Shown: positions 1-64,000 of the stretch, piece by piece
How positions within the stretch are numbered: the first letter of the stretch is position 1
Layout: each line of letters opens with the position of its first letter
Assembly (NCBI GenBank): GCA_030041095.1
Contig: JASHON010000181.1
Location: 1 to 64,000, forward strand
Direction: 5' to 3'
Origin: Terriglobia bacterium
GTDB taxonomy: Bacteria; Acidobacteriota; Terriglobia; UBA7540
DNA: 64,000 nucleotides
The notes under the pieces: model-generated
The model's input: the letters and a program-made list of their open reading frames with translations, nothing else
Database searches by the model: none
Told to the model about the DNA's origin: nothing
Made by a program: the position numbers and the translations under genes

Positions 1-279
1 GCGAGCGCCATGGAGCGCGGAAACGTGGTAACGTGGGTCATTATCCGGCAAGCATAACATCCTGGAGCTGTGCTGTTCCACCTTCACTTTGCAGATTGGA
101 CAGCGTAAGACTTTGCACGGTGTTTGGCGTATGCGTGAGCCAAGGGTCGCTTCGAGCGCTTTGGGGTCAACTGCGCGAACGCCAAGTGTAATTGGAACAC
201 CATTGCTTCGAATCCAGCGAACTGAGGCGGCGGTTGAACGATCAGCGATTGGGGTTGGCGCGCCCCGAGGAGTGTTCAT
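1..279. other. 5' flank, no gene recognised
   Basis: I see no convincing coding region here. Short frames overlap each other and resemble no family I know. The last bases carry the ribosome binding site of the next gene (GAGGAG at 267-272). The stretch presumably holds that gene's promoter, but no clear -35/-10 pair stands out. Confidence 0.5.
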
Positions 280-1845
280 ATGGACCGCAGGAAGTTTCTA
301 AAGAGCAGCGGTGCGTTGGCAGCGGCGGCAGGTGTGGGAACAAAGGCAGCGCGGGCGTTCGTTCCGGCTCACAACTGGGGCAACTACGACTTTGGCTCAG
401 GCCCCAAGGTGAGCGACCGCCTGGATCAGGGCCCCTTTCCACAATACCCTCCTGAAGCTGTTATTCCGAACGATGATGTTGTTATGACGACCACTCCGTC
501 GCTTGAGCCGGTGCCCAACTACGGCAAGGGACTGATAACGTACATCACGGCAGACATGGGGACGGCGGAAATCCGATCCAAGAACATTCCACAGGCAATC
601 GAAGACCTGGTTAACTTTCCGCTTGGCGAAAAGCTTTACATTCGGCCTACCTGGCGGGAAATCCAGCCCCGGCCTGGACGTCTTGATTTTCCTGATTACA
701 TCAAGCTGGTCCTGGAGCTGGCGAAGAAGAGCGGCAAGCGCCTGGCTTATCGGATTCAGATGAGCGCTCCGGATTACTACGACGCGCCTGCGCTGCCAGA
801 CTTCATACTCAACACAGTGCCTCTTGTGAAGTTGGCCGGTGGCGTCTGGCCGAGTCCGAAACACGAGCACAACCCATACGCGCTCTATCAACCCCGCTTT
901 GACCACCCCTTCTTCCAACAGTCGTTCAGGGAACTGGTAGGTTTGCTGGCAGAGAAATTCAACGGGAATCCCATCATTGAGTTTATGGATACTTTCATGT
1001 ACGGATTCTGGGGCGAAGGACACACCTGGCCATTCAGCAATAATCCCTTTCCGGATTACCGGACGGCGGAGAGAACCTGGGTCCAGATGCTGGAAGTGCA
1101 GTTAGAGCACTTCACGAAGACGCCTTTGGTCACCAATACACAGCCGGACTTCAGCCTGGTGGGGAACTCTGAAATTCTTGACCGCACGGTGCGGAGCAAC
1201 AACTGGATGCGGAGTGACACGATTTTCATCGAAAACGAGCAGATCGAGGCGCTGAGCAATCGACCGCCATGGATTTCTGTAACCATCGAGGCGGGTTTGC
1301 CGGGCAGATCGCCACAATCAGTTCCTCTGGAGGAAGGTGTTTCCCCTTCTGACGATACCATTGTGCACGTCATGGACGTGGGGGCGAATTACTGGTCGCT
1401 CTGGAATTTTCACAACATTAGCGCGGGCAATCTGACGAGCTGGTATCGAGCCTTCCCGGCATGGTTTGACCAAATCAATCGGCGGATTGGATATCGGGTG
1501 AGGCCGTCGTTCGTGTGGAGATACGAAGACAAGGGCTGCCTGGGGATAATTATCGGTTTTGCAAACGATGGGATTGCAGGAGTGCCGGGTGTGCTGCGGG
1601 TGACGTTGGAAAGCCCGGAAGGAATGGTGTTGAAGAGTGGTTGTTTGGACCCGGGTTATCCTTATCCGGGGAAGGTCCGGCAGGCGCAGTTTGTGCTGCC
1701 GAAAGGGACGAAGTTTGACGGATTGAAGCTCAGGGCAGAGATCGAAGTGAAGGGGGTGCGGCATCCAGTGCGCTGGGCGTGTCATCAGAAGCTAAATGAC
1801 GACGGCACGCTCACCCTGCGTGGTAACCGGCGCCATGTCGTCTAA
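280..1845 (+). CDS. Tat-signal protein with glycosidase-like TIM-barrel (DUF4832-like)
   Basis: The 521-residue product begins with a Tat-type leader: MDRRKFLKSSG, then an alanine-rich stretch ending near AARA at residue 26, so it is probably exported folded. The body has the feel of a beta-galactosidase/DUF4832 type barrel. A segment near residues 120-160 reads YIRPTWREIQPRPGRLDFPD, and acidic strand ends follow near 230-240 (EFMDTFMYGFWGEGH) and near 310. A beta-sandwich-like tail follows after about residue 420. The start is supported by GAGGAG seven bases upstream. The acidic barrel residues would suit glycoside hydrolysis, but the substrate cannot be read. It stands alone, convergent with the histidine kinase. 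Assignment to a fold is moderate; enzyme activity is inference. Confidence 0.75.
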   Translation: MDRRKFLKSSGALAAAAGVGTKAARAFVPAHNWGNYDFGSGPKVSDRLDQGPFPQYPPEAVIPNDDVVMTTTPSLEPVPNYGKGLITYITADMGTAEIRSKNIPQAIEDLVNFPLGEKLYIRPTWREIQPRPGRLDFPDYIKLVLELAKKSGKRLAYRIQMSAPDYYDAPALPDFILNTVPLVKLAGGVWPSPKHEHNPYALYQPRFDHPFFQQSFRELVGLLAEKFNGNPIIEFMDTFMYGFWGEGHTWPFSNNPFPDYRTAERTWVQMLEVQLEHFTKTPLVTNTQPDFSLVGNSEILDRTVRSNNWMRSDTIFIENEQIEALSNRPPWISVTIEAGLPGRSPQSVPLEEGVSPSDDTIVHVMDVGANYWSLWNFHNISAGNLTSWYRAFPAWFDQINRRIGYRVRPSFVWRYEDKGCLGIIIGFANDGIAGVPGVLRVTLESPEGMVLKSGCLDPGYPYPGKVRQAQFVLPKGTKFDGLKLRAEIEVKGVRHPVRWACHQKLNDDGTLTLRGNRRHVV

Positions 1846-1891
1846 TCCCCTGGGCGAGGGTGCTGAGCTACTCTCGTGCCCACAATCCTGA

Positions 1892-1951
1892 GTGGCAGCC
1901 TATTTCGTAAGCCTGCGCACGCGAGAAATTGGCGTGCGGCTTGCGCTTCGT
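1892..1951 (+). pseudogene. Remnant of an ADOP/FtsX permease C-terminus
   Basis: Translated from 1892, about 18 residues read AAYFVSLRTREIGVRLAL. This matches the conserved segment before the last membrane region of the two complete ADOP permeases here (IAYSVSQRRHEIGIRMAL and TSYTVSQRVHEVGIRMAL). The frame has a stop directly upstream and loses similarity directly downstream, so it is a scrap, not a gene. It lies on the opposite strand to the neighbouring kinase and the nearby complete ADOP gene. Chance similarity is possible because the match is short. Confidence 0.4.
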
Positions 1952-1968
1952 CCCCAGTCCAGTCGGTA

Positions 1969-3312
1969 TCACCGATCCGGTGGCTCAGCAGGCAGGACGA
2001 GGCGCGCCTGGGCGCCGCCGTCTGAAAGATTCCTGAGCGAGAGGGATCCTCCGTGCGCTTCCGCAATTTGGCGGCTCAGCACCAATCCGATTCCGGCGCC
2101 GTTAGGCTTGGTCGTAAAGAACGGAACAAAAAGGTTTGCCGGATTGGAGATGCCGGGGCCACCATCTTCTACTGTGAGATAGAGGCTGGCTCCTTTGCGG
2201 CGCCAGCTCACGCGAACCCCGGAGTGGGTTTCGAGGGCAGCTTCCGCTCCGTTGCGGATAAGGTTGATCAGGAGTTGATCCATTTGGTCTGGGTCCGCCT
2301 GGATCTTCATCTCCGGTCCGGGAACAACCATGACGGGCACACGTGATTCCAATTGCGCAACGCGCTGGACCCAGGCTCCCACCGGCATCCATCGAAGGCG
2401 AGGTTTGGGAAGACTGGCGAAGCTTGAGTAAGCGGCGGTGAAACGGCTTAATGATTCGGCGCGGCTACCGATAACACGGAGGCTTCGGATCATATCGTCT
2501 TCCCAATCGAGTGGTCTTGGCTCACGGCGCAGCAGGCTTTCGAGACTGCCGGCCATTGATGTGATGGGAGCGAGCGAGTTGTTAATCTCGTGACCCAGTA
2601 CTCGCACCAGTTTCTGCCACGCTTGCAATTCCTCTTCCCGCAGGACACGACTGAGATCCGTGAGCACGAGAAGCTGAAGCGGCAAGCCACCTTGGCGGAA
2701 CTCGGTGCGGCTGGCGCCCCAGCGCGCCCCGCCCCCTTGTACGCCCGGGAAAGAAAGCTGCAAGACGGTGCGAGTCTCACCCTCCAAGCACTGGGACAAT
2801 CCCAGTTCGTTCGCGGTAGCTCCCAACAACCGTTCCACGGGCTGCGCAAGCAGGCGCTCCGCTGCCCTGTTCACCAATCTCAGACGCTGTTCGTCGTCGA
2901 AAGCAAAGACGGCCACATCGATTTCCGCCATCACCTTGCGAAGCAGCGTGGTTGCTTCCAACGCATTCAGGCGCTGCGCGCGCAGCAAATCGATGAGAGC
3001 GTTGGCTTCGCGCATCAGCTCGGCGAGCGGATCCTCTCCGCTGACGCTTCGAGCTCGGAACGAGTAGTCGCCCTCGCGGAGAGCTGCCAGCAGATTCGAA
3101 AGGGTTTGGAGCGGAATTTGAAGGCGGGGCCGCAGAGCGAGCGTGACCAGCAGCCAACACGCAATGACCAGGACGGTCAAAGTCCACTCGACGCGCGCCG
3201 CGAAATGCCCGGTCCAGAGAAGGACCATCCCCACGACGACCGCCGGCAATCCTGCCAGTAGGGCCAAGCCTATCACGCGACGCACATATGTGAGCCGCCG
3301 CTCGTCCGCCAT
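1969..3312 (-). CDS. Membrane sensor histidine kinase (NtrY-like)
   Basis: The 447-residue protein has two N-terminal membrane segments (about 12-34 and 42-60), a HAMP-like stretch (about 60-112), a PAS-like domain (about 125-220) and a kinase core. The H-box reads VLGHEINNSLAPI with phospho-acceptor His241. The N-box is NLIRNGAEA, the G1 box DGGPGI, and the F/G2 region FFTTKPNGAGIGL. This HEINN form is typical of NtrY-class kinases that control NtrC-type regulators. There is almost no periplasmic loop, so the signal is probably sensed in the membrane or by the PAS domain. No response regulator gene lies next to it in the window: the partner may be just outside or distant. The next gene upstream is an ADOP permease, on the same strand after a 127-base gap. 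Confidence 0.9.
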   Translation of the reverse strand: MADERRLTYVRRVIGLALLAGLPAVVVGMVLLWTGHFAARVEWTLTVLVIACWLLVTLALRPRLQIPLQTLSNLLAALREGDYSFRARSVSGEDPLAELMREANALIDLLRAQRLNALEATTLLRKVMAEIDVAVFAFDDEQRLRLVNRAAERLLAQPVERLLGATANELGLSQCLEGETRTVLQLSFPGVQGGGARWGASRTEFRQGGLPLQLLVLTDLSRVLREEELQAWQKLVRVLGHEINNSLAPITSMAGSLESLLRREPRPLDWEDDMIRSLRVIGSRAESLSRFTAAYSSFASLPKPRLRWMPVGAWVQRVAQLESRVPVMVVPGPEMKIQADPDQMDQLLINLIRNGAEAALETHSGVRVSWRRKGASLYLTVEDGGPGISNPANLFVPFFTTKPNGAGIGLVLSRQIAEAHGGSLSLRNLSDGGAQARLVLPAEPPDR

Positions 3313-3439
3313 GAGTTAATTGTCGTTTTTTGGTTGACGATTGTCGATTGGTCGAGCTTCCCGCTGCTTGACGATCACATGTGCAAACAGAGACGTCCCC
3401 CGCGTGTCGTTCCCGCGTGGTCGCTGACGCTCAGGCTCC

Positions 3440-5872
3440 TCATTCGTGGCGCAAAGCGACTGCGGGGTCAACCCTCGTCGCGCGGCGCGCCGGAACGTAG
3501 CTGGCGAGCGCCACCACGGCGACCACACTCACCGAGACCACAACCAGCGTGAGTGGATCCGCAGGGCTGACTCCATAGAGAAGTCTGGTCATCAGGCGCG
3601 TCAGTACGAGCGCCGCAGTGATGCCGATAGCCGCTCCCACGAGTGCCAGGCGCAGCCCTTGAATGATCACCAGACGAAGCACATCACCAGTCCGTGCACC
3701 GAGCGCCATACGGATGCCAATCTCGTGACGTCGCTGGCTGACGCTGTAAGCGATGAGGCCGTAGACGCCCACCGCAGCCAGTGCCAGAGCCAGACCGGCA
3801 AAAACACCGAGCAGCAGCATTGGAAAGCGCCGGGACGCCATCGATGATGCGAGCATCTGCTCCATGGTTTTTACGTCAAACACCGGTTGGCTCTTCTGTG
3901 GACCGTAAACCACGCGCCGCACTTCCGGGAGCACATCCATCGGATCCTCCGAAGTGCGCATCACCACCGTCATTCCCGATGTCCACACCTTCATCCACTG
4001 ATCCTTCAGTTGATAAAACGGGAAATAGATTTCACCGTCGATGGTGGGGTACGGACTCGGACCCAGGCTCCAGTGCTTCACGTGGCCGACCACGCCGACG
4101 ATCTGGGCCACTCCAATGTTCTTTAGCCTGAGTTGCTGTCCAACGGCGTTCCGCCCCGGGAAGATGCGGCGCGCAAGCTGGGCATCCACAACGATGACGA
4201 GCGGAGATTTTTCGGTGTCTTGAGGCGTGATCGTGCGGCCTTGCCTTAATGGAATTTGCATCGTGCGGAAATAGCCGGGTGTCGTCATGTAGGAGAGCGC
4301 CCATGGAGCGTCTTGGGGCGCCGTCGGCGCTTCCCAGCTTGGCCAAAAGGTAAATTCATAATCTTCTCCGCTGAAGGGAAGCACGGAATTCATACTTACG
4401 GATTCGACACCGGGAATCTGCCCGAGGCTCGAAAGGAGCGAACGATAGGCTTCCCTTACTTGGGACCCTGTGTGCACGGCCGAGCGAGACAGCGCGATGT
4501 CGAAAGCGAGCACGTGGCGGGGATTGAATCCAGGGTTGACGTCCCAGAGCTTCCGAATGGTGCGAACTAAGAGGCCCGCCGCAACCAGCAACATCACGGT
4601 CAGAGCCACTTCGCTGATTGCAAGTCCCCTTTGAAAGTGGTGGCTGGTGACGGCGGACGTACGACCGCCTTCCTTCAGCGATTCCTGCAGCGCTGTTCGT
4701 GAGAGAGTGAGGGAAGGCGCCAATCCGAACAAAACGCCCGTAAAAACCGAGGCGGCTAGCGCAAACAAAAAAACAGGAAGGGAGAGATGGATATCGTGGC
4801 TTCTTGGCAAGCCACCCGGAACTGCGGCGATCATGGGATGCAGCGCCAACTCGCCCAGCAACAAACCCAACGCGCCTCCCGTCACACCAAGTAAGATGCT
4901 TTCCGTGAGGAGTTGACGGATGACGCGCTGGCGCGTGGCTCCCAGTGCTGATCGGATTGCGAATTCCTTCTTCCTTGCAGCAGACCGAGCGAGCAGCAAA
5001 TTAGCGACGTTGGCGCAGGCAATCAATAGCACGAGTGCAACCGCTCCGAAAAGGAGGATGAGCGTGTGTCCGGTCTTCCCCACGACATCCTCTTTAAGCG
5101 GCACGACCTGTACCCCCAAGCCGGTGTCGGAGGTCGGATAAAGTCGGTCCAGCCGGCTTTGGACGACGCTGATATCTGCCTGAGCTTCCCGGAGTGTGAC
5201 ATGCTCCTTCATGCGGGCGATCACGTAAATACTGTTGACGACCGACCGATCGTTCCGCGCGTCGGGCAGAATCCGGCCAAGCGGTATGTAAACGTCCGCA
5301 AAACGGTGATATCGGAATCCCTGTGGAAGCACGCCGATGATGGTGTAGTTCCTGGCGCTCAGCGTGATTTGGCGTCCAAGAACCGCCGTATCACCTGCAA
5401 AACGCTGCTCCAGCAGGCGATGGCTGACGATGACTACAGGAGCTGCTCCTGGATGCTGATCTTCTTGGCGAAAATTGCGTCCTTCAGGCAAGTGTACGCC
5501 GAGAGCCGGGAAGAAGCCGGAAGATACCAGTTCGCCATGAATGCGGGTGGCTGGGCCGGGACTCGTTATCGTGTAACCAGTGTCTTCCCAGGCCCCAACT
5601 GCAGTGAAAGAGTGACTGTCATGCTGCCAGTCTTCGAAATTCAGGTACGATACGGGCATTCCTGTGTATCGGGAGTTCGTTGCGTAGATGGCGGCGAGCC
5701 GGTTGGCGTGACGGTACGGAAGCGGATTGAGGAGGACACCCTGGATGACGCTGAAAATGGCTGTGTTGGCGCCGAGGCCGAGGGCCAAGGTCAGTGCTGC
5801 CACTGTGGCGAAGCCGGGACTCCTCACCAGCATTCGCGCGCCGAAGCGCAGGTCTCGGAGTATAACCTTCAT
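3440..5872 (-). CDS. ADOP-class FtsX/MacB-type duplicated permease
   Basis: The product (810 residues from the chosen start) has the acidobacterial duplicated orphan permease plan. The first membrane segment follows DLRFGARMLVRSPGFATVAA, then comes a large periplasmic MacB-PCD-like domain, three membrane helices, a second periplasmic domain, and a final FtsX block with the signature YSVSQRRHEIGIRMALGA. No ATPase lies nearby, as is usual for this class. An in-frame GTG lies 30 bases further upstream (5902). I prefer the ATG at 5872 because the protein then begins MKVILRDLRFGARML, as family members do. Unlike the second ADOP gene in the window, it has no PadR partner and no N-terminal soluble extension. 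It lies 115 bases beyond the end of rpoD. Function is probably membrane-lipid, lipoprotein or peptide export; the substrate is unknown. Confidence 0.88.
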   Translation of the reverse strand: MKVILRDLRFGARMLVRSPGFATVAALTLALGLGANTAIFSVIQGVLLNPLPYRHANRLAAIYATNSRYTGMPVSYLNFEDWQHDSHSFTAVGAWEDTGYTITSPGPATRIHGELVSSGFFPALGVHLPEGRNFRQEDQHPGAAPVVIVSHRLLEQRFAGDTAVLGRQITLSARNYTIIGVLPQGFRYHRFADVYIPLGRILPDARNDRSVVNSIYVIARMKEHVTLREAQADISVVQSRLDRLYPTSDTGLGVQVVPLKEDVVGKTGHTLILLFGAVALVLLIACANVANLLLARSAARKKEFAIRSALGATRQRVIRQLLTESILLGVTGGALGLLLGELALHPMIAAVPGGLPRSHDIHLSLPVFLFALAASVFTGVLFGLAPSLTLSRTALQESLKEGGRTSAVTSHHFQRGLAISEVALTVMLLVAAGLLVRTIRKLWDVNPGFNPRHVLAFDIALSRSAVHTGSQVREAYRSLLSSLGQIPGVESVSMNSVLPFSGEDYEFTFWPSWEAPTAPQDAPWALSYMTTPGYFRTMQIPLRQGRTITPQDTEKSPLVIVVDAQLARRIFPGRNAVGQQLRLKNIGVAQIVGVVGHVKHWSLGPSPYPTIDGEIYFPFYQLKDQWMKVWTSGMTVVMRTSEDPMDVLPEVRRVVYGPQKSQPVFDVKTMEQMLASSMASRRFPMLLLGVFAGLALALAAVGVYGLIAYSVSQRRHEIGIRMALGARTGDVLRLVIIQGLRLALVGAAIGITAALVLTRLMTRLLYGVSPADPLTLVVVSVSVVAVVALASYVPARRATRVDPAVALRHE

Positions 5873-5987
5873 CAGCGTGGAAAAAGCCCTCGACCCATCC
5901 ACGAGGAGGGCACCGCACGAGCGGCTATTCCATCAGCCGATTCTAGCGCATAAATCGAAGATGACCAAGTGGTAACTGGAGGCCTGG

Positions 5988-7703
5988 CTATTCTCGATCG
6001 TTGGTATCAAGGAAGGCGCGGAGTTTGCGGCTGCGCGAAGGATGGCGAAGCTTGCGGAGGGCCTTGGCTTCAATCTGGCGTATGCGCTCGCGCGTAACGG
6101 CAAAGCTTTGTCCCACTTCTTCGAGGGTATGCTCACTGCCATCATCGAGGCCAAAGCGCATCTTGATCACTTTCTCCTCGCGCGGAGTCAGGGTCTTCAA
6201 GACTGCTTCGGTTTGCTCCTTGAGATTGATGTTGATGACGGCTTCGGCTGGCGAAATGACGCCACGATCCTCAATGAAGTCGCCCAGATGAGAGTCTTCT
6301 TCTTCTCCGATGGGTGTTTCCAGAGAGATAGGCTCCTGCGCAATCTTCATGACCTTTCGCACCTTGACGACAGGGATATCCATGCGCCGCGCGATTTCTT
6401 CAGAAGTAGGCTCCCGGCCGTATTCCTGAACAAGCTGCCGGGACGTTCGGATGAGCTTGTTGATGGTTTCAATCATGTGCACCGGGATGCGGATAGTGCG
6501 AGCCTGGTCGGCGATGGCGCGCGTTATCGCCTGGCGGATCCACCAAGTGGCGTAAGTCGAGAACTTGTAACCACGCCGGTATTCAAACTTGTCGACGGCC
6601 TTCATCAGCCCGATATTCCCCTCCTGAATCAGATCGAGGAACTGAAGGCCGCGATTGGTGTATTTCTTGGCAATCGAGACGACGAGCCGGAGATTTGCCT
6701 CGATCAATTCGCGCTTGGCCACTTCAGCTTCTTGCTCGCCGACGGCAATAGTCTGGATGGTCCGTTTCAACTCCACCGCCGTCATGTCGTTGCGGGCTTC
6801 GAGGGCGGAAAGGCGAGACCGAAGCTGGCGCCACTCTTTTCGAGTATCGCGAGCGCCATTGCCACGCGCACTCTCGAGTTTTTTCTCGAGCTTGGTGATC
6901 TCGCGCTCAACAGGCCGAACCTCATCGTAGGCGCGGTGAAGAGCGTCAATAAGACCCCTATTCTGATTGTGCGTGAAACCGATGGAACGGATCAGCTTGG
7001 ACAGCAGAACTCGATGGCGGGCAACAGCCAAGCTGTAGCGGCGCTGATCCCGGTGGCGGCCTCGCGGCACCGCGTCGCGCTTCGTTTTCAAGCTGAGCAT
7101 GCGTTTCCGCAAACGGTCGATTTCCCCGATCGCTGCCACTACTTCGCGGATGCGGCCTTCTACCTTCTCCTCCGTCAACTCTTCGTCCGCAAAAACAACA
7201 ACCTCTTTGATATTGCGTTTTCCCTCCTGAAGCTCCTTCCTCAACGCGATGACGTGCTGGACAGTAATGGGAGCGCGCGCGAGCGCCTTCAAGACGGCGA
7301 CCTGACCTCGCTCGATGCGACGGGCGATCTGCACCTCGCCCTCGCGCGTGAGGAGTGGGACCGTGCCCATTTCTCTTAGATACATGCGCACCGGGTCGTT
7401 GGTCTTATCCAGACCACCCGGCGTCAGGTCCAGGTCCGCCTCTTCGCCCAACTCATCTACCTTCAGCTCATCGTCTTTAAGCCTGGAGTGGGGCGAGTCC
7501 ACCACTTCGATGCCCGCGCTGTCAAACATCGACAGCACATCCTCAAGCTCCTCAGCCGAGTGCAAGTCGGAGGGCAACAAGTCGTTGACTTCCTCGTAGA
7601 GCAGATAGCCTTTTTCTTTTCCGATGTTGATCAGTTTATTAACCTGATCGAACTTCTCGTCAAACGCCAAAGCGGGTTCCTCCCTTGCGGACGGAAAGAG
7701 CAC
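5988..7703 (-). CDS. rpoD: Primary sigma factor (sigma-70, RpoD)
   Basis: This is the housekeeping sigma subunit that directs RNA polymerase to vegetative promoters. The 571 residues show region 1.1 (about 12-70), region 1.2 with [21 protein letters not shown], and a non-conserved spacer of about 200 residues. Region 2 then reads [42 protein letters not shown] and [15 protein letters not shown]. Region 3 follows, and region 4 has [14 protein letters not shown] and a helix-turn-helix ending [16 protein letters not shown]. Regions 1.1 and 4 are both intact, as expected for a group 1 sigma. The start is GTG at 7703 with a weak ribosome site; a start a few codons further in is possible. It follows dnaG, the classical macromolecular-synthesis pairing, and has its own candidate promoter in the 126-base gap. 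Confidence 0.97.
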
Positions 7704-7779
7704 ACAATATTGGACGGGGAATAGACACCCCTGGTTGCAAGCTTACGTGATACGTGTCGAAACTGGAAGAATGCACCCT

Positions 7780-7799
7780 CTAATATGATGTTATATTAG
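7780..7799. promoter_or_regulatory. A/T-rich palindrome over the rpoD -10 region
   Basis: CTAATAT and ATATTAG form perfect 7-bp arms around a 6-base spacer. The right arm overlaps the candidate -10 element of the rpoD promoter, a position suited to a repressor operator. It has too little G/C to be a terminator. Confidence 0.4.
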
Positions 7800-7821
7800 C
7801 CCGTAAAGTTAGAGAAGGCAA
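7793..7821 (-). promoter_or_regulatory. Candidate sigma-70 promoter of rpoD
   Basis: Read on the minus strand, TTGCCT and TAATAT are separated by 17 bases. Each matches four of six consensus positions. It would start transcription about 80 bases before the rpoD start codon. Prediction by eye only. Confidence 0.4.
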
Positions 7822-7829
7822 ACGAATTC

Positions 7830-9590
7830 TCAACAGCGGGGAAGTTTTGCCAACTCATTGAGCACTTGGTTCTTGGCCTCAATTAACTGGCTTAGAGCGT
7901 CTCGGTTACCCTCTCGCTCGGCGCGCTTGATTGCCGTCTGTAAGCTCGCGCGCTCGCGCTCCATGCGCCATCGCTTCAAGCCCAGCACGCTGGAAAGAAC
8001 ACGTTCCCGGTCCGGCGCGCCTTCTCTCGACGAACAAATTCTGAATAGGAAGCCACTTTCTTCCGGCCCAAGCGACTCCGAGATCTGGGCAAGATCGATG
8101 CTCCCCGATCGCTTGTATTCCGCAAGAAACCGCGAGAACAGAGCTTCCGTGGGAAGCCCTTTACAGTCTCCTTCCTCCACAACCAGCTCGAGGAATTCGG
8201 CGGTTAGCTCCGGGCTCTCAACAAATGCACGAAGCAAAGTCTGCTCCGCCGGGCTTGTCAGGAATATGCTGGTTTCTGAGGGCGGCTGCATTTTCGCATC
8301 GCCGGATCGAACGGCACGCTTCAACTCGTCTCTCAATAATCGTTCGTCGAGCCGGAGGCGCTCAGCAAGGCGGCTGGCCATCTCGTCGCGGAGCAAAGGG
8401 TTCCTAGCCTTCACGACATATGGTAGGACCGCGTTGGCAGCCCGGATTTTTCCCTCAGGCGTGTTTAAGTCGTGGTTGGCGGCGGCACGATCGGCGAGGT
8501 AATCGAGATAGGTTGGAGCTCCGCTTAGCCGCTCCTGGTACGCCGCCACGCCATGTCGGCGAATGTATGCATCCGGGTCAAGCTTATCGCTAAGCGGGAG
8601 CACACGGATCTCGAAACCTTCCTCCAGCAGGAGGCCTAACGACCGCTCAGTTGCCGCAATTCCCGCCGAGTCCGGGTCAAAATTCACCACCACGCGCTGC
8701 GTATAGCGTGCTAGAAGGCGAACTTGGCTCTCCGTCAAGCTCGTACCGCAGGAGGCGATTACCTGCTCCATGCCGCTCGACGCTAACGCGATACAATCCA
8801 TGTACCCTTCCACCAGCACCGCTGAATCGAGCCTCCGAATGGCAGGAGCAGCCGCATGAAGATGGTAGAGGGTACGGCTCTTCGTATAGATTGCTGTTTC
8901 GGGTGAGTTCAGATACTTGGGCTGATCGTCGCCCAAGGCGCGACCTGCGAACGCCACCACCTTGGCGCTCTCGTTGGCGATGGGGAAAATAACCCGACGG
9001 CGAAAGCGATCGAGGGGACGGCCACCATCCCGGCCGGGCACGAGAAGACCTCCGGCCTGCTGAAGTTCGGTGGAAAAACCGGCTTCAGCCAGTCTGCGCG
9101 AGAGGGCCTGACCCTCAGCAGGCGCGTAACCCAACTGAAATCGAGCTGCTGTTACGTCGTCGATACCCCGATCGGCGAGATAAGCGCGTGCCGCTCTTCC
9201 TTCCGCTGTCGCGCCGAGTTGAGTTGAGTAAAAATGCATCGCCATTTCATGCAACTTGAGCAAGGCTGCACGTTCACGCGCTCGCGCGTCATCGGGCACA
9301 CCGCGCCAGCCGTCCGGCAAAGCCACACCGGCTATTCCAGCCACCCGCTCAACGGCTTCCGGAAAGCTGACGTTTTCAATCAGCATGACGAACTTAAAGG
9401 CGTCTCCTCCCACGCCGCAGCCAAAGCAATGGAAAATCTGCCGCACCGGGTGAACGGCAAATGACGGCGTTTTTTCCTGATGGAACGGACACAATCCGAC
9501 CAGGTTTGCCCCAGCCTTTCGGAGCTTGACGTAATGGCTCACGACTCTTACGATGTCCGCTGCGGCGCGGACCTCGTCTGTGGGTCTCAT
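7830..9590 (-). CDS. dnaG: DNA primase DnaG
   Basis: DnaG makes the RNA primers for replication. The N-terminal CHC2 zinc domain is intact (LCPFHQEKTPSF, then HCFGCGVGGD). The catalytic core and TOPRIM domain follow, with VEGYMDCIAL and NFDPDSAG carrying the metal-binding acidic residues. The C-terminal region (from about 430) is the helicase-binding domain. The chosen ATG at 9590 gives MRPTDEVRAAADIVRVVSHYVKL, which matches the family's start; a TTG four codons upstream would overlap the preceding gene by 4 bp. It sits 8 bases after the zinc-ribbon gene, so the two are probably co-transcribed, and it is followed by rpoD. With 586 residues it has normal length. Confidence 0.96.
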   Translation of the reverse strand: MRPTDEVRAAADIVRVVSHYVKLRKAGANLVGLCPFHQEKTPSFAVHPVRQIFHCFGCGVGGDAFKFVMLIENVSFPEAVERVAGIAGVALPDGWRGVPDDARARERAALLKLHEMAMHFYSTQLGATAEGRAARAYLADRGIDDVTAARFQLGYAPAEGQALSRRLAEAGFSTELQQAGGLLVPGRDGGRPLDRFRRRVIFPIANESAKVVAFAGRALGDDQPKYLNSPETAIYTKSRTLYHLHAAAPAIRRLDSAVLVEGYMDCIALASSGMEQVIASCGTSLTESQVRLLARYTQRVVVNFDPDSAGIAATERSLGLLLEEGFEIRVLPLSDKLDPDAYIRRHGVAAYQERLSGAPTYLDYLADRAAANHDLNTPEGKIRAANAVLPYVVKARNPLLRDEMASRLAERLRLDERLLRDELKRAVRSGDAKMQPPSETSIFLTSPAEQTLLRAFVESPELTAEFLELVVEEGDCKGLPTEALFSRFLAEYKRSGSIDLAQISESLGPEESGFLFRICSSREGAPDRERVLSSVLGLKRWRMERERASLQTAIKRAEREGNRDALSQLIEAKNQVLNELAKLPRC

Positions 9591-9598
9591 GGCTGAAA

Positions 9599-10249
9599 TC
9601 AAGGCGCCAGGATGAGCGGGGAAACGTTGCTGCTAAACGTGCCGGGCTTGAATAGGTCACGAAGGGAATCGAGAAACGCCCGTGACTTGGGCCTGCCGCT
9701 TGAGCGCACGCTGGCGACCTGCGCGTAAAAGATGAGCATGTCGCGAAGCTCGCTATCGTGCAAACCCAGTTTTGCAACCAATCCCGGCCCCTGGTCCTGC
9801 TTGTACTCGTCCACACCTGACTTGAGCGCATCGTAAAGTTCGCGCTGCGTCTTATGATGGGGCGGCTTTTCGTAGACGATACCTTTGGCGAGCGTCTGGT
9901 AAGTTTCAGCCAGAGCCTGGATGGCAGCCCCGGCGTCGGCGTCTACGAGCGAGGGGTTGCCCTCCGCGAAAGAGCATATCACGTACGACAATTTGGAAAG
10001 GAGCGTCTCGTTATCGCGTAGAGCCTTCCGTGAGACGTGGTGCTCTGCGAAGGGTAGCTTCGCCCAATCCGGCTTATGTTGTTCCCGTTGGAATTGCCGG
10101 CTCGCAATCAAGTGGGGGCAACCGGACGGGCAATCGATGGTGACTTCACGCTCCGTTCCGCAGCAGATCGTGCAGATCGCTTCCATCTTTGCGGGGCAGT
10201 AGCGCTTGGCCTTGCGTTGTCGACATATGGGACAAATCGGGTTATTCAT
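9599..10249 (-). CDS. Conserved hypothetical protein with N-terminal zinc-ribbon cysteines
   Basis: The 216-residue protein begins MNNPICPICRQRKAKRYCPAKMEAICTICCGTEREVTIDCPSGCPHL. It has paired cysteines (CPIC, CPA, CTICC, CPSGCPH), enough for two zinc sites. After about residue 60 it is mostly helical and lacks a recognisable enzyme motif. A charged C-terminal part follows (residues about 145-200). I do not recognise the family. It ends 8 bases before dnaG, in the same orientation, which suggests a nucleic-acid-related or regulatory role linked to replication; that is inference from context only. Confidence 0.8.
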   Translation of the reverse strand: MNNPICPICRQRKAKRYCPAKMEAICTICCGTEREVTIDCPSGCPHLIASRQFQREQHKPDWAKLPFAEHHVSRKALRDNETLLSKLSYVICSFAEGNPSLVDADAGAAIQALAETYQTLAKGIVYEKPPHHKTQRELYDALKSGVDEYKQDQGPGLVAKLGLHDSELRDMLIFYAQVASVRSSGRPKSRAFLDSLRDLFKPGTFSSNVSPLILAP

Positions 10250-10305
10250 GATCAGGTGAAATGAATTGCGAATTTGACCTCTGGCTTTTGCCTTGAACTT
10301 GCCCG

Positions 10306-11292
10306 TTACGCCTTGGCCTTCTTGATTTCCTCGATTAGTGGTGGCACAACCTCAAACAAGTCTCCGACAATGCCGTAAGACGCAATTTCGAAGATTGGGG
10401 CGTCCGCATCTTTATTGATTGCAACGATGGTGCGTGAGCCCTTCATTCCAACTTGGTGCTGGATCGCTCCGGAAATGCCCACAGCCACATAGAGCTTAGG
10501 CGCGACGGTTTGGCCCGAGCTGCCAATTTGGCGGTCCATGGGAAGCCAGCCTCCGTCGCAAATGGGGCGCGACGCGCCAAGCTCGCCGCCCAGGGCTTCC
10601 GCGAGTTTCCTGACGAGCTCGAGGTTTTCAGCCGCCCTAATTCCACGCCCTGCAGCGACGATCACCTCAGCCTGAGTTAGATCTACTGACTGACGCGCTT
10701 CGCGAAATAGTTCGCCGGGCTTTGTTCGAATCGCAGCCGTTGGAATCTCGACGGCTACCGCCTTGACTGGAGCGGGTGACGTGCTCCTTGCCACTGAATC
10801 CTCACGAAACGAGCCCGCCTGAAACGACACTAAGTGAGGCGGCTCTCCTTGCGGTTCCACGTCCGCACAGAACTTCCCCTGGAAAAGCTGACGAACGAAA
10901 ATGCAGCGTTCGCCTTCACAACGATAGTCCAGGCAATCGCTGATGAAGCCACGCTCCAAGGTGGCTGCCAGCTTCGGAGCCAGATCTCTTGCGAGATAGG
11001 TGTGGCCGAAGAGAACGAAGCGCGGGTGCAACTGTTCCACCACCGCCTGGAGTGATAGGGCATAGCCATCCGGCGTGTAGACCCGAAGGTCTGGCGAATC
11101 CACCACGAGCACGCTCTCGAGGTCGAGCGAAGCCAGCTCGGATGCCAGGCTGGAAATCGCCGAACCCAGGATGACGGCTCCGGCCGACCCACCCAAGTCA
11201 CGCGCCAAGCGCTGCCCGGCGGCACACGCTTCGAGCGTAGAGCGGGCGAGTTTGCCTTCCTGATGTTCGGCAAAGCACAGAACTTCGTACAT
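10306..11292 (-). CDS. etfA: Electron transfer flavoprotein alpha subunit
   Basis: EtfA binds FAD in the EtfAB heterodimer, which takes electrons from acyl-CoA and related dehydrogenases and passes them to the quinone pool. The 328-residue protein has the N-terminal Rossmann-like domain and the C-terminal FAD domain. The FAD domain shows [63 protein letters not shown] and [27 protein letters not shown]. It follows etfB by 70 bases on the same strand. The pair lies directly downstream of the fatty-acid synthesis genes, an uncommon neighbour since ETF usually serves beta-oxidation. Confidence 0.95.
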
Positions 11293-11362
11293 TACGGCCC
11301 TTGATTCCCTCCGAGCGGATCAAAAGCGCCGTCTTGAAAGGCCCTGGCCAGGCCGGCGCCCT

Positions 11363-12142
11363 CTACAGCACGCGCGCCTCGTTCTTCAGCTTATCCACCA
11401 GTTTTGCCGCAATCTCTCCGGGGTTGCCTGTAAAAAATTCAGTCTTTGCGCTCATGGCCGGAGGGTATATTTTGATGATTTTCTGGCGCGGCGCGATTTC
11501 TTTCTCGCTCAATTGCAGGTCCGCCAGTCCAAGCTTGCGGATGGTTTTGTTCTTCGCCGCCATGATGCCCTTCAGCGTAGCGTAGCGCGGCTTGCTGATT
11601 CCAGACTGGATGGTCAACAGCGCCGGGAGCGACATTTCAATCCACTGGAACCAGCCACTTTCGAGCTCGCGTTTTACTCTGATGCCGCCCGTCGTGACTT
11701 GAATCTCCATGATGATCGTGGCGTGCGGCCGGCCAAGCGCTTCCGCGAGGATAACACCCGTTTGGCCAAACCCAAAATCATCCGATTGAAGGCCCGTCAC
11801 GACCAAATCAGGATTCTCTGGCTCAAGCGCTTTGGCCATGACGCGGGCCACGCCGTAAGCATCGAGCCTGTGAAAAGCGGTGTCGTCGAGATGAAGCGCT
11901 CGATCCGCGCCCTTGGCGAGCGCTTCCTTGATAGCCTGCTGGGCACGTGCCGGGCCGAGCGAACAAACCACCACTTCGGCGCCCTGCGATTCCTTCAACC
12001 GCAGAGCCTCTTCGAGCGCGTAAGTATCTGGCTCGTTGACCTCAAAGTTTATGTCGGTCTCTTGAATCCAGGTCCCGTCGGCGTTCACGCGCAGCACCGT
12101 GTCGCGCGCAGGAACCTGTTTGAGGCAAACGGCGATTTTCAT
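11363..12142 (-). CDS. etfB: Electron transfer flavoprotein beta subunit
   Basis: EtfB is the AMP-binding partner of EtfA. From the ATG at 12142 the product starts MKIAVCLKQVPARDTVLRV, as in the family; an upstream in-frame TTG would add only four residues. Characteristic stretches are NEPDTYALEEALRLKE, DLVVTGLQSDDFGFGQTGVILAEALG and the recognition-loop region LPALLTIQSGISKPRYATLKGIMAAKNK. Its 259 residues are standard. It lies between fabF (121-base gap) and etfA. Confidence 0.95.
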   Translation of the reverse strand: MKIAVCLKQVPARDTVLRVNADGTWIQETDINFEVNEPDTYALEEALRLKESQGAEVVVCSLGPARAQQAIKEALAKGADRALHLDDTAFHRLDAYGVARVMAKALEPENPDLVVTGLQSDDFGFGQTGVILAEALGRPHATIIMEIQVTTGGIRVKRELESGWFQWIEMSLPALLTIQSGISKPRYATLKGIMAAKNKTIRKLGLADLQLSEKEIAPRQKIIKIYPPAMSAKTEFFTGNPGEIAAKLVDKLKNEARVL

Positions 12143-12263
12143 GACGTCCTGCAATAGACCGACCGGTAGTCTATCGATTCAAGGTTCGCATGGTGCGCTA
12201 CGATCCCAGACCGATGGCTCACGCCAGGAGCCAGGACAGCCATTCGGGCTCTCAAACACCGGA

Positions 12264-13502
12264 CTACGTTGGATACCGCTTGAAAACTAGCGCGGCATTC
12301 GTTCCGCCGAACCCAAACGACGTGGAAAGTGCATACTCGGCCGAAGCCGCGCGGGCATGGTTGGGCACGTAGTCCAAATCGCAGTCCGGGTCCGGAGTTT
12401 CGTAATTGATGGTCGGCGGCAGAATCTGGTCGCGTAGTGCAAGCGCTGTGAGACCCGCTTCTAACCCACCCGCTCCTCCTAACAGGTGTCCGGTCATTGA
12501 CTTGGTCGAACTCACCGCCAACTTCTTGGCGTGGTCTTTGAACACGCGCTTAATGGCGAGTGTTTCCAGCCGGTCGTTAATGGGCGTGGACGTGCCGTGG
12601 GCATTGATGTAATCAACCTGCTCGGGCTGGATTTGTGCATCCGCCAGTGCGTTCTCGATGACGCGGCGTGCGCCCGCCGCATCCTCAGAGGGTTGGGTGA
12701 TGTGGAACGCGTCGCCCGACATGCCGTAACCCACCACTTCCGCCACAATCGGCGCATTGCGCCGGAGCGCATGGCTCAACTCCTCAAGAATCAAGATCCC
12801 CGCTCCTTCGCCAATCACAAATCCGTCGCGGGTCCGGTCAAAAGGCCGGCTGGCTGTAGCCGGCTCGTTGTTCCGGGTGGATAGGGCACGCATAGCAGCA
12901 AATCCGCCCACGCCCATGGGAGTGATAGCCGCCTCTGCGCCACCCGCAATCATGACGTCGGCATCATCACGAGCAATGATCTTGTAGGAATCACCGACTG
13001 CATGGGCGCTCGACGAGCAGGCTGTGCACGTGGCCGAATTGGGACCTTGCGCACCCCACCGAATGGAGACGAATCCTGAAGCCAGATTAACAATGGAAGC
13101 GGGGATAAAAAATGGGGAGATGCGCCGTGGACCTCCTTGCATAAGCGCGGTATGCTCGCGCTCGATCACGTCAAATCCGCCAATTCCAGAGCCAATGTAA
13201 ACCCCTGTCCGTGGCGCCCGCTCTGGCGTGATACTCAGCTTGGCCTGCTCCATGGCGAATTGCGCGGCCGCGAGCGCAAATTGAATGAACAGCCCCATCT
13301 TCTTCAGTTCTTTTTTCTCTATAAACTGTAGGGGATCAAAGCCCTTTACCTCAGCAGCAATCGTGACGGAATGACATGCGGGGTCAAATCGAGTGATGGA
13401 AGCCACACCGCTCCGGCCTTCCAGAATGTTCTTCCAGGTTTCCTCCGTCCCCACGCCTAACGCGCTAACCAAGCCCACGCCTGTGACGACAATCCGCCTC
13501 AA
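12264..13502 (-). CDS. fabF: Beta-ketoacyl-ACP synthase II
   Basis: FabF elongates acyl-ACP with malonyl-ACP in type II fatty-acid synthesis. The 412-residue thiolase-fold protein shows the catalytic triad: Cys162 in TCTACSSSAH, His in NAHGTSTPINDR, and His in SMTGHLLGGAGGLEA. The C-terminal GFGGTNAALVF is also present. It is the last fab gene of the cluster and follows acpP after a 196-base gap that contains a strong palindrome, so it may be controlled separately from the upstream genes. Confidence 0.96.
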   Translation of the reverse strand: MRRIVVTGVGLVSALGVGTEETWKNILEGRSGVASITRFDPACHSVTIAAEVKGFDPLQFIEKKELKKMGLFIQFALAAAQFAMEQAKLSITPERAPRTGVYIGSGIGGFDVIEREHTALMQGGPRRISPFFIPASIVNLASGFVSIRWGAQGPNSATCTACSSSAHAVGDSYKIIARDDADVMIAGGAEAAITPMGVGGFAAMRALSTRNNEPATASRPFDRTRDGFVIGEGAGILILEELSHALRRNAPIVAEVVGYGMSGDAFHITQPSEDAAGARRVIENALADAQIQPEQVDYINAHGTSTPINDRLETLAIKRVFKDHAKKLAVSSTKSMTGHLLGGAGGLEAGLTALALRDQILPPTINYETPDPDCDLDYVPNHARAASAEYALSTSFGFGGTNAALVFKRYPT

Positions 13503-13577
13503 ATCTGGTTCCTTTCCGTCCTCTTGCGCGGTGCTTCTAACTCTTCACCCAAAAAATCAAACTGCCTTTCGAGTTGA

Positions 13578-13598
13578 TCGTGACGGTTACCGTCACGA
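13578..13598. promoter_or_regulatory. Strong palindrome between acpP and fabF
   Basis: TCGTGACGGT and ACCGTCACGA are perfect 10-bp inverted arms separated by a single T. The one-base centre is a poor hairpin loop and there is no T-run, so a protein-binding operator is more likely than a terminator. It lies 76 bases upstream of fabF. Confidence 0.5.
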
Positions 13599-13698
13599 GA
13601 GTTACGGGGGTAGCCTGTATCTAGCAAGGATCGAGCTAGACCCTACCGCTTCGCTCACACGTTTTTCTTAAGACGCTCGGTCCGTGGCTGGGTATCGG

Positions 13699-13947
13699 CT
13701 AGTTCGCGGACGATTTCGTATGGGCTTGAATGTAATCCACGGCGTCCTTAACCGTCTGTATTTTCTCAGCGTCGTCATCCGGTATTTCGATCTCAAACGA
13801 CTCTTCAAATGTCATGACCAGCTCGACGATATCGAGCGAATCTGCCCCCAGATCGTTTATGAAGTGCGCTGTTGGGGTCACCTCGGCTTCATCAACACCC
13901 AGTTGCTCCACGATGAGCTGCTTCACTTTCTCTTCGATCGAAGCCAT
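13699..13947 (-). CDS. acpP: Acyl carrier protein
   Basis: AcpP carries the growing acyl chain on a phosphopantetheine arm. The 82-residue acidic helical protein has the attachment motif [11 protein letters not shown] with Ser37, and the usual [23 protein letters not shown] tail. The ATG is preceded by GAGGAGG at a suitable distance. Unlike its tightly packed upstream neighbours it is separated from fabG by a 152-base gap holding a good promoter, in keeping with the high demand for ACP. Confidence 0.98.
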
Positions 13948-13980
13948 TAGTTCGTCCTCCTCAGGGTTAAATGGTCAGAC

Positions 13981-14010
13981 ATTGTAGCAATGAGCGGCCC
14001 TTGGGGACAA
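13981..14010 (-). promoter_or_regulatory. Candidate sigma-70 promoter of acpP
   Basis: On the minus strand TTGTCC and TACAAT are 18 bases apart; the -10 matches five of six consensus bases. It would give a leader of roughly 25-30 bases ending in the GAGGAGG ribosome site of acpP. Confidence 0.5.
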
Positions 14011-14099
14011 GCCATCCCCGGCGGCGTCAAAGGCCCCCGTTTGAACAGCATATTCCGATTGTACATGGTCTCCGCTGGCTTGTCAGTGGAGTGTTGAGC

Positions 14100-14864
14100 T
14101 CATCCCATGAACATTCCGCCGTTCACGTTGAGGCAATGGCCCGTGATGTAACTAGCCTCGTCTGAAGCAAGAAAACGGACCGCGTTGGCGACGTCTCGGC
14201 CTGATCCGGCGCGCCGAAGGGGAATGATCGAGAGCAGCTTGTCCTTTACCGCGTCCGGCAATCCGGCCGTCATGGCGGTATCGATAAAGCCCGGAGCCAC
14301 GGCGTTCACCGTGATGCTTCTGCTGGCGACTTCCGCCGCCACCGCTTTCGTCAAGCCGATCAACCCCGCCTTCGACGCAACATAATTGGCTTGGCCGGCA
14401 TTCCCCACTTGAGCTACCACGGAAGCAATGTTAATGATTCGTCCATAGCGCTGCCTCACCATTCCCGGCAGCACCGCCCGAATGCAGTGGTAAGCGCCGT
14501 CGAGATTCGTTCGAAGCACGCTTTCCCAATCCTCTAACTTCATTCGCATCACCAGGTTGTCGCGCGTTATTCCAGCATTATTCACCAGAATTTCGATTTT
14601 GCCCCAGGCTGCCACTACTTCTTCCACCGCTATGCGAACGGAATCCGCGTCAGCAACGTCAAGGGATATTGCCATCCCGTTACCGCCCGCGGTCTCAGTT
14701 TCTGCCGAGACCACGCGAAGCTTTTCAAGATTCCGGCTCCCTAGAGCCACTTGCGCCCCCGCTTCGGCCAGCGCCACAGCGCATGCATGGCCGATGCCTT
14801 GGGAAGCGCCTGTGACAAGCGCAACTCGGCCCTCGAGGAGTCGGGTGCTTACAGAGCTTGGCAT
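14100..14864 (-). CDS. fabG: 3-oxoacyl-ACP reductase
   Basis: FabG reduces the 3-ketoacyl-ACP intermediate with NADPH. This 254-residue classical SDR has the cofactor motif TGASQGIG (18-25), the NNAG motif near 95-98, and catalytic Ser148, Tyr161 and Lys165 (YVASK). PG in the loop after the active site and the C-terminal SYITGHCLNVNGGMFMG are typical. It ends 152 bases before acpP and follows fabD by 7 bases, so fabD and fabG are surely co-transcribed. Confidence 0.94.
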   Translation of the reverse strand: MPSSVSTRLLEGRVALVTGASQGIGHACAVALAEAGAQVALGSRNLEKLRVVSAETETAGGNGMAISLDVADADSVRIAVEEVVAAWGKIEILVNNAGITRDNLVMRMKLEDWESVLRTNLDGAYHCIRAVLPGMVRQRYGRIINIASVVAQVGNAGQANYVASKAGLIGLTKAVAAEVASRSITVNAVAPGFIDTAMTAGLPDAVKDKLLSIIPLRRAGSGRDVANAVRFLASDEASYITGHCLNVNGGMFMG

Positions 14865-14871
14865 GGGTAAA

Positions 14872-15831
14872 CTAGCTGGCCCCCAGGCGGCGCGACGTTC
14901 GCGCCAACTGTTCTAAAGTATCGTTCAGCGAAGCCAGATCCTCGACATGCAAGCAATGGGCGTCGGGATCCACCTGCCTCAACAAACCGGATAGCACCTT
15001 TCCCGGACCTACTTCGATGAAGGAGTGCGTTCCTTCCGCAAGCAACTTGCGCAATGACTCTTCCCAGCGTACGGAATGGCTCACTTGGCGCTTGAGACCG
15101 TTCCGAATTTCGACCGCACTACGCACGATCTTTGCCTCCACATTATTGACGAGAGGAACTCGAGGGTCGCGCATCTCAAGCCGGTCAAGGTCGCGCGCGA
15201 GCCGTTCTTCTGCGGGACGCATGAGGGCGCAATGGAAAGGGGCGCTGACTTTGAGCATGACCGCGCGGCGGACGCCGTGCCGTTCTGCCATATCCACAGC
15301 CCGCCGAACTGCGGTGGCGTGCCCGGCGATGACGATCTGAGCTGGCGAGTTGAGGTTGGCTACTGAGAGCACTTCGCCTTGTGCTGCCAACCGGCAGATT
15401 TCTTCGGTGGTCGCTGCATCGGTGCCCAGGAAGGCTGCCATCGCGCCCTGACCGGCAGGAACAGCTTCCTGCATGTATTCTCCGCGCCTGCGAACGAATC
15501 GGACGCCATCGCTCAACCCGACAGCTCCCGCTGCAACCATGGCCGAGCACTCTCCCAGGCTATGGCCCGCAACGTAACTGGGCTCGATGCCGTTTTCCTT
15601 CAGCACTTCCGATGCGGCTATGGAAACGGCCAGCACGGCAGGCTGGGTATTTGCCGTCATGATCAGATCGTCTTCGAGGCCTTCGAAGCACAGCTTCGAC
15701 AAAGGGAATTCCAGCGCTTCGTCCGCTGTTTCGAAAACCTTGCGCGCCGCGGAGAAAGATTCAAACAGCTCCCGTCCCATGCCGGAATACTGTGAACCCT
15801 GGCCTGGAAATAAGAAGGCTATCTTCTGCAT
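14872..15831 (-). CDS. fabD: Malonyl-CoA:ACP transacylase
   Basis: FabD loads malonate from CoA onto ACP. The 319-residue protein has FLFPGQGSQ at the N-terminus, the nucleophile in GHSLGE (Ser91), the catalytic His in APFHCALM and the GPGKVLSGL motif near the C-terminus. Its stop is 7 bases from the fabG start. It follows fabH after an 82-base gap. Confidence 0.96.
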   Translation of the reverse strand: MQKIAFLFPGQGSQYSGMGRELFESFSAARKVFETADEALEFPLSKLCFEGLEDDLIMTANTQPAVLAVSIAASEVLKENGIEPSYVAGHSLGECSAMVAAGAVGLSDGVRFVRRRGEYMQEAVPAGQGAMAAFLGTDAATTEEICRLAAQGEVLSVANLNSPAQIVIAGHATAVRRAVDMAERHGVRRAVMLKVSAPFHCALMRPAEERLARDLDRLEMRDPRVPLVNNVEAKIVRSAVEIRNGLKRQVSHSVRWEESLRKLLAEGTHSFIEVGPGKVLSGLLRQVDPDAHCLHVEDLASLNDTLEQLARTSRRLGAS

Positions 15832-15913
15832 GGGTACGTTACGCGATTTCGCGACGAAAGGAGCGAACGGAGACGCGCAGCGCGCGGAGCAGGTTCTGGG
15901 CCTCCTGCTGCCC

Positions 15914-16894
15914 TCACCACCGGATCAGAGTGCCACCCCAAGTAACTCCTGCGCCAAACGTGGCCATCAGCACCGTATCTCCCTTCTTGATGCGTCCGCT
16001 TCGGACACATTCGTCCAGACAAAGCGGAATGGAAGCTGAGGAGGTATTGCCGATCCGGCCGATATTCGAGAAAACTTTTTCCGAAGGAATACCGAGGCGC
16101 TCGCACACGGCATTTGTGATGCGCTGGTTGGCTTGGTGAGGGATGAAAAGGTCCAACTGATTCGGGCATATTTGAGCCTTCGCCAGCACACGTCGCGACA
16201 CCTCCTCGAGGCTCCTGACCGCAATCTTAAACAGCTCGTTGCCGCGCATCTTAACGAAGTGTTCGCGGTTGCGCACGGTCTCGCAAGACGCGGGACGCGC
16301 TGAGCCGCCGGCCGGGATATAAAGATGATCGGCATAGTGGCCATCAGTATGCATCTCCGCCGCGAGAATTCCTGAAGGCTCCTCGACCGGGCCGACGACC
16401 GCGGCAGCGCCTCCGTCGCCAAAAAGCACGCAGGTTGACCGATCTGTGTAATCGAGGAACCGTGAGAGCAGCTCCGCTCCGGCCACGAGAATGTACCGCG
16501 CTTGCCTCGTTCGAATGAACTGCTCGGCGACCATAACGCCGAACAGAAAACCGGAGCACGCAGCGCTCAAATCGAATGCCATGATGGGTTCGGCGCCCAG
16601 CTCACGCTGCATGATTGCTGCAGTAGAAGGGAGGGGCATATCCGGCGAGATGGTGGCGCAGATGATGATGTCCAGGTCACGCGGAGTGAGGCCGGCCATC
16701 TTCAGCGCCTTCTTTGCCGCCTGGATGCACAGCGTGGAAGTTGTTTCCTCCGGGGCGGCACGGTGCCGCTCCTTGATTCCAGTGCGAGTGGTGATCCACT
16801 CATCAGACGTGTCCACGATCTGCGTGAGATCGAGATTTGTGATGACCTTTTCCGGCAAGCCGGAGCCGGTGCCCAGGATTCCTGCTGCGGTCAT
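15914..16894 (-). CDS. fabH: Beta-ketoacyl-ACP synthase III
   Basis: FabH starts fatty-acid synthesis by condensing an acyl-CoA primer with malonyl-ACP. The 326 residues show the Cys-His-Asn triad: Cys113 in DLSAACSGF, His in FIPHQANQRI and Asn in NIGRIGNTSSAS. The substrate-entry segment DEWITTRTGIKERH is present. It begins 13 bases after plsX, consistent with the common plsX-fabH-fabD order. Confidence 0.96.
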   Translation of the reverse strand: MTAAGILGTGSGLPEKVITNLDLTQIVDTSDEWITTRTGIKERHRAAPEETTSTLCIQAAKKALKMAGLTPRDLDIIICATISPDMPLPSTAAIMQRELGAEPIMAFDLSAACSGFLFGVMVAEQFIRTRQARYILVAGAELLSRFLDYTDRSTCVLFGDGGAAAVVGPVEEPSGILAAEMHTDGHYADHLYIPAGGSARPASCETVRNREHFVKMRGNELFKIAVRSLEEVSRRVLAKAQICPNQLDLFIPHQANQRITNAVCERLGIPSEKVFSNIGRIGNTSSASIPLCLDECVRSGRIKKGDTVLMATFGAGVTWGGTLIRW

Positions 16895-16907
16895 TTTGCT
16901 CTATGCC

Positions 16908-17924
16908 TCAAGGCCGGCTGCCGAGCGTTACCGCGCTGGCCAGTTCTCCTTCGATTTTCTCGTTTAACCGCCCGTTCACAAACTCGGCCGCCACGCGTAC
17001 GGCGTTCTTGATGGCTTTCGCGTTGGAGCTGCCATGCGCAATCAAGCACACGCCCCGCACTCCAAGCAGCGGCGCGCCCCCGTACTCCGAATAGTCGACT
17101 CGCTTCTTGAAATGCTGGAATGCCTTTCGCGAAAGTACATAGCCCACTTTGGAGGAAAGGTTGCTTGAGAGCGAATCCTTCAGCAGGCTGGAAACGGTTT
17201 CAATGAGACCTTCACTGATTTTCAGCGCGACGTTTCCGATGAAGCCGTCACAAACGATCACGTCCACCCTTCCGTTATACAAATCGCGCCCTTCGACGTT
17301 GCCGGCAAAATGCACCGGCAAATCTTTCATCAAAGCAAATGCCTCACGCGTCAGTTCGTTGCCTTTATGATTTTCACTTCCGATCGAGAGCAGCCCCACT
17401 CGCGGCCGCTCCGCGCCGAAGATGGCCCGATAGTAAATTTCGCCCATGATGGCAAACTGCGCCAGATGATGAGGCTTGCAATCCACGTTTGCGCCCACAT
17501 CGAGCAATACGGCTGCTTTGCCTTTAGAGGTTGGAAATACGGCAGCGAGCGCCGGCCGATCCACCCCATGGAGCGCACCCAGAACGATCTTGGCGGTTGT
17601 CATCACGGCCCCGGTGTTGCCGGCGCTGACCATGCCGTCAGCTTTGCCTTCACTCACCAGGCGCGCACTCACCCGAAGTGAGGAATCACGCTTCTGCCGG
17701 AATGACTTGGCCGCCGCGTCGGCCATGGTCACGCTTTCGCTGGCGTGAACGATTTCGATATGCCGTCCCGGGCCGCCGTGCCGGGTCAGTTCCCGGCGAA
17801 GCGTGCTTTCCGGCCCGACCAGCACCACATCCGCCAGGCGTTCGCGCGCCGCAAGAATCGCCCCTTCGACCTCGGGTACCGGGGCGGCGTCGGTCCCCAT
17901 CGCGTCAACGGCTATCCGTGGCAT
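16908..17924 (-). CDS. plsX: Phosphate acyltransferase PlsX
   Basis: PlsX converts acyl-ACP to acyl-phosphate, the donor used by PlsY in phosphatidic acid synthesis. The 338-residue protein has [19 protein letters not shown] at the start, [31 protein letters not shown] and [12 protein letters not shown], all PlsX signatures. It lies between rpmF and fabH. A PlsY homologue occurs about 6.5 kb away in the second lipid cluster. Confidence 0.96.
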
Positions 17925-17966
17925 GTTGCGGTATCAATGATGATTGGCGAATGACGACGGGCGAAT

Positions 17967-18152
17967 TTAACTCGTCTCTTTCAATAATAACGCTTCGCGC
18001 CCGCGATAATAGCCACAATGTGGGCAAGCGTGGTGCGGGAGCTTGGATTCGTGGCAATGCGGACACTCGGACAGGCCGGGAACGTTGAGATAGTCGTGCG
18101 CCCGCCTGCGGTTTCTCCGCGCTTTCGAATGTCTTCTTTTCGGATTCGGCAT
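17967..18152 (-). CDS. rpmF: 50S ribosomal protein L32
   Basis: The 61-residue basic protein begins MPNPKRRHSKARRNRRRAHD and has two CxxC pairs (CPHC and CPHC, about residues 30-47) for zinc. This is a zinc-type L32. The yceD-rpmF-plsX order is widely conserved in bacteria. Confidence 0.97.
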   Translation of the reverse strand: MPNPKRRHSKARRNRRRAHDYLNVPGLSECPHCHESKLPHHACPHCGYYRGREALLLKETS

Positions 18153-18200
18153 GCTTCTAACTCCAGGAGCCCTGCCTCATGTCCCGGCTAACGACGTTGC

Positions 18201-18719
18201 TTATCGATCTTGCCGATGAGCAAGGAAGGCAAAAGGCGAATCGGTTGGGTCCGGCGCGCACTGGCAGGACTCGATGTTCAAGTTAACTCCGCAACGCGGG
18301 CACAGCCCACGACAGTTCGGGTTGCAAAGCAATTTCATCGGCAGCGCCAGAATGACTTGTTCCTTCGCTACTTCCCGTAAGTCGATTCCTTCAGCCGGAT
18401 AGAAAGCCATCTCCAGCTCATCCTTGGGAATCTCGATCTCCTCCACGCGCGCGATGGTAGAGAGCGGCCGGTAATACAGGTCAAAGCAGCGGTTCAGCGG
18501 AAACTCAATTGCAGTCGCGCAGCGATCGCACTCCATTTCGAAGGCAGTCGAGAGATCTCCCCGAATGCGAATCTCTCGGCCCACCAGTTCCGCCACGACG
18601 TGTAAAGTGAGTCGCCCCGCCGGATGAATGGACGCGCCGCCCACGTCCAGATCATTCGGCCCGTAACTCTCATCCACCGATAAGCTGTGAAGAGTCAACT
18701 CCTCAGGCGTGATGAACAT
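18201..18719 (-). CDS. yceD: YceD/DUF177 family protein
   Basis: YceD proteins are encoded next to rpmF and are linked to 23S rRNA or ribosome assembly. The 172 residues have a DUF177 middle (IRGDLSTAFEMECDRCATAIEFPLNRCFDLYYRP) and a four-cysteine tail (CNPNCRGLCPRCGVNLNIESCQC). The start at 18719 is chosen over an ATG at 18743. GGAGG lies seven bases before it, and the upstream ATG would fall at the predicted transcription start. The protein heads the lipid operon. Confidence 0.9.
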   Translation of the reverse strand: MFITPEELTLHSLSVDESYGPNDLDVGGASIHPAGRLTLHVVAELVGREIRIRGDLSTAFEMECDRCATAIEFPLNRCFDLYYRPLSTIARVEEIEIPKDELEMAFYPAEGIDLREVAKEQVILALPMKLLCNPNCRGLCPRCGVNLNIESCQCAPDPTDSPFAFLAHRQDR

Positions 18720-18747
18720 AGCGGCCTCCGGAGCGTGGAACATTTAG

Positions 18748-18775
18748 CTTATAGTTTCACCTTCGAAAATGTCAA
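18748..18775 (-). promoter_or_regulatory. Sigma-70 promoter of the yceD-rpmF-plsX-fab operon
   Basis: On the minus strand a perfect TTGACA and TATAAG (five of six) are separated by 16 bases. The predicted start point, near 18741, gives a leader of about 22 bases with a GGAGG site. This is the best-looking promoter in the window. Confidence 0.7.
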
Positions 18776-18780
18776 GGAAT

Positions 18781-18797
18781 CCGGGGCTAAAACCCGG
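18781..18797. repeat. Short inverted repeat CCGGG/CCCGG
   Basis: CCGGG and CCCGG flank a 7-base centre (GCTAAAA). The motif has the look of a dispersed intergenic palindrome. It lies just upstream of the yceD promoter. Only one copy is recognised in this window. Confidence 0.35.
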
Positions 18798-19037
18798 CGC
18801 TTCAGATTTGCTTCAATTTGAATTTGTACGGCACCGCCTCCTTACGGCAACCGCGGACCAAACCGCTTCGACTAATCCGAATGGCCGTGCACCCTGGAGA
18901 AACCCATAAATCGAGCCAGGAACATACGATAGGGAAAACCCCAGGGCGCACCAGCGGCTGCGCTTTTCGAGTGCGTAGCACGCCACAATCGCTGTAACTC
19001 CTCACAAACAGGCCGATAGTGTAAGGGTGTTCAGGTT
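18798..19037. other. Intergenic stretch without recognisable gene
   Basis: The 240 bases between the SDR gene and the yceD promoter contain one short minus-strand frame (18802-19005) whose sequence resembles no family. It is rich in short direct and inverted motifs and may be a decayed intergenic repeat. I see no RNA gene. Confidence 0.4.
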
Positions 19038-20021
19038 CTACGGTCGCTGGCGCCTCAGGTCGTCGATCGTGTCCCGCAGCGTTTCAATAGGATCTCTCGT
19101 TTCAAACCCCAATTCTGTTCGCGCTTTGGTGGAATCGCAATACCAGAAGAGGGAAGCCATCTTGATGGACGCGTCGTCGAGCGGGAACTGTTTTCCCAAA
19201 AGCGGAAACAAGACGCGCAGCAAGCGGGCGCTGATAAGGGACGTTTTCACCGATAACTGCAAACGAGGCGGGCGCCGTCCCGCGAGGCGTCCCACTTCCT
19301 GCACCGTCTTGGAAAACGTCCAGTTCGTCCCACCCAGGAGATATTGCTCGCCCGGACGGCCGTGCTTCATTGCAGCGCGCAGCCCTGCGGCCACGTCGCG
19401 AGCATCGACAAAGTTAAGACCGCCCGCCGGAATAGCAAGGAGCTTACCGTCAAGAAACAAAGCCACATCGCCCGTAGACGACCGGCGCTCGTCGCCGGGA
19501 CCGAGAAGCAGGCTGGGATTAACTACCACGATGGGTAGCGCGTAGCAGCGCGCGTATTCCAGCGCCAGTTTCTCCGCAAAAATCTTGCTCAGATAATATG
19601 GCCAATCGCCGACTACATCGTTCTTGAACCCCGAGCTTTCGTCGTGGATGGCCGGTTCAGCACCGACGGCCAGCGTCCCCGAGGAAGACACGATAACAAC
19701 TTTGGCCCCCGCGGTTCGCGCAGCTTCACAAACGTTTCTCGTGCCTTCAATGTGAGTTCCATAGAGAATTTCTTGGTCCTGCGGATTGCGAGAAACGATG
19801 CCGGCGAGATGGTAGATTTCACGCACACCTTCCGCCGCTCGCAGGAGAGTGCCCTTGTGCGTAACGTCGCCATGAATCACTTCGAGGCGGTTATCGTGCT
19901 CCCATGGCGAACGCCCGCGGCAGAAAACGCGAAGCCGAGCACCCGCTTCGTCTCGGCTGAGGCATTCAACGAGGTGCTTTCCCAAGAACCCCGTTCCGCC
20001 TGTAATGAGAATGGAACTCAT
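19038..20021 (-). CDS. NAD-dependent epimerase/dehydratase family SDR
   Basis: This extended short-chain dehydrogenase starts MSSILITGGTGFLGKHLVE at the chosen ATG (20021); an upstream in-frame start would add 27 residues that do not look like the family. NAD-binding GGTGFLG, catalytic Tyr and Lys in YYLSK, VVNPSLLLGPGD and FVDARDVAAGL are all present. The closest feel is to dihydroflavonol-4-reductase, 3-beta-hydroxysteroid dehydrogenase, HpnA or OleD-like enzymes that reduce or epimerise a hydroxyl group. It is the last gene of the cluster that begins with the acyl-AMP ligase fusion, and follows the LarA-like gene after 120 bases. A lipid or polyketide-like substrate is an inference from that context. 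Confidence 0.85.
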   Translation of the reverse strand: MSSILITGGTGFLGKHLVECLSRDEAGARLRVFCRGRSPWEHDNRLEVIHGDVTHKGTLLRAAEGVREIYHLAGIVSRNPQDQEILYGTHIEGTRNVCEAARTAGAKVVIVSSSGTLAVGAEPAIHDESSGFKNDVVGDWPYYLSKIFAEKLALEYARCYALPIVVVNPSLLLGPGDERRSSTGDVALFLDGKLLAIPAGGLNFVDARDVAAGLRAAMKHGRPGEQYLLGGTNWTFSKTVQEVGRLAGRRPPRLQLSVKTSLISARLLRVLFPLLGKQFPLDDASIKMASLFWYCDSTKARTELGFETRDPIETLRDTIDDLRRQRP

Positions 20022-20141
20022 CCGTTTCGCGATAGGGAAGGCAGGATGCTTTGAGGCTTCCGTGCTACCGGCCGTTGTCCAGCAAGGTCGGACGGTCGAC
20101 AATCACGGCAAGGCCGATCTGACCCATTCCCGTCCGTGTGC

Positions 20142-21827
20142 CTATGCTCGAACCGGAGTAACGTCCGCCATAAGAATCGGCGCAAAATGCATCAGCGTAA
20201 CGGTCGGTTTGTGCCCTAAAAAGCTTTCCGCCATTTCGAGCGCCTCAGTAACGTTTGCGGCGGTTTCCCATCCCATGGTTTGCGCTGCCAACCGGCTTTC
20301 AGCGCCAGCCACGATCACTTTCCCCACGTGTGCGCGCCCGTTTTCGCCCCAGTACCACATATAGAATGGGTGCACACCGTGGTACGCGTTTCCGGTGCGG
20401 TACATGCGGATGTACTCAGGGTTATGGGCAAACTCCGCTTCGTATTTCCGTTGAAGCTCGAAGGAGTCGCGCGTTTCCGGCAACAGCCGGTGGAAAAACT
20501 CGATATAGGAGGGATGGTGGTGTGGATCGAATTCGTTATAGAGCGGATGCGTGATAATCAGCACTCCGTTCTTTTTCACAACCGGCATGCCCCGGTACAT
20601 ATTGTGGAAATAACCCAACGCCATTGTCTGGACGAGAATGGGATTCAGAATCGAATGCACGTTGTACGGCATGATGAAGGGAATCCCATAGAGCACCACG
20701 TCCGTTTGTCCCTCGACCGGCACGCAATACTGCGCGTAGCAGTACGCAAGGGTTTTTTCGTGGACCGGAATCGTGGCGCCGGCGTGGATGGCGATGGGCT
20801 CATACGCTGCCGGAACAGCAAACAGGAGCTTCCTCTTCAACGGCCGCGGAATGGGCGCAAGGACGCGGCGGGTCGCGCCAAACATTGCGCGATCGAACGC
20901 GGAGAACCGGTCCTCGTTCTTGGTGAAGAACGCCATGCGCGGGTCGAACATGGCATTATTCAGAACGGTTTCGATGTGAAAGACCTTGAGGCTGCGGTTA
21001 ACCACCTCTCCGATGCGGTCGCAGGAGCGCGCCATTTCCGAGTGCGTGTGGTCGAAGTAGGAATCGCAGTTGAGAATGGTCTGCGGTGTGTGATGCGCTT
21101 GCAGCGTGGGATAGTCGCAAAGGCCGACGCCAACGGACTTGTTCCCACCGTCCATGGGTACGAGATTAATGTTGACGTAGACTAACAGGTCGGACTCTGC
21201 CGCACGGCGATTGATGCGTGCATGTTCGCCTCGATCCGTAACTCCTATCTCAACCATACTCCCCGGAGCTTCCCCGTCATGGTTGTAAAGCCGCTGAGGA
21301 TAGTAAGCTCGGAAAATTTTCGGACCCACTGCGCGCCGAATCTCCGATGCCGTCATCCGGCGATGGAATGACGTGGCAACGATAAGATGCACGTCGTCAA
21401 TGCCTTTGGCCGCAAGCATCCGAAGCAGCTCCGTCAGAACTGATTCGCGGATGTCCGGCCGTCTCATCATCGGCAGCGGAAGGGAGATGTCGTCTAACGC
21501 CACGGTCACTTTCATGCCCGGTTTGAGAATGGACTCCAGCGGATCCATGCCCTCTGGGTGCGCCAAGGCATAGCGGATGGCTAATTCCCTATGCCGCAGG
21601 CCGCGGATGGTGGGTTTGGGATAGACCACGCGCGTGCCTGCAGGTAGCTTGACACTCAGGAGGTCTTCTCCATACCACATCAGCCGGGGGGCGGAGCTTT
21701 CCCTGAGATGGACGACGCATCCTTCGGATGATACGAGCGCGTCGCGTCCTACTGCGTTCGGGGCGGGCTCACTACCGGCGACCAGGGTTTCCAGCGCGGC
21801 ATGGGGTTTGTCAAGATACGTTGTCAT
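20142..21827 (-). CDS. LarA-like (DUF2088) protein
   Basis: The 561-residue protein has the lactate racemase-type N-terminal domain (PGMKVTVALDDISLP, then IVATSFHRRMT) and a long C-terminal domain. Compared from memory with LarA, His155 in FHRR, His183 in YNHDGE, Lys230 in DGGNKS and the His pair 245-246 are kept. Lys230 corresponds to the lysine that bonds the nickel-pincer cofactor. Met225 stands where LarA has a second active-site histidine. It is therefore probably a LarA homologue acting on another 2-hydroxy acid, or a cofactor-free relative. No larB, larC or larE gene is in the window. Its start overlaps the end of the HAD gene by 17 bp, implying coupled translation. Confidence 0.8.
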   Translation of the reverse strand: MTTYLDKPHAALETLVAGSEPAPNAVGRDALVSSEGCVVHLRESSAPRLMWYGEDLLSVKLPAGTRVVYPKPTIRGLRHRELAIRYALAHPEGMDPLESILKPGMKVTVALDDISLPLPMMRRPDIRESVLTELLRMLAAKGIDDVHLIVATSFHRRMTASEIRRAVGPKIFRAYYPQRLYNHDGEAPGSMVEIGVTDRGEHARINRRAAESDLLVYVNINLVPMDGGNKSVGVGLCDYPTLQAHHTPQTILNCDSYFDHTHSEMARSCDRIGEVVNRSLKVFHIETVLNNAMFDPRMAFFTKNEDRFSAFDRAMFGATRRVLAPIPRPLKRKLLFAVPAAYEPIAIHAGATIPVHEKTLAYCYAQYCVPVEGQTDVVLYGIPFIMPYNVHSILNPILVQTMALGYFHNMYRGMPVVKKNGVLIITHPLYNEFDPHHHPSYIEFFHRLLPETRDSFELQRKYEAEFAHNPEYIRMYRTGNAYHGVHPFYMWYWGENGRAHVGKVIVAGAESRLAAQTMGWETAANVTEALEMAESFLGHKPTVTLMHFAPILMADVTPVRA

Positions 21828-22512
21828 GATCGTCCTTCTCTGACGGCAAATCGAGCACGGGCCATCCTCGCGCCATCGCCACTTTCTTCAACCTGCGGTC
21901 AGGATTGACGGCACAAGGTGAACCTACAGATTCGAGCATGAGCGCGTCTGAGGCGCTGTCGGAATAAGCCTTGCACTCACTCAGACTGGCATGCAAATCC
22001 TCGCACAGCCTTCCCATGGCCCGCACTTTCTGTTCTGCCGCAATCAGCGGCGGGACCACGGCTCCGGTTGCCTTGCCATCCTCGTAGACGAGCTGATTGC
22101 AAATGAAGCGGTCAAAGCCAAAGTAGCGAACGACAGGCGTTACCGCCACATCCAGCTCTCCGGTCACGAGAACCAATTGATACCCGAGCGCCCGGTCCCG
22201 CTCCAAAAGCGCACGGGCGCCAGGGTAAACAGACGGCCGGATTACCCTCTCGAACAGAGGTTCAGACAGTTCCTGCAACCACTCGCGGCGCATCCCGCGG
22301 TATTCACGGAAGAAAACTTCGTTGAACAGCCTTCGTGAAACATAGTCCAAAGCCAAGAAAGAGGGAACCCGCGAAACCAGCTTCACGAACTTCCAAATTG
22401 CTTGAGCCCGAGATGGGAAATGGCGAGCGAAAAATGCATAGCGCGTGACGATATTGCTCGAAACCAGCGTGCCATCGAGATCGTAAAAGGCAATTCGGGA
22501 TGGTCCGGACAT
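21811..22512 (-). CDS. HAD-IB family phosphatase (SerB/CicA-like)
   Basis: The 233-residue protein shows the HAD nucleophile motif FYDLDGTLVSSN (Asp10, Asp12), a helical cap, motif II in LVLVTGELD and motif IV in AYSDSASDALMLESVG. HAD-IB members such as SerB, or the HAD-PlsC fusions, dephosphorylate small molecules or lysophosphatidate. Placed between the acyltransferase genes and the LarA-like gene, a lipid phosphate is a plausible substrate. It overlaps the LarA-like gene by 17 bp. The upstream neighbour is the TOPRIM-like gene, 57 bases away. Confidence 0.85.
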   Translation of the reverse strand: MSGPSRIAFYDLDGTLVSSNIVTRYAFFARHFPSRAQAIWKFVKLVSRVPSFLALDYVSRRLFNEVFFREYRGMRREWLQELSEPLFERVIRPSVYPGARALLERDRALGYQLVLVTGELDVAVTPVVRYFGFDRFICNQLVYEDGKATGAVVPPLIAAEQKVRAMGRLCEDLHASLSECKAYSDSASDALMLESVGSPCAVNPDRRLKKVAMARGWPVLDLPSEKDDHDNVS

Positions 22513-22569
22513 CGCGCGCCAACGCAGCAGCCGCCGGCTGACCTAGCCCTTCACGCCACTAGGCAGCGG

Positions 22570-23127
22570 TCACGCCTCCGGAATTCTCCGCCACTCGGGG
22601 AGGGAGGCCGCCAACGACGGCGGCGACGGAGTCATGCAGCCTGGGTCAGGCCGCGTTCGTTTGTAGAGTTCCGCTGCCGCCGTCTTAACGTCCCCAGCAG
22701 TTGGCGCTGGCTGCGTGTAGTCGGTTACCTCATCCACGGGATACCCCTGCAAAGCCCGGATCCATGTTTCGACATGACGCTTCGGGATCAACACGAAGAC
22801 AGGCTCATCTTTACCGCGCTCGGTTGCGCCTGCATCGCGCAACGCGGCCGCTAGCTGGTCGGCACGGAATCCCACCGTATGGGTATCGGCGTCAACCATG
22901 ACTATCAGAAGCGCAGATGCTCGCCTGCCAAGTGACGACCGGCAGGCCCCGACTTCGCGAGCATAACGATCGCGAACGTATTTTTCTCCGCTTCCGCCAG
23001 GCCCTGTGGCAGCTCTCTCAAATCTGCACTTTCTCACATTATGCCCACAACGTTCGAGGTAGCGACGGACCAAGTTCTGCTGTTCAATATCTTCTACGAG
23101 TACGACCTTATTGGCGATTCGGAACAA
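22570..23127 (-). CDS. Putative TOPRIM-like nuclease partner of the adjacent ATPase
   Basis: The 185-residue protein resembles a recurrent family found beside SMC/OLD-like ATPases. Candidate metal ligands fit a TOPRIM fold: Glu12 at the end of the first strand (VVLVED), Asp79-x-Asp81 (VMVDADT) and Glu120 in IPKRHVETWI. The C-terminal PPSLAASLPEWRRI is also typical of the group as I recall it. Its start lies 20 bp inside the end of the ATPase gene, so translation is coupled and the two products probably form a complex. Nuclease activity is an inference from the fold, not shown. A non-catalytic partner is the alternative. Confidence 0.65.
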   Translation of the reverse strand: MFRIANKVVLVEDIEQQNLVRRYLERCGHNVRKCRFERAATGPGGSGEKYVRDRYAREVGACRSSLGRRASALLIVMVDADTHTVGFRADQLAAALRDAGATERGKDEPVFVLIPKRHVETWIRALQGYPVDEVTDYTQPAPTAGDVKTAAAELYKRTRPDPGCMTPSPPSLAASLPEWRRIPEA

Positions 23128-24262
23128 GTTCCCATCCCCGCGCGACGATTTCTGACGCCTTCAAACCGCTCCCTTCAGGCGGCCTGAACGGAAGAACTCG
23201 GGCCTCGCCTCCGCCTGGCCTGTCCAGCAGGACGCCGCCCTGGTCAGCAAGTTGGTCAAGTAGTTCTGGATGGTGGGAGACCAAAAGCACCTGGCCCCCT
23301 GTCTCGTCTACTCGATCCAGAAGCTTCAACAGCCACGGTTGGATCTCAGCCAGGGCAATGAAATTGTCGGGCTCATCAACGAGCAGCGTGCGGCCCTTGT
23401 CCACCGCACAGTAAAGCAGAACGTAGAGGGCGACGAGCACGCGCTGCCCCTCCGAGAGGTCGCTGAACGGCACCTCGACGCTCTTGCCGCCGGGGGTACG
23501 AATCGTCGCCTGGAGCATGCGCACGTCCAGCCCCGCTTCCCTCGAGTCGAGCGATTCCAAGCCGGGAACAGCCTCGCGCAGATGGGTTATCGCCTCGCCG
23601 GTTGCATTGCCACTTTCGAGCCGCAGGTGACGATACCAGTCAGCAAAGTTGCTCAGGTCCTTGGCCGGATCGCGCGATTCGTGTTCGGAGCGGGAAGACA
23701 TCGCCCAAGGGTTGATTTGCACCTGAAGCAATCGCGCTAGCCACTGTTTGAACCACGTGAGTTTTGTGTTATCCGGCCGGCTCTCGACGATCGCTAGTCC
23801 GGACTGGCGTGACGTGAACGCGAAACTGACCGTCGGCTCAGCCTTCTGCCAGTCGTTGAACAAACCAACAGTACCGTTCTCCAGGCGGAACAAGGGCTTG
23901 CCATTGTAATCAAGCGTCTCCCGCTTGACGTGGGCCTGGGGCTCGACTCCTGGGGCCGATCCTACGGCTGCATACTCGGGATGAGGGTCGACGACTTCGA
24001 GTGCGTACCTGTATTCGCCTTCGTTCCCGCTAACATCCATCTCGAACCGCTGCTCTGCCACGCTTTGCCAACGTGTACGCTTCCCGCCGAACGTTCTCGC
24101 GCAAGGCTCCCCGCGTATTGCAAAGTCGCGGAGCGCCGCGAGGACGTCAAATAACGTGGTTTTGCCGGTGCCGTTGCGGCCAATGATTAGCTGCTTGGCA
24201 AGGGGTTTGAATTCGAAGTTCACCAGACAACGGTAGTTGGTTGCGTAAAGCCGGGAAAGCAT
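23108..24262 (-). CDS. AAA/SMC-like ATPase (OLD/RloA/PtuA type)
   Basis: The 384-residue protein has a complete ABC-type ATPase site split by a long insert. Walker A is GRNGTGKTT (28-36), the signature is DLSEGQR (268-274), Walker B is TLLVDEPDN (292-300), and the switch His lies in LLVSHHPE (about 329-331). The N-terminal start (RLYATNYRCLVNFEFKPLAKQLIIGRN) is typical of AAA_21/OLD-like proteins in anti-phage systems. The ATG at 24262 has GAGGAT just upstream. It overlaps the TOPRIM-like gene by 20 bp. PlsY lies 122 bases upstream. No transposase or phage gene adjoins it. Confidence 0.85.
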   Translation of the reverse strand: MLSRLYATNYRCLVNFEFKPLAKQLIIGRNGTGKTTLFDVLAALRDFAIRGEPCARTFGGKRTRWQSVAEQRFEMDVSGNEGEYRYALEVVDPHPEYAAVGSAPGVEPQAHVKRETLDYNGKPLFRLENGTVGLFNDWQKAEPTVSFAFTSRQSGLAIVESRPDNTKLTWFKQWLARLLQVQINPWAMSSRSEHESRDPAKDLSNFADWYRHLRLESGNATGEAITHLREAVPGLESLDSREAGLDVRMLQATIRTPGGKSVEVPFSDLSEGQRVLVALYVLLYCAVDKGRTLLVDEPDNFIALAEIQPWLLKLLDRVDETGGQVLLVSHHPELLDQLADQGGVLLDRPGGGEARVLPFRPPEGSGLKASEIVARGWELVPNRQ

Positions 24263-24384
24263 ATCCTCATCCTACCATTTGGAGTAGAGCAGGGATGCCT
24301 AGCAGCAAGGCCGACAACGACTTCGGACCGTCCGCGTTGCGGAGAAGGCTGGCCCGGGTTTCTCTAGCGGAGCGCAGGCAGGAC

Positions 24385-25041
24385 TCACCCATGAGCCGGC
24401 ACCTCCTGACGGCGGGCGAAAAGGTGACGCAAGTTCTTTTGGTGCCTGACAAAAAGAAACGCGGTTACGACTGCGGCGCAGCCGGCGTCTACTCGCCCCT
24501 TGAACGAGAGCATGAGCAGTACGAAAAGCAACCAGGATGAAAGCGATGCCACGGCGCCTGCTTCCTTCCACTTCTTCCGACTTCCTGCAATTCGGATTGC
24601 CGTAAAGGCTATCAGGGCAATCACAGCGTAAACGGGATAAAGAACCAGCATTACCCCGGCGGAGGTGGCAATGCCCTTGCCCCCTTTGAACTTCAGCCAT
24701 GGCGAATAGCAATGGCCGAGTATGGCGGCAAGGCCCAAAGCCCACCTCTCCACAACCGATCGGGCGCCCGGATGCGCCCCCAGATAACCCGCCAGACCCA
24801 TTCCAGCAAGATTTTTGCTACTTGGGGGAAAGATCAACCAAAACACTGCAACGGCCAACGCGCCCTTTCCCAGGTCTCCGAGAAGCGCCCAAATGGCGCG
24901 AGACTTGCTAAAGCGCAATACGTTGTTGAAACCGGGGTTCCCGGAGCCCGCTTTGCGGATATCGATGCCCGTTCCGGCCATCGCCAGGACGGAGAATGGA
25001 ATGGATCCCAGCGCAAAGCAAATGATGATGCGAATGAGCAT
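24385..25041 (-). CDS. plsY: PlsY-like glycerol-3-phosphate acyltransferase
   Basis: PlsY is an integral membrane enzyme that moves the acyl group from acyl-phosphate to glycerol-3-phosphate. The 218 residues show five or more membrane helices and the PlsY motifs GSIPFS, AGSGNPGFNNVLR and GHCYSPWLKFKGGKGIAT. The NPGFNN form differs slightly from the usual NxGATN. It starts 12 bases after the acyl-AMP ligase fusion. It may be the organism's only PlsY, working with PlsX from the other cluster, or a paralogue devoted to this cluster; the window cannot decide. Confidence 0.88.
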   Translation of the reverse strand: MLIRIIICFALGSIPFSVLAMAGTGIDIRKAGSGNPGFNNVLRFSKSRAIWALLGDLGKGALAVAVFWLIFPPSSKNLAGMGLAGYLGAHPGARSVVERWALGLAAILGHCYSPWLKFKGGKGIATSAGVMLVLYPVYAVIALIAFTAIRIAGSRKKWKEAGAVASLSSWLLFVLLMLSFKGRVDAGCAAVVTAFLFVRHQKNLRHLFARRQEVPAHG

Positions 25042-25053
25042 TTCAGAAATGTG

Positions 25054-27891
25054 CTATAACTCAGCCAGTGCCACCCGCGCACGTGCTCGCAGTCGAATCA
25101 TATCATGAGATTCGACTCCTCCCGCGGGCAGCGGCGCGCCCTCGCGGATGGTTGCAGGCGTCAAGCCACCTGCGCCACCTGCATCAGATGAGGCAAGCCC
25201 GATCTCAGAAGTTCTCGCACTAGCCTCCACCCAGCGATCGGGCCATGAAACGCCCTCCGTGCCGCGAAAAACAGCCGGCACAACGAGGCAGCCCGTGGAC
25301 AGGGCCGCCCGGAACCCGTCCAGGCGGAAGCGAGAGTGCTGCGGAAGAACGCCAGCCGGCCCATCAGGGAAAACAATCACAGAAATACCCCGCGCCAGAC
25401 AAGCTTCGATGCGCTCCTGCGGGCTGCCTCCAGGCGGGCTATTCTTGCCCGAAACGGGACCCATCATCAAGGGTTCAAGCATGAACAAAGCTGAAGCAGG
25501 AAGCTCGGACACTCCCATCCAATCCGCCAGACGAAAACGTCCGGGAAACGTGGCTGCGGCCACGAGTAGATCGAGATGCCCGGCGCGGTTGGTGAAGTAG
25601 ACCACCGGGGCGGAAGACGCCCGGTTCTTGCCTGGGACAAACTCCACTAGTGGCCCTCCGAGCCGCAAGATGCACCGCGCGGAGAACTTGACTACCGCTC
25701 CCGCGAGGGCGCCCGGAAGCAAGCGAGCTACCAGCCCGCCGCCGTAGGCCACCATGCTGAAGAGCGTGCCCTGCATCACCCTGCGCATGCGCCCCACGGC
25801 GTTGCGCCGGCAAAGGCTGAGCCACCCGCCTAAATTTTCAATCCATAGCCTGGCAAGCTGAACCCAGGGTGGCCTCTTGCCCCCACTAAGCTTCCCGCTG
25901 AGGTATAGTGCGCGGGTGGCGGAGCGGCGGATTTTCCCACTGCTTGTTTTCGGAATGCTTTGTGGCGGCGCAAGCAGTACCTTGTCGGGCGGTATTCCCA
26001 GTACCGCATCTACGCGCTTCACAATGTTTTCTTCAATCTGCCGTCGTTCGGCTGCAGAAGTGGCACGAGTCTCCGCTACCACCACCAGCCTCTCGGTGCC
26101 AGTGGCAGGATCCAAGGCGCCGAATGCGGCCACGCAGCCTTTGCGAACGCCGGTGACTTCGGCGGTTGCAGCCTCAATTTCCTGCGGGATGATATTGCGG
26201 CCGGATTTGATAATGCAATCCTTCAGCCGACCTGTCACATACAATTCACCATCTGCCCAATACGCAAGGTCGCCGGAATCCATCCAGCCGTCAACCGTGA
26301 TTGCCGCGCTGGTGGCGCTGGGATTTCGGTAATAACCCGACGTTCTCGACAAGCCTCGGAAGAAAAGCCGTCCCTGAGTGCGCTCGCCTAACTCACGGCC
26401 CGTTTCATCCAGAATCTTGACCTCATGTCCCGGCATTGGACGGCCATTGGCCACGAACCGCAGCACATGGTTGTCACCCGGATTGGCCGGTATCGCCTTG
26501 CCCTCCGCCTCGAAAGGATCGCGGCGGATGACGTCGACAACGGGAGCGCGATTCATAGGTGTAAAGGTGAGCGCCACCGAGGATTCTGCCAGTCCGTAAC
26601 AAGGCACAAAACTCTCTTGCCGGAACCCGTATCGTCTAAACCTGGCGGCAAAGCGGGCAAGCGTATCCGGCAACACCGCCTCACCCGCGTTGATGGCCAC
26701 TCGCCACGCGCTCAGATCCAAGCCTTCGAGGGTCTCGTCTGGGATTTTACGGGCGCACAACTCGTAGGAGAAGTTCGGTGCGGGACATAGAGTACCGCGG
26801 GAATCGTGCATCGCCCAAAGCCATCGTTCCGGCCTGCTCAAAAAAGAGAGCGGGGAGAGCAGTGTGATGGGCGCGCCGTGATAGACGCTAAAGAGCCAGG
26901 AGCCGATCAGGCCCATGTCGTGGTAAAGAGGCAGCCAGCTTACCACGTAATCGTCAGGCTGGAAATGGACGGAGCGGCCGATGCCACGCACGTTAGCCAA
27001 AACGTTGGCGTGAGTCAATACTACGCCTTTAGGATCGCCCGTGCTGCCGGACGTGTACTGGATGAACGCGATCTCGGCGGGCTCGATCCCGTGCGAGGGA
27101 AGCCGCGCTCCAGTGCGGCTGAGAGTTTCCACGCTGGTCACTTCAACCAGGCTCGGAATGCTCACGCGCATGATTTGCGAGACAGCGCGAACGCGGTCAA
27201 AGCTGATCAGAAAACGGACTTCTGCATTTCGCAGGATTTGCACCTGCCGGCGTACGTATTCTTCGATCTTGTCGGGCCGTGCTGGAGGATAGATGGGTAC
27301 CGCAATACCTCCGGCCAGCATGACACCGAAAAACGCGTAGAGGAAATCCGGGCAAGTGGGCAACATGATGGCTATCGTGTCATTCCGGCCCAATCCTGCC
27401 TGGTAGAGCCCGGCAGCCACCCGTGAGGCCGTTTCCATCAACTGGCCGTACGTGATGTCGTGCCCCGATTCTTCATCCAGGAGGTGGGCGTGCACACGGC
27501 CGGGTTCGATTTGCGCCTGACGTCGCAATACTTCGGGCCACGTGAGCGCTGATTCCGGTAAGGGTGGAGCGCCGCGCGGTGGTTGCACCACTCGGTAACG
27601 GCTCCGCGCCGCCGGCCTGCCGCCGTCGAAGATGGCCCGGGCCCAGTCCGCGGGCGTCTCCGCTTCCTGCGCTATCTCTTCCGGAAGCCGCGTCTTGAAG
27701 CGAGCTTCGAGGCGCATGAGCAATTCCACTCGCTCCAGGCTACCCAAGCTGAGATCGCGGTCGAGCAGGGAATCCATGGAAAGCGACTCTGTTGCACGCA
27801 CAGAGCCTAGCTCGATCAACAGTTCCCGAAAAACCTCGAGCGTTTGCTCTTCGATGGAGCCGGATTCAGCCTGGCTAGTGGTTGTGGGCAT
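25054..27891 (-). CDS. Fused carrier protein / fatty acyl-AMP ligase / degenerate PlsC-like acyltransferase
   Basis: The 945-residue protein joins three parts. Residues about 15-95 form an acyl-carrier-like domain with LGSLERVEL, Ser51 being the likely phosphopantetheine site. Residues about 110-670 are an adenylation domain of the fatty acyl-AMP ligase type (FIQYTSGSTGDPKGVVLTH, WLPLYHDMGLIG, SPLSFLSRPERWL, CPAPNFSYELC, CYGLAESSVALTF). Residues about 735-935 are PlsC-like. The acyltransferase HX4D motif reads N768-RAGHL-D774, so its catalytic His is Arg769, and the FPEG motif is FPDG (841-844). Ligation of a fatty acid to the built-in carrier is likely. The acyltransferase half is probably inactive or altered. 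It heads the 19038-27891 cluster. Confidence 0.88.
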   Translation of the reverse strand: MPTTTSQAESGSIEEQTLEVFRELLIELGSVRATESLSMDSLLDRDLSLGSLERVELLMRLEARFKTRLPEEIAQEAETPADWARAIFDGGRPAARSRYRVVQPPRGAPPLPESALTWPEVLRRQAQIEPGRVHAHLLDEESGHDITYGQLMETASRVAAGLYQAGLGRNDTIAIMLPTCPDFLYAFFGVMLAGGIAVPIYPPARPDKIEEYVRRQVQILRNAEVRFLISFDRVRAVSQIMRVSIPSLVEVTSVETLSRTGARLPSHGIEPAEIAFIQYTSGSTGDPKGVVLTHANVLANVRGIGRSVHFQPDDYVVSWLPLYHDMGLIGSWLFSVYHGAPITLLSPLSFLSRPERWLWAMHDSRGTLCPAPNFSYELCARKIPDETLEGLDLSAWRVAINAGEAVLPDTLARFAARFRRYGFRQESFVPCYGLAESSVALTFTPMNRAPVVDVIRRDPFEAEGKAIPANPGDNHVLRFVANGRPMPGHEVKILDETGRELGERTQGRLFFRGLSRTSGYYRNPSATSAAITVDGWMDSGDLAYWADGELYVTGRLKDCIIKSGRNIIPQEIEAATAEVTGVRKGCVAAFGALDPATGTERLVVVAETRATSAAERRQIEENIVKRVDAVLGIPPDKVLLAPPQSIPKTSSGKIRRSATRALYLSGKLSGGKRPPWVQLARLWIENLGGWLSLCRRNAVGRMRRVMQGTLFSMVAYGGGLVARLLPGALAGAVVKFSARCILRLGGPLVEFVPGKNRASSAPVVYFTNRAGHLDLLVAAATFPGRFRLADWMGVSELPASALFMLEPLMMGPVSGKNSPPGGSPQERIEACLARGISVIVFPDGPAGVLPQHSRFRLDGFRAALSTGCLVVPAVFRGTEGVSWPDRWVEASARTSEIGLASSDAGGAGGLTPATIREGAPLPAGGVESHDMIRLRARARVALAEL

Positions 27892-27936
27892 CGATGCTTA
27901 CAGGAAGGATACTATACCAATACTACGGTGAGGTGA

Positions 27937-28815
27937 CTACTCCAGGCCGGCGCTTCTGGCTGCGAGCGTTCCGACGGCGCTCCAGTCTGTCGTTGCCATG
28001 CCCTGGGCCACACCGGAGAGCAGACGGTCACGAACAAGGCTCGCGATAGGCATCGGAGCAGCAGCGTCTTCGGCCGCGGCCAAGACAAGCCGGATGTCTT
28101 TCAGGCCAAGAGTCATCGCAAAACCGGCTGGCTCGTACTTGGCGTCGGCAATCAAGCCGCCGTAGATCTTATAAACAGGTGAGTTGAACAGTGACGTCGT
28201 CAGCAGGTCGAGATATTGCGCCGGGTTCACGCCGTGTTTCCGGGTCAGCGCAAAGACTTCGGCAAGACTTTCAATCACTGAAGCGATCAAAAAATTACCA
28301 CTCAGCTTGATGACGTTTGCCGTCGACGGGTCTTGCCCCATGTCGAATGTTCGCTGGCCAACCGCACGGAAAAGTGGATGGAGCTTTTGAAGGGTTGAAC
28401 GATCGCCGGCAGCCACAACGAATAGCTTCGCCGCGGCTGCAGCCTCCGGACGGCCAAAGACGGGCGCCGAGACAAATTCCTGGCCGGCCTGACGGTGAGC
28501 TTCCGTCAAGCGCCTGGCCAGCGCCACGCTGATGGTGCTCATGGAAACGTGGATGCCGCCCTGTGGAAGCGCCGGGAGCACTTTACCCGAACTGAAAACC
28601 ACATCCTCCACTGCTGCGTCATCGGAAAGCATGGTCACCACGCATCCACAGGCCGCCGCATCGGAGGGCGCCGGCGCGACGCTGGCCCCAATAGCCCTCA
28701 GTCCTTCTGCACGGGCTTGTGTTCGGTTGTAAACGGTAAGCTTATGGCCCGCTTTCAATACGTTCTGCGCCATCGGCTCGCCCATGTTCCCTAACCCAAT
28801 CCATCCTATTTCCAT
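27937..28815 (-). CDS. NAD(P)-dependent beta-hydroxyacid dehydrogenase (3-hydroxyisobutyrate dehydrogenase family)
   Basis: The 292-residue protein begins MEIGWIGLGNMGEPMAQNVL, the dinucleotide site of the family. It continues with STISVALARRL in the substrate loop, SAPVFGRPEAA, and GNFLIASVIESLAEVFALTRKHG with the catalytic lysine region (VIKLSGNFL). Relatives oxidise 3-hydroxyisobutyrate or reduce glyoxylate, succinic semialdehyde or tartronate semialdehyde. Its start codon directly abuts the stop codon of the HtrA gene (28815/28816), so the two are co-translated. No pathway gene for a specific hydroxy acid is adjacent. Confidence 0.9.
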   Translation of the reverse strand: MEIGWIGLGNMGEPMAQNVLKAGHKLTVYNRTQARAEGLRAIGASVAPAPSDAAACGCVVTMLSDDAAVEDVVFSSGKVLPALPQGGIHVSMSTISVALARRLTEAHRQAGQEFVSAPVFGRPEAAAAAKLFVVAAGDRSTLQKLHPLFRAVGQRTFDMGQDPSTANVIKLSGNFLIASVIESLAEVFALTRKHGVNPAQYLDLLTTSLFNSPVYKIYGGLIADAKYEPAGFAMTLGLKDIRLVLAAAEDAAAPMPIASLVRDRLLSGVAQGMATTDWSAVGTLAARSAGLE

Positions 28816-29871
28816 TTATTCTCCTTCAGCGGCTGGCGCTTCTTCCGGAATGACGTCGATGACGCGCTTCTCTTGGTTGCGAATGAGCGTGATGGCCGAG
28901 CGAACGTGCACCTGCGATTCCGTGAGCAGACGATGAAGATCGTCGACGGCAGTAACAGGATGGCCGCCGAATTCAACAATCACGTCGCCGGCAAGGATTC
29001 CGGCCCTCTGTGCGGGACTTCCCGGCTCAACCGAAATCGCCAGTACACCGCTCTCTACCCGCAGCCGATGATATCGAACGAGCCGGCGATGGAGTGGGAC
29101 GTTCTGTCCCGCCACGCCGATATAGCCTCGCGTGATGTGACCGTCCCTGATCAGTCTGCCGGCAATGTATTGGACCGTATTGATCGCAATCGCAAAACAG
29201 ATTCCCTGAGCGGGAAGGATGACCGCAGTGTTCACCCCAACCACTTCTCCTTGTGAATTCACCAAGGGACCGCCCGAATTGCCGGGATTGAGCGCCGCGT
29301 CCGTCTGAATCGCGTTGTCCATCAACCTGCCGGAACGTGCGCGCAGTGACCGCCCCAAAGCGCTGACCACTCCAGCCGTCACGGTGCATTCAAAGCCATA
29401 AGGATTTCCGATCGCAATGACAAGCTGGCCGACGCGCAACGCGTGCGAGTCACCCATTTGCGCTGCAACGAGGTTCGGAGCGCTAATCCGCAGCACGGCG
29501 GTATCGGTATGCGGGTCGGCGCCTACTCGTTCCGCGGCGTAGCGGCTTCCATTTGTCAGTGCCACTTCCATATGGTCCGCGCCTTCGACCACGTGGCTGT
29601 TGGTCAAAATGAATCCGTCAGGCGTGAAAACGAATCCGGACCCGCTGCCTCGCTGCTCTTGCTCCGGAATGCCTCGGGCGGTTCTTGTCTGCCGCACCGT
29701 GTGGGACACGTGAATATGCACAACGGACGGGCTGACGCGATCCGCAGCACTCACCACCGCTTGAGAGTACGCGTCGAGCAGAGCCATATCGTCTGCGCTG
29801 CCGGAATCAGAATGCACCGCGGATGCGGCCGAAGCTTCCTCGCAGAGCATCAAGTCGAAACCTGTTTGCAT
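28816..29871 (-). CDS. HtrA/DegP-like serine protease with one PDZ domain, no signal peptide
   Basis: The 351-residue trypsin-like protease has the catalytic His in LTNSHVVEGADH, Asp in DPHTDTAVLRI and Ser in NPGNSGGPLVNSQGEVVGVNTA. It carries a single C-terminal PDZ domain (about 255-345; GSPAQRAGILAGDVIVEFGG). The N-terminus (MQTGFDLMLCEEASAASA) shows no signal peptide or membrane anchor, unlike usual DegP/DegS, so it may act in the cytoplasm, or the true start may differ. It is co-translated with the beta-hydroxyacid dehydrogenase. No clear ribosome site precedes the ATG. Confidence 0.88.
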   Translation of the reverse strand: MQTGFDLMLCEEASAASAVHSDSGSADDMALLDAYSQAVVSAADRVSPSVVHIHVSHTVRQTRTARGIPEQEQRGSGSGFVFTPDGFILTNSHVVEGADHMEVALTNGSRYAAERVGADPHTDTAVLRISAPNLVAAQMGDSHALRVGQLVIAIGNPYGFECTVTAGVVSALGRSLRARSGRLMDNAIQTDAALNPGNSGGPLVNSQGEVVGVNTAVILPAQGICFAIAINTVQYIAGRLIRDGHITRGYIGVAGQNVPLHRRLVRYHRLRVESGVLAISVEPGSPAQRAGILAGDVIVEFGGHPVTAVDDLHRLLTESQVHVRSAITLIRNQEKRVIDVIPEEAPAAEGE

Positions 29872-30059
29872 ATCGTTAAAGATGCGCGGTATCCATCGAA
29901 AGGTTCAATTGTACCGCGCTGGCATTCGGGAACCAGTTACGTTCTGCAAGCGTACCTTGGTGACAGATGCCTTCGCGCGTCGTCTAAGACGGCAAGGGAG
30001 TTTCAAGGGAAGAAATTCAGGATGCATCCGGCCCGCGGCCGGGCGCAACGGAGGTCAAG

Positions 30060-30854
30060 ATGACGAGTTATCGTTTGGATGGCCAGGTTTGGAGGACCAT
30101 CGGCATGTTGGGTTTGTTCATGGCGCTGGCTGCTCCAGGAGCAGTGCTCGCCAGTGGTCGCGAAACCCAGGAGTTTCATCAGACGTATGCGTTGGCGCCC
30201 GGCGGCCAGTTAAGTCTGGAGAACGTGAATGGCAACGTCAACATCACGGCTTGGGACCGTCAGCAGGTGAAAATCGACGCAGTTAAGACGGTCTGGGCAG
30301 GCACCGCGCTAAGCGACGTCACAATCCAAGTGCAATCAAGCCCTGATTCCATCAGTATTCAAACCAAAACGCCTCAGCATTGGTTTGGCAGCTCGCATTG
30401 GAGAGTGGATTACACCGTTATGGCGCCCAGGGGCGCACGCCTTGATAAGGTTGATCTCGTGAACGGAACGATAACCATCGAGGGGATGACAGGCTATGTA
30501 TCCGCTTCGTCCGTTAACGGACGCATTCAAACTCAGGACGTTTCCGGCGAGGTTCGCCTTTCCACGGTGAATGGTCCCATCGACTTGGGGTTTAAGACAC
30601 CTCGGGTAAGCGCGCCTGTTGCATTAAGCACGGTAAACGGGGCCGTTTCCCTAACTCTTCCGCCAGACGTCAACGCGCACTTAAGCGTGCAAACACTCAA
30701 TGGCGGCATTTCATGCGATTTTCCCATCCGGATCTCAGCGGGTTATGTCGGCCACACGCTGGATGGTGATTTGGGACGGGGTGGAGGGGATATTCACCTG
30801 AAAACGGTGAACGGGCGCATTGCCATCCACCGCGCTTCTGTAGTAGCAAACTGA
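30060..30854 (+). CDS. Exported DUF4097-like beta-repeat protein
   Basis: The 264-residue protein has an N-terminal signal (hydrophobic segment about 14-30, ending APGAVLASG). Its body contains about eight turns marked by VNG or LNG: ENVNGNVNIT, DLVNGTITIEG, SSVNGRIQTQ, STVNGPIDLG, STVNGAVSLT, QTLNGGISCD, KTVNGRIAIH. This is the stacked beta pattern of DUF4097/adhesin-like proteins, often encoded near anti-sigma factors or regulators, with unknown function. The ATG is preceded by GGAGG. The gene stands alone, divergent from HtrA; no partner regulator is visible. Confidence 0.85.
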   Translation: MTSYRLDGQVWRTIGMLGLFMALAAPGAVLASGRETQEFHQTYALAPGGQLSLENVNGNVNITAWDRQQVKIDAVKTVWAGTALSDVTIQVQSSPDSISIQTKTPQHWFGSSHWRVDYTVMAPRGARLDKVDLVNGTITIEGMTGYVSASSVNGRIQTQDVSGEVRLSTVNGPIDLGFKTPRVSAPVALSTVNGAVSLTLPPDVNAHLSVQTLNGGISCDFPIRISAGYVGHTLDGDLGRGGGDIHLKTVNGRIAIHRASVVAN

Positions 30855-30966
30855 AATTGTCTGTAATCCGCGAGGCCACTAACGTGGGCATCCCGCCGGG
30901 AAGTGCCCGTGTGTCAAATAGATAGCCCCGGAGTGCGGATTTTGAACGTCATTTTGAATGTACAAC

Positions 30967-30995
30967 TTGACACTGCCCGGCCGTTCGCTTAAACT
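30967..30995 (+). promoter_or_regulatory. Candidate sigma-70 promoter of the subtilase operon
   Basis: TTGACA (perfect) and TAAACT (four of six) are 17 bases apart. The predicted start point near 31002 leaves a leader of about 50 bases before the subtilase ATG, and that leader contains a perfect palindrome. Confidence 0.55.
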
Positions 30996-31031
30996 GCCCC
31001 ACAGTTTCCTTCATTCAGTTGAACAACATTG

Positions 31032-31043
31032 AAGTACGTACTT
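31032..31043. promoter_or_regulatory. 12-bp perfect palindrome before the subtilase gene
   Basis: AAGTACGTACTT is fully self-complementary. It lies about 30 bases downstream of the predicted transcription start and 10 bases before the ATG, where a bound protein would block transcription or translation. It also covers the place where a ribosome site is expected, and no good one is visible. Confidence 0.35.
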
Positions 31044-31053
31044 GACGCCGCTT

Positions 31054-32406
31054 ATGGCTGACCGCCCGCACACTCCGCTTCTCACGACGTTTGTGATTTC
31101 GCCGCCAGTTCGGCGTGAGATCGAAGCCCAGGCAGGAAACGCTTCGCCCATTCCAGTCATTATCAGCGTTCGCGACTCGGATGACCGGCCGGAACTCGGG
31201 GTAGGACCGGCAAAAGATAAGGTTAAGGCGTTCCTTGCCGGCCGAAAGATCAGCTTCAGTGAGAGCGAATTCTATGTCTTTGCTTCACTTTTGCCACAAG
31301 ACATCGAGGAGCTTGCGAAACTCTCCACTTGGGTTTACCAGATCTGGAAGGACGAAACCACCTACGGTCACCTGCTCCACTCCACCGAAACCATAAAGGC
31401 AACAGCTTGCTGGCGCACTTTCAATGCGCTGGGGAAAGGTATTACCTGGGGCGTGATGGATACGGGCATTCACGCGGACCATCCACATTTCGCAGCTTTG
31501 GGTTCCGTGGACCCTGGGCTCAGTCGCAATTTCTCAGCGTCCGGCACACTCGACGACCTCAACGGCCACGGCACGCACGTGGCGGGAATTATCGCTGGAA
31601 AGGCTACTGATGGGAAAGTCTGGCGGAGTGCGAGGTTCCTGGAAGAACAGGCTCTTCCCCAGATTCATGAGTTACCTGCCGGCCCCTCGGGCGTTGCTCC
31701 CCTCGCCAAGCTCGTGAACGTGAAAGTGTTGACCGATGATGGCACCGGCTCCGCGTCGTCTGCCATCCGGGCTCTCGAATACTTGCGCAAAGTGAACGAC
31801 GCCAGCCAGGACGTGCGGGTGGACGGCGTGAACATGAGCCTGGGCTATCCGTATGACCCGCAAAGTTACGGCTGCGGTTACAGTCCGCTTTGCGAGGAAG
31901 TGACGCGGGCGGTCGATTCAGGGCTCATCGTCGTGATCTCGTGCGGCAACTGGGGCTATGGCCGCATCGCGCTGGAAAGCGGGCAGCACGTCGCGGTATC
32001 GGTGGGGTCTTCCATCACCGATCCGGCCAACGCTGAAGCTGCGATTGTTGTGGGCTCAGTTCACAAGAGTGCGCCGCATCGGTACGGTGTCTCGTATTTT
32101 TCATCGAAAGGCCCGACTGGAGATGGCCGCATGAAACCGGACCTGGTGGCGCCCGGCGAGAAGGTCATTTCTTGTTCCATCCATTTGGATCGTGGCTATG
32201 AATACGAAGAGATGAGTGGCACGAGCGCCGCTGCGCCGCACGTTTCGGGCGCCATCGCTGCATTCTTGTCCGGGCATGCCGAATTTCGTGGCGACCCCGA
32301 GCGAGTGAAGCAGATTTTTGTCAAAACGGCTACCGATCTGGGACGCGAGCGCACTTACCAGGGAGCAGGGCTCGTCGATTTATTGCGAGCGATGACGTCA
32401 GTCTGA
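31054..32406 (+). CDS. Subtilisin-like S8 serine protease
   Basis: The 450-residue protein has the full catalytic triad: Asp136 in GVMDTGIHADHPHF, His172 in NGHGTHVAGIIAG and Ser391 in GTSAAAPHVSGAIA. The oxyanion Asn lies in VISCGNWG. Residues about 15-115 look like an inhibitor-I9-type propeptide (PVIISVRDSD, YVFASLLPQDIEELAKL). There is no signal peptide ahead of it, which is odd for a subtilase. An in-frame TTG at 31042 is the only alternative start. It is the first gene of a plus-strand set with the phosphoesterase (16-base gap) and the large GMC oxidoreductase. Maturation or cleavage of those neighbours is a speculative role. Confidence 0.9.
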   Translation: MADRPHTPLLTTFVISPPVRREIEAQAGNASPIPVIISVRDSDDRPELGVGPAKDKVKAFLAGRKISFSESEFYVFASLLPQDIEELAKLSTWVYQIWKDETTYGHLLHSTETIKATACWRTFNALGKGITWGVMDTGIHADHPHFAALGSVDPGLSRNFSASGTLDDLNGHGTHVAGIIAGKATDGKVWRSARFLEEQALPQIHELPAGPSGVAPLAKLVNVKVLTDDGTGSASSAIRALEYLRKVNDASQDVRVDGVNMSLGYPYDPQSYGCGYSPLCEEVTRAVDSGLIVVISCGNWGYGRIALESGQHVAVSVGSSITDPANAEAAIVVGSVHKSAPHRYGVSYFSSKGPTGDGRMKPDLVAPGEKVISCSIHLDRGYEYEEMSGTSAAAPHVSGAIAAFLSGHAEFRGDPERVKQIFVKTATDLGRERTYQGAGLVDLLRAMTSV

Positions 32407-32422
32407 GGAGGCGGACGAACTC

Positions 32423-33775
32423 ATGATTCGGCTCAAGCAGTTTCACGATGCAGAGCTTTCCATCTGGCAATCGGCTATTGACGAGGTTTCAGCTCAGCGC
32501 GCGGCCGCGGCTCAATCGCAAGCTGTGGGTGGTGCGGTGGCGCTCGCCGGCCGGCCGGATGTTCCCGACCCTATGTCGATAGAAGCCGTCGCTTACGGGA
32601 ATCAGGCACAAAACGGGTTGTCCGTGCAGGCAGCCACGGCAGCTCATTCCGCCACCGAGGGTCTGGCGCAGACAGCGGGCCTTTGTTCACTGACGGGCCT
32701 GAAGCTTGCCAAAGCGATAATCCTTGGGAACGAATCGAACAAGCAGCTCTATCAGGCCGAGCTTGCGAAGTTTGGCGACTGCGACCCTTTATACGCTGAA
32801 GCTGCGGCAAAATACGCCGAGTACTTCGTCGCCCAACAAAAACAGATTCCTTACGTCGTCTACAAGAATTTGAGCGATTTTGTGATCGACGATCCGAAAA
32901 AGCTGCCCTCCAAAGCCCGGGTGGCCGTAGTCGGCGATTGGGGAACGGGACAGAACGCTGCAAAGTTAGTGTTAAGGCAAATCGCGGACAAAGAACCCGA
33001 CGTCGTGATTCATCTGGGCGATATCTACTATGCCGGGACCCAGTTCGAGGTCACCCATTATTTTCTCCAGATTTGGAAAGAGACTTTGAACCTCGGCGAT
33101 CAGTTGGACCGCATCCCGACGTTCACCCTGTCCGGCAACCACGACATGTATTCCGGCGGCGTGGCTTACTACCAACTCATCAAGCAACTCGGGCAGCCGG
33201 CCAGTTACTTCTGCCTGCGCAACTCCAACTGGCAGTTTCTCGCCATGGATACGGGCTACCACGATCACGATCCTTCAGGAGGAGGTGAAGGCGCCACCTA
33301 TCTCCAGGAGACGGAGGTGGCGTGGCTGGCAGACAAGGTGAAAAGCGCGGGTGGCCGCCGGACGATTCTCCTTTCTCACCATCAGCTCTTTACGGCTTTT
33401 GATTCGATTGGCGGCAACGAAATCAATCTGCGCCTTTATCCTCAAGTCTCGACCCTCCTGCCGCAAGTGAGCTTGTGGTTATGGGGTCACGAGCACAACT
33501 TTGTGGTATACGACGCTTACAAGGGTCTGGCGCGCAGTTGCTGCCTGGGCCACGGCGCTTTTCCTGTCGCTGTAGATGAGGTGGCAGCCCAACCCAAATA
33601 TCCGGATGTGCCGCTTCTCAAGAACAGCGACGGCAGCGCTATCCGGCTGGGCGTGACGGATGACCTGTTTAATCATGGCTACGCCATCATCGAACTCGAT
33701 GGGCCTTCGGGTTCAGTTTCTTATTATCAGGACAGCGACGAAGACACGCCGATGGTTACGCAATCCCTGACCTAA
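32423..33775 (+). CDS. Calcineurin-like metallophosphoesterase
   Basis: The 450-residue protein has an N-terminal alanine/glutamine-rich helical region of about 160 residues and then a metallophosphatase domain. All metal motifs are present: VVGDWGTG, HLGDIYYAG, LSGNHDMYSG, LLSHHQ and LWGHEHNF. Such domains in purple acid phosphatase-like proteins hydrolyse phosphomonoesters or diesters. The ATG follows GAGGAGG about 11 bases upstream. No signal peptide is visible. It lies between the subtilase and the GMC oxidoreductase, so all three are likely one transcript. The N-terminal region resembles nothing I can name. Confidence 0.88.
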   Translation: MIRLKQFHDAELSIWQSAIDEVSAQRAAAAQSQAVGGAVALAGRPDVPDPMSIEAVAYGNQAQNGLSVQAATAAHSATEGLAQTAGLCSLTGLKLAKAIILGNESNKQLYQAELAKFGDCDPLYAEAAAKYAEYFVAQQKQIPYVVYKNLSDFVIDDPKKLPSKARVAVVGDWGTGQNAAKLVLRQIADKEPDVVIHLGDIYYAGTQFEVTHYFLQIWKETLNLGDQLDRIPTFTLSGNHDMYSGGVAYYQLIKQLGQPASYFCLRNSNWQFLAMDTGYHDHDPSGGGEGATYLQETEVAWLADKVKSAGGRRTILLSHHQLFTAFDSIGGNEINLRLYPQVSTLLPQVSLWLWGHEHNFVVYDAYKGLARSCCLGHGAFPVAVDEVAAQPKYPDVPLLKNSDGSAIRLGVTDDLFNHGYAIIELDGPSGSVSYYQDSDEDTPMVTQSLT

Positions 33776-33815
33776 TGCAGTTCCATCATGAAATGAAGCA
33801 CGCGAGGAGTGACCT

Positions 33816-36800
33816 ATGCTCTCCAAGGATTGGAATGCAAGACAGAAGTCTTACGATGTGGTCGTGATCGGATCCGGATACGGAGGAGCCATCACCGCGG
33901 CCCGGCTTTCAGGCGCAGGGCTGAAGAAGTCCATCTGCATCCTCGAGCGAGGAAAGGAATGGCCTGTGGGCCAGTTTCCGGAGACGCTCCTGGGAGTGAC
34001 TGAGGCGGCGTATAATCCGCTTACCAATCCACTGGGGCTCTACGACTTCCTGGTTTATAAAGACATTGCCGTAATGAAAGGCTCAGGCCTGGGCGGAACT
34101 TCTTTGGTGAATGCCAATGTAGCATTCCTGCCTGACGAAGAGGTGTTCCATGAACCGGCCTGGCCTCGCACCATCAACCGCGATGTTCTGACGCCTTACT
34201 ATGATCGGGCACGGGCGATGCTGGCTCCAAACCCTCGACCGAAAGCCAGAGAACTGCTAAAGGTTCAGGCGATGCAGCGCCGTGCCTCGGAAATTGGCTT
34301 GCAGGCTGATCCCCTCAATATCGTCGTGAACTTTAGCCTCGACGGTCCTAACGCTCAGGGTGTGCCGCAAAAGCCCTGCATCGACTGCGGCAACTGCGTG
34401 ACCGGCTGTAATGTGGGCGCGAAAAACACGCTCTATATGAACTATCTTCCGCTCGCTCAGCGCCAAGGCGTCGAGATGTTTACCCAGGCACATGTCGACT
34501 GGTTGGAGAAGCTCGATGGCGGCGGCTGGCGAATCCACGGCCGCCATTACAGCGGGCATCTGGCGGGAGATGTGTTTCCAGAAGCCTTCACGGTAGACTC
34601 GGGGTGCGTGGTGCTTTCCGCTGGGTCGATCGGCAGCCCTGAAATTCTCCTGCGCTCGGAACTTCATGGGCTCTCGCTTTCTCCACGGGTCGGAACAGGC
34701 TTCAGCGGCAACGGCGACTTTTTCGGTATCGCTTTTAATTCCTCCTATAGGACGGACGTGCTGGGCTTCGGCAACCACCCCGATGATCCTTGGAGGAAAA
34801 CCGATCCGCCTGCGGCCACCATTGTGAGCGGGATTCGCTATAATCCAACACTTCCTGTCGAGCGGCGGTTCACCGTTGAAGACCTTTCTTTCCCATCGGC
34901 CTTCTTAGGCTCGTTTATGACAGTGTTTGGCGCGCTCGGGGGCGAGCCCACGGAAGCGGGCGATGAATCCGCAGAGAAGGCGCGCCTCGCACGCGACAAT
35001 CCTTTCTCGCCGTATCAGGGGGATAATGCGTTGAACCACAGCATGTTTTATCTGGTGATGGCCACGGATAATGCTCACGGAACGATCCACCTGAAAACAG
35101 GTCTGCTCGATCCACACGGCAAAGTTGAAATCGACTGGGACGGCGCCGGGCGCGAACCCATCTTCACCATCGTCAATGAAGAACTTCGCCGCCACGCGCG
35201 CGCCTTGGACGCGCATTTCATCGCCGATCCCATCTGGAACTTCACGCACAGAGGCACGCTGATCACGGCACATCCCATTGGCGGCTGTCCGATGGGCGAA
35301 GATTATATGCAAGGCGCCACCGATGTATTCGGGCGCGTTTTTACGGGTCAGGGTGATGTCCATCAAGGACTTTTCATCGCTGACGGGTCACTGTTACCTT
35401 CCGCGCTCAACGTGAATCCGTTCTTCACCATCTCGGCAATTACAGAGCGCAACGCTGAACGGCTGGCACAGAGCTTCCAGGGGCAGGCATATCCCGCCCC
35501 GCCTGGCAGGGGTGTGGTTCATACCATCGATCCGCTGGCGGCTATCGCCGATGATGAGTCCGATCTCGAGCGCATCTTCACGCGAGTCGATACGCTGCCA
35601 ATGGATACGATGGTGAATACAGGGCAGTGGTCCGTGGATCTCTCGCAGCGCATCGTGCACAATGACACGGCTTGGAAGGGCTTTTTCCCGCGTGGCCACA
35701 TTTTGAACAAGCTTTCCACGACGTTCTTTGCCGGCTTCAAAAAGAAATTCACGCGAACCGCATCCGGTATCACAGGAGTGACGAGTGATTCGGATGGGCG
35801 CATTAACGTGGCCAACACCGTCGAACAAATTGACCTGAAAGAGCGGAAGAGCACGCTCGATCCCGGCAAATACATCCTGCTGCGCTACACCACACCGCCC
35901 TGGAACGTCTTTTACGACATCTTCAAGCTGATCAACCAGGATCTCCTGATCGGGCGAGTTTATTTCGGCGAGTATCCAAACGGCGTGCGGATGTTCACGT
36001 TCCCGATGACACGGGAATACCGCTTCGATGACATGACGGTTGCCGATCACGATCTGCTCTACCAACGCTCGCCGGCGCCTACGGCGGAGCAACTTAACGG
36101 GCTATGGGAGATGCGTGCGGTAGCGAACTCGAACGATACGGGCGTGGTCGCGTATCTGAAATTTGACCTGAAGCCGGATGGGCGCTTGGAAGCTCGTTAT
36201 CGTTTTCTTGGGCTGATCGAGGGTCTCGCGGAACCCGTTTTCGGCCAGGACCATTTTCAGCTTAATGACTTTACGCCGTTCCATGACGAGATTCGCTGGG
36301 TGGACTCAAATTTTATGGTTGGAAGATACACGACTGCCTCACCGCCCGGGCTGCCCGAACTCTTCGGGACCAGCTCGCTCGGGCTGTTTCATCTCGAGAA
36401 GTCGAGCGGGGGGACCGATCAATTCTCATTTCTTTATACCCTCACCCGAAGCAAGTCCGATGCAATGCCGGCGTCTCCTTTCCTTGCTCCATTGCTCAAA
36501 ATTCGCCTTCCCGTCGGAACGGGCATGACGTTCGACGAGGAGATGGTGGGCTTCTATTTTGCCGGCTTTTCAGTGCCGATGACGCGCCAGGGAGACATTG
36601 GGATCGAGGCGCGCGTCGGAGGCTCCGGCAACCCTCCGGGCTCCGTGGAATGCGGCTTTCAGGTGCATATGACGATTCGCGATCTCGGTGAATTCTTTGC
36701 CAGTCCTGAACACGAGGCGGAACTTTCCGGCAGCATCCACTTTGGCAATTTCAACGGCCAAGGTGAAGCGACCTTTGTCATCGATCCGCTGCGGAGTTAC

Positions 36801-38249
36801 TTTAACTACCTGCGGGTAAATCCGGCCACCGAGGAAACGGAGATGGTTTACCATCTCTATTTCCGAGACCACGACGGCCAGGAATATCTCTTGCTGGCGC
36901 ACAAATACCTGCAGCGCAATCCCACCGAGCCGATCGCCGGAATCCGGGAAATTCTCCACGACTACACCACTGCCTATTGTCATCTCTCGGCGCTCGCCAC
37001 CAGCAGCGAGCTTGGAACGGCTCTCCTGAAATTCAAAACGTTTGAGAACCTTCAGGCCGTCGGCAGCTTGCTCCGGTTTGTGGAATCCTTCACGGTGACG
37101 GGGACAAAGGATCCGTTGATTAAGATGCAGGCCAGGCTTCGTTTCCTTGCTTTCACCAACCAGTTCATCATGGCCGAATATGAGCCGCTCAGTATCGAGG
37201 GTGGACTGCTGGCCGATAACGTCCGCGAGGAAGTCCTGCGTGGGGCTGCCAACGCGGATGAATTCAGCACGCAGCCCACGAACGAATTGCAGGCCATTTT
37301 GCGCGATACGCCGACGTTGCCGCTCGAAACGCTCCTGAACCACGGCGGGGTGGAGATCGATTACGCCAACCGGCGTATCTGGCGCGATTGCTTTTGGAAA
37401 GGTTCGTTTGCCAAAGACACGCTGCTTGGATGGGAAGAGAGAGTGCGAACCGCCAGCTTGGGTGACGATGCCTCAAAGGCAGCCGGCGTTTACGCGGGAG
37501 GCAGCTTCTGGAAGCGCTTCGATAGCATTCAGAATGGTCAGGCAACGGGCTACGTGGTGAACTACGGGCTCAAATCCTTGCCGGGCAAGCCCGTCGTGAC
37601 GCAGGTCTCCTATCCCGATAACAACCGGAAGTACCTGCGCTCCGGAGACGGCATTTTGCTGCTGAACTATACCAACGAGCCTTACAAAATGGTCTATGAC
37701 GTTATCAAGGTCATCGACAAGAACAATTGTATCGGAGTGATGCACTTGGGCAAGTTTCCGGAGGGTCTCGAATTCGCAACGTTCGTCATGGCTCGCAACA
37801 ACTATCCTTTTGAGAACATGTCCGTTCCGGACCACCAGGCGATTTTTAACGGGGATCACGTGCGAGTCCCCGGGCGGGCGGAGATTGCGGGCGCGTGGGA
37901 AGGCCACGTGATCTTTCTCACGCGTCCGGACGTCAGCTTGCTCAACCAGTTGAATCCCGTGCTCTTCCGCATGCGCTTCGTTCTCGCGTCGGGTGGAGTA
38001 GAAGCACGCTGTCAGTTTGGGTTCGGCGCAAAGCAAGTGCAGTTCAGTTCCGAGTATGCGGAGCTCGTTGACGCGGCTGGCTTCCAGGAAAAGATTCGTT
38101 TGATTGACTCGAACACGCTGATCGGCAAGGGCGTCTCGGGCACTTCGTCATGGGTCCGTGACTCTCTGATTCGAGCGGCGCTCCATGGTTACCTCGAACC
38201 GCGGCGGGACGGCTTTGTCTTTTACTATCTTTTGATTCGCGCTGCTTAG
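33816..38249 (+). CDS. Giant GMC oxidoreductase (cholesterol-oxidase-like) with duplicated C-terminal module
   Basis: The 1477-residue protein starts with a GMC flavoenzyme (about 1-570). The FAD motif is VVIGSGYGGAITAARLSGAG, a cysteine cluster reads CIDCGNCVTGCNVGAKN, and the C-terminal GMC block is GGCPMGEDYMQGATDVFGR with NPFFTISAITERNAERLA. Two related modules of about 310 residues follow (about 590-905 and 1165-1477). Both begin LPxxTxxNxG, then WKGxF, then a GRVYFGEYPNGVRMFTF / GVMHLGKFPEGLEFATF block and a lipocalin-like strand region. Between them (about 905-1165) is a segment of the type found after cholesterol-oxidase domains (TFDEEMVGFYFAGF). GAGGAG precedes the ATG. An alcohol or sterol substrate is inferred. 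No signal peptide is seen. Confidence 0.88.
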   Translation: MLSKDWNARQKSYDVVVIGSGYGGAITAARLSGAGLKKSICILERGKEWPVGQFPETLLGVTEAAYNPLTNPLGLYDFLVYKDIAVMKGSGLGGTSLVNANVAFLPDEEVFHEPAWPRTINRDVLTPYYDRARAMLAPNPRPKARELLKVQAMQRRASEIGLQADPLNIVVNFSLDGPNAQGVPQKPCIDCGNCVTGCNVGAKNTLYMNYLPLAQRQGVEMFTQAHVDWLEKLDGGGWRIHGRHYSGHLAGDVFPEAFTVDSGCVVLSAGSIGSPEILLRSELHGLSLSPRVGTGFSGNGDFFGIAFNSSYRTDVLGFGNHPDDPWRKTDPPAATIVSGIRYNPTLPVERRFTVEDLSFPSAFLGSFMTVFGALGGEPTEAGDESAEKARLARDNPFSPYQGDNALNHSMFYLVMATDNAHGTIHLKTGLLDPHGKVEIDWDGAGREPIFTIVNEELRRHARALDAHFIADPIWNFTHRGTLITAHPIGGCPMGEDYMQGATDVFGRVFTGQGDVHQGLFIADGSLLPSALNVNPFFTISAITERNAERLAQSFQGQAYPAPPGRGVVHTIDPLAAIADDESDLERIFTRVDTLPMDTMVNTGQWSVDLSQRIVHNDTAWKGFFPRGHILNKLSTTFFAGFKKKFTRTASGITGVTSDSDGRINVANTVEQIDLKERKSTLDPGKYILLRYTTPPWNVFYDIFKLINQDLLIGRVYFGEYPNGVRMFTFPMTREYRFDDMTVADHDLLYQRSPAPTAEQLNGLWEMRAVANSNDTGVVAYLKFDLKPDGRLEARYRFLGLIEGLAEPVFGQDHFQLNDFTPFHDEIRWVDSNFMVGRYTTASPPGLPELFGTSSLGLFHLEKSSGGTDQFSFLYTLTRSKSDAMPASPFLAPLLKIRLPVGTGMTFDEEMVGFYFAGFSVPMTRQGDIGIEARVGGSGNPPGSVECGFQVHMTIRDLGEFFASPEHEAELSGSIHFGNFNGQGEATFVIDPLRSYFNYLRVNPATEETEMVYHLYFRDHDGQEYLLLAHKYLQRNPTEPIAGIREILHDYTTAYCHLSALATSSELGTALLKFKTFENLQAVGSLLRFVESFTVTGTKDPLIKMQARLRFLAFTNQFIMAEYEPLSIEGGLLADNVREEVLRGAANADEFSTQPTNELQAILRDTPTLPLETLLNHGGVEIDYANRRIWRDCFWKGSFAKDTLLGWEERVRTASLGDDASKAAGVYAGGSFWKRFDSIQNGQATGYVVNYGLKSLPGKPVVTQVSYPDNNRKYLRSGDGILLLNYTNEPYKMVYDVIKVIDKNNCIGVMHLGKFPEGLEFATFVMARNNYPFENMSVPDHQAIFNGDHVRVPGRAEIAGAWEGHVIFLTRPDVSLLNQLNPVLFRMRFVLASGGVEARCQFGFGAKQVQFSSEYAELVDAAGFQEKIRLIDSNTLIGKGVSGTSSWVRDSLIRAALHGYLEPRRDGFVFYYLLIRAA

Positions 38250-38257
38250 GACAGGCT

Positions 38258-38375
38258 CGGATGCAGAGTGACCCGCAAAGCGTCACCCTGCCGCTGTAAT
38301 TCAGTGTCGGCGCGCGATTCCGGGAAAACTTGCTCGAATCTTTTCCCTCACGGGATTAAAGAACCTGCTCCGTCA
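38258..38375 (+). promoter_or_regulatory. Possible structured leader with weak cobalamin-riboswitch resemblance
   Basis: The gap before the NlpC/P60-like gene contains GACCCGC, then CCGCTGTAA, then AGAACCTGC, in the order of conserved pieces of cobalamin riboswitches. It also has a bulged stem around GTGACCCGC/GCGTCAC. Spacing is short and the B12 box is imperfect. The downstream gene has no link with B12. This is a weak resemblance only. Confidence 0.12.
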
Positions 38376-38398
38376 GACGGCACCAGGCCCGCAGACCC

Positions 38399-38860
38399 AT
38401 GAAGCCTGAGAAGGGAATTTCCGTGGACCCAGGCCATATTATTGAAATCTGCGAGGCGAGTTGGGACGCTTACAAGTCCGATTGCAGCGGATTTGTGAAG
38501 GCGGTGGCTACAGCTCTTCAGGTCACTACCTTCACGGCAGGTGATGACGCGAACGCCATAGTCGACAAGCTACGCGCCGGTTCCGATTGGACGGCGCTCG
38601 GCGGAGGCGACGGCCAGGCCGCAAAGGCGCGGGCCGATGCTGGCATGTTGGTGATCGCCGGTCTCAAAGGCCCCGATCAGGTGCAGCCGGACCTTCACGG
38701 CCACGTCGCCGTCGTCGTCTCCGGCCCACTCGATCGGGAATATCCGACCGCTTATTGGGGCAGACTTGGTGGTGTCGGCGCAAAAGCCCAAACCATCAAC
38801 TGGGCCTGGCAAGCCGGCGATCGCGACCACGTGAGCTATTTCGCCAAAGCGCTTGTGTAG
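38399..38860 (+). CDS. Small NlpC/P60- or CHAP-like cysteine peptidase/amidase
   Basis: The 153-residue protein has a Cys in SDCSGFVKAVATAL (about residue 29) and a His in HGHVAVVVSG (about residue 101), the Cys/His arrangement and strand context of NlpC/P60-CHAP peptidases. The DCSGFV form is common in peptidoglycan endopeptidases and in some secreted amidase effectors. There is no signal peptide or cell-wall-binding domain. The gene ends 6 bases from the convergent VAO oxidase gene and follows the GMC gene by 149 bases. Its ribosome site is poor. If exported it would need a partner system. An immunity gene is not evident beside it. Confidence 0.7.
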   Translation: MKPEKGISVDPGHIIEICEASWDAYKSDCSGFVKAVATALQVTTFTAGDDANAIVDKLRAGSDWTALGGGDGQAAKARADAGMLVIAGLKGPDQVQPDLHGHVAVVVSGPLDREYPTAYWGRLGGVGAKAQTINWAWQAGDRDHVSYFAKALV

Positions 38861-38866
38861 TTCAAG

Positions 38867-40222
38867 TCATTCGCCGAGAAGATCCCGGAAAAAGCCGTTC
38901 AGGAGCCGGTTGTCCGGATCAAACTTCTTGCGCTCCGCAGCGAAGGCGTTCAAACGGTCGCCCAGCGCTTTTTGGGCGTACCCCCGTGTTACACCCCATG
39001 TCTGGTTGAGGAGCATATGTCCTCCCAGGTTGCTGCAAAATTCATTGTAAGCCGCAAGGAATGTTGTCCAGCCCGGGTTTGCCGTTGAGACGGGGTCGAT
39101 TGTCATGACCGTTCCATCATACGAGTAGGAAAGCAGCGACTCCTGGTCCTTGGCGATTCGATAACCCACGTTAAGCATGTTGGTACGATATCCCTTCTGC
39201 TGGTAATAATCCCTGCAGAATTTGAAGTATTGCGGCAGGATGGCAGCGTAGTGCTCTTCGGGAAACGCCCACAAGCTGAACGTGTACCGGCTGTCATTGG
39301 AAACGGCCGGATACCGAATGATCTGGTCGGTCGCGATGGTATAGTCGCTCTTGATGAGGTGTTCGAGCTTGAAGCGCCACAAAGCGCAAAATTCGTCTAC
39401 TGCTGCATAGCGAACGGTTGGGTTTGAAATGGTGGCCTCGACCTCATAGCAAAACAACGGTCCCGCCCTGGCCCACATGAAATTCCGTAATTGCCACACA
39501 TGCCGCGCTGGCCCTCCTTTCGCCCCCGGATTGTATCTCCGGAACTCTACCGTGATCAGGTCCTGGAAGGGAAAGACGTAGTACATCATCGACTCGTTGC
39601 GCGCCCAAAGCTCCGGCAGTCTTCTCACGAAGTCGTCGAGCGAAAAAGTCTCGTGGTAAACGGCCATGGGCTGGATGGGTTTTATCCGAAGAGTTGCTTC
39701 GTAGACGATTCCGAACGTACCGTAACTTGAGCGGACGGTTCGCAGTAGGTCCGGTTGGTCTTCCCCGACCTCGAGCAAGTCACCAGACGGCAAAACCATC
39801 TTCACGTTGGTTACATATGAGCTGACTTGGCCGTACTCGGCGGGCATCGAACCGTCTTTTGTTCCTGCGCACGCCGCCGACCCCACTGAAAGGCTTCCGA
39901 TTTCAGTGTTGACGTAAAACTGGAGTTGGTGATTCTCCAGTTCGTGAGCGATGTCAATGTAGATCGCCCCGGCCTGCGCTGTCACGCTATCCCCGGTGAT
40001 GCTGAGGATGCGGTTCATGTTGGTCATCTTCACGAGCGTTCCTCCATCCGCAACGCCGCAAGGGGAAGTGGAGTGATTCGAACCCACCGCTCGCACCGGA
40101 GACGGGTATTTCTGTGGGTTCTTCATGATGGCGATGATATCGTCTACCGAGTTGGGCTCTACGAGGACCTGGGGATGTGAAACCAAGTCTCCAAACCAGT
40201 TTGTCACGGTTATGGGCGACAT
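38867..40222 (-). CDS. VAO/PCMH-type FAD-linked oxidase
   Basis: The 451-residue protein begins MSPITVTNWFGDLVSHPQVLVEPNSVDDI from an ATG with GAGGAGG upstream, chosen over an in-frame start 48 bases earlier. The FAD-binding region shows VRAVGSNHSTSPCGVADGG, where the His is a candidate for covalent FAD attachment, and GSLSVGSAACAGTKDGSMPAEYGQVSSYV. The C-terminus has the ALO/GULO-type end KKFDPDNRLLNGFF. Relatives are sugar-lactone oxidases, alditol oxidase and type II cholesterol oxidase. It converges on the GMC/NlpC operon with only 6 bases between stops. No signal peptide is seen. The substrate is unknown. Confidence 0.87.
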   Translation of the reverse strand: MSPITVTNWFGDLVSHPQVLVEPNSVDDIIAIMKNPQKYPSPVRAVGSNHSTSPCGVADGGTLVKMTNMNRILSITGDSVTAQAGAIYIDIAHELENHQLQFYVNTEIGSLSVGSAACAGTKDGSMPAEYGQVSSYVTNVKMVLPSGDLLEVGEDQPDLLRTVRSSYGTFGIVYEATLRIKPIQPMAVYHETFSLDDFVRRLPELWARNESMMYYVFPFQDLITVEFRRYNPGAKGGPARHVWQLRNFMWARAGPLFCYEVEATISNPTVRYAAVDEFCALWRFKLEHLIKSDYTIATDQIIRYPAVSNDSRYTFSLWAFPEEHYAAILPQYFKFCRDYYQQKGYRTNMLNVGYRIAKDQESLLSYSYDGTVMTIDPVSTANPGWTTFLAAYNEFCSNLGGHMLLNQTWGVTRGYAQKALGDRLNAFAAERKKFDPDNRLLNGFFRDLLGE

Positions 40223-40604
40223 AGATAAACTCCTCCTCGCCGAAGCGATTCGACGCCAATTTGATCCCAAAAAAATGTTGGAAGGATAGGACTTCTAGAA
40301 TGTACTACAAGGTTGAGGCAAAGTCCATTCGAGGCCGGATGGCCCGAATCCTATTGGTGCAGCGCGTCGAGGAGTTAACGCAGCGTGGCCAAGCTGCGAG
40401 CACTACCACCTCGGAACCGAGGTCCCCCGCGGTTCGGGTTGCATCGCTTGCGTGCGGCAATGTGAATCTGAACAGCCTCACCCTTCCCGGCCGCGCCAGG
40501 GCGCGAGGGGCGCGAAAGAAGTGAGGTACATTCAACGGGCCGGTGCGACGTCCGCAGGCCCCCCAATACTTAAAGGGAGGTTGAGCTAGGTTGGCGAGAC
40601 CGTG
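40223..40604. other. Intergenic region between VAO oxidase and ADOP gene
   Basis: This 382-base stretch should hold the promoter of the VAO oxidase gene. A weak minus-strand pair, TTGTAG and TATCCT, 16 bases apart, lies at about 40288-40315. One open frame (40261-40524, plus) has no ribosome site and resembles no family. No RNA gene was recognised. Confidence 0.4.
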
Positions 40605-43271
40605 TCATTCGTACCTTAGCGCGGCCATCGGGTCGACGCGCAGGGCGCGGCGGGCAGGGATGCAGCAGGCAGCGAGCGCGACAAGTAGGAGCAGGATCGC
40701 AACGCCAACAAAAGTGAGCGGATCGGTGGCGCTGACACCATAAAGTAAACCGGACATCAAACGTGTCAAGCCGAGAGATGCCAAAACGCCGGTTCCTACA
40801 CCCAAAACCGCAGGCTTCAGGCCTTGTCCTAAAACGAGCCTCATCACGTCGGCGGGCTGTGCGCCGAGCGCCATGCGTATGCCGACTTCGTGAACCCTCT
40901 GGCTGACGGTATAGGATGTTACGCCGTAAATGCCGATCGCGGCCAGGGCCAGCGCCAAAAGTGCAAAAACATCCAGCGCCCAAGAAGCGATGCGCTGCGC
41001 CGCAGTGATTTCGGCGATGATTTGATCCATGGTTCGAACTTCGAAGACCGGCTGTTCTTTGTCGACGGACCCAATCGCATGCTTTATTGCCGGAAGAATG
41101 GTTGACGTCGGCATCGAGGTGCGAACAACCAGGCTCATGGTTTGGTCTGAGGTTTGCCCGGTTGGGAAGTAAATGGTGGGGCGCGGTTGTTGGTCGAATC
41201 CCGTTTCGAGAACTCCGCCGACAACTCCGACAATCTCACGCGGAACCCAGGTGCTCGGCACTTGCAAATGATGGCCGATGGGATCTTCATGGGGGAAAAA
41301 ATGGCGGGCGAAGCTCTCGTCGATGATGACGGCGCGCGCGTGCGAGAGATTATCCTGGTTGGTGAATGCCCGGCCGCGAATCAACGGAATCCCCATGGTT
41401 CGGAAGTAACCCGGGCTGACGTCTCGAAAGTTGGCGGCCAAATGCTGGCCCAGCGGCAAAGGTGTCGCGTCCTGGATGACGAAGTCGCCCATATCCATAT
41501 CATCTTGGCTCAGGGGCAGAATCTCGGCGAAAGCCGCGGATTGAATGCCGGGCAGCGCTTCGATCCGCGCCAGGAAATTCTGGAATGCGGCCCTTTGTTG
41601 ACGGGGTTCCTTGTACTTCGAATCTTTTGCGTCATTGGGCAATTTGATCCGCAGCGTCAGGAGGTGGTGGGGCTCGAATCCCGGGCTTGCGGCCAAAAGA
41701 CGGGAAAGACTTTCCAGCATCAATCCCGCGCCAATCACCAGAACGAATGCCAACGCGCTCTCCACGATCACTAATGCTGCTCGGCTCCGGTTTCCACGGC
41801 GGCCGGAGGAAGCGCCCCGTTTGCCTTCCTTCAGGGACTCGTTGAAGTTGCAGCGCAGACTCTGCAATGCAGGAATCAGGCCGAAAATGATACCGGTGAG
41901 CAAAGAAATCACGAGCGCAAAAACGAATATCGTGGCATCAATGTGAGCCTTGGCCAGAGAGATTTGATCTGCTGCGTTCGGCACGAAGATGCGCGAAGGC
42001 ATGGACTCGGCTAACGCATAGTTGCTCCACACGGCTAAAAGCAGGCCTGCACATCCGCCGAGAAGGGCGAGCAGTGTACTTTCAGTGAGGAATTGCCGCA
42101 ACAAGCGTACGCGTCCGGCTCCCAACGCCATTCGAACCGCGACTTCCCTCTGGCGCACAATGGAGCGGGACAGGAGGAGATTGGCGACGTTGGCGCAAGC
42201 GATGAGGAGCACAAAACCGGCAGCGCAGAGGAGCAGGAGAAGGGCGGGCCTTATGTCCTGCAGTCGGGCTGAGCGCAGCGGCATTAAGAAGGCACCGTAG
42301 TCTTTGCGGGAGGGCCGCTGCCGTGCAATTCGTTGCATGATGAGATTCATCTCGGAGGATGCCTGTTCGAGCGTGACGCCTCGCCTCAGTCTGCCAAAGA
42401 CCCCCAGGTCCGAATCGTCTCGTCTCAGCCGCGCGTTATCGAAAGGAACGACAATATCGTACGCAAAGAGGGTGCTCAAGTTCGCGGGGAGCACGCCGAT
42501 GATTGTATAAGGCTCGCCATTTAGGGTCAGGCCGCGGCCGACAATGTGGGGGTCACCGCCGAATTTCCGCTGCCAATAGGCATAGGACAGAATCATGAGA
42601 TTGTGCGGGGAGCTCGCCTCGTCGAGACGAAATGTGCGTCCAAGAATAGGTTTGATTCCAAAGAAATCCCCGAAATTGGTGGTCACGCGCAAACCGGACA
42701 CCTGCTCAGGCTCACCCGAGCCGGTTATCGTCCCAGTGCCGTGTTCGAAAAGAAACAGACCTTCGAAAGACTTCTGCTGCATTTTCCAGTCGAGATAGTC
42801 CTGCCCGCTTGGTCCGATTCGGCTCCAGCCATTCTTGAGATTATCAATCCAAATGACGACGAGCCGGTCACCTGCTCTGACCGGCAGCGGCTGGAGAAGC
42901 ATGCTCTTGACGAGCGCGAAGATGGCGGTGTTCGCGCCGATGCCGAGGGCGAGGGTGAGGACGGCGACCGCGGTGAAGCCGGCGGATTTCCGCAGGCTGC
43001 GCAGGCCGTAACGAAGGTCTTGCACGAGGTCCTGCAGCCACGTCACATGGCGGGCGTCGCGACACTCTTCCTTCGCTCGCTCGATTCCTTGCATGTCGAG
43101 CAGCGCGGCGAGGCGGGCATCCTCAGGCAGCATGCCTCGGGCAATGTTTTCTTCCGTCTTGCACTCGACGTGGTCGCGCAACTCTGTGTCGAGCTCTTCG
43201 TCGGCGCGCTGGCGCCGGAATACCGACCGCAGCCGCAAGGGAATCGTGTACCGCCAGTGCTCCAGTCGCAT
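40605..43271 (-). CDS. ADOP-class FtsX/MacB-type duplicated permease, long form
   Basis: The 888-residue protein is the long ADOP type. A soluble N-terminal extension of about 80 residues (RRQRADEELDTELRDHVECKTEENIARGM) precedes DLRYGLRSLRKSAGFTAVAVLTLALGIGANTAIFALV. Two periplasmic domains with FtsX blocks follow, the last ending SYTVSQRVHEVGIRMALGAQ and RRALRVDPMAALRYE. It lies 27 bases after a padR gene on the same strand, the usual acidobacterial padR-ADOP pair, so expression is probably controlled by that repressor. No ATPase gene adjoins. Substrate unknown. Confidence 0.93.
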   Translation of the reverse strand: MRLEHWRYTIPLRLRSVFRRQRADEELDTELRDHVECKTEENIARGMLPEDARLAALLDMQGIERAKEECRDARHVTWLQDLVQDLRYGLRSLRKSAGFTAVAVLTLALGIGANTAIFALVKSMLLQPLPVRAGDRLVVIWIDNLKNGWSRIGPSGQDYLDWKMQQKSFEGLFLFEHGTGTITGSGEPEQVSGLRVTTNFGDFFGIKPILGRTFRLDEASSPHNLMILSYAYWQRKFGGDPHIVGRGLTLNGEPYTIIGVLPANLSTLFAYDIVVPFDNARLRRDDSDLGVFGRLRRGVTLEQASSEMNLIMQRIARQRPSRKDYGAFLMPLRSARLQDIRPALLLLLCAAGFVLLIACANVANLLLSRSIVRQREVAVRMALGAGRVRLLRQFLTESTLLALLGGCAGLLLAVWSNYALAESMPSRIFVPNAADQISLAKAHIDATIFVFALVISLLTGIIFGLIPALQSLRCNFNESLKEGKRGASSGRRGNRSRAALVIVESALAFVLVIGAGLMLESLSRLLAASPGFEPHHLLTLRIKLPNDAKDSKYKEPRQQRAAFQNFLARIEALPGIQSAAFAEILPLSQDDMDMGDFVIQDATPLPLGQHLAANFRDVSPGYFRTMGIPLIRGRAFTNQDNLSHARAVIIDESFARHFFPHEDPIGHHLQVPSTWVPREIVGVVGGVLETGFDQQPRPTIYFPTGQTSDQTMSLVVRTSMPTSTILPAIKHAIGSVDKEQPVFEVRTMDQIIAEITAAQRIASWALDVFALLALALAAIGIYGVTSYTVSQRVHEVGIRMALGAQPADVMRLVLGQGLKPAVLGVGTGVLASLGLTRLMSGLLYGVSATDPLTFVGVAILLLLVALAACCIPARRALRVDPMAALRYE

Positions 43272-43298
43272 GGCCGCCTTCTTTCTCGTTCGCTCCGC

Positions 43299-43634
43299 TC
43301 AGGCCTCTTTCAGTTTGATCACGCGCGAAATGGCGCCCGAGAGCCTGCCCCAGTCTTGAGCATCCTTTTCAAGCTGTCGCCGCCCGAGCCGTGTCAGCGA
43401 ATAGTATTTCGCGCGCCGGCCTTTCTCCGACACTTTCCACCGAGCGGCGATCCAACCTTCTTGTTCCAACTTGTGCAAGGCCGGGTACAGTGATCCGTCG
43501 CTGACCTGAAGAACGTCGCCGGATACTTGCTTTAACCGCTGGCTGACGGCGAACCCATTCATCGGCTCGAGCGCCAGAACTTTAAGCAGCAACATGTCCA
43601 AGGTGCCCTGCACGAGATCGGGAGGTTTGCTCAT
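43299..43634 (-). CDS. PadR-family transcriptional regulator
   Basis: The 111-residue protein begins MSKPPDLVQGTLDMLLLKVLALEPMNGFAV, the PadR winged-helix start. It continues with QVSDGSLYPALHKLEQEGWIAARWKVSEKGRRAKYYSLTRLGRRQLEKD, the wing and dimer helix. An in-frame ATT/ATG region upstream would add ten residues lacking in the family. It is co-oriented with the ADOP permease 27 bases downstream and probably represses both. Candidate operators lie just upstream of its start. Confidence 0.92.
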   Translation of the reverse strand: MSKPPDLVQGTLDMLLLKVLALEPMNGFAVSQRLKQVSGDVLQVSDGSLYPALHKLEQEGWIAARWKVSEKGRRAKYYSLTRLGRRQLEKDAQDWGRLSGAISRVIKLKEA

Positions 43635-43640
43635 GTTTAT

Positions 43641-43680
43641 GCCCTCGGTAACCGAGACTATCACCTCGGCCCTCGGTAAG
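43641..43680. promoter_or_regulatory. Candidate PadR operator: palindrome plus direct repeat
   Basis: CTCGGT-A-ACCGAG (43644-43656) is a perfect 6-bp-arm palindrome. The 11-mer GCCCTCGGTAA occurs twice, at 43641-43651 and 43669-43679, 28 bases apart (nearly three helical turns). The position just before padR suggests autoregulation. Confidence 0.5.
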
Positions 43681-44062
43681 CAAGGGGGAATTGCGCGACG
43701 AGAAGCTAAGCCAGTTTCCGTCCCATGGGTTGCGTCGTATCCATCATCGGTGTCACATAGGGCTTAAATCCAGACCGGAAAAAACTGGAGGTCTCGCCGC
43801 CGTTGCCTCGACCGCGGGCGTCCCTGCCGGCTGCCAGCCCGTGTATTTTCCATGCTCTCCGTTGAGCGGCGACCTACGAGCGTGCTGCCGCATTGGGGTG
43901 CCACCCTGCGTCTACCTCGGGTCTCTCCGTCGGCCAATCCACCCATGGGTTCTTTGCCCTGCGAGAAGCAAGATCCGTCTTGCGAACGGTTTGAGAATTG
44001 GTCATAGTGGGGACCCGGCAGGATGAATAATGGACCAACCCTATGTGAACATTCGAACTTGC
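43681..44062. other. Divergent intergenic region padR / amidohydrolase
   Basis: About 380 bases with open frames on both strands but no ribosome site, codon logic or recognisable motif. The palindromic 10-mer CCCATGGGTT occurs twice (43722-43731 and 43942-43951). Promoters for both flanking genes must lie here. No RNA gene is evident. Confidence 0.4.
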
Positions 44063-44076
44063 CGGAAGGAGGTACC

Positions 44077-45258
44077 ATGGACCGTCGACGATCGTTGACC
44101 ATACTTACCGGAACAGTATTAGGAGGAATGGCCGGCAGACGAAACTCCCGCGTTCTGGAGGCCCAAGAACGATCTGCTCCCGATCACACTCAAGGAGAAA
44201 TTTCTCCGGAGAAGCTGCTGCTTAAGGACTACCGTCCCAAGTCCATTTATAGAATCCCGGTAACCAAGATCAGTAAGGCACGATATCCGGTCATCGATTG
44301 CCATACGCACCCCTACGCCCGCACGCCCAGCCAGGTCGAGCAATGGGTCAGGAACATGGACGCGGTTGGCCTGGAGAAAGGCATCGTCCTGACCATGGCG
44401 ACAGGGGAACAGTTCAACGAAATTCGCAAACGATTCTCCCCGTATCCCGATCGTTTCGAGCTTTGGTGCGGGTTCGATCTTGCGCGGTTCAATTCAGCGG
44501 GCTTCGAACGGCGCGCGCTTGACGCATTGGAACGCTGCCATGACTTGGGAGCAACGGGAGTTGGAGAGCTTGAGGAAAAAGGGCGCGGCATTGGCGCTCC
44601 CATAGGAACCGAGCCGGCGAGTTGGCACATTCGCCCCACGGGGCCCCGGCCTCACCCTGACAATCCAAAGCTGGATCCCCTCTTCGAAAGGTGCAGCAAG
44701 TTAGGAATGCCCGTGAGTATCCACGTCTCCGACCCGCCATGGGCCTACGAACCCATGGACCAGACCAACGACGGCCTGATGAATGGCTATACTTGGCGCA
44801 TCCCGGTCAAGCCAGGCATTATGGGGCACCAGGCACTGATCGAGAGTCTGGAGCGCGCCGTAAAAAAACACCCCAAAACCATATTCTTTGCCTGCCACCT
44901 GACCAACCAGAGCAATGACCTGTCCAGTCTCGGAGCAATGTTCGATCGCAATCCTAACCTGTATGCGGACATCGGCGCTCGCTACGCTGAGACGGCCTGC
45001 ATTCCGCGTTTTGTCTCGCAATTCTTCAATAAATACCGGGATCGCATTCTATACGGCACAGACATGGGTCACGATCGGGAGATGTATCGCACGACTTTCC
45101 GGGTATTAGAAACTGCCGACGAGCATTTTTACATCTTCGACTATCAATACCACTGGCCTGCGAGCGGCTTCAACCTGTCGGACAGTTTACTGAAAAGAAT
45201 CTACCGCGAAAACGCTCTGGCTGCATTTGCACGAGCCAGGCATCTGGCGTCGGCATAG
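44077..45258 (+). CDS. Amidohydrolase-2 family metal-dependent hydrolase, possible Tat leader
   Basis: The ATG at 44077 has a perfect AAGGAGG site, so an in-frame upstream start is rejected. The 393-residue product begins MDRRRSLTILTGTVLGGMAG, a short Tat-like leader. The barrel carries VIDCHTHPYA (HxH metal site), VSIHVSDPP, FFACHLTNQSND and ILYGTDMGHDRE, the pattern of amidohydrolase-2 proteins (ACMSD, resorcylate decarboxylase and lactone hydrolase relatives). Several relatives decarboxylate aromatic acids or open lactones; the substrate here cannot be told. It stands alone, divergent from padR. Confidence 0.88.
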   Translation: MDRRRSLTILTGTVLGGMAGRRNSRVLEAQERSAPDHTQGEISPEKLLLKDYRPKSIYRIPVTKISKARYPVIDCHTHPYARTPSQVEQWVRNMDAVGLEKGIVLTMATGEQFNEIRKRFSPYPDRFELWCGFDLARFNSAGFERRALDALERCHDLGATGVGELEEKGRGIGAPIGTEPASWHIRPTGPRPHPDNPKLDPLFERCSKLGMPVSIHVSDPPWAYEPMDQTNDGLMNGYTWRIPVKPGIMGHQALIESLERAVKKHPKTIFFACHLTNQSNDLSSLGAMFDRNPNLYADIGARYAETACIPRFVSQFFNKYRDRILYGTDMGHDREMYRTTFRVLETADEHFYIFDYQYHWPASGFNLSDSLLKRIYRENALAAFARARHLASA

Positions 45259-45376
45259 CGTGCGGATCATCGCTGACCCCTTTCGGTACTGCAAGCCACC
45301 CCGTCGCCATGAAGCTTGCGAGCGGCGAAGTGACAAAATCCGGAGTGATGATCGCGGAGTATGAACAGGAGGGACG

Positions 45377-45775
45377 GTGAAATACACCTGTTTGGGCTAT
45401 ATCGAGAAGGCAAGTTCGAAAGCATGTCTGAGAGCGAGCGCGACTTCGTGCTCGACGAGTGCTTCAGCTACAACGACGAATTGCGGGAGAACGGACATTG
45501 GGTCGCCGCGGAACCTCTTCAGCCCGCCAACATGGCGGTGACCTTGTCTTGGAAGCACGGAAAGGTTGCGATGACAGACGGTCCGTACGCGGAAACGAAG
45601 GAGCAGTTGGGTGGAATTCAGGTGCTGGAAGCGCGAGATCAGAATCACGCAATCCAGCTCATTATCCCAGGGTCCGGGACTGAGGCTGGGGTGCGGAGAC
45701 ATCGAGATACGTCCAGCGGCGGACATCAATGAAAAGGCTAGCGAGCAGCGACGGCGAAAGGATACCTCGCGGTGA
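45377..45775 (+). pseudogene. YCII/DGPF-family protein gene with two frameshifts
   Basis: AGGAGG followed by GTG at 45377 begins a frame reading MKYTCLGYIE, the normal YCII start. Within about ten codons the family sequence moves to another frame: EGKFESMSESERDFVLDECF, then the hallmark MTDGPYAETKEQLGGIQVLEARD. Near 45660 it moves again to LSQGPGLRLGCGDIEIRPAADIN, ending at the TGA at 45773-45775. A continuous frame in the middle (45361-45732) thus lacks the proper ends. Either the gene is dead or the assembly has two indels. Intact relatives are small, often sigma-factor-linked proteins of unknown function. Confidence 0.75.
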
Positions 45776-45946
45776 GGGTGGCCACGAGGTAAGGGAAGAT
45801 CGGCAGCGTGGCTTGGTGCGGGTAGCCCGAGTGGCCTGCCGAGCGAAGGGTCGTCAACCCTTCCCTGATCCGATCGACCGGGCCTTAGGCCCCAGACGTC
45901 CCGAGAGGGTGTATGATGCTGAATTCCAAACAAGAGCGACGCAGCC

Positions 45947-46321
45947 ATGAATGCAAATGACTTCCGGCGCATTGCGCTCGGCCTCGAAGGCGCCGAAGAA
46001 GGCTCCCATATGGGCAAGGCCGATTTTCGGGTTGGAGGTAGAATTTTTGCGACGCTGGCCTCGGTAGATCAGGGCTATGGAAACATAAAACTCACGCTCG
46101 GCCAACAGAAGGCCTTCGTGGAGGAGCTGCCCGAAGTCTTTGTTCCCATTCCAGGCGGTTGGGGAAGAATGGGAATGACGCATGTCCGCCTCGCGGTGGT
46201 GACCGAGGACGTGCTCACGGGCGCTCTACGCACGGCTTGGAAAATCAGGGTGGAGAGAAATGCTAAGGCGCGTCGCAAGCCTCGCACCGGCACCGCCTGG
46301 AAGAGAAATGCGGCGCGATGA
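45947..46321 (+). CDS. MmcQ/YjbR-family protein
   Basis: The 124-residue protein begins MNANDFRRIALGLEGAEEGSHMGKADFRVGGRIFATL and contains KLTLGQQKAFVEELPEVFVPIPGGWGRMGMTHVRL, the CyaY-like YjbR fold. Members are small proteins with suggested DNA binding and no proven function. It has a basic C-terminal tail (KARRKPRTGTAWKR). It follows the broken YCII gene and precedes the broken YncE-like gene; such genes commonly gather in acidobacterial accessory clusters. Function not assigned. Confidence 0.85.
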   Translation: MNANDFRRIALGLEGAEEGSHMGKADFRVGGRIFATLASVDQGYGNIKLTLGQQKAFVEELPEVFVPIPGGWGRMGMTHVRLAVVTEDVLTGALRTAWKIRVERNAKARRKPRTGTAWKRNAAR

Positions 46322-46406
46322 AGGGCCGCGGTCACGTATCGCCCCACGTCGCTTCCTCTCGCCAGCTCTCTCCCGTTTTCCCCGTTTGTCGATGAGGAGG
46401 AATTCA

Positions 46407-46982
46407 ATGAAAAAGTCGGGCGCTATTGGGTTGACGGCAGCATTCTTAACCGTCCTTACGGCGGCAGCACAAGCCGCCCCACCACTCAAGCTCGTAGTGA
46501 AATACAACATACCTGCCAGCGTCAAGGGACGGTTTGACCACCTTGGAGTTGACCCAGGGTACAACCGGTCTTTTTGGGCTGCGGAGAGCGCCCATGAGGT
46601 TCTCGTGTTCAACCTTCGCACTGGCCGCTATCTACGCGCCATCGGCCCGATCGGCATTCCACATGCTGAGCGTTGTGAACACAACGGCCGGCAAAAAGGT
46701 TGCCAACATCAAAATTGAAGGTGACACCCTCGAGGCCATGGCACTGAAGCCATCGAGCCCCTGCTCTACGTCAATAATCCCTCCAAGGGCCTCGTCGACG
46801 TCGTCAACCGGCGCACGCATGCGGTCGCTTCAACGTGGCCGGTTACGATGGGCAGGCGAAATATCGCCTCAGCGGCAGGCGGAAAGAATGAATTCCTGGT
46901 GCCCGAGATGCAGCGCCTGTTCATCACGATTCCGCCTCGAGGCAGCGCTTCCGGGAAAGTTTATGTCTATCGAGTGCAATAG
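46407..46982 (+). pseudogene. YncE-like beta-propeller gene, frameshifted and shortened
   Basis: A perfect GAGGAGG site and ATG at 46407 start a secreted protein (MKKSGAIGLTAAFLTVLTAAAQA) that continues with RFDHLGVDPGYNRSFWAAES and LRTGRYLRAIGPIG. Homology then jumps frame to VVNTTAGKKVANIKIEGDTLE near 46665. It jumps again near 46745 to EPLLYVNNPSKGLVDVVNRRT, and runs through GGKNEFLVPEMQRLFITIPP to the TAG at 46980-46982. About 190 of a usual 320 or more residues remain, so blades are also missing. It is dead, or badly assembled. Confidence 0.75.
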
Positions 46983-47262
46983 GAGATAACAATATCGCGG
47001 GTTAGATTCAATCCTACGAACATAGCTCCTCAGGTCCGCCAGGATTAAAGCCGATGATGGAAACTCGGCAAGCGTTGGGAACAGTCTTTGTATTAAACTA
47101 AGCGTCCGGACGACTGGGAACTCTCAGTTGGAATGGGCCACTTTGCCCGTGAGAGTAGGACGTTGATCGTGGGTCATCGGTTTTGGTCGGCTCTTCGTCC
47201 GCCGATATCCGGCGAAGAGGAATGGCTCAACCGGCGGCCTGACTTTGCCGGATCTGAATTCG
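46983..47262. other. Intergenic region with an imperfect hairpin
   Basis: About 280 bases before the Gfo/Idh/MocA gene. ACTCTCA (47118-47124) pairs with TGAGAGT (47148-47154), with GGGC/GCCC inside. The right half, GTGAGAGTAGGACGTTG, faintly resembles the 3' end of 5S rRNA, but the rest does not. No clear promoter. Confidence 0.3.
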
Positions 47263-47278
47263 GGAGGATCCACAAACC

Positions 47279-48517
47279 ATGGTTGCGAAGAACTCGGGCG
47301 TGACCCGAAGGCAATTTCTGAAGGGCACTGCGGCAGGCGCGGGCGTGGCCGCATGGGGTGTTCCAGCGCCCGCACGAGTGTTCGGCGCCAACAACCGGAT
47401 TCGCATGGCGCTCATCGGTTGCGGGGAACGCGGCAGTTACGACTTCTCGATCTTCAGAAACAACCCGGACGTCGAGGTAGCCGCGGTGTGTGACGTCTAT
47501 GAGCCGCGGCGCATCAGGGAGCAGAACCTGAGCTCGCCACCGGTTCAGGCGTACGGCGATTATCGCCACGTCCTCGACCGCAAGGACGTCGACGCTGTTT
47601 TGATAGCAACTCCTGATCACTGGCATAAGCAGGTGTTAATCGACGCGGTCGGCGCAGGCAAGGACGCTTACTGCGAGAAGCCGGTCATGCATTCCATCGA
47701 GGAAGGGGAGACCATGGTGAAGGCCGTTCAAGCTTCCGGGCGCGTCGTCCAGACCGGGATGCAGCAACGGAGCTGGCCGCATTGGGTCGTCGGCAAGCAA
47801 CTGGTGGAAGACGGCATTCTAGGCGAGGTCTACTTCGTCCACACCTACTGGTATCAGAACTACATTGCCAATCGGGGCTGGATGGCAAAGCATCCGGTGG
47901 ACGTTACGAAATTGAACTGGAAAACATGGCTGGGTGATGCTCCCGACCAGCCCTACACCCAAGAGAAGTTCATTCACTGGCGATTCTTCTGGGACTTCGG
48001 TGGTGGAATCCTGACGGACCTGCTCACCCATTGGATCGACGTGATCCAGTGGTATCAGAATCAGCCCGCGCCCCTCACGGCCACCACCACCGGTGATGTC
48101 TACTTCATGAAGTGGCAATGTCCCGACACGATCACGGCAGCGTACGAATATCCCGGAAAAATGAACGTCACCTTCACGAGCGTACTCAGCGAGAGCATGG
48201 ACGATGGCGGAATCGTGTTCCGGGGCACCAAGGCCACGCTGAAGATTGACCGGGCTCGCCTGGCCGTTTACCCTGAGAACGCTCCCTGGGAGCCCCACAA
48301 GAATCATCCGGAGCCGGAAATCTACATTCGCTCCGAGCACGACGGCACCATCGACCACGTGCGAAACTTTCTTGATTGCGTCCACTCCCGAAAAACTCCC
48401 AATGCGGGTATCGTTGCAGGCTTTGAAGCGGCACGAGCGTCCTGGATTGGCAACATCGCGCTGAATAAGGGCTTAAAGGCAGTTTGGGATGCCGCCGAGC
48501 AAAAAGTCCATGTCTGA
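47279..48517 (+). CDS. Tat-exported Gfo/Idh/MocA-family oxidoreductase
   Basis: The 412-residue protein has a Tat leader (GVTRRQFLKGTAAGAGVAAWGVPAPARVFGA). A Rossmann domain follows (IRMALIGCGERGSYDF, CDVYEPRRIREQ, VLIATPDHWHKQVLIDAVGAGKDAYCEKPV), with the EKP motif that carries the catalytic lysine. The C-terminal domain has the GGGILTDLLTHWIDVIQWY stretch of the exported glycoside-processing subgroup. Such enzymes act on sugars, some of them breaking glycosidic bonds by a redox mechanism. GGGAGGA lies about 10 bases before the ATG. It stands alone. Confidence 0.92.
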   Translation: MVAKNSGVTRRQFLKGTAAGAGVAAWGVPAPARVFGANNRIRMALIGCGERGSYDFSIFRNNPDVEVAAVCDVYEPRRIREQNLSSPPVQAYGDYRHVLDRKDVDAVLIATPDHWHKQVLIDAVGAGKDAYCEKPVMHSIEEGETMVKAVQASGRVVQTGMQQRSWPHWVVGKQLVEDGILGEVYFVHTYWYQNYIANRGWMAKHPVDVTKLNWKTWLGDAPDQPYTQEKFIHWRFFWDFGGGILTDLLTHWIDVIQWYQNQPAPLTATTTGDVYFMKWQCPDTITAAYEYPGKMNVTFTSVLSESMDDGGIVFRGTKATLKIDRARLAVYPENAPWEPHKNHPEPEIYIRSEHDGTIDHVRNFLDCVHSRKTPNAGIVAGFEAARASWIGNIALNKGLKAVWDAAEQKVHV

Positions 48518-48584
48518 GCCCCCATCAGAGTTGTGGCAGCGTTGTCCACATGAGCGAAGCCCCGAGATGAAAGCTGCGGCATTG

Positions 48585-48617
48585 CCGCCTTAGTGGCGGA
48601 AAAACCTTTGGTTTTCC
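48585..48617. terminator. Possible bidirectional terminator hairpins
   Basis: Between the convergent Gfo gene and esterase pseudogene, CCGCC-TTAGT-GGCGG (48585-48599) overlaps a second hairpin GGAAAAACC-TTT-GGTTTTCC (48598-48617). There is no long T-run after either, so termination is only suggested by position. Confidence 0.3.
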
Positions 48618-48658
48618 GGGCGAAAGCGTGAGCACCGGCCTGAAAGGGAACCGATGCA

Positions 48659-49429
48659 TCATCGTCCGAATGCCCACGCCACCATCAGCGGGAACTCTTC
48701 TCGCCAGAATGCGCCACCGTGTGACCCAGCTCGCTCATTCATGACGACATCCGCATCTGCATCGCGCAGCGCGTCCGCCCACCTCCTTGCATTCTCGAGG
48801 AAGAACGGCTCCTGTGTGCCAGCGACAAGGTAGGTGCGCGGAAGCGGACTCGGCATAACGCCGGGCGGCTTGTAACCGCCGCCAGGCGGGGCGGAGAAGA
48901 CCGCACCGTAAAGATGTGGATGCCGGAGCCCAAGAGCAAGGGCCAGCTCTCCACCCGCCGAGACGCCGAACACTGCCGTGCGTTCAATGGGCAGCGCCAC
49001 GCCAAAATGCGACACCGTCCATCGGCGAACGTCCTCAACGAAGAACTTCTCGTGTGCCGCGAAGCGCTCTGGCTCAAAGCCCGGTGAGTATTCCTGGAGC
49101 CGCAGCGTCTCATCGGTCAACCCATTTACACCGACGATCATGGTGGACGGTACGCCGGCCTTCTCGAGCAACCGGCCTCACTTCGAGATTCGCTGACCGT
49201 CACCGGCGAAGACGATTGCTTCGGGCGGGTCAGGCGGAACGTACACCGTGACCTGCCTTCCACCGTCGTACTTGAACATCTCGGTGACAAACTCTCCCGA
49301 GACCGCGCCGGTAGGCTCGGCGGGCGTTCCGCCGGACTCGCTGAGCTTGCGGTTGACGTGATTCCGTGCTTGTTTCTTCACGGCCTTGACGGTATTGTCC
49401 GTGTCGCGCGTCACCCAGGCTGAATTCAC
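48659..49429 (-). pseudogene. Fes/YieL-type esterase gene interrupted by one in-frame TGA
   Basis: One frame encodes an alpha/beta esterase: GGRQVTVYVPPDPPEAIVFAGDGQRISK, then TGA at 49178-49180, then GRLLEKAGVPSTMIVGVNGLTDETLRLQEYSPGFEP. The nucleophile motif FGVSAGGELALALGL and the C-terminal His region GSHGGAFWREEFPLMVAWAFGR are present. Related esterases have Trp at the interrupted position (SKWGRLLE), so a single TGG to TGA change explains the break. The rest of the frame is intact, which points to recent inactivation, a sequencing error or readthrough. The residues before about 49360 do not look like the family. Confidence 0.75.
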
Positions 49430-49573
49430 CCGGCCAACAAATGCCTTTTCAAAACTTCAGAGCTCGTGTGGCTTGCCCGGATACCCGCTTTTGGACCTGC
49501 AAATCCGCACGAGGCCAAAAGCTCGACCCGTTTCATCTTTCGCAGCGCCGAACAGCACGGCGATGATCGGTTC
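49430..49573 (-). other. Short unassigned stretch upstream of the esterase pseudogene
   Basis: On the minus strand a frame reads EPIIAVLFGAAKDETGRAFG, continues coding-like for about 18 more residues, and then meets a stop. It may be the scrap of another decayed gene. I do not recognise the family. Confidence 0.25.
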
Positions 49574-50911
49574 TTAGAACTTAGTCAAGGAAGAAAAATT
49601 GAAATCAAGGACTTTCACCGCGGGCACGACCATTTCAATGGATTCCTCGCCGGCCGTGCGCTTGGAGGGGCTCATCATTTCCACACAGTTGAGTAGATCG
49701 ATGATGCTTGCATTGAACCGGAGATTCTTGACGCCGTATTTGATTTCGCCGTCCTCAATCCAGAACGTGCCATCGCGCGTCATGCCGGTTAGGATCTTCT
49801 TATAAGGGTCCACTTCGCGGATGTACCAGAGACGCGTCACGAGAAGCCCCCGCGAAGTTGAGCGGATCATTGCTTCGTGGCTGTGCGGGCCGCCTTTCAT
49901 CACAATATTCACTGGCGCTTCGCCGTATTCGTTTGGCAGGGGAAAGCCATGGCCAGTGGCAGGGACGTGATGCTTGCGGGCGCTCTGACGAGAGTAAACC
50001 AGGTTCTTTACAATTCCATCCTTGACTAATTCGACGCGCTCGCGAGGAATGCCCTCGCCGTCGAACGGAGCGCCGCCCTGGAGCGGATGGTAAACATCGT
50101 CCGCAATATGGATGTTGCTGCCAAAGACCTTCTGGTTCAACCGGCCCGTGAGGCTGCTTCGCTGCTCGTCGACGGCGAGCGCGCCAAAGTCGAGAAGCAG
50201 AAATCCAAACATATCCAGCAGGGCAGCCGGCTCCAGGATTACTGTATATTTGCCCGCTGGAACCTCACGCGGCTCGCGGCTCTCGAGGGCCTTCCGGGCA
50301 GCGCAGTTGGCAGCATCTTCGATATCAAGCATTCGCCACCGTTGGCCGGTTCGCTTGGCCCAGCCTGAGCTGGAGGCGCCGAGCATGGTGACGGAAAACT
50401 CGGATACGGACTCCTCATGAAACACTGAAAGACCGCGGGAAGTATAGAGACCGTGCGCCACGGATCCACTGGAAAAAGCACCGGCAGCCGTGAGGCCGTC
50501 GTGTTCGGCGCGCTCGATCACTCGCCCGACCGTCTCCGCGCGCGAGCGAGGGTCCAACTCAGCCGTTTCGCCGTCGTACCGGTCCACAGGACGGTAAGTT
50601 TGCGGCCCGGGAACAGGAAGCAGGTCCGGATCGGGCGCCTGAAGCTCGGCAAGCGCCAGAGCCGTCTCACAGGCGCGGCGTACCGACGCATCGTCGAAGC
50701 GGTTCGTGCTCGTTCGCGCCGTGCGTTGGCCGGAAACGGCACGGATGGAGAGGACGATGTCTTCTTCCGCGACGTTCTGGTGGATGGTGTTGTTGGCAAA
50801 GCGTGTCAAGGAATAGGAAGTCCCGGTGACACTGGCTTCCGTTTCCTCTGCGGTCGAATACTTGAGGACCTTACTGAATATCTCGTCGGCAAATTGGCGG
50901 GATAGATTCAT
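49574..50911 (-). CDS. tldE: TldE/PmbA-type metalloprotease subunit
   Basis: TldE pairs with TldD in a heterodimeric zinc protease that degrades unfolded peptides and matures RiPPs such as microcin B17. The 445-residue protein belongs to the PmbA/TldE side: AEETEASVTGTSYSLTRFANNTIHQN at the N-terminus, and PADDVYHPLQGGAPFDGEGIPRERVELV-like and GTFWIEDGEIKYGVKNLRFNASI stretches in the C-terminal half. It lacks the HExxxH zinc motif, as TldE should. It follows tldD by 54 bases on the same strand. No RiPP precursor was recognised nearby. Confidence 0.92.
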   Translation of the reverse strand: MNLSRQFADEIFSKVLKYSTAEETEASVTGTSYSLTRFANNTIHQNVAEEDIVLSIRAVSGQRTARTSTNRFDDASVRRACETALALAELQAPDPDLLPVPGPQTYRPVDRYDGETAELDPRSRAETVGRVIERAEHDGLTAAGAFSSGSVAHGLYTSRGLSVFHEESVSEFSVTMLGASSSGWAKRTGQRWRMLDIEDAANCAARKALESREPREVPAGKYTVILEPAALLDMFGFLLLDFGALAVDEQRSSLTGRLNQKVFGSNIHIADDVYHPLQGGAPFDGEGIPRERVELVKDGIVKNLVYSRQSARKHHVPATGHGFPLPNEYGEAPVNIVMKGGPHSHEAMIRSTSRGLLVTRLWYIREVDPYKKILTGMTRDGTFWIEDGEIKYGVKNLRFNASIIDLLNCVEMMSPSKRTAGEESIEMVVPAVKVLDFNFSSLTKF

Positions 50912-50965
50912 CGGTTGAGTGGTTTTTCCATTGAATCAACGAACCGATGACTCAATGGCCAAATC

Positions 50966-52423
50966 TCATTGTTGGTAAGCCACGCCGACATGGATTTTCC
51001 GGATGCGCACCGGTGACGCTCCGTGACCCGTGCCCATGGTTTGCGGAGGCTGACCCTTCCCGCAGTTCGGCGTGCCCCAAAGCACCCAGTCTTCCGGCCC
51101 GCACACCGCATCGCAAGCATTCCAAAACTCGGTGGTGATTCCCCCATAACTGGGATTCTTCAACATGCGCGTCTTGCGTCCGTTACGGATTTCCCAGCCC
51201 ACCTCAGTACCAAACTGAAAGTTGTAACGGCGATCATCAATGGACCAGCTTCGGTTCGTCTCCATGTAGATGCCTTCCCCAGTGTCGGCGATCAAATCCT
51301 CCAACGTTCCGTTGCCTGGGAGCAGGCTCACATTCGTCATGCGAATGAGTGGAATGCGATTCCATGCCTCGGCGCGCATGGCTCCGCTCGACCGGGCGCG
51401 GCCCGTCATCGCCGCCGACTCGCGGGAAGTGAGATAGCCCACAAAGAGGCCATTTTGAATGATAGGTGTGGACTGCGCCGGCACGCCTTCATCGTCATAA
51501 GCAAAGGTGCCCAGGCCGGGGCCGTGCGCGACGGTCGCATCCGCGACGACATTAATGGCCGGGGAGCCATACTGGAGCCGGCCGGGTTGATCGAGCGTCA
51601 GGAAACTCATTCCGGCATAGTTGGCTTCGTCGCCCAATACGCGATCGAGCTCGATAGGATGCCCAATCGATTCGTGAATCTGCAAACCCACCTGCGACGA
51701 GCCAAGAATGATGTCGAAGAAGCCTTCGGGGCACTGATCACACCGGTGTAGTTCCGCTGCCTCTTCGGCAATGCGGGGTGCGTGCTTGAGCAAGTCCAGC
51801 TCTTCAACCAATTCGTAGCCGCGCGTCTGGTATTGTCCTCCAAACGAGTTCGGATACGAACGCCTCTGAATCTGATCTCCGGAAAATGAAGTGGCTACGA
51901 AGCCGGCGCCCGTTTGCGTTTTCACCTGCCGAATCTCAGACCCTTCCGACGAAACGAAGAGCTGATCGACACGCCGAAAATCCATAGAAGCTTCAGCTAA
52001 GGTGATGCCTTGAACGCGTCGCAACTCCTGGTCTACGCGGAGCATCAAGTCGAGACAAGTGGAAACAGGCAAGGAGAATGGGTCAATCTGGCATTCGCCC
52101 TCCCAACGGTCTACCACCTTGCCTTCGGGCGCGAGCATGACCTCCCGCTTCCGGCACAGCGCGCTCGCGCGCGCCACCTCAACGGCTTGTGCCGCAACCG
52201 CATCCACCGAGGTGACATCCAGATAGCACGTTGAGGCGAACCCCCAGCTTCCATCGGCAATCACCCGAATCCCTAGGCCGAGCGATTCCGAGTCACGCAC
52301 TTGCGCTGCCTGCCCGTTCTTAGTGGAAAGATACCGCTGGCGGATGTCTATGACACGCACGTCCGCATAAGTTGCACCACGCGCGGCCGACGTATCCAAA
52401 GCTCGTTGTGCTGACTCTTTCAT
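50966..52423 (-). CDS. tldD: TldD-type zinc metalloprotease subunit
   Basis: TldD carries the active site of the TldD/E protease. From the ATG at 52423 the product has 485 residues (an in-frame start 69 bases upstream looks unlikely). The N-terminal half has DVRVIDIRQRYLSTKNGQ. The zinc motif HESIGHPIELDR lies near residue 250. The C-terminal half has SPAINVVADATVAHGPGLGTFAYDDEG, GYLTSRESA and NRSWSIDDRRYNFQFGTEVGWEIRNG. The N-terminal catalytic-domain insert CDQCPEG precedes the active site. It lies 227 bases downstream of ahcY and is followed by tldE. Confidence 0.93.
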   Translation of the reverse strand: MKESAQRALDTSAARGATYADVRVIDIRQRYLSTKNGQAAQVRDSESLGLGIRVIADGSWGFASTCYLDVTSVDAVAAQAVEVARASALCRKREVMLAPEGKVVDRWEGECQIDPFSLPVSTCLDLMLRVDQELRRVQGITLAEASMDFRRVDQLFVSSEGSEIRQVKTQTGAGFVATSFSGDQIQRRSYPNSFGGQYQTRGYELVEELDLLKHAPRIAEEAAELHRCDQCPEGFFDIILGSSQVGLQIHESIGHPIELDRVLGDEANYAGMSFLTLDQPGRLQYGSPAINVVADATVAHGPGLGTFAYDDEGVPAQSTPIIQNGLFVGYLTSRESAAMTGRARSSGAMRAEAWNRIPLIRMTNVSLLPGNGTLEDLIADTGEGIYMETNRSWSIDDRRYNFQFGTEVGWEIRNGRKTRMLKNPSYGGITTEFWNACDAVCGPEDWVLWGTPNCGKGQPPQTMGTGHGASPVRIRKIHVGVAYQQ

Positions 52424-52650
52424 CGGGGGATGTGGAGACTCGATTCTGTGCTTGACGGATTCACAGGACCAGAGCCTCGTCCTCCGTGGCACGTAGTCGA
52501 TTGTTCGTGGTTACGCACAGAGCGGTTGGCTTACTTCAGTAAGTTGCCGATTGCGGCGAATAGTTACGTCCGCTCTAAAACATTCGGCAGGCTCAGAACG
52601 AGAGCGAACCCCTGCGGGTGACGAGCGCAAGAACGGCTGCAGGCAACCCG

Positions 52651-55085
<2,435 letters not shown>

Positions 55086-55134
55086 TTTCGGCTCCCTTCG
55101 CCAAGCATCGTTGTCAGTAATAAGGCAAACCGCC

Positions 55135-55164
55135 AGCCTAACATGCGCTCATCTAGCCTGTCAA
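55135..55164 (-). promoter_or_regulatory. Weak candidate promoter of metK-ahcY
   Basis: On the minus strand a perfect TTGACA (55159-55164) is followed after 18 bases by TAGGCT, which matches only three -10 positions. The location, about 50 bases before the start codon, is suitable. Confidence 0.3.
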
Positions 55165-55299
55165 ACACACCCAACGCGCCAATGTAGCGGCGCGCAGCGC
55201 AAGTAATGTCTTGACAAAGATTCTTGAGTTATGCTTTGGTACTCTTTTCTCGGACTCGAAGGCCTTGCGTCGTGTTCGAAGAAGCTCCTAAACTGTATT

Positions 55300-55566
55300 A
55301 TGCGAGACGTCGAAATCAACCTGACCGAGCCGCGCTACGAGGCAGCCTTCTTTTATGGGCTGTTTCTGCGTGGCTATCCGCTGCAAAAGCTTCGCGCGGA
55401 TATTGACGTCCCTCCCAACGTACTTGAAAGCTGGCAGCGCCTGGCCACGCGCGATCCGTGGTATCGGGCGACCGTCAAGCGTATGGTTGATTACCGCAAG
55501 GAAGTCCTCGCCATCTTCGATTCGCTCGTATTTCACGAACTGGAAGTTCCGTCCCGCACGCAGTAA
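55300..55566 (+). CDS. Small conserved-looking protein of unknown function, HTH-like
   Basis: The ATG at 55300 gives 88 residues starting MRDVEINLTEPRYEAAFFYG; an upstream in-frame start adds 23 residues that look non-coding. Residues about 20-50 (GLFLRGYPLQKLRADIDVPPNVLESWQRLA) suggest a helix-turn-helix, followed by a basic helix. I do not recognise the family. It ends 31 bases before queF on the same strand, so the two may be co-transcribed from a promoter containing TTGACA at 55211-55216. Confidence 0.65.
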   Translation: MRDVEINLTEPRYEAAFFYGLFLRGYPLQKLRADIDVPPNVLESWQRLATRDPWYRATVKRMVDYRKEVLAIFDSLVFHELEVPSRTQ

Positions 55567-55597
55567 CCGGGCGATATCCCTGCTAAAATTATCTACG

Positions 55598-56020
55598 ATG
55601 CCTAAAGCCTATACGGAAGAACACGCACGAGCGGGACTTGGACACGCTTTGCCGGCCATCGAAACGTGGCCAAACCAATATCCTGCCTACGAGATTGAGG
55701 TTCAGATTCCCGAATTCACATCTGTCTGCCCCAAGACCGGGCTTCCGGATTTTGGAAAGCTCACGTTGAGATACATTCCCCGGAATAAGTGCATCGAGCT
55801 CAAATCGCTCAAGATGTACTTGTTGGCCTACCGCAACCTCGGCATCTTCTACGAGAACGTCGTGAACCGTTTCTTGCGTGATGTGGTCAAGACCGCCGAT
55901 CCGATTCAGGCTGAAGTCATAGGAGAATTCACCCCAAGGGGCGGGCTGGAATCCAGGATTACTGCGCGCTGGAGTAAAGCAGACGGGTTTAGGACTAAGG
56001 CAAAACGCCAGGGACCGTAG
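55598..56020 (+). CDS. queF: NADPH-dependent 7-cyano-7-deazaguanine reductase
   Basis: QueF reduces preQ0 to preQ1 in queuosine synthesis. The 140-residue short (type I) form starts at the ATG at 55598. It has the catalytic Cys in PEFTSVCPKTGLPDFG, followed by the QueF signature CIELKSLKMYLLAYRNLGIFYENVVNR. The C-terminal FTPRGGLESRITARW is also typical. It is followed by queC after 54 bases. Confidence 0.96.
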   Translation: MPKAYTEEHARAGLGHALPAIETWPNQYPAYEIEVQIPEFTSVCPKTGLPDFGKLTLRYIPRNKCIELKSLKMYLLAYRNLGIFYENVVNRFLRDVVKTADPIQAEVIGEFTPRGGLESRITARWSKADGFRTKAKRQGP

Positions 56021-56074
56021 GCCACAGCTCGCGGCGATGACTCGGCCTGAGCGACGAACCGTTAGATTTACGTT

Positions 56075-56779
56075 ATGGAGCATTCGCCAAAACCGCGAGC
56101 CATCGTTCTCCTTAGCGGCGGATTAGATTCCGCCACGCTGCTGGCGATTGCCCTGAGCGAAGGTTACGAAGTGTACGCTCTGTCCTTCCGCTATGGTCAA
56201 AGGCATGAAGGAGAGTTGAACGCAGCGCAACGACTCGCCAAGACCATGGGTGCGCGCGAGCACAGGATCTTCAGTGTGGATTTGCGAGCCTTCGGTGGCT
56301 CCGCATTGACGGATGACATCTCCGTTCCCAAAGGCCGCGATCTTACCGCGAATCACGCGATTCCGCCCACGTATGTCCCCGCCCGCAACACCGTTTTCCT
56401 GTCCATCGCGTTGGCCTGGGCGGAGACGTTGGACGCAGCCGATATCTTCATCGGCGTCAACGTGCTCGATTACAGCGGCTATCCCGATTGCCGTCCCGAA
56501 TACATCGAGGCTTTTCAACGCATGGCCGATCTGGCCACGAAGGCAGGCGTGGAGGGCAGGCGGAAAACTCAAATCCATACGCCGCTGATTCATCTGCATA
56601 AATCAGAAATCATCCAAAAGGGACTTGCTCTCGGCGTGGATTATTCCCGGACCGTTAGTTGTTACGACCCATCGCCGCAAGGCGAACCCTGCGGCGAATG
56701 TGACGCGTGCCAGTTGCGCCAAAGCGCATTTGCCAAACTCGGCTTGCAAGATCCGGCGAGGATAGAAAGTGGTAAGTGA
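56075..56779 (+). CDS. queC: 7-cyano-7-deazaguanine synthase
   Basis: QueC turns 7-carboxy-7-deazaguanine into preQ0 using ATP and ammonia. The 234-residue protein has the PP-loop [14 protein letters not shown] and the binding segment [31 protein letters not shown] and the zinc-binding tail [21 protein letters not shown] are both intact. It lies between queF and queE in the same direction. Confidence 0.96.
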
Positions 56780-56950
56780 TCAGGCGTCAGCTATCAGTCT
56801 TCAGCGATGAGCAGTCAGCGGTCAGCTAACAGCAGACCTCCGTCAGAGACAAGCTCAGCGGCCGTTGCGAACATGCTGGGCGCGGCCCTGCACGCGCCGG
56901 ACGCTAATTTCTGGCGCCTGGCGATTGACTGCTGATTGCTGTTAGCCGAT
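56780..56950. repeat. Degenerate TCAGC-type short repeats in inverted array
   Basis: Between queC and queE the left part repeats TCAGC/GTCAGCTA-like words (56785-56835). The right part carries the inverse (56923-56946). GCTAACAGC at 56825-56833 is exactly complementary to GCTGTTAGC at 56938-56946. The middle, about 100 bases, is G/C-rich and unrecognised. Confidence 0.6.
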
Positions 56951-56958
56951 TTCTCTGT

Positions 56959-57588
56959 ATGGCATACAAACTGAAGGAAATCTTCTACAGCTTGCAGGGT
57001 GAGGGAGCCCGAGTGGGGACACCCGCGGTTTTCTGCCGTTTTGCCGGTTGCAATCTTTGGTCGGGACATGAAGAAGACCGCGAGGAAGCGGTTTGCCAGT
57101 TTTGTGACACTGATTTTGTAGGAACAAATGGCCAAGGCGGGGGATTTTTTTCGTTCGCGGACGAGTTGGCCGAAACGCTGCGCCGGATGTGGCCAGGCGA
57201 CGGCCGGCCTTATGTCATCTGCACGGGCGGCGAGCCTTTGTTGCAGTTGGACGAAGAGTTGGTCAGCGCCATGCATCGGCTGGAGATGGAAGTGGCGATC
57301 GAGACCAACGGAACGCGCCTGCCTCCGCCAGAAATCGATTGGATTACCGTCAGCCCGAAAGCGGCGGCGCCGCTGGTTCTGACCGAAGGTGACGAGCTGA
57401 AGTTGGTTTATCCGCAGCGCGGTGCGGAGCCGGAACGATTCGAACGTCTCAATTTTCACTTTTTTTACCTTCAACCCATGGATGGGCCGGAACGCGAAGA
57501 GAATACGGTTCAGGCGCTTCGCTACTGCCTCGAGCACCCGCGCTGGCGCTTGAGTCTGCAAATCCACAAAATTCTTGGCATTCGTTGA
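56959..57588 (+). CDS. queE: 7-carboxy-7-deazaguanine synthase (radical SAM)
   Basis: QueE contracts carboxytetrahydropterin to carboxydeazaguanine. The 209-residue protein starts MAYKLKEIFYSLQGEGARVGTPAVFCRFAGCNLW. Its cluster-binding cysteines follow the QueE-type CX14CX2C spacing (C in GCNLWSG, then CQFC), and the SAM region reads VICTGGEPLLQLD. The rest of the barrel is short, as is normal for QueE. Together with queF and queC it covers the pathway except QueD, which is not in the window. Confidence 0.95.
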   Translation: MAYKLKEIFYSLQGEGARVGTPAVFCRFAGCNLWSGHEEDREEAVCQFCDTDFVGTNGQGGGFFSFADELAETLRRMWPGDGRPYVICTGGEPLLQLDEELVSAMHRLEMEVAIETNGTRLPPPEIDWITVSPKAAAPLVLTEGDELKLVYPQRGAEPERFERLNFHFFYLQPMDGPEREENTVQALRYCLEHPRWRLSLQIHKILGIR

Positions 57589-57711
57589 GCGCATCGGCGT
57601 TTATGCTCTCGATAAAAACTATTAATTTCACCCGCGCATTGAGCGAGCCTGATAATTCAAGGTAACCTGTAGTTTCTGGAGTAGCTGGGTGCTTGAGCTA
57701 TCCCTTTTGTT

Positions 57712-62292
<4,581 letters not shown>

Positions 62293-62313
<21 letters not shown>

Positions 62314-62398
62314 GAGTTAGGGTTTAGCGGAGATTTGCGGTGTGACGCTTGCCGCCCAGGCACTCGTTGCCAACCCCAATCTCTAACCTCCGGTTTTC
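62293..62398. repeat. Inverted GGTTAG-type short repeats between gltB and gltD
   Basis: The left part (62293-62330) is a degenerate run of TTAGGG/GGTTAG words overlapping the gltB stop. The right part (62370-62390) is the inverse. GGGGTTGG (62299-62306) is complementary to CCAACCCC (62370-62377), and GGTTAG (62308-62313) to CTAACC (62383-62388). The arrangement parallels that between queC and queE with a different word. Confidence 0.6.
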
Positions 62399-62401
62399 AG
62401 G

Positions 62402-63808
62402 ATGGGCAAAGTCACAGGCTTCAAAGAATTCACGCGTGAAACTCCAACTCGCCGCCCGGTCGTCGAGCGGGTGAACGATTTCCTCGAGGTGTATCAACCG
62501 ATCGAGCGGGAGATGGTGACAAGGCAAGCGGCTCGCTGCATGGATTGCGGCATCCCTTTCTGCCATACAGGGTGCCCGGTGTCCAACATCATCCCTGACT
62601 GGAATGACCTTGTCTACAAAGATCATTGGAAGGATGCACTGCGCATTCTGCAATCCACAAACAACTTTCCGGAATTCACCGGCCGTCTCTGCCCTGCCCC
62701 GTGCGAAACTGCCTGTGTGCTCGGCATCAATGAGCCGCCGGTCGCCATCAAGACGATCGAGCAATCCATCGCGGAACGAGGTTTCGAAGAAGGATGGATT
62801 GTGCCTGAGCCGGCGGCCAGGAGCACGGGCAAGCGGGTTGCCGTGGTCGGCTCAGGACCTGCGGGCCTTGCGGCGGCGCAGCAGTTGGGCCGCGCGGGCC
62901 ATGCCGTCACTGTTTTCGAGAAAGCGGACTGCATCGGCGGCCTGCTCCGCTACGGCATCCCCGATTTCAAGCTGGAAAAACGAATCCTCGACAGGCGTCT
63001 GGAACAACTGATTGCCGAGGGCATCCGCTTCGAAACCCACGCGCATGTTGGACACAACGTGCCCGTCGAAGACCTGCGAAAAGATTTTGACGCGATTCTG
63101 CTGGCTGGCGGCGCAGAACAGCCTCGGGATCTGAAGGTGCCTGGACGCGAGCTGCCGGGAATTCATTTCGCCATGGAGTTCCTGCCGCAGCAAAACCAAC
63201 GCAATGCCGGCGATCGGGTGGAAAACCCGATTCTCGCTACAGGTAAAGAAGTGTTGATCATCGGCGGTGGCGACACCGGCGCGGACTGCTTGGGCACCAC
63301 GCATCGGCAAAAACCGCGTTCTGTGCGCCAGTTTGAGATCCTGCCCATGCCGCCTGCATCGCGCTCGCCGCTCACCCCATGGCCACTCTGGCCGCTGCAG
63401 CTTCGTACGGAAAGCTCTCACGAAGAAGGCGGCTTGCGGGAATGGTCCATTGCCACGACTCGATTCACGGGAGATGCGGACGGCAACGTTCGCCACCTCC
63501 ACGCCGTGCGCGTGGGTCCTCCGCCAAAGTTCGAGCCCGTTGCCGGAAGCGATTTCACTCTCGATGTTGGCCTCGTCTTGCTGGCCATGGGATTCACCGG
63601 ACCGGTTCAAAATGGCATGATCGCGCAACTGGGAGTCAAGCTCGATGCTCGGGGCAACGTGGAAACGAACTCCAATTATATGAGCTCCGTCCCAGGCGTG
63701 TTTGTTGCGGGTGATATGCGCCGCGGCCAGTCTCTGGTTGTTTGGGCAATCAGCGAAGGCCGCAAAGCCGCCCATGCCCTCGATCGGTATCTGGCCGGCG
63801 GCCAGTAG
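62402..63808 (+). CDS. gltD: Glutamate synthase small subunit
   Basis: GltD feeds electrons from NAD(P)H to GltB. The 468-residue protein has N-terminal iron-sulphur cysteines ([23 protein letters not shown] and CPAPCETAC). The FAD site is [24 protein letters not shown], the NAD(P) site [15 protein letters not shown], and the second FAD region [27 protein letters not shown]. It starts 88 bases after gltB in the same direction. Length is normal. Confidence 0.97.
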
Positions 63809-63880
63809 AATCGGGGGCAGTCATCCGTCGCCAGCCTGTAGCATCCGGTCTGAATCCGGGCCTTGAGCGATTGCAACTTG

Positions 63881-64000
63881 CTAGCGCTGGACCAGCGAGA
63901 GCGGGACGCTGATGGTTTCGCCCGAACTGCCTCCCACCATGATGTCGTAAATGCCAGGTTCGACTTTGAAATGCATGTTGATGTCCCACTGAGCAAAATC
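63881..64000 (-). CDS. GH3 glycosidase (beta-glucosidase-like), 3' end only
   Basis: The last 39 codons of a minus-strand gene enter from the window edge and end at TAG (63881-63883). The translation [20 protein letters not shown], then [17 protein letters not shown], is the fibronectin III-like C-terminal domain of family 3 beta-glucosidases, where a EPGxYxIxVGxSS pattern is standard. It converges on gltD with 72 bases between. The catalytic domains lie outside the window. Confidence 0.7.

Follow-up and report, generated by a model that had tools for sequence, protein, structure and literature searches.

The window (the whole stretch of 64,000 nucleotides that was analysed) contains an ATPase gene and a gene for a small partner protein, and the question raised by this locus is whether the two form a defence module and, if so, how this relates to the known types. 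ATPase plus TOPRIM dyads recur as immune effectors; to our knowledge, biochemistry is available for few of them only (PARIS, OLD, Gabija and retron types). The present pair is small (384 + 185 amino acids), has clear invariant residues for mutation and is too weak on current family models for naming. Our reading, held with a probability of roughly 0.7, is that of a horizontally mobile two-gene conflict module in which an OLD/ABC-type ATPase sensor is combined with a compact TOPRIM-superfamily nuclease, the whole being a divergent relative of HEC-01 and PARIS. We see in it a divergent cousin of bacterial anti-phage modules already known and not a new kind of system.

The preliminary description of a complete ATPase frame overlapping by 20 bp a frame of 185 residues held for both genes, which are read from the minus strand with the ATPase gene first and the partner gene second (Table 1).

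Table 1. Positions of the gene pair, the inserted stretch and the flanking genes in the window.
Feature	Position	Strand	Size and start	Assignment
ATPase gene	23108..24262	-	384 aa, ATG start	ABC/OLD-like AAA_21 ATPase; presumed sensor/regulator subunit; intact
Partner gene	22570..23127	-	185 aa, TTG start	predicted TOPRIM-like nuclease; presumed effector subunit
Overlap of ATPase and partner frames	23108..23127	-	20 bp	likely translational coupling
plsY	24385..25041	-		one flank of the ancestral junction; syntenic in relatives
HAD-family gene	21811..22512	-		other flank of the ancestral junction; syntenic in relatives
Inserted stretch between HAD and plsY	22513..24384	.	1,872 bp	-32 to 168 bp in 7 relatives

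The ATPase was matched over nearly its full length by the Pfam family AAA_21 (E 1e-21), and its Walker A (GRNGTGKT), signature (LSEGQ), Walker B (DEPDN) and switch (SHHPE) motifs were found to be intact, with the key residues of all four, the switch histidine included, being invariant among 7 homologues. HEC-01A profiles of PADLOC matched 7/7 ATPases of the family, with a best value of 1.5e-27 and 3.7e-15 for the window ATPase; since related ATPases are hit by the same profiles, a HEC-01A match alone is unspecific. The top PADLOC profile on the window ATPase was an AriA model at 2.7e-24. Matches of the AriA type are generic for the ATPase fold, about 100 families matching likewise, and identification as AriA was rejected for this reason and because the partner is not AriB. 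The mad3 profile of PADLOC matched the window ATPase at 3e-18.

For the partner, Pfam and NCBIfam profile searches revealed no match above a curated cut-off. DUF4276 reached E 0.036 with 14.7 bits, its cut-off being 30.2, and an assignment as plain DUF4276 was rejected because the score lies far under this value. HEC-01B of PADLOC matched the window partner at 7e-4 over residues 53-123, about one third of the profile, and its best match in the partner family, in another family member, was at E 1.6e-6. HEC-01B and DUF4276 are the nearest profiles, and the earlier view of the partner as unmatched to any named system needs correction, since distant relatives can be named. Further weak PADLOC matches of the partner family were to mad4 of MADS (one homologue, 0.0024), PDC-M38B, the PDC-M25 B subunit and RT-Toprim; each of the recurrent sub-threshold matches is to the effector subunit of an ATPase or RT pair, the pairs being of the ATPase + TOPRIM type for HEC-01, MADS and PDC-M38, and none of the matches is strong. 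The AriB profile was absent among the PADLOC matches of the window partner and its 12 homologues, and searches of solved structures with the partner returned no relevant chain.

The partner contains 24 acidic residues, six of which (E12, D13, D79, D81, E120 and E133) are invariant in the first 7 sequences compared. E12, D79, D81 and E120, which had been singled out beforehand from a single sequence as TOPRIM-like ligands, all belong to this set; the chance of four random acidic residues all falling into it is P = 0.0014. E12, D13, D79 and D81 were invariant throughout 13 partner sequences, and E120-T-W was present in 12/12 sequences covering that stretch. Judged by this conservation, E12, D79, D81 and E120 are real constraints. 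In the TOPRIM superfamily, a Glu follows strand 1 and a D-x-D motif follows strand 3; both placements were present in the partner, with E12 after a strand predicted at residues 6-11 and D79/D81 after one predicted at 73-79, at low model confidence.

Comparison of the partner profile with 14 DUF4276 proteins in hhalign gave E 2.2e-6 and a score of 45, with the two families in register, E12 lying on the first Glu of DUF4276, D79 on its Asp and E120 on its single invariant Glu. Upon repetition, the score was 40, compared with at most 18.7 for 60 column-shuffled profiles and 15.8 for the reversed profile. The alignment ends past the E-T-W motif, leaving the C-terminal part of the partner unmatched. 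Remote homology of the partner to DUF4276 is supported by these profile comparisons. AlphaFold models from a single sequence and from two sequences had mean pLDDT values of 49.5 and 49.0, which is too weak for testing the fold. The two-sequence model is arranged as b1-a1-b2-a2-b3-a3-b4, in which E12 directly follows b1 and D79/D81 lie where b3 ends; this is the TOPRIM order, but only suggestive at a pLDDT of 49. Foldseek searches with these low-confidence models (pLDDT about 49) yielded generic Rossmann, RecA and lumazine-synthase matches and no TOPRIM protein. The TOPRIM assignment of the partner is a prediction based on motifs and remote homology.

The surroundings of the pair are a run of lipid and fatty-acid genes, in which the order ligase-plsY-HAD-DUF2088 is conserved within the family. 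The plsY-HAD junction was closed in 7 relatives and filled by unrelated ORFs in two others (L023 and L024). The possibility raised at the outset that the pair belongs to the core genes of relatives was not borne out, the partner being absent anywhere in 24/24 genomes of the same genus or family that were searched. Because of this absence and the closed junction in 7 relatives, the pair is regarded as an insertion into the lipid-type gene run, as had been proposed. Most simply, it was gained in the lineage of the window at a permissive junction; it is a rare, mobile two-gene cassette. With a GC content of 0.59-0.60, the pair differs little from its neighbours (0.56-0.57), and base composition is thus no proof of foreign origin. 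A repeat search at the edges of the insert gave no convincing target-site duplication, and a promoter scan found none. Around the window pair there was no defence island, and no helicase, methylase or other MADS genes adjoined it.

In the same-genus genome G001, the plsY-HAD junction holds 2 copies of a 147-bp inverted-repeat element (L013 2353-2499 and 2558-2704). This non-coding repeat of about 147 bp, with terminal inverted repeats of 24-28 nt, is MITE-like and occurs in at least 40 copies in G001 and in 8 in the window genome; no clear copy was seen within the window.

Whole genomes were searched with the partner sequence and then with the partner profile. In a 396-genome sample of the phylum of the window, relatives of the partner were found in 6 further genomes (7/396 with the window genome included), one of these being weak and lacking an ATPase match in the fetched stretch. 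A relative also occurred in G035, which is of the same class as the window genome. The phylum sample of G432, a Planctomycetota MAG (locus L009), yielded relatives in 13/392 genomes, 7 of them strong. The two samples likely represent two different phyla, with at least one relative belonging to Planctomycetota. In 15/15 loci with a clear partner match, an ATPase homologue of 30-45% identity was located immediately upstream. In relatives, the two genes overlap by 4-8 bp or meet within a few bases. The neighbours of the pair differed among the loci inspected, and recognisable defence islands were not seen around the relatives inspected, bar a Dam-type methylase in G244. By tblastn, the partner was not found on plasmids or phages, and 4 scans of viral contigs with partner queries were also empty. 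At L069 8945-10401 (G244), the apparent Dam-type adenine methylase gene directly follows the relative of the pair. The partner relative at L011 742-1146 (G035) carries an in-frame TGA; the copy may be decaying, or the assembly may be wrong at this point.

Among known systems, HEC-01 resembles the window pair in consisting of two overlapping genes with the ATPase first, in its HEC-01A matches and in its DUF4276 protein, with which the partner is in register. It differs in that the window partner misses a confident score and coverage on HEC-01B/DUF4276, with its C-terminal part unmatched, and in that the window-type ATPases are a clade of their own, which, together with the paralogue on contig C7 of the same genome, split 100/100 from the sampled DUF4276-linked (HEC-01-type) ATPases, including that on contig C148 of this genome. 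The small partner is distantly related to the HEC-01B/DUF4276 group without being a member of it. HEC denotes a Hma-embedded candidate, and several HECs, including HEC-06, are antiviral (PMC12988326, PMC10855318); in our literature search, HEC-01 itself was not the subject of any paper.

TOPRIM-linked OLD-ABC dyads are a recurrent, established conflict architecture, with PARIS and Gabija as the studied cases (PMC12839542). In PARIS (AriA/AriB), as predicted for the window pair, an ATPase and a TOPRIM-type nuclease are encoded by separate adjacent genes, and PARIS, so arranged, is termed Class 4 OLD (PMC10568477, PMC12796447). Unlike in PARIS, no AriB match was obtained, and the window partner, with its 185 residues, is shorter than AriB, whose functional residues extend past position 230 (R236; PMC12409363). 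The OLD/PARIS logic of an ATPase with a TOPRIM-like partner, put forward in the preliminary description, is supported by our data. An ABC-type ATPase and TOPRIM-type residues are likewise shared with Gabija/Class 1 OLD, whereas in the window they are divided between two proteins with no helicase beside them, the neighbours being plsY and HAD. Gabija consists of the GajA ATPase-TOPRIM fusion and the GajB helicase. MADS, PDC-M38 and PDC-M25 are similar insofar as mad3 matches the ATPase and mad4 and the B subunits of PDC-M38 and PDC-M25 match the partner family; they are dissimilar insofar as no methylase or MADS genes lie beside the window pair and the partner matches are all weak.

Taken as a conflict module, the pair likely serves in anti-phage defence, which would probably be abortive. 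PARIS is the best model for the mechanism, with DNA cutting as in GajA/OLD as the alternative. In PARIS, AriB is held by an AriA hexamer and set free by a phage trigger; as a dimer, it then cleaves tRNA-Lys through a two-metal mechanism (PMC11455837, PMC12409363). For a comparable release-and-cut mechanism of the window pair, we see even odds. In the resting cell, an oligomerised, ATP-bound ATPase would keep the nuclease in check, and a signal of infection would alter the ATPase such that the nuclease is released or activated. The nuclease would hold Mg2+ or Mn2+ via E12, D79, D81 and E120 and cut nucleic acid, the target being host tRNA or other RNA (as for AriB) or DNA (as for OLD/GajA), and the cutting of nucleic acid may then stop phage growth by abortive infection.

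An OLD-type ATPase-nuclease pair could instead have a housekeeping or stress role outside immunity, in the processing of nucleic acids, in repair or in the control of the cell cycle. There is a precedent in Cran1, an OLD ATPase-nuclease that takes part in the progression of the archaeal cell cycle but apparently has no role in defence against viruses (PMC12796447), and the window pair is without a surrounding defence island. A core function is a misfit for the patchy presence (7/396 genomes of the phylum, 0/24 near relatives) and the varied neighbours, and we consider such a role unlikely. Mobility, the overlapping genes and the nuclease-like second protein would also suit a toxin-antitoxin pair in which the small nuclease is the toxin, the ATPase is the antitoxin and retention serves chiefly the persistence of the pair itself. 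PARIS has been described in toxin-antitoxin terms (PMC11455837). This explanation overlaps with the defence model, the main difference being the trigger, but it leaves the first gene as a large ATPase that has kept all its catalytic motifs, beyond the needs of an antitoxin; its probability is judged to be low.

That the partner is not a nuclease at all, being a Rossmannoid protein that shares the acidic motifs and acts, for example, as a scaffold or nucleic-acid-binding adaptor, would agree with the low-confidence models matching only generic Rossmann, RecA and lumazine-synthase folds. The invariant acidic positions, on the other hand, are of exactly the metal-ligand type and are aligned with those of DUF4276, which makes a non-catalytic partner highly improbable. 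With regard to how far the conflict module departs from its relatives, we tentatively consider it possible, if somewhat doubtful, that the 'ETW' partner represents a compact family of TOPRIM nucleases that has so far gone unrecognised and has an ATPase clade of its own. The pair would then be an anti-phage system in its own right, occurring sparsely in more than one bacterial group, and its substrate or trigger would differ from those of PARIS, Gabija and HEC-01.

In the phylum sample of the window, an AAA_21-type ATPase precedes the DUF4276 protein in nearly all cases, and the window genome itself contains a canonical HEC-01 pair of AAA_21 and DUF4276 on contig C148 (G000:C148:54687-56464; L073 6688-8465), for which PADLOC gave 7e-125 with HEC-01A and 1.4e-75 with HEC-01B. 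This pair adjoins a long SMC-like gene. At G000:C7:84860-86514 (L072 6861-8515), a third pair was found, the ATPase of which is sister to the window family; in its 163-aa partner, which gave no PADLOC match, an early E-D-D motif is followed further on by D-F-D. Three different ATPase plus TOPRIM-like pairs in one genome provide a natural comparison of related sensors with different effectors. Another divergent version was seen at L111 1189-3113 (G252), where a remote ATPase is paired with a 207-aa partner displaying the motifs E, D-R-D and E-L-E-T-W.
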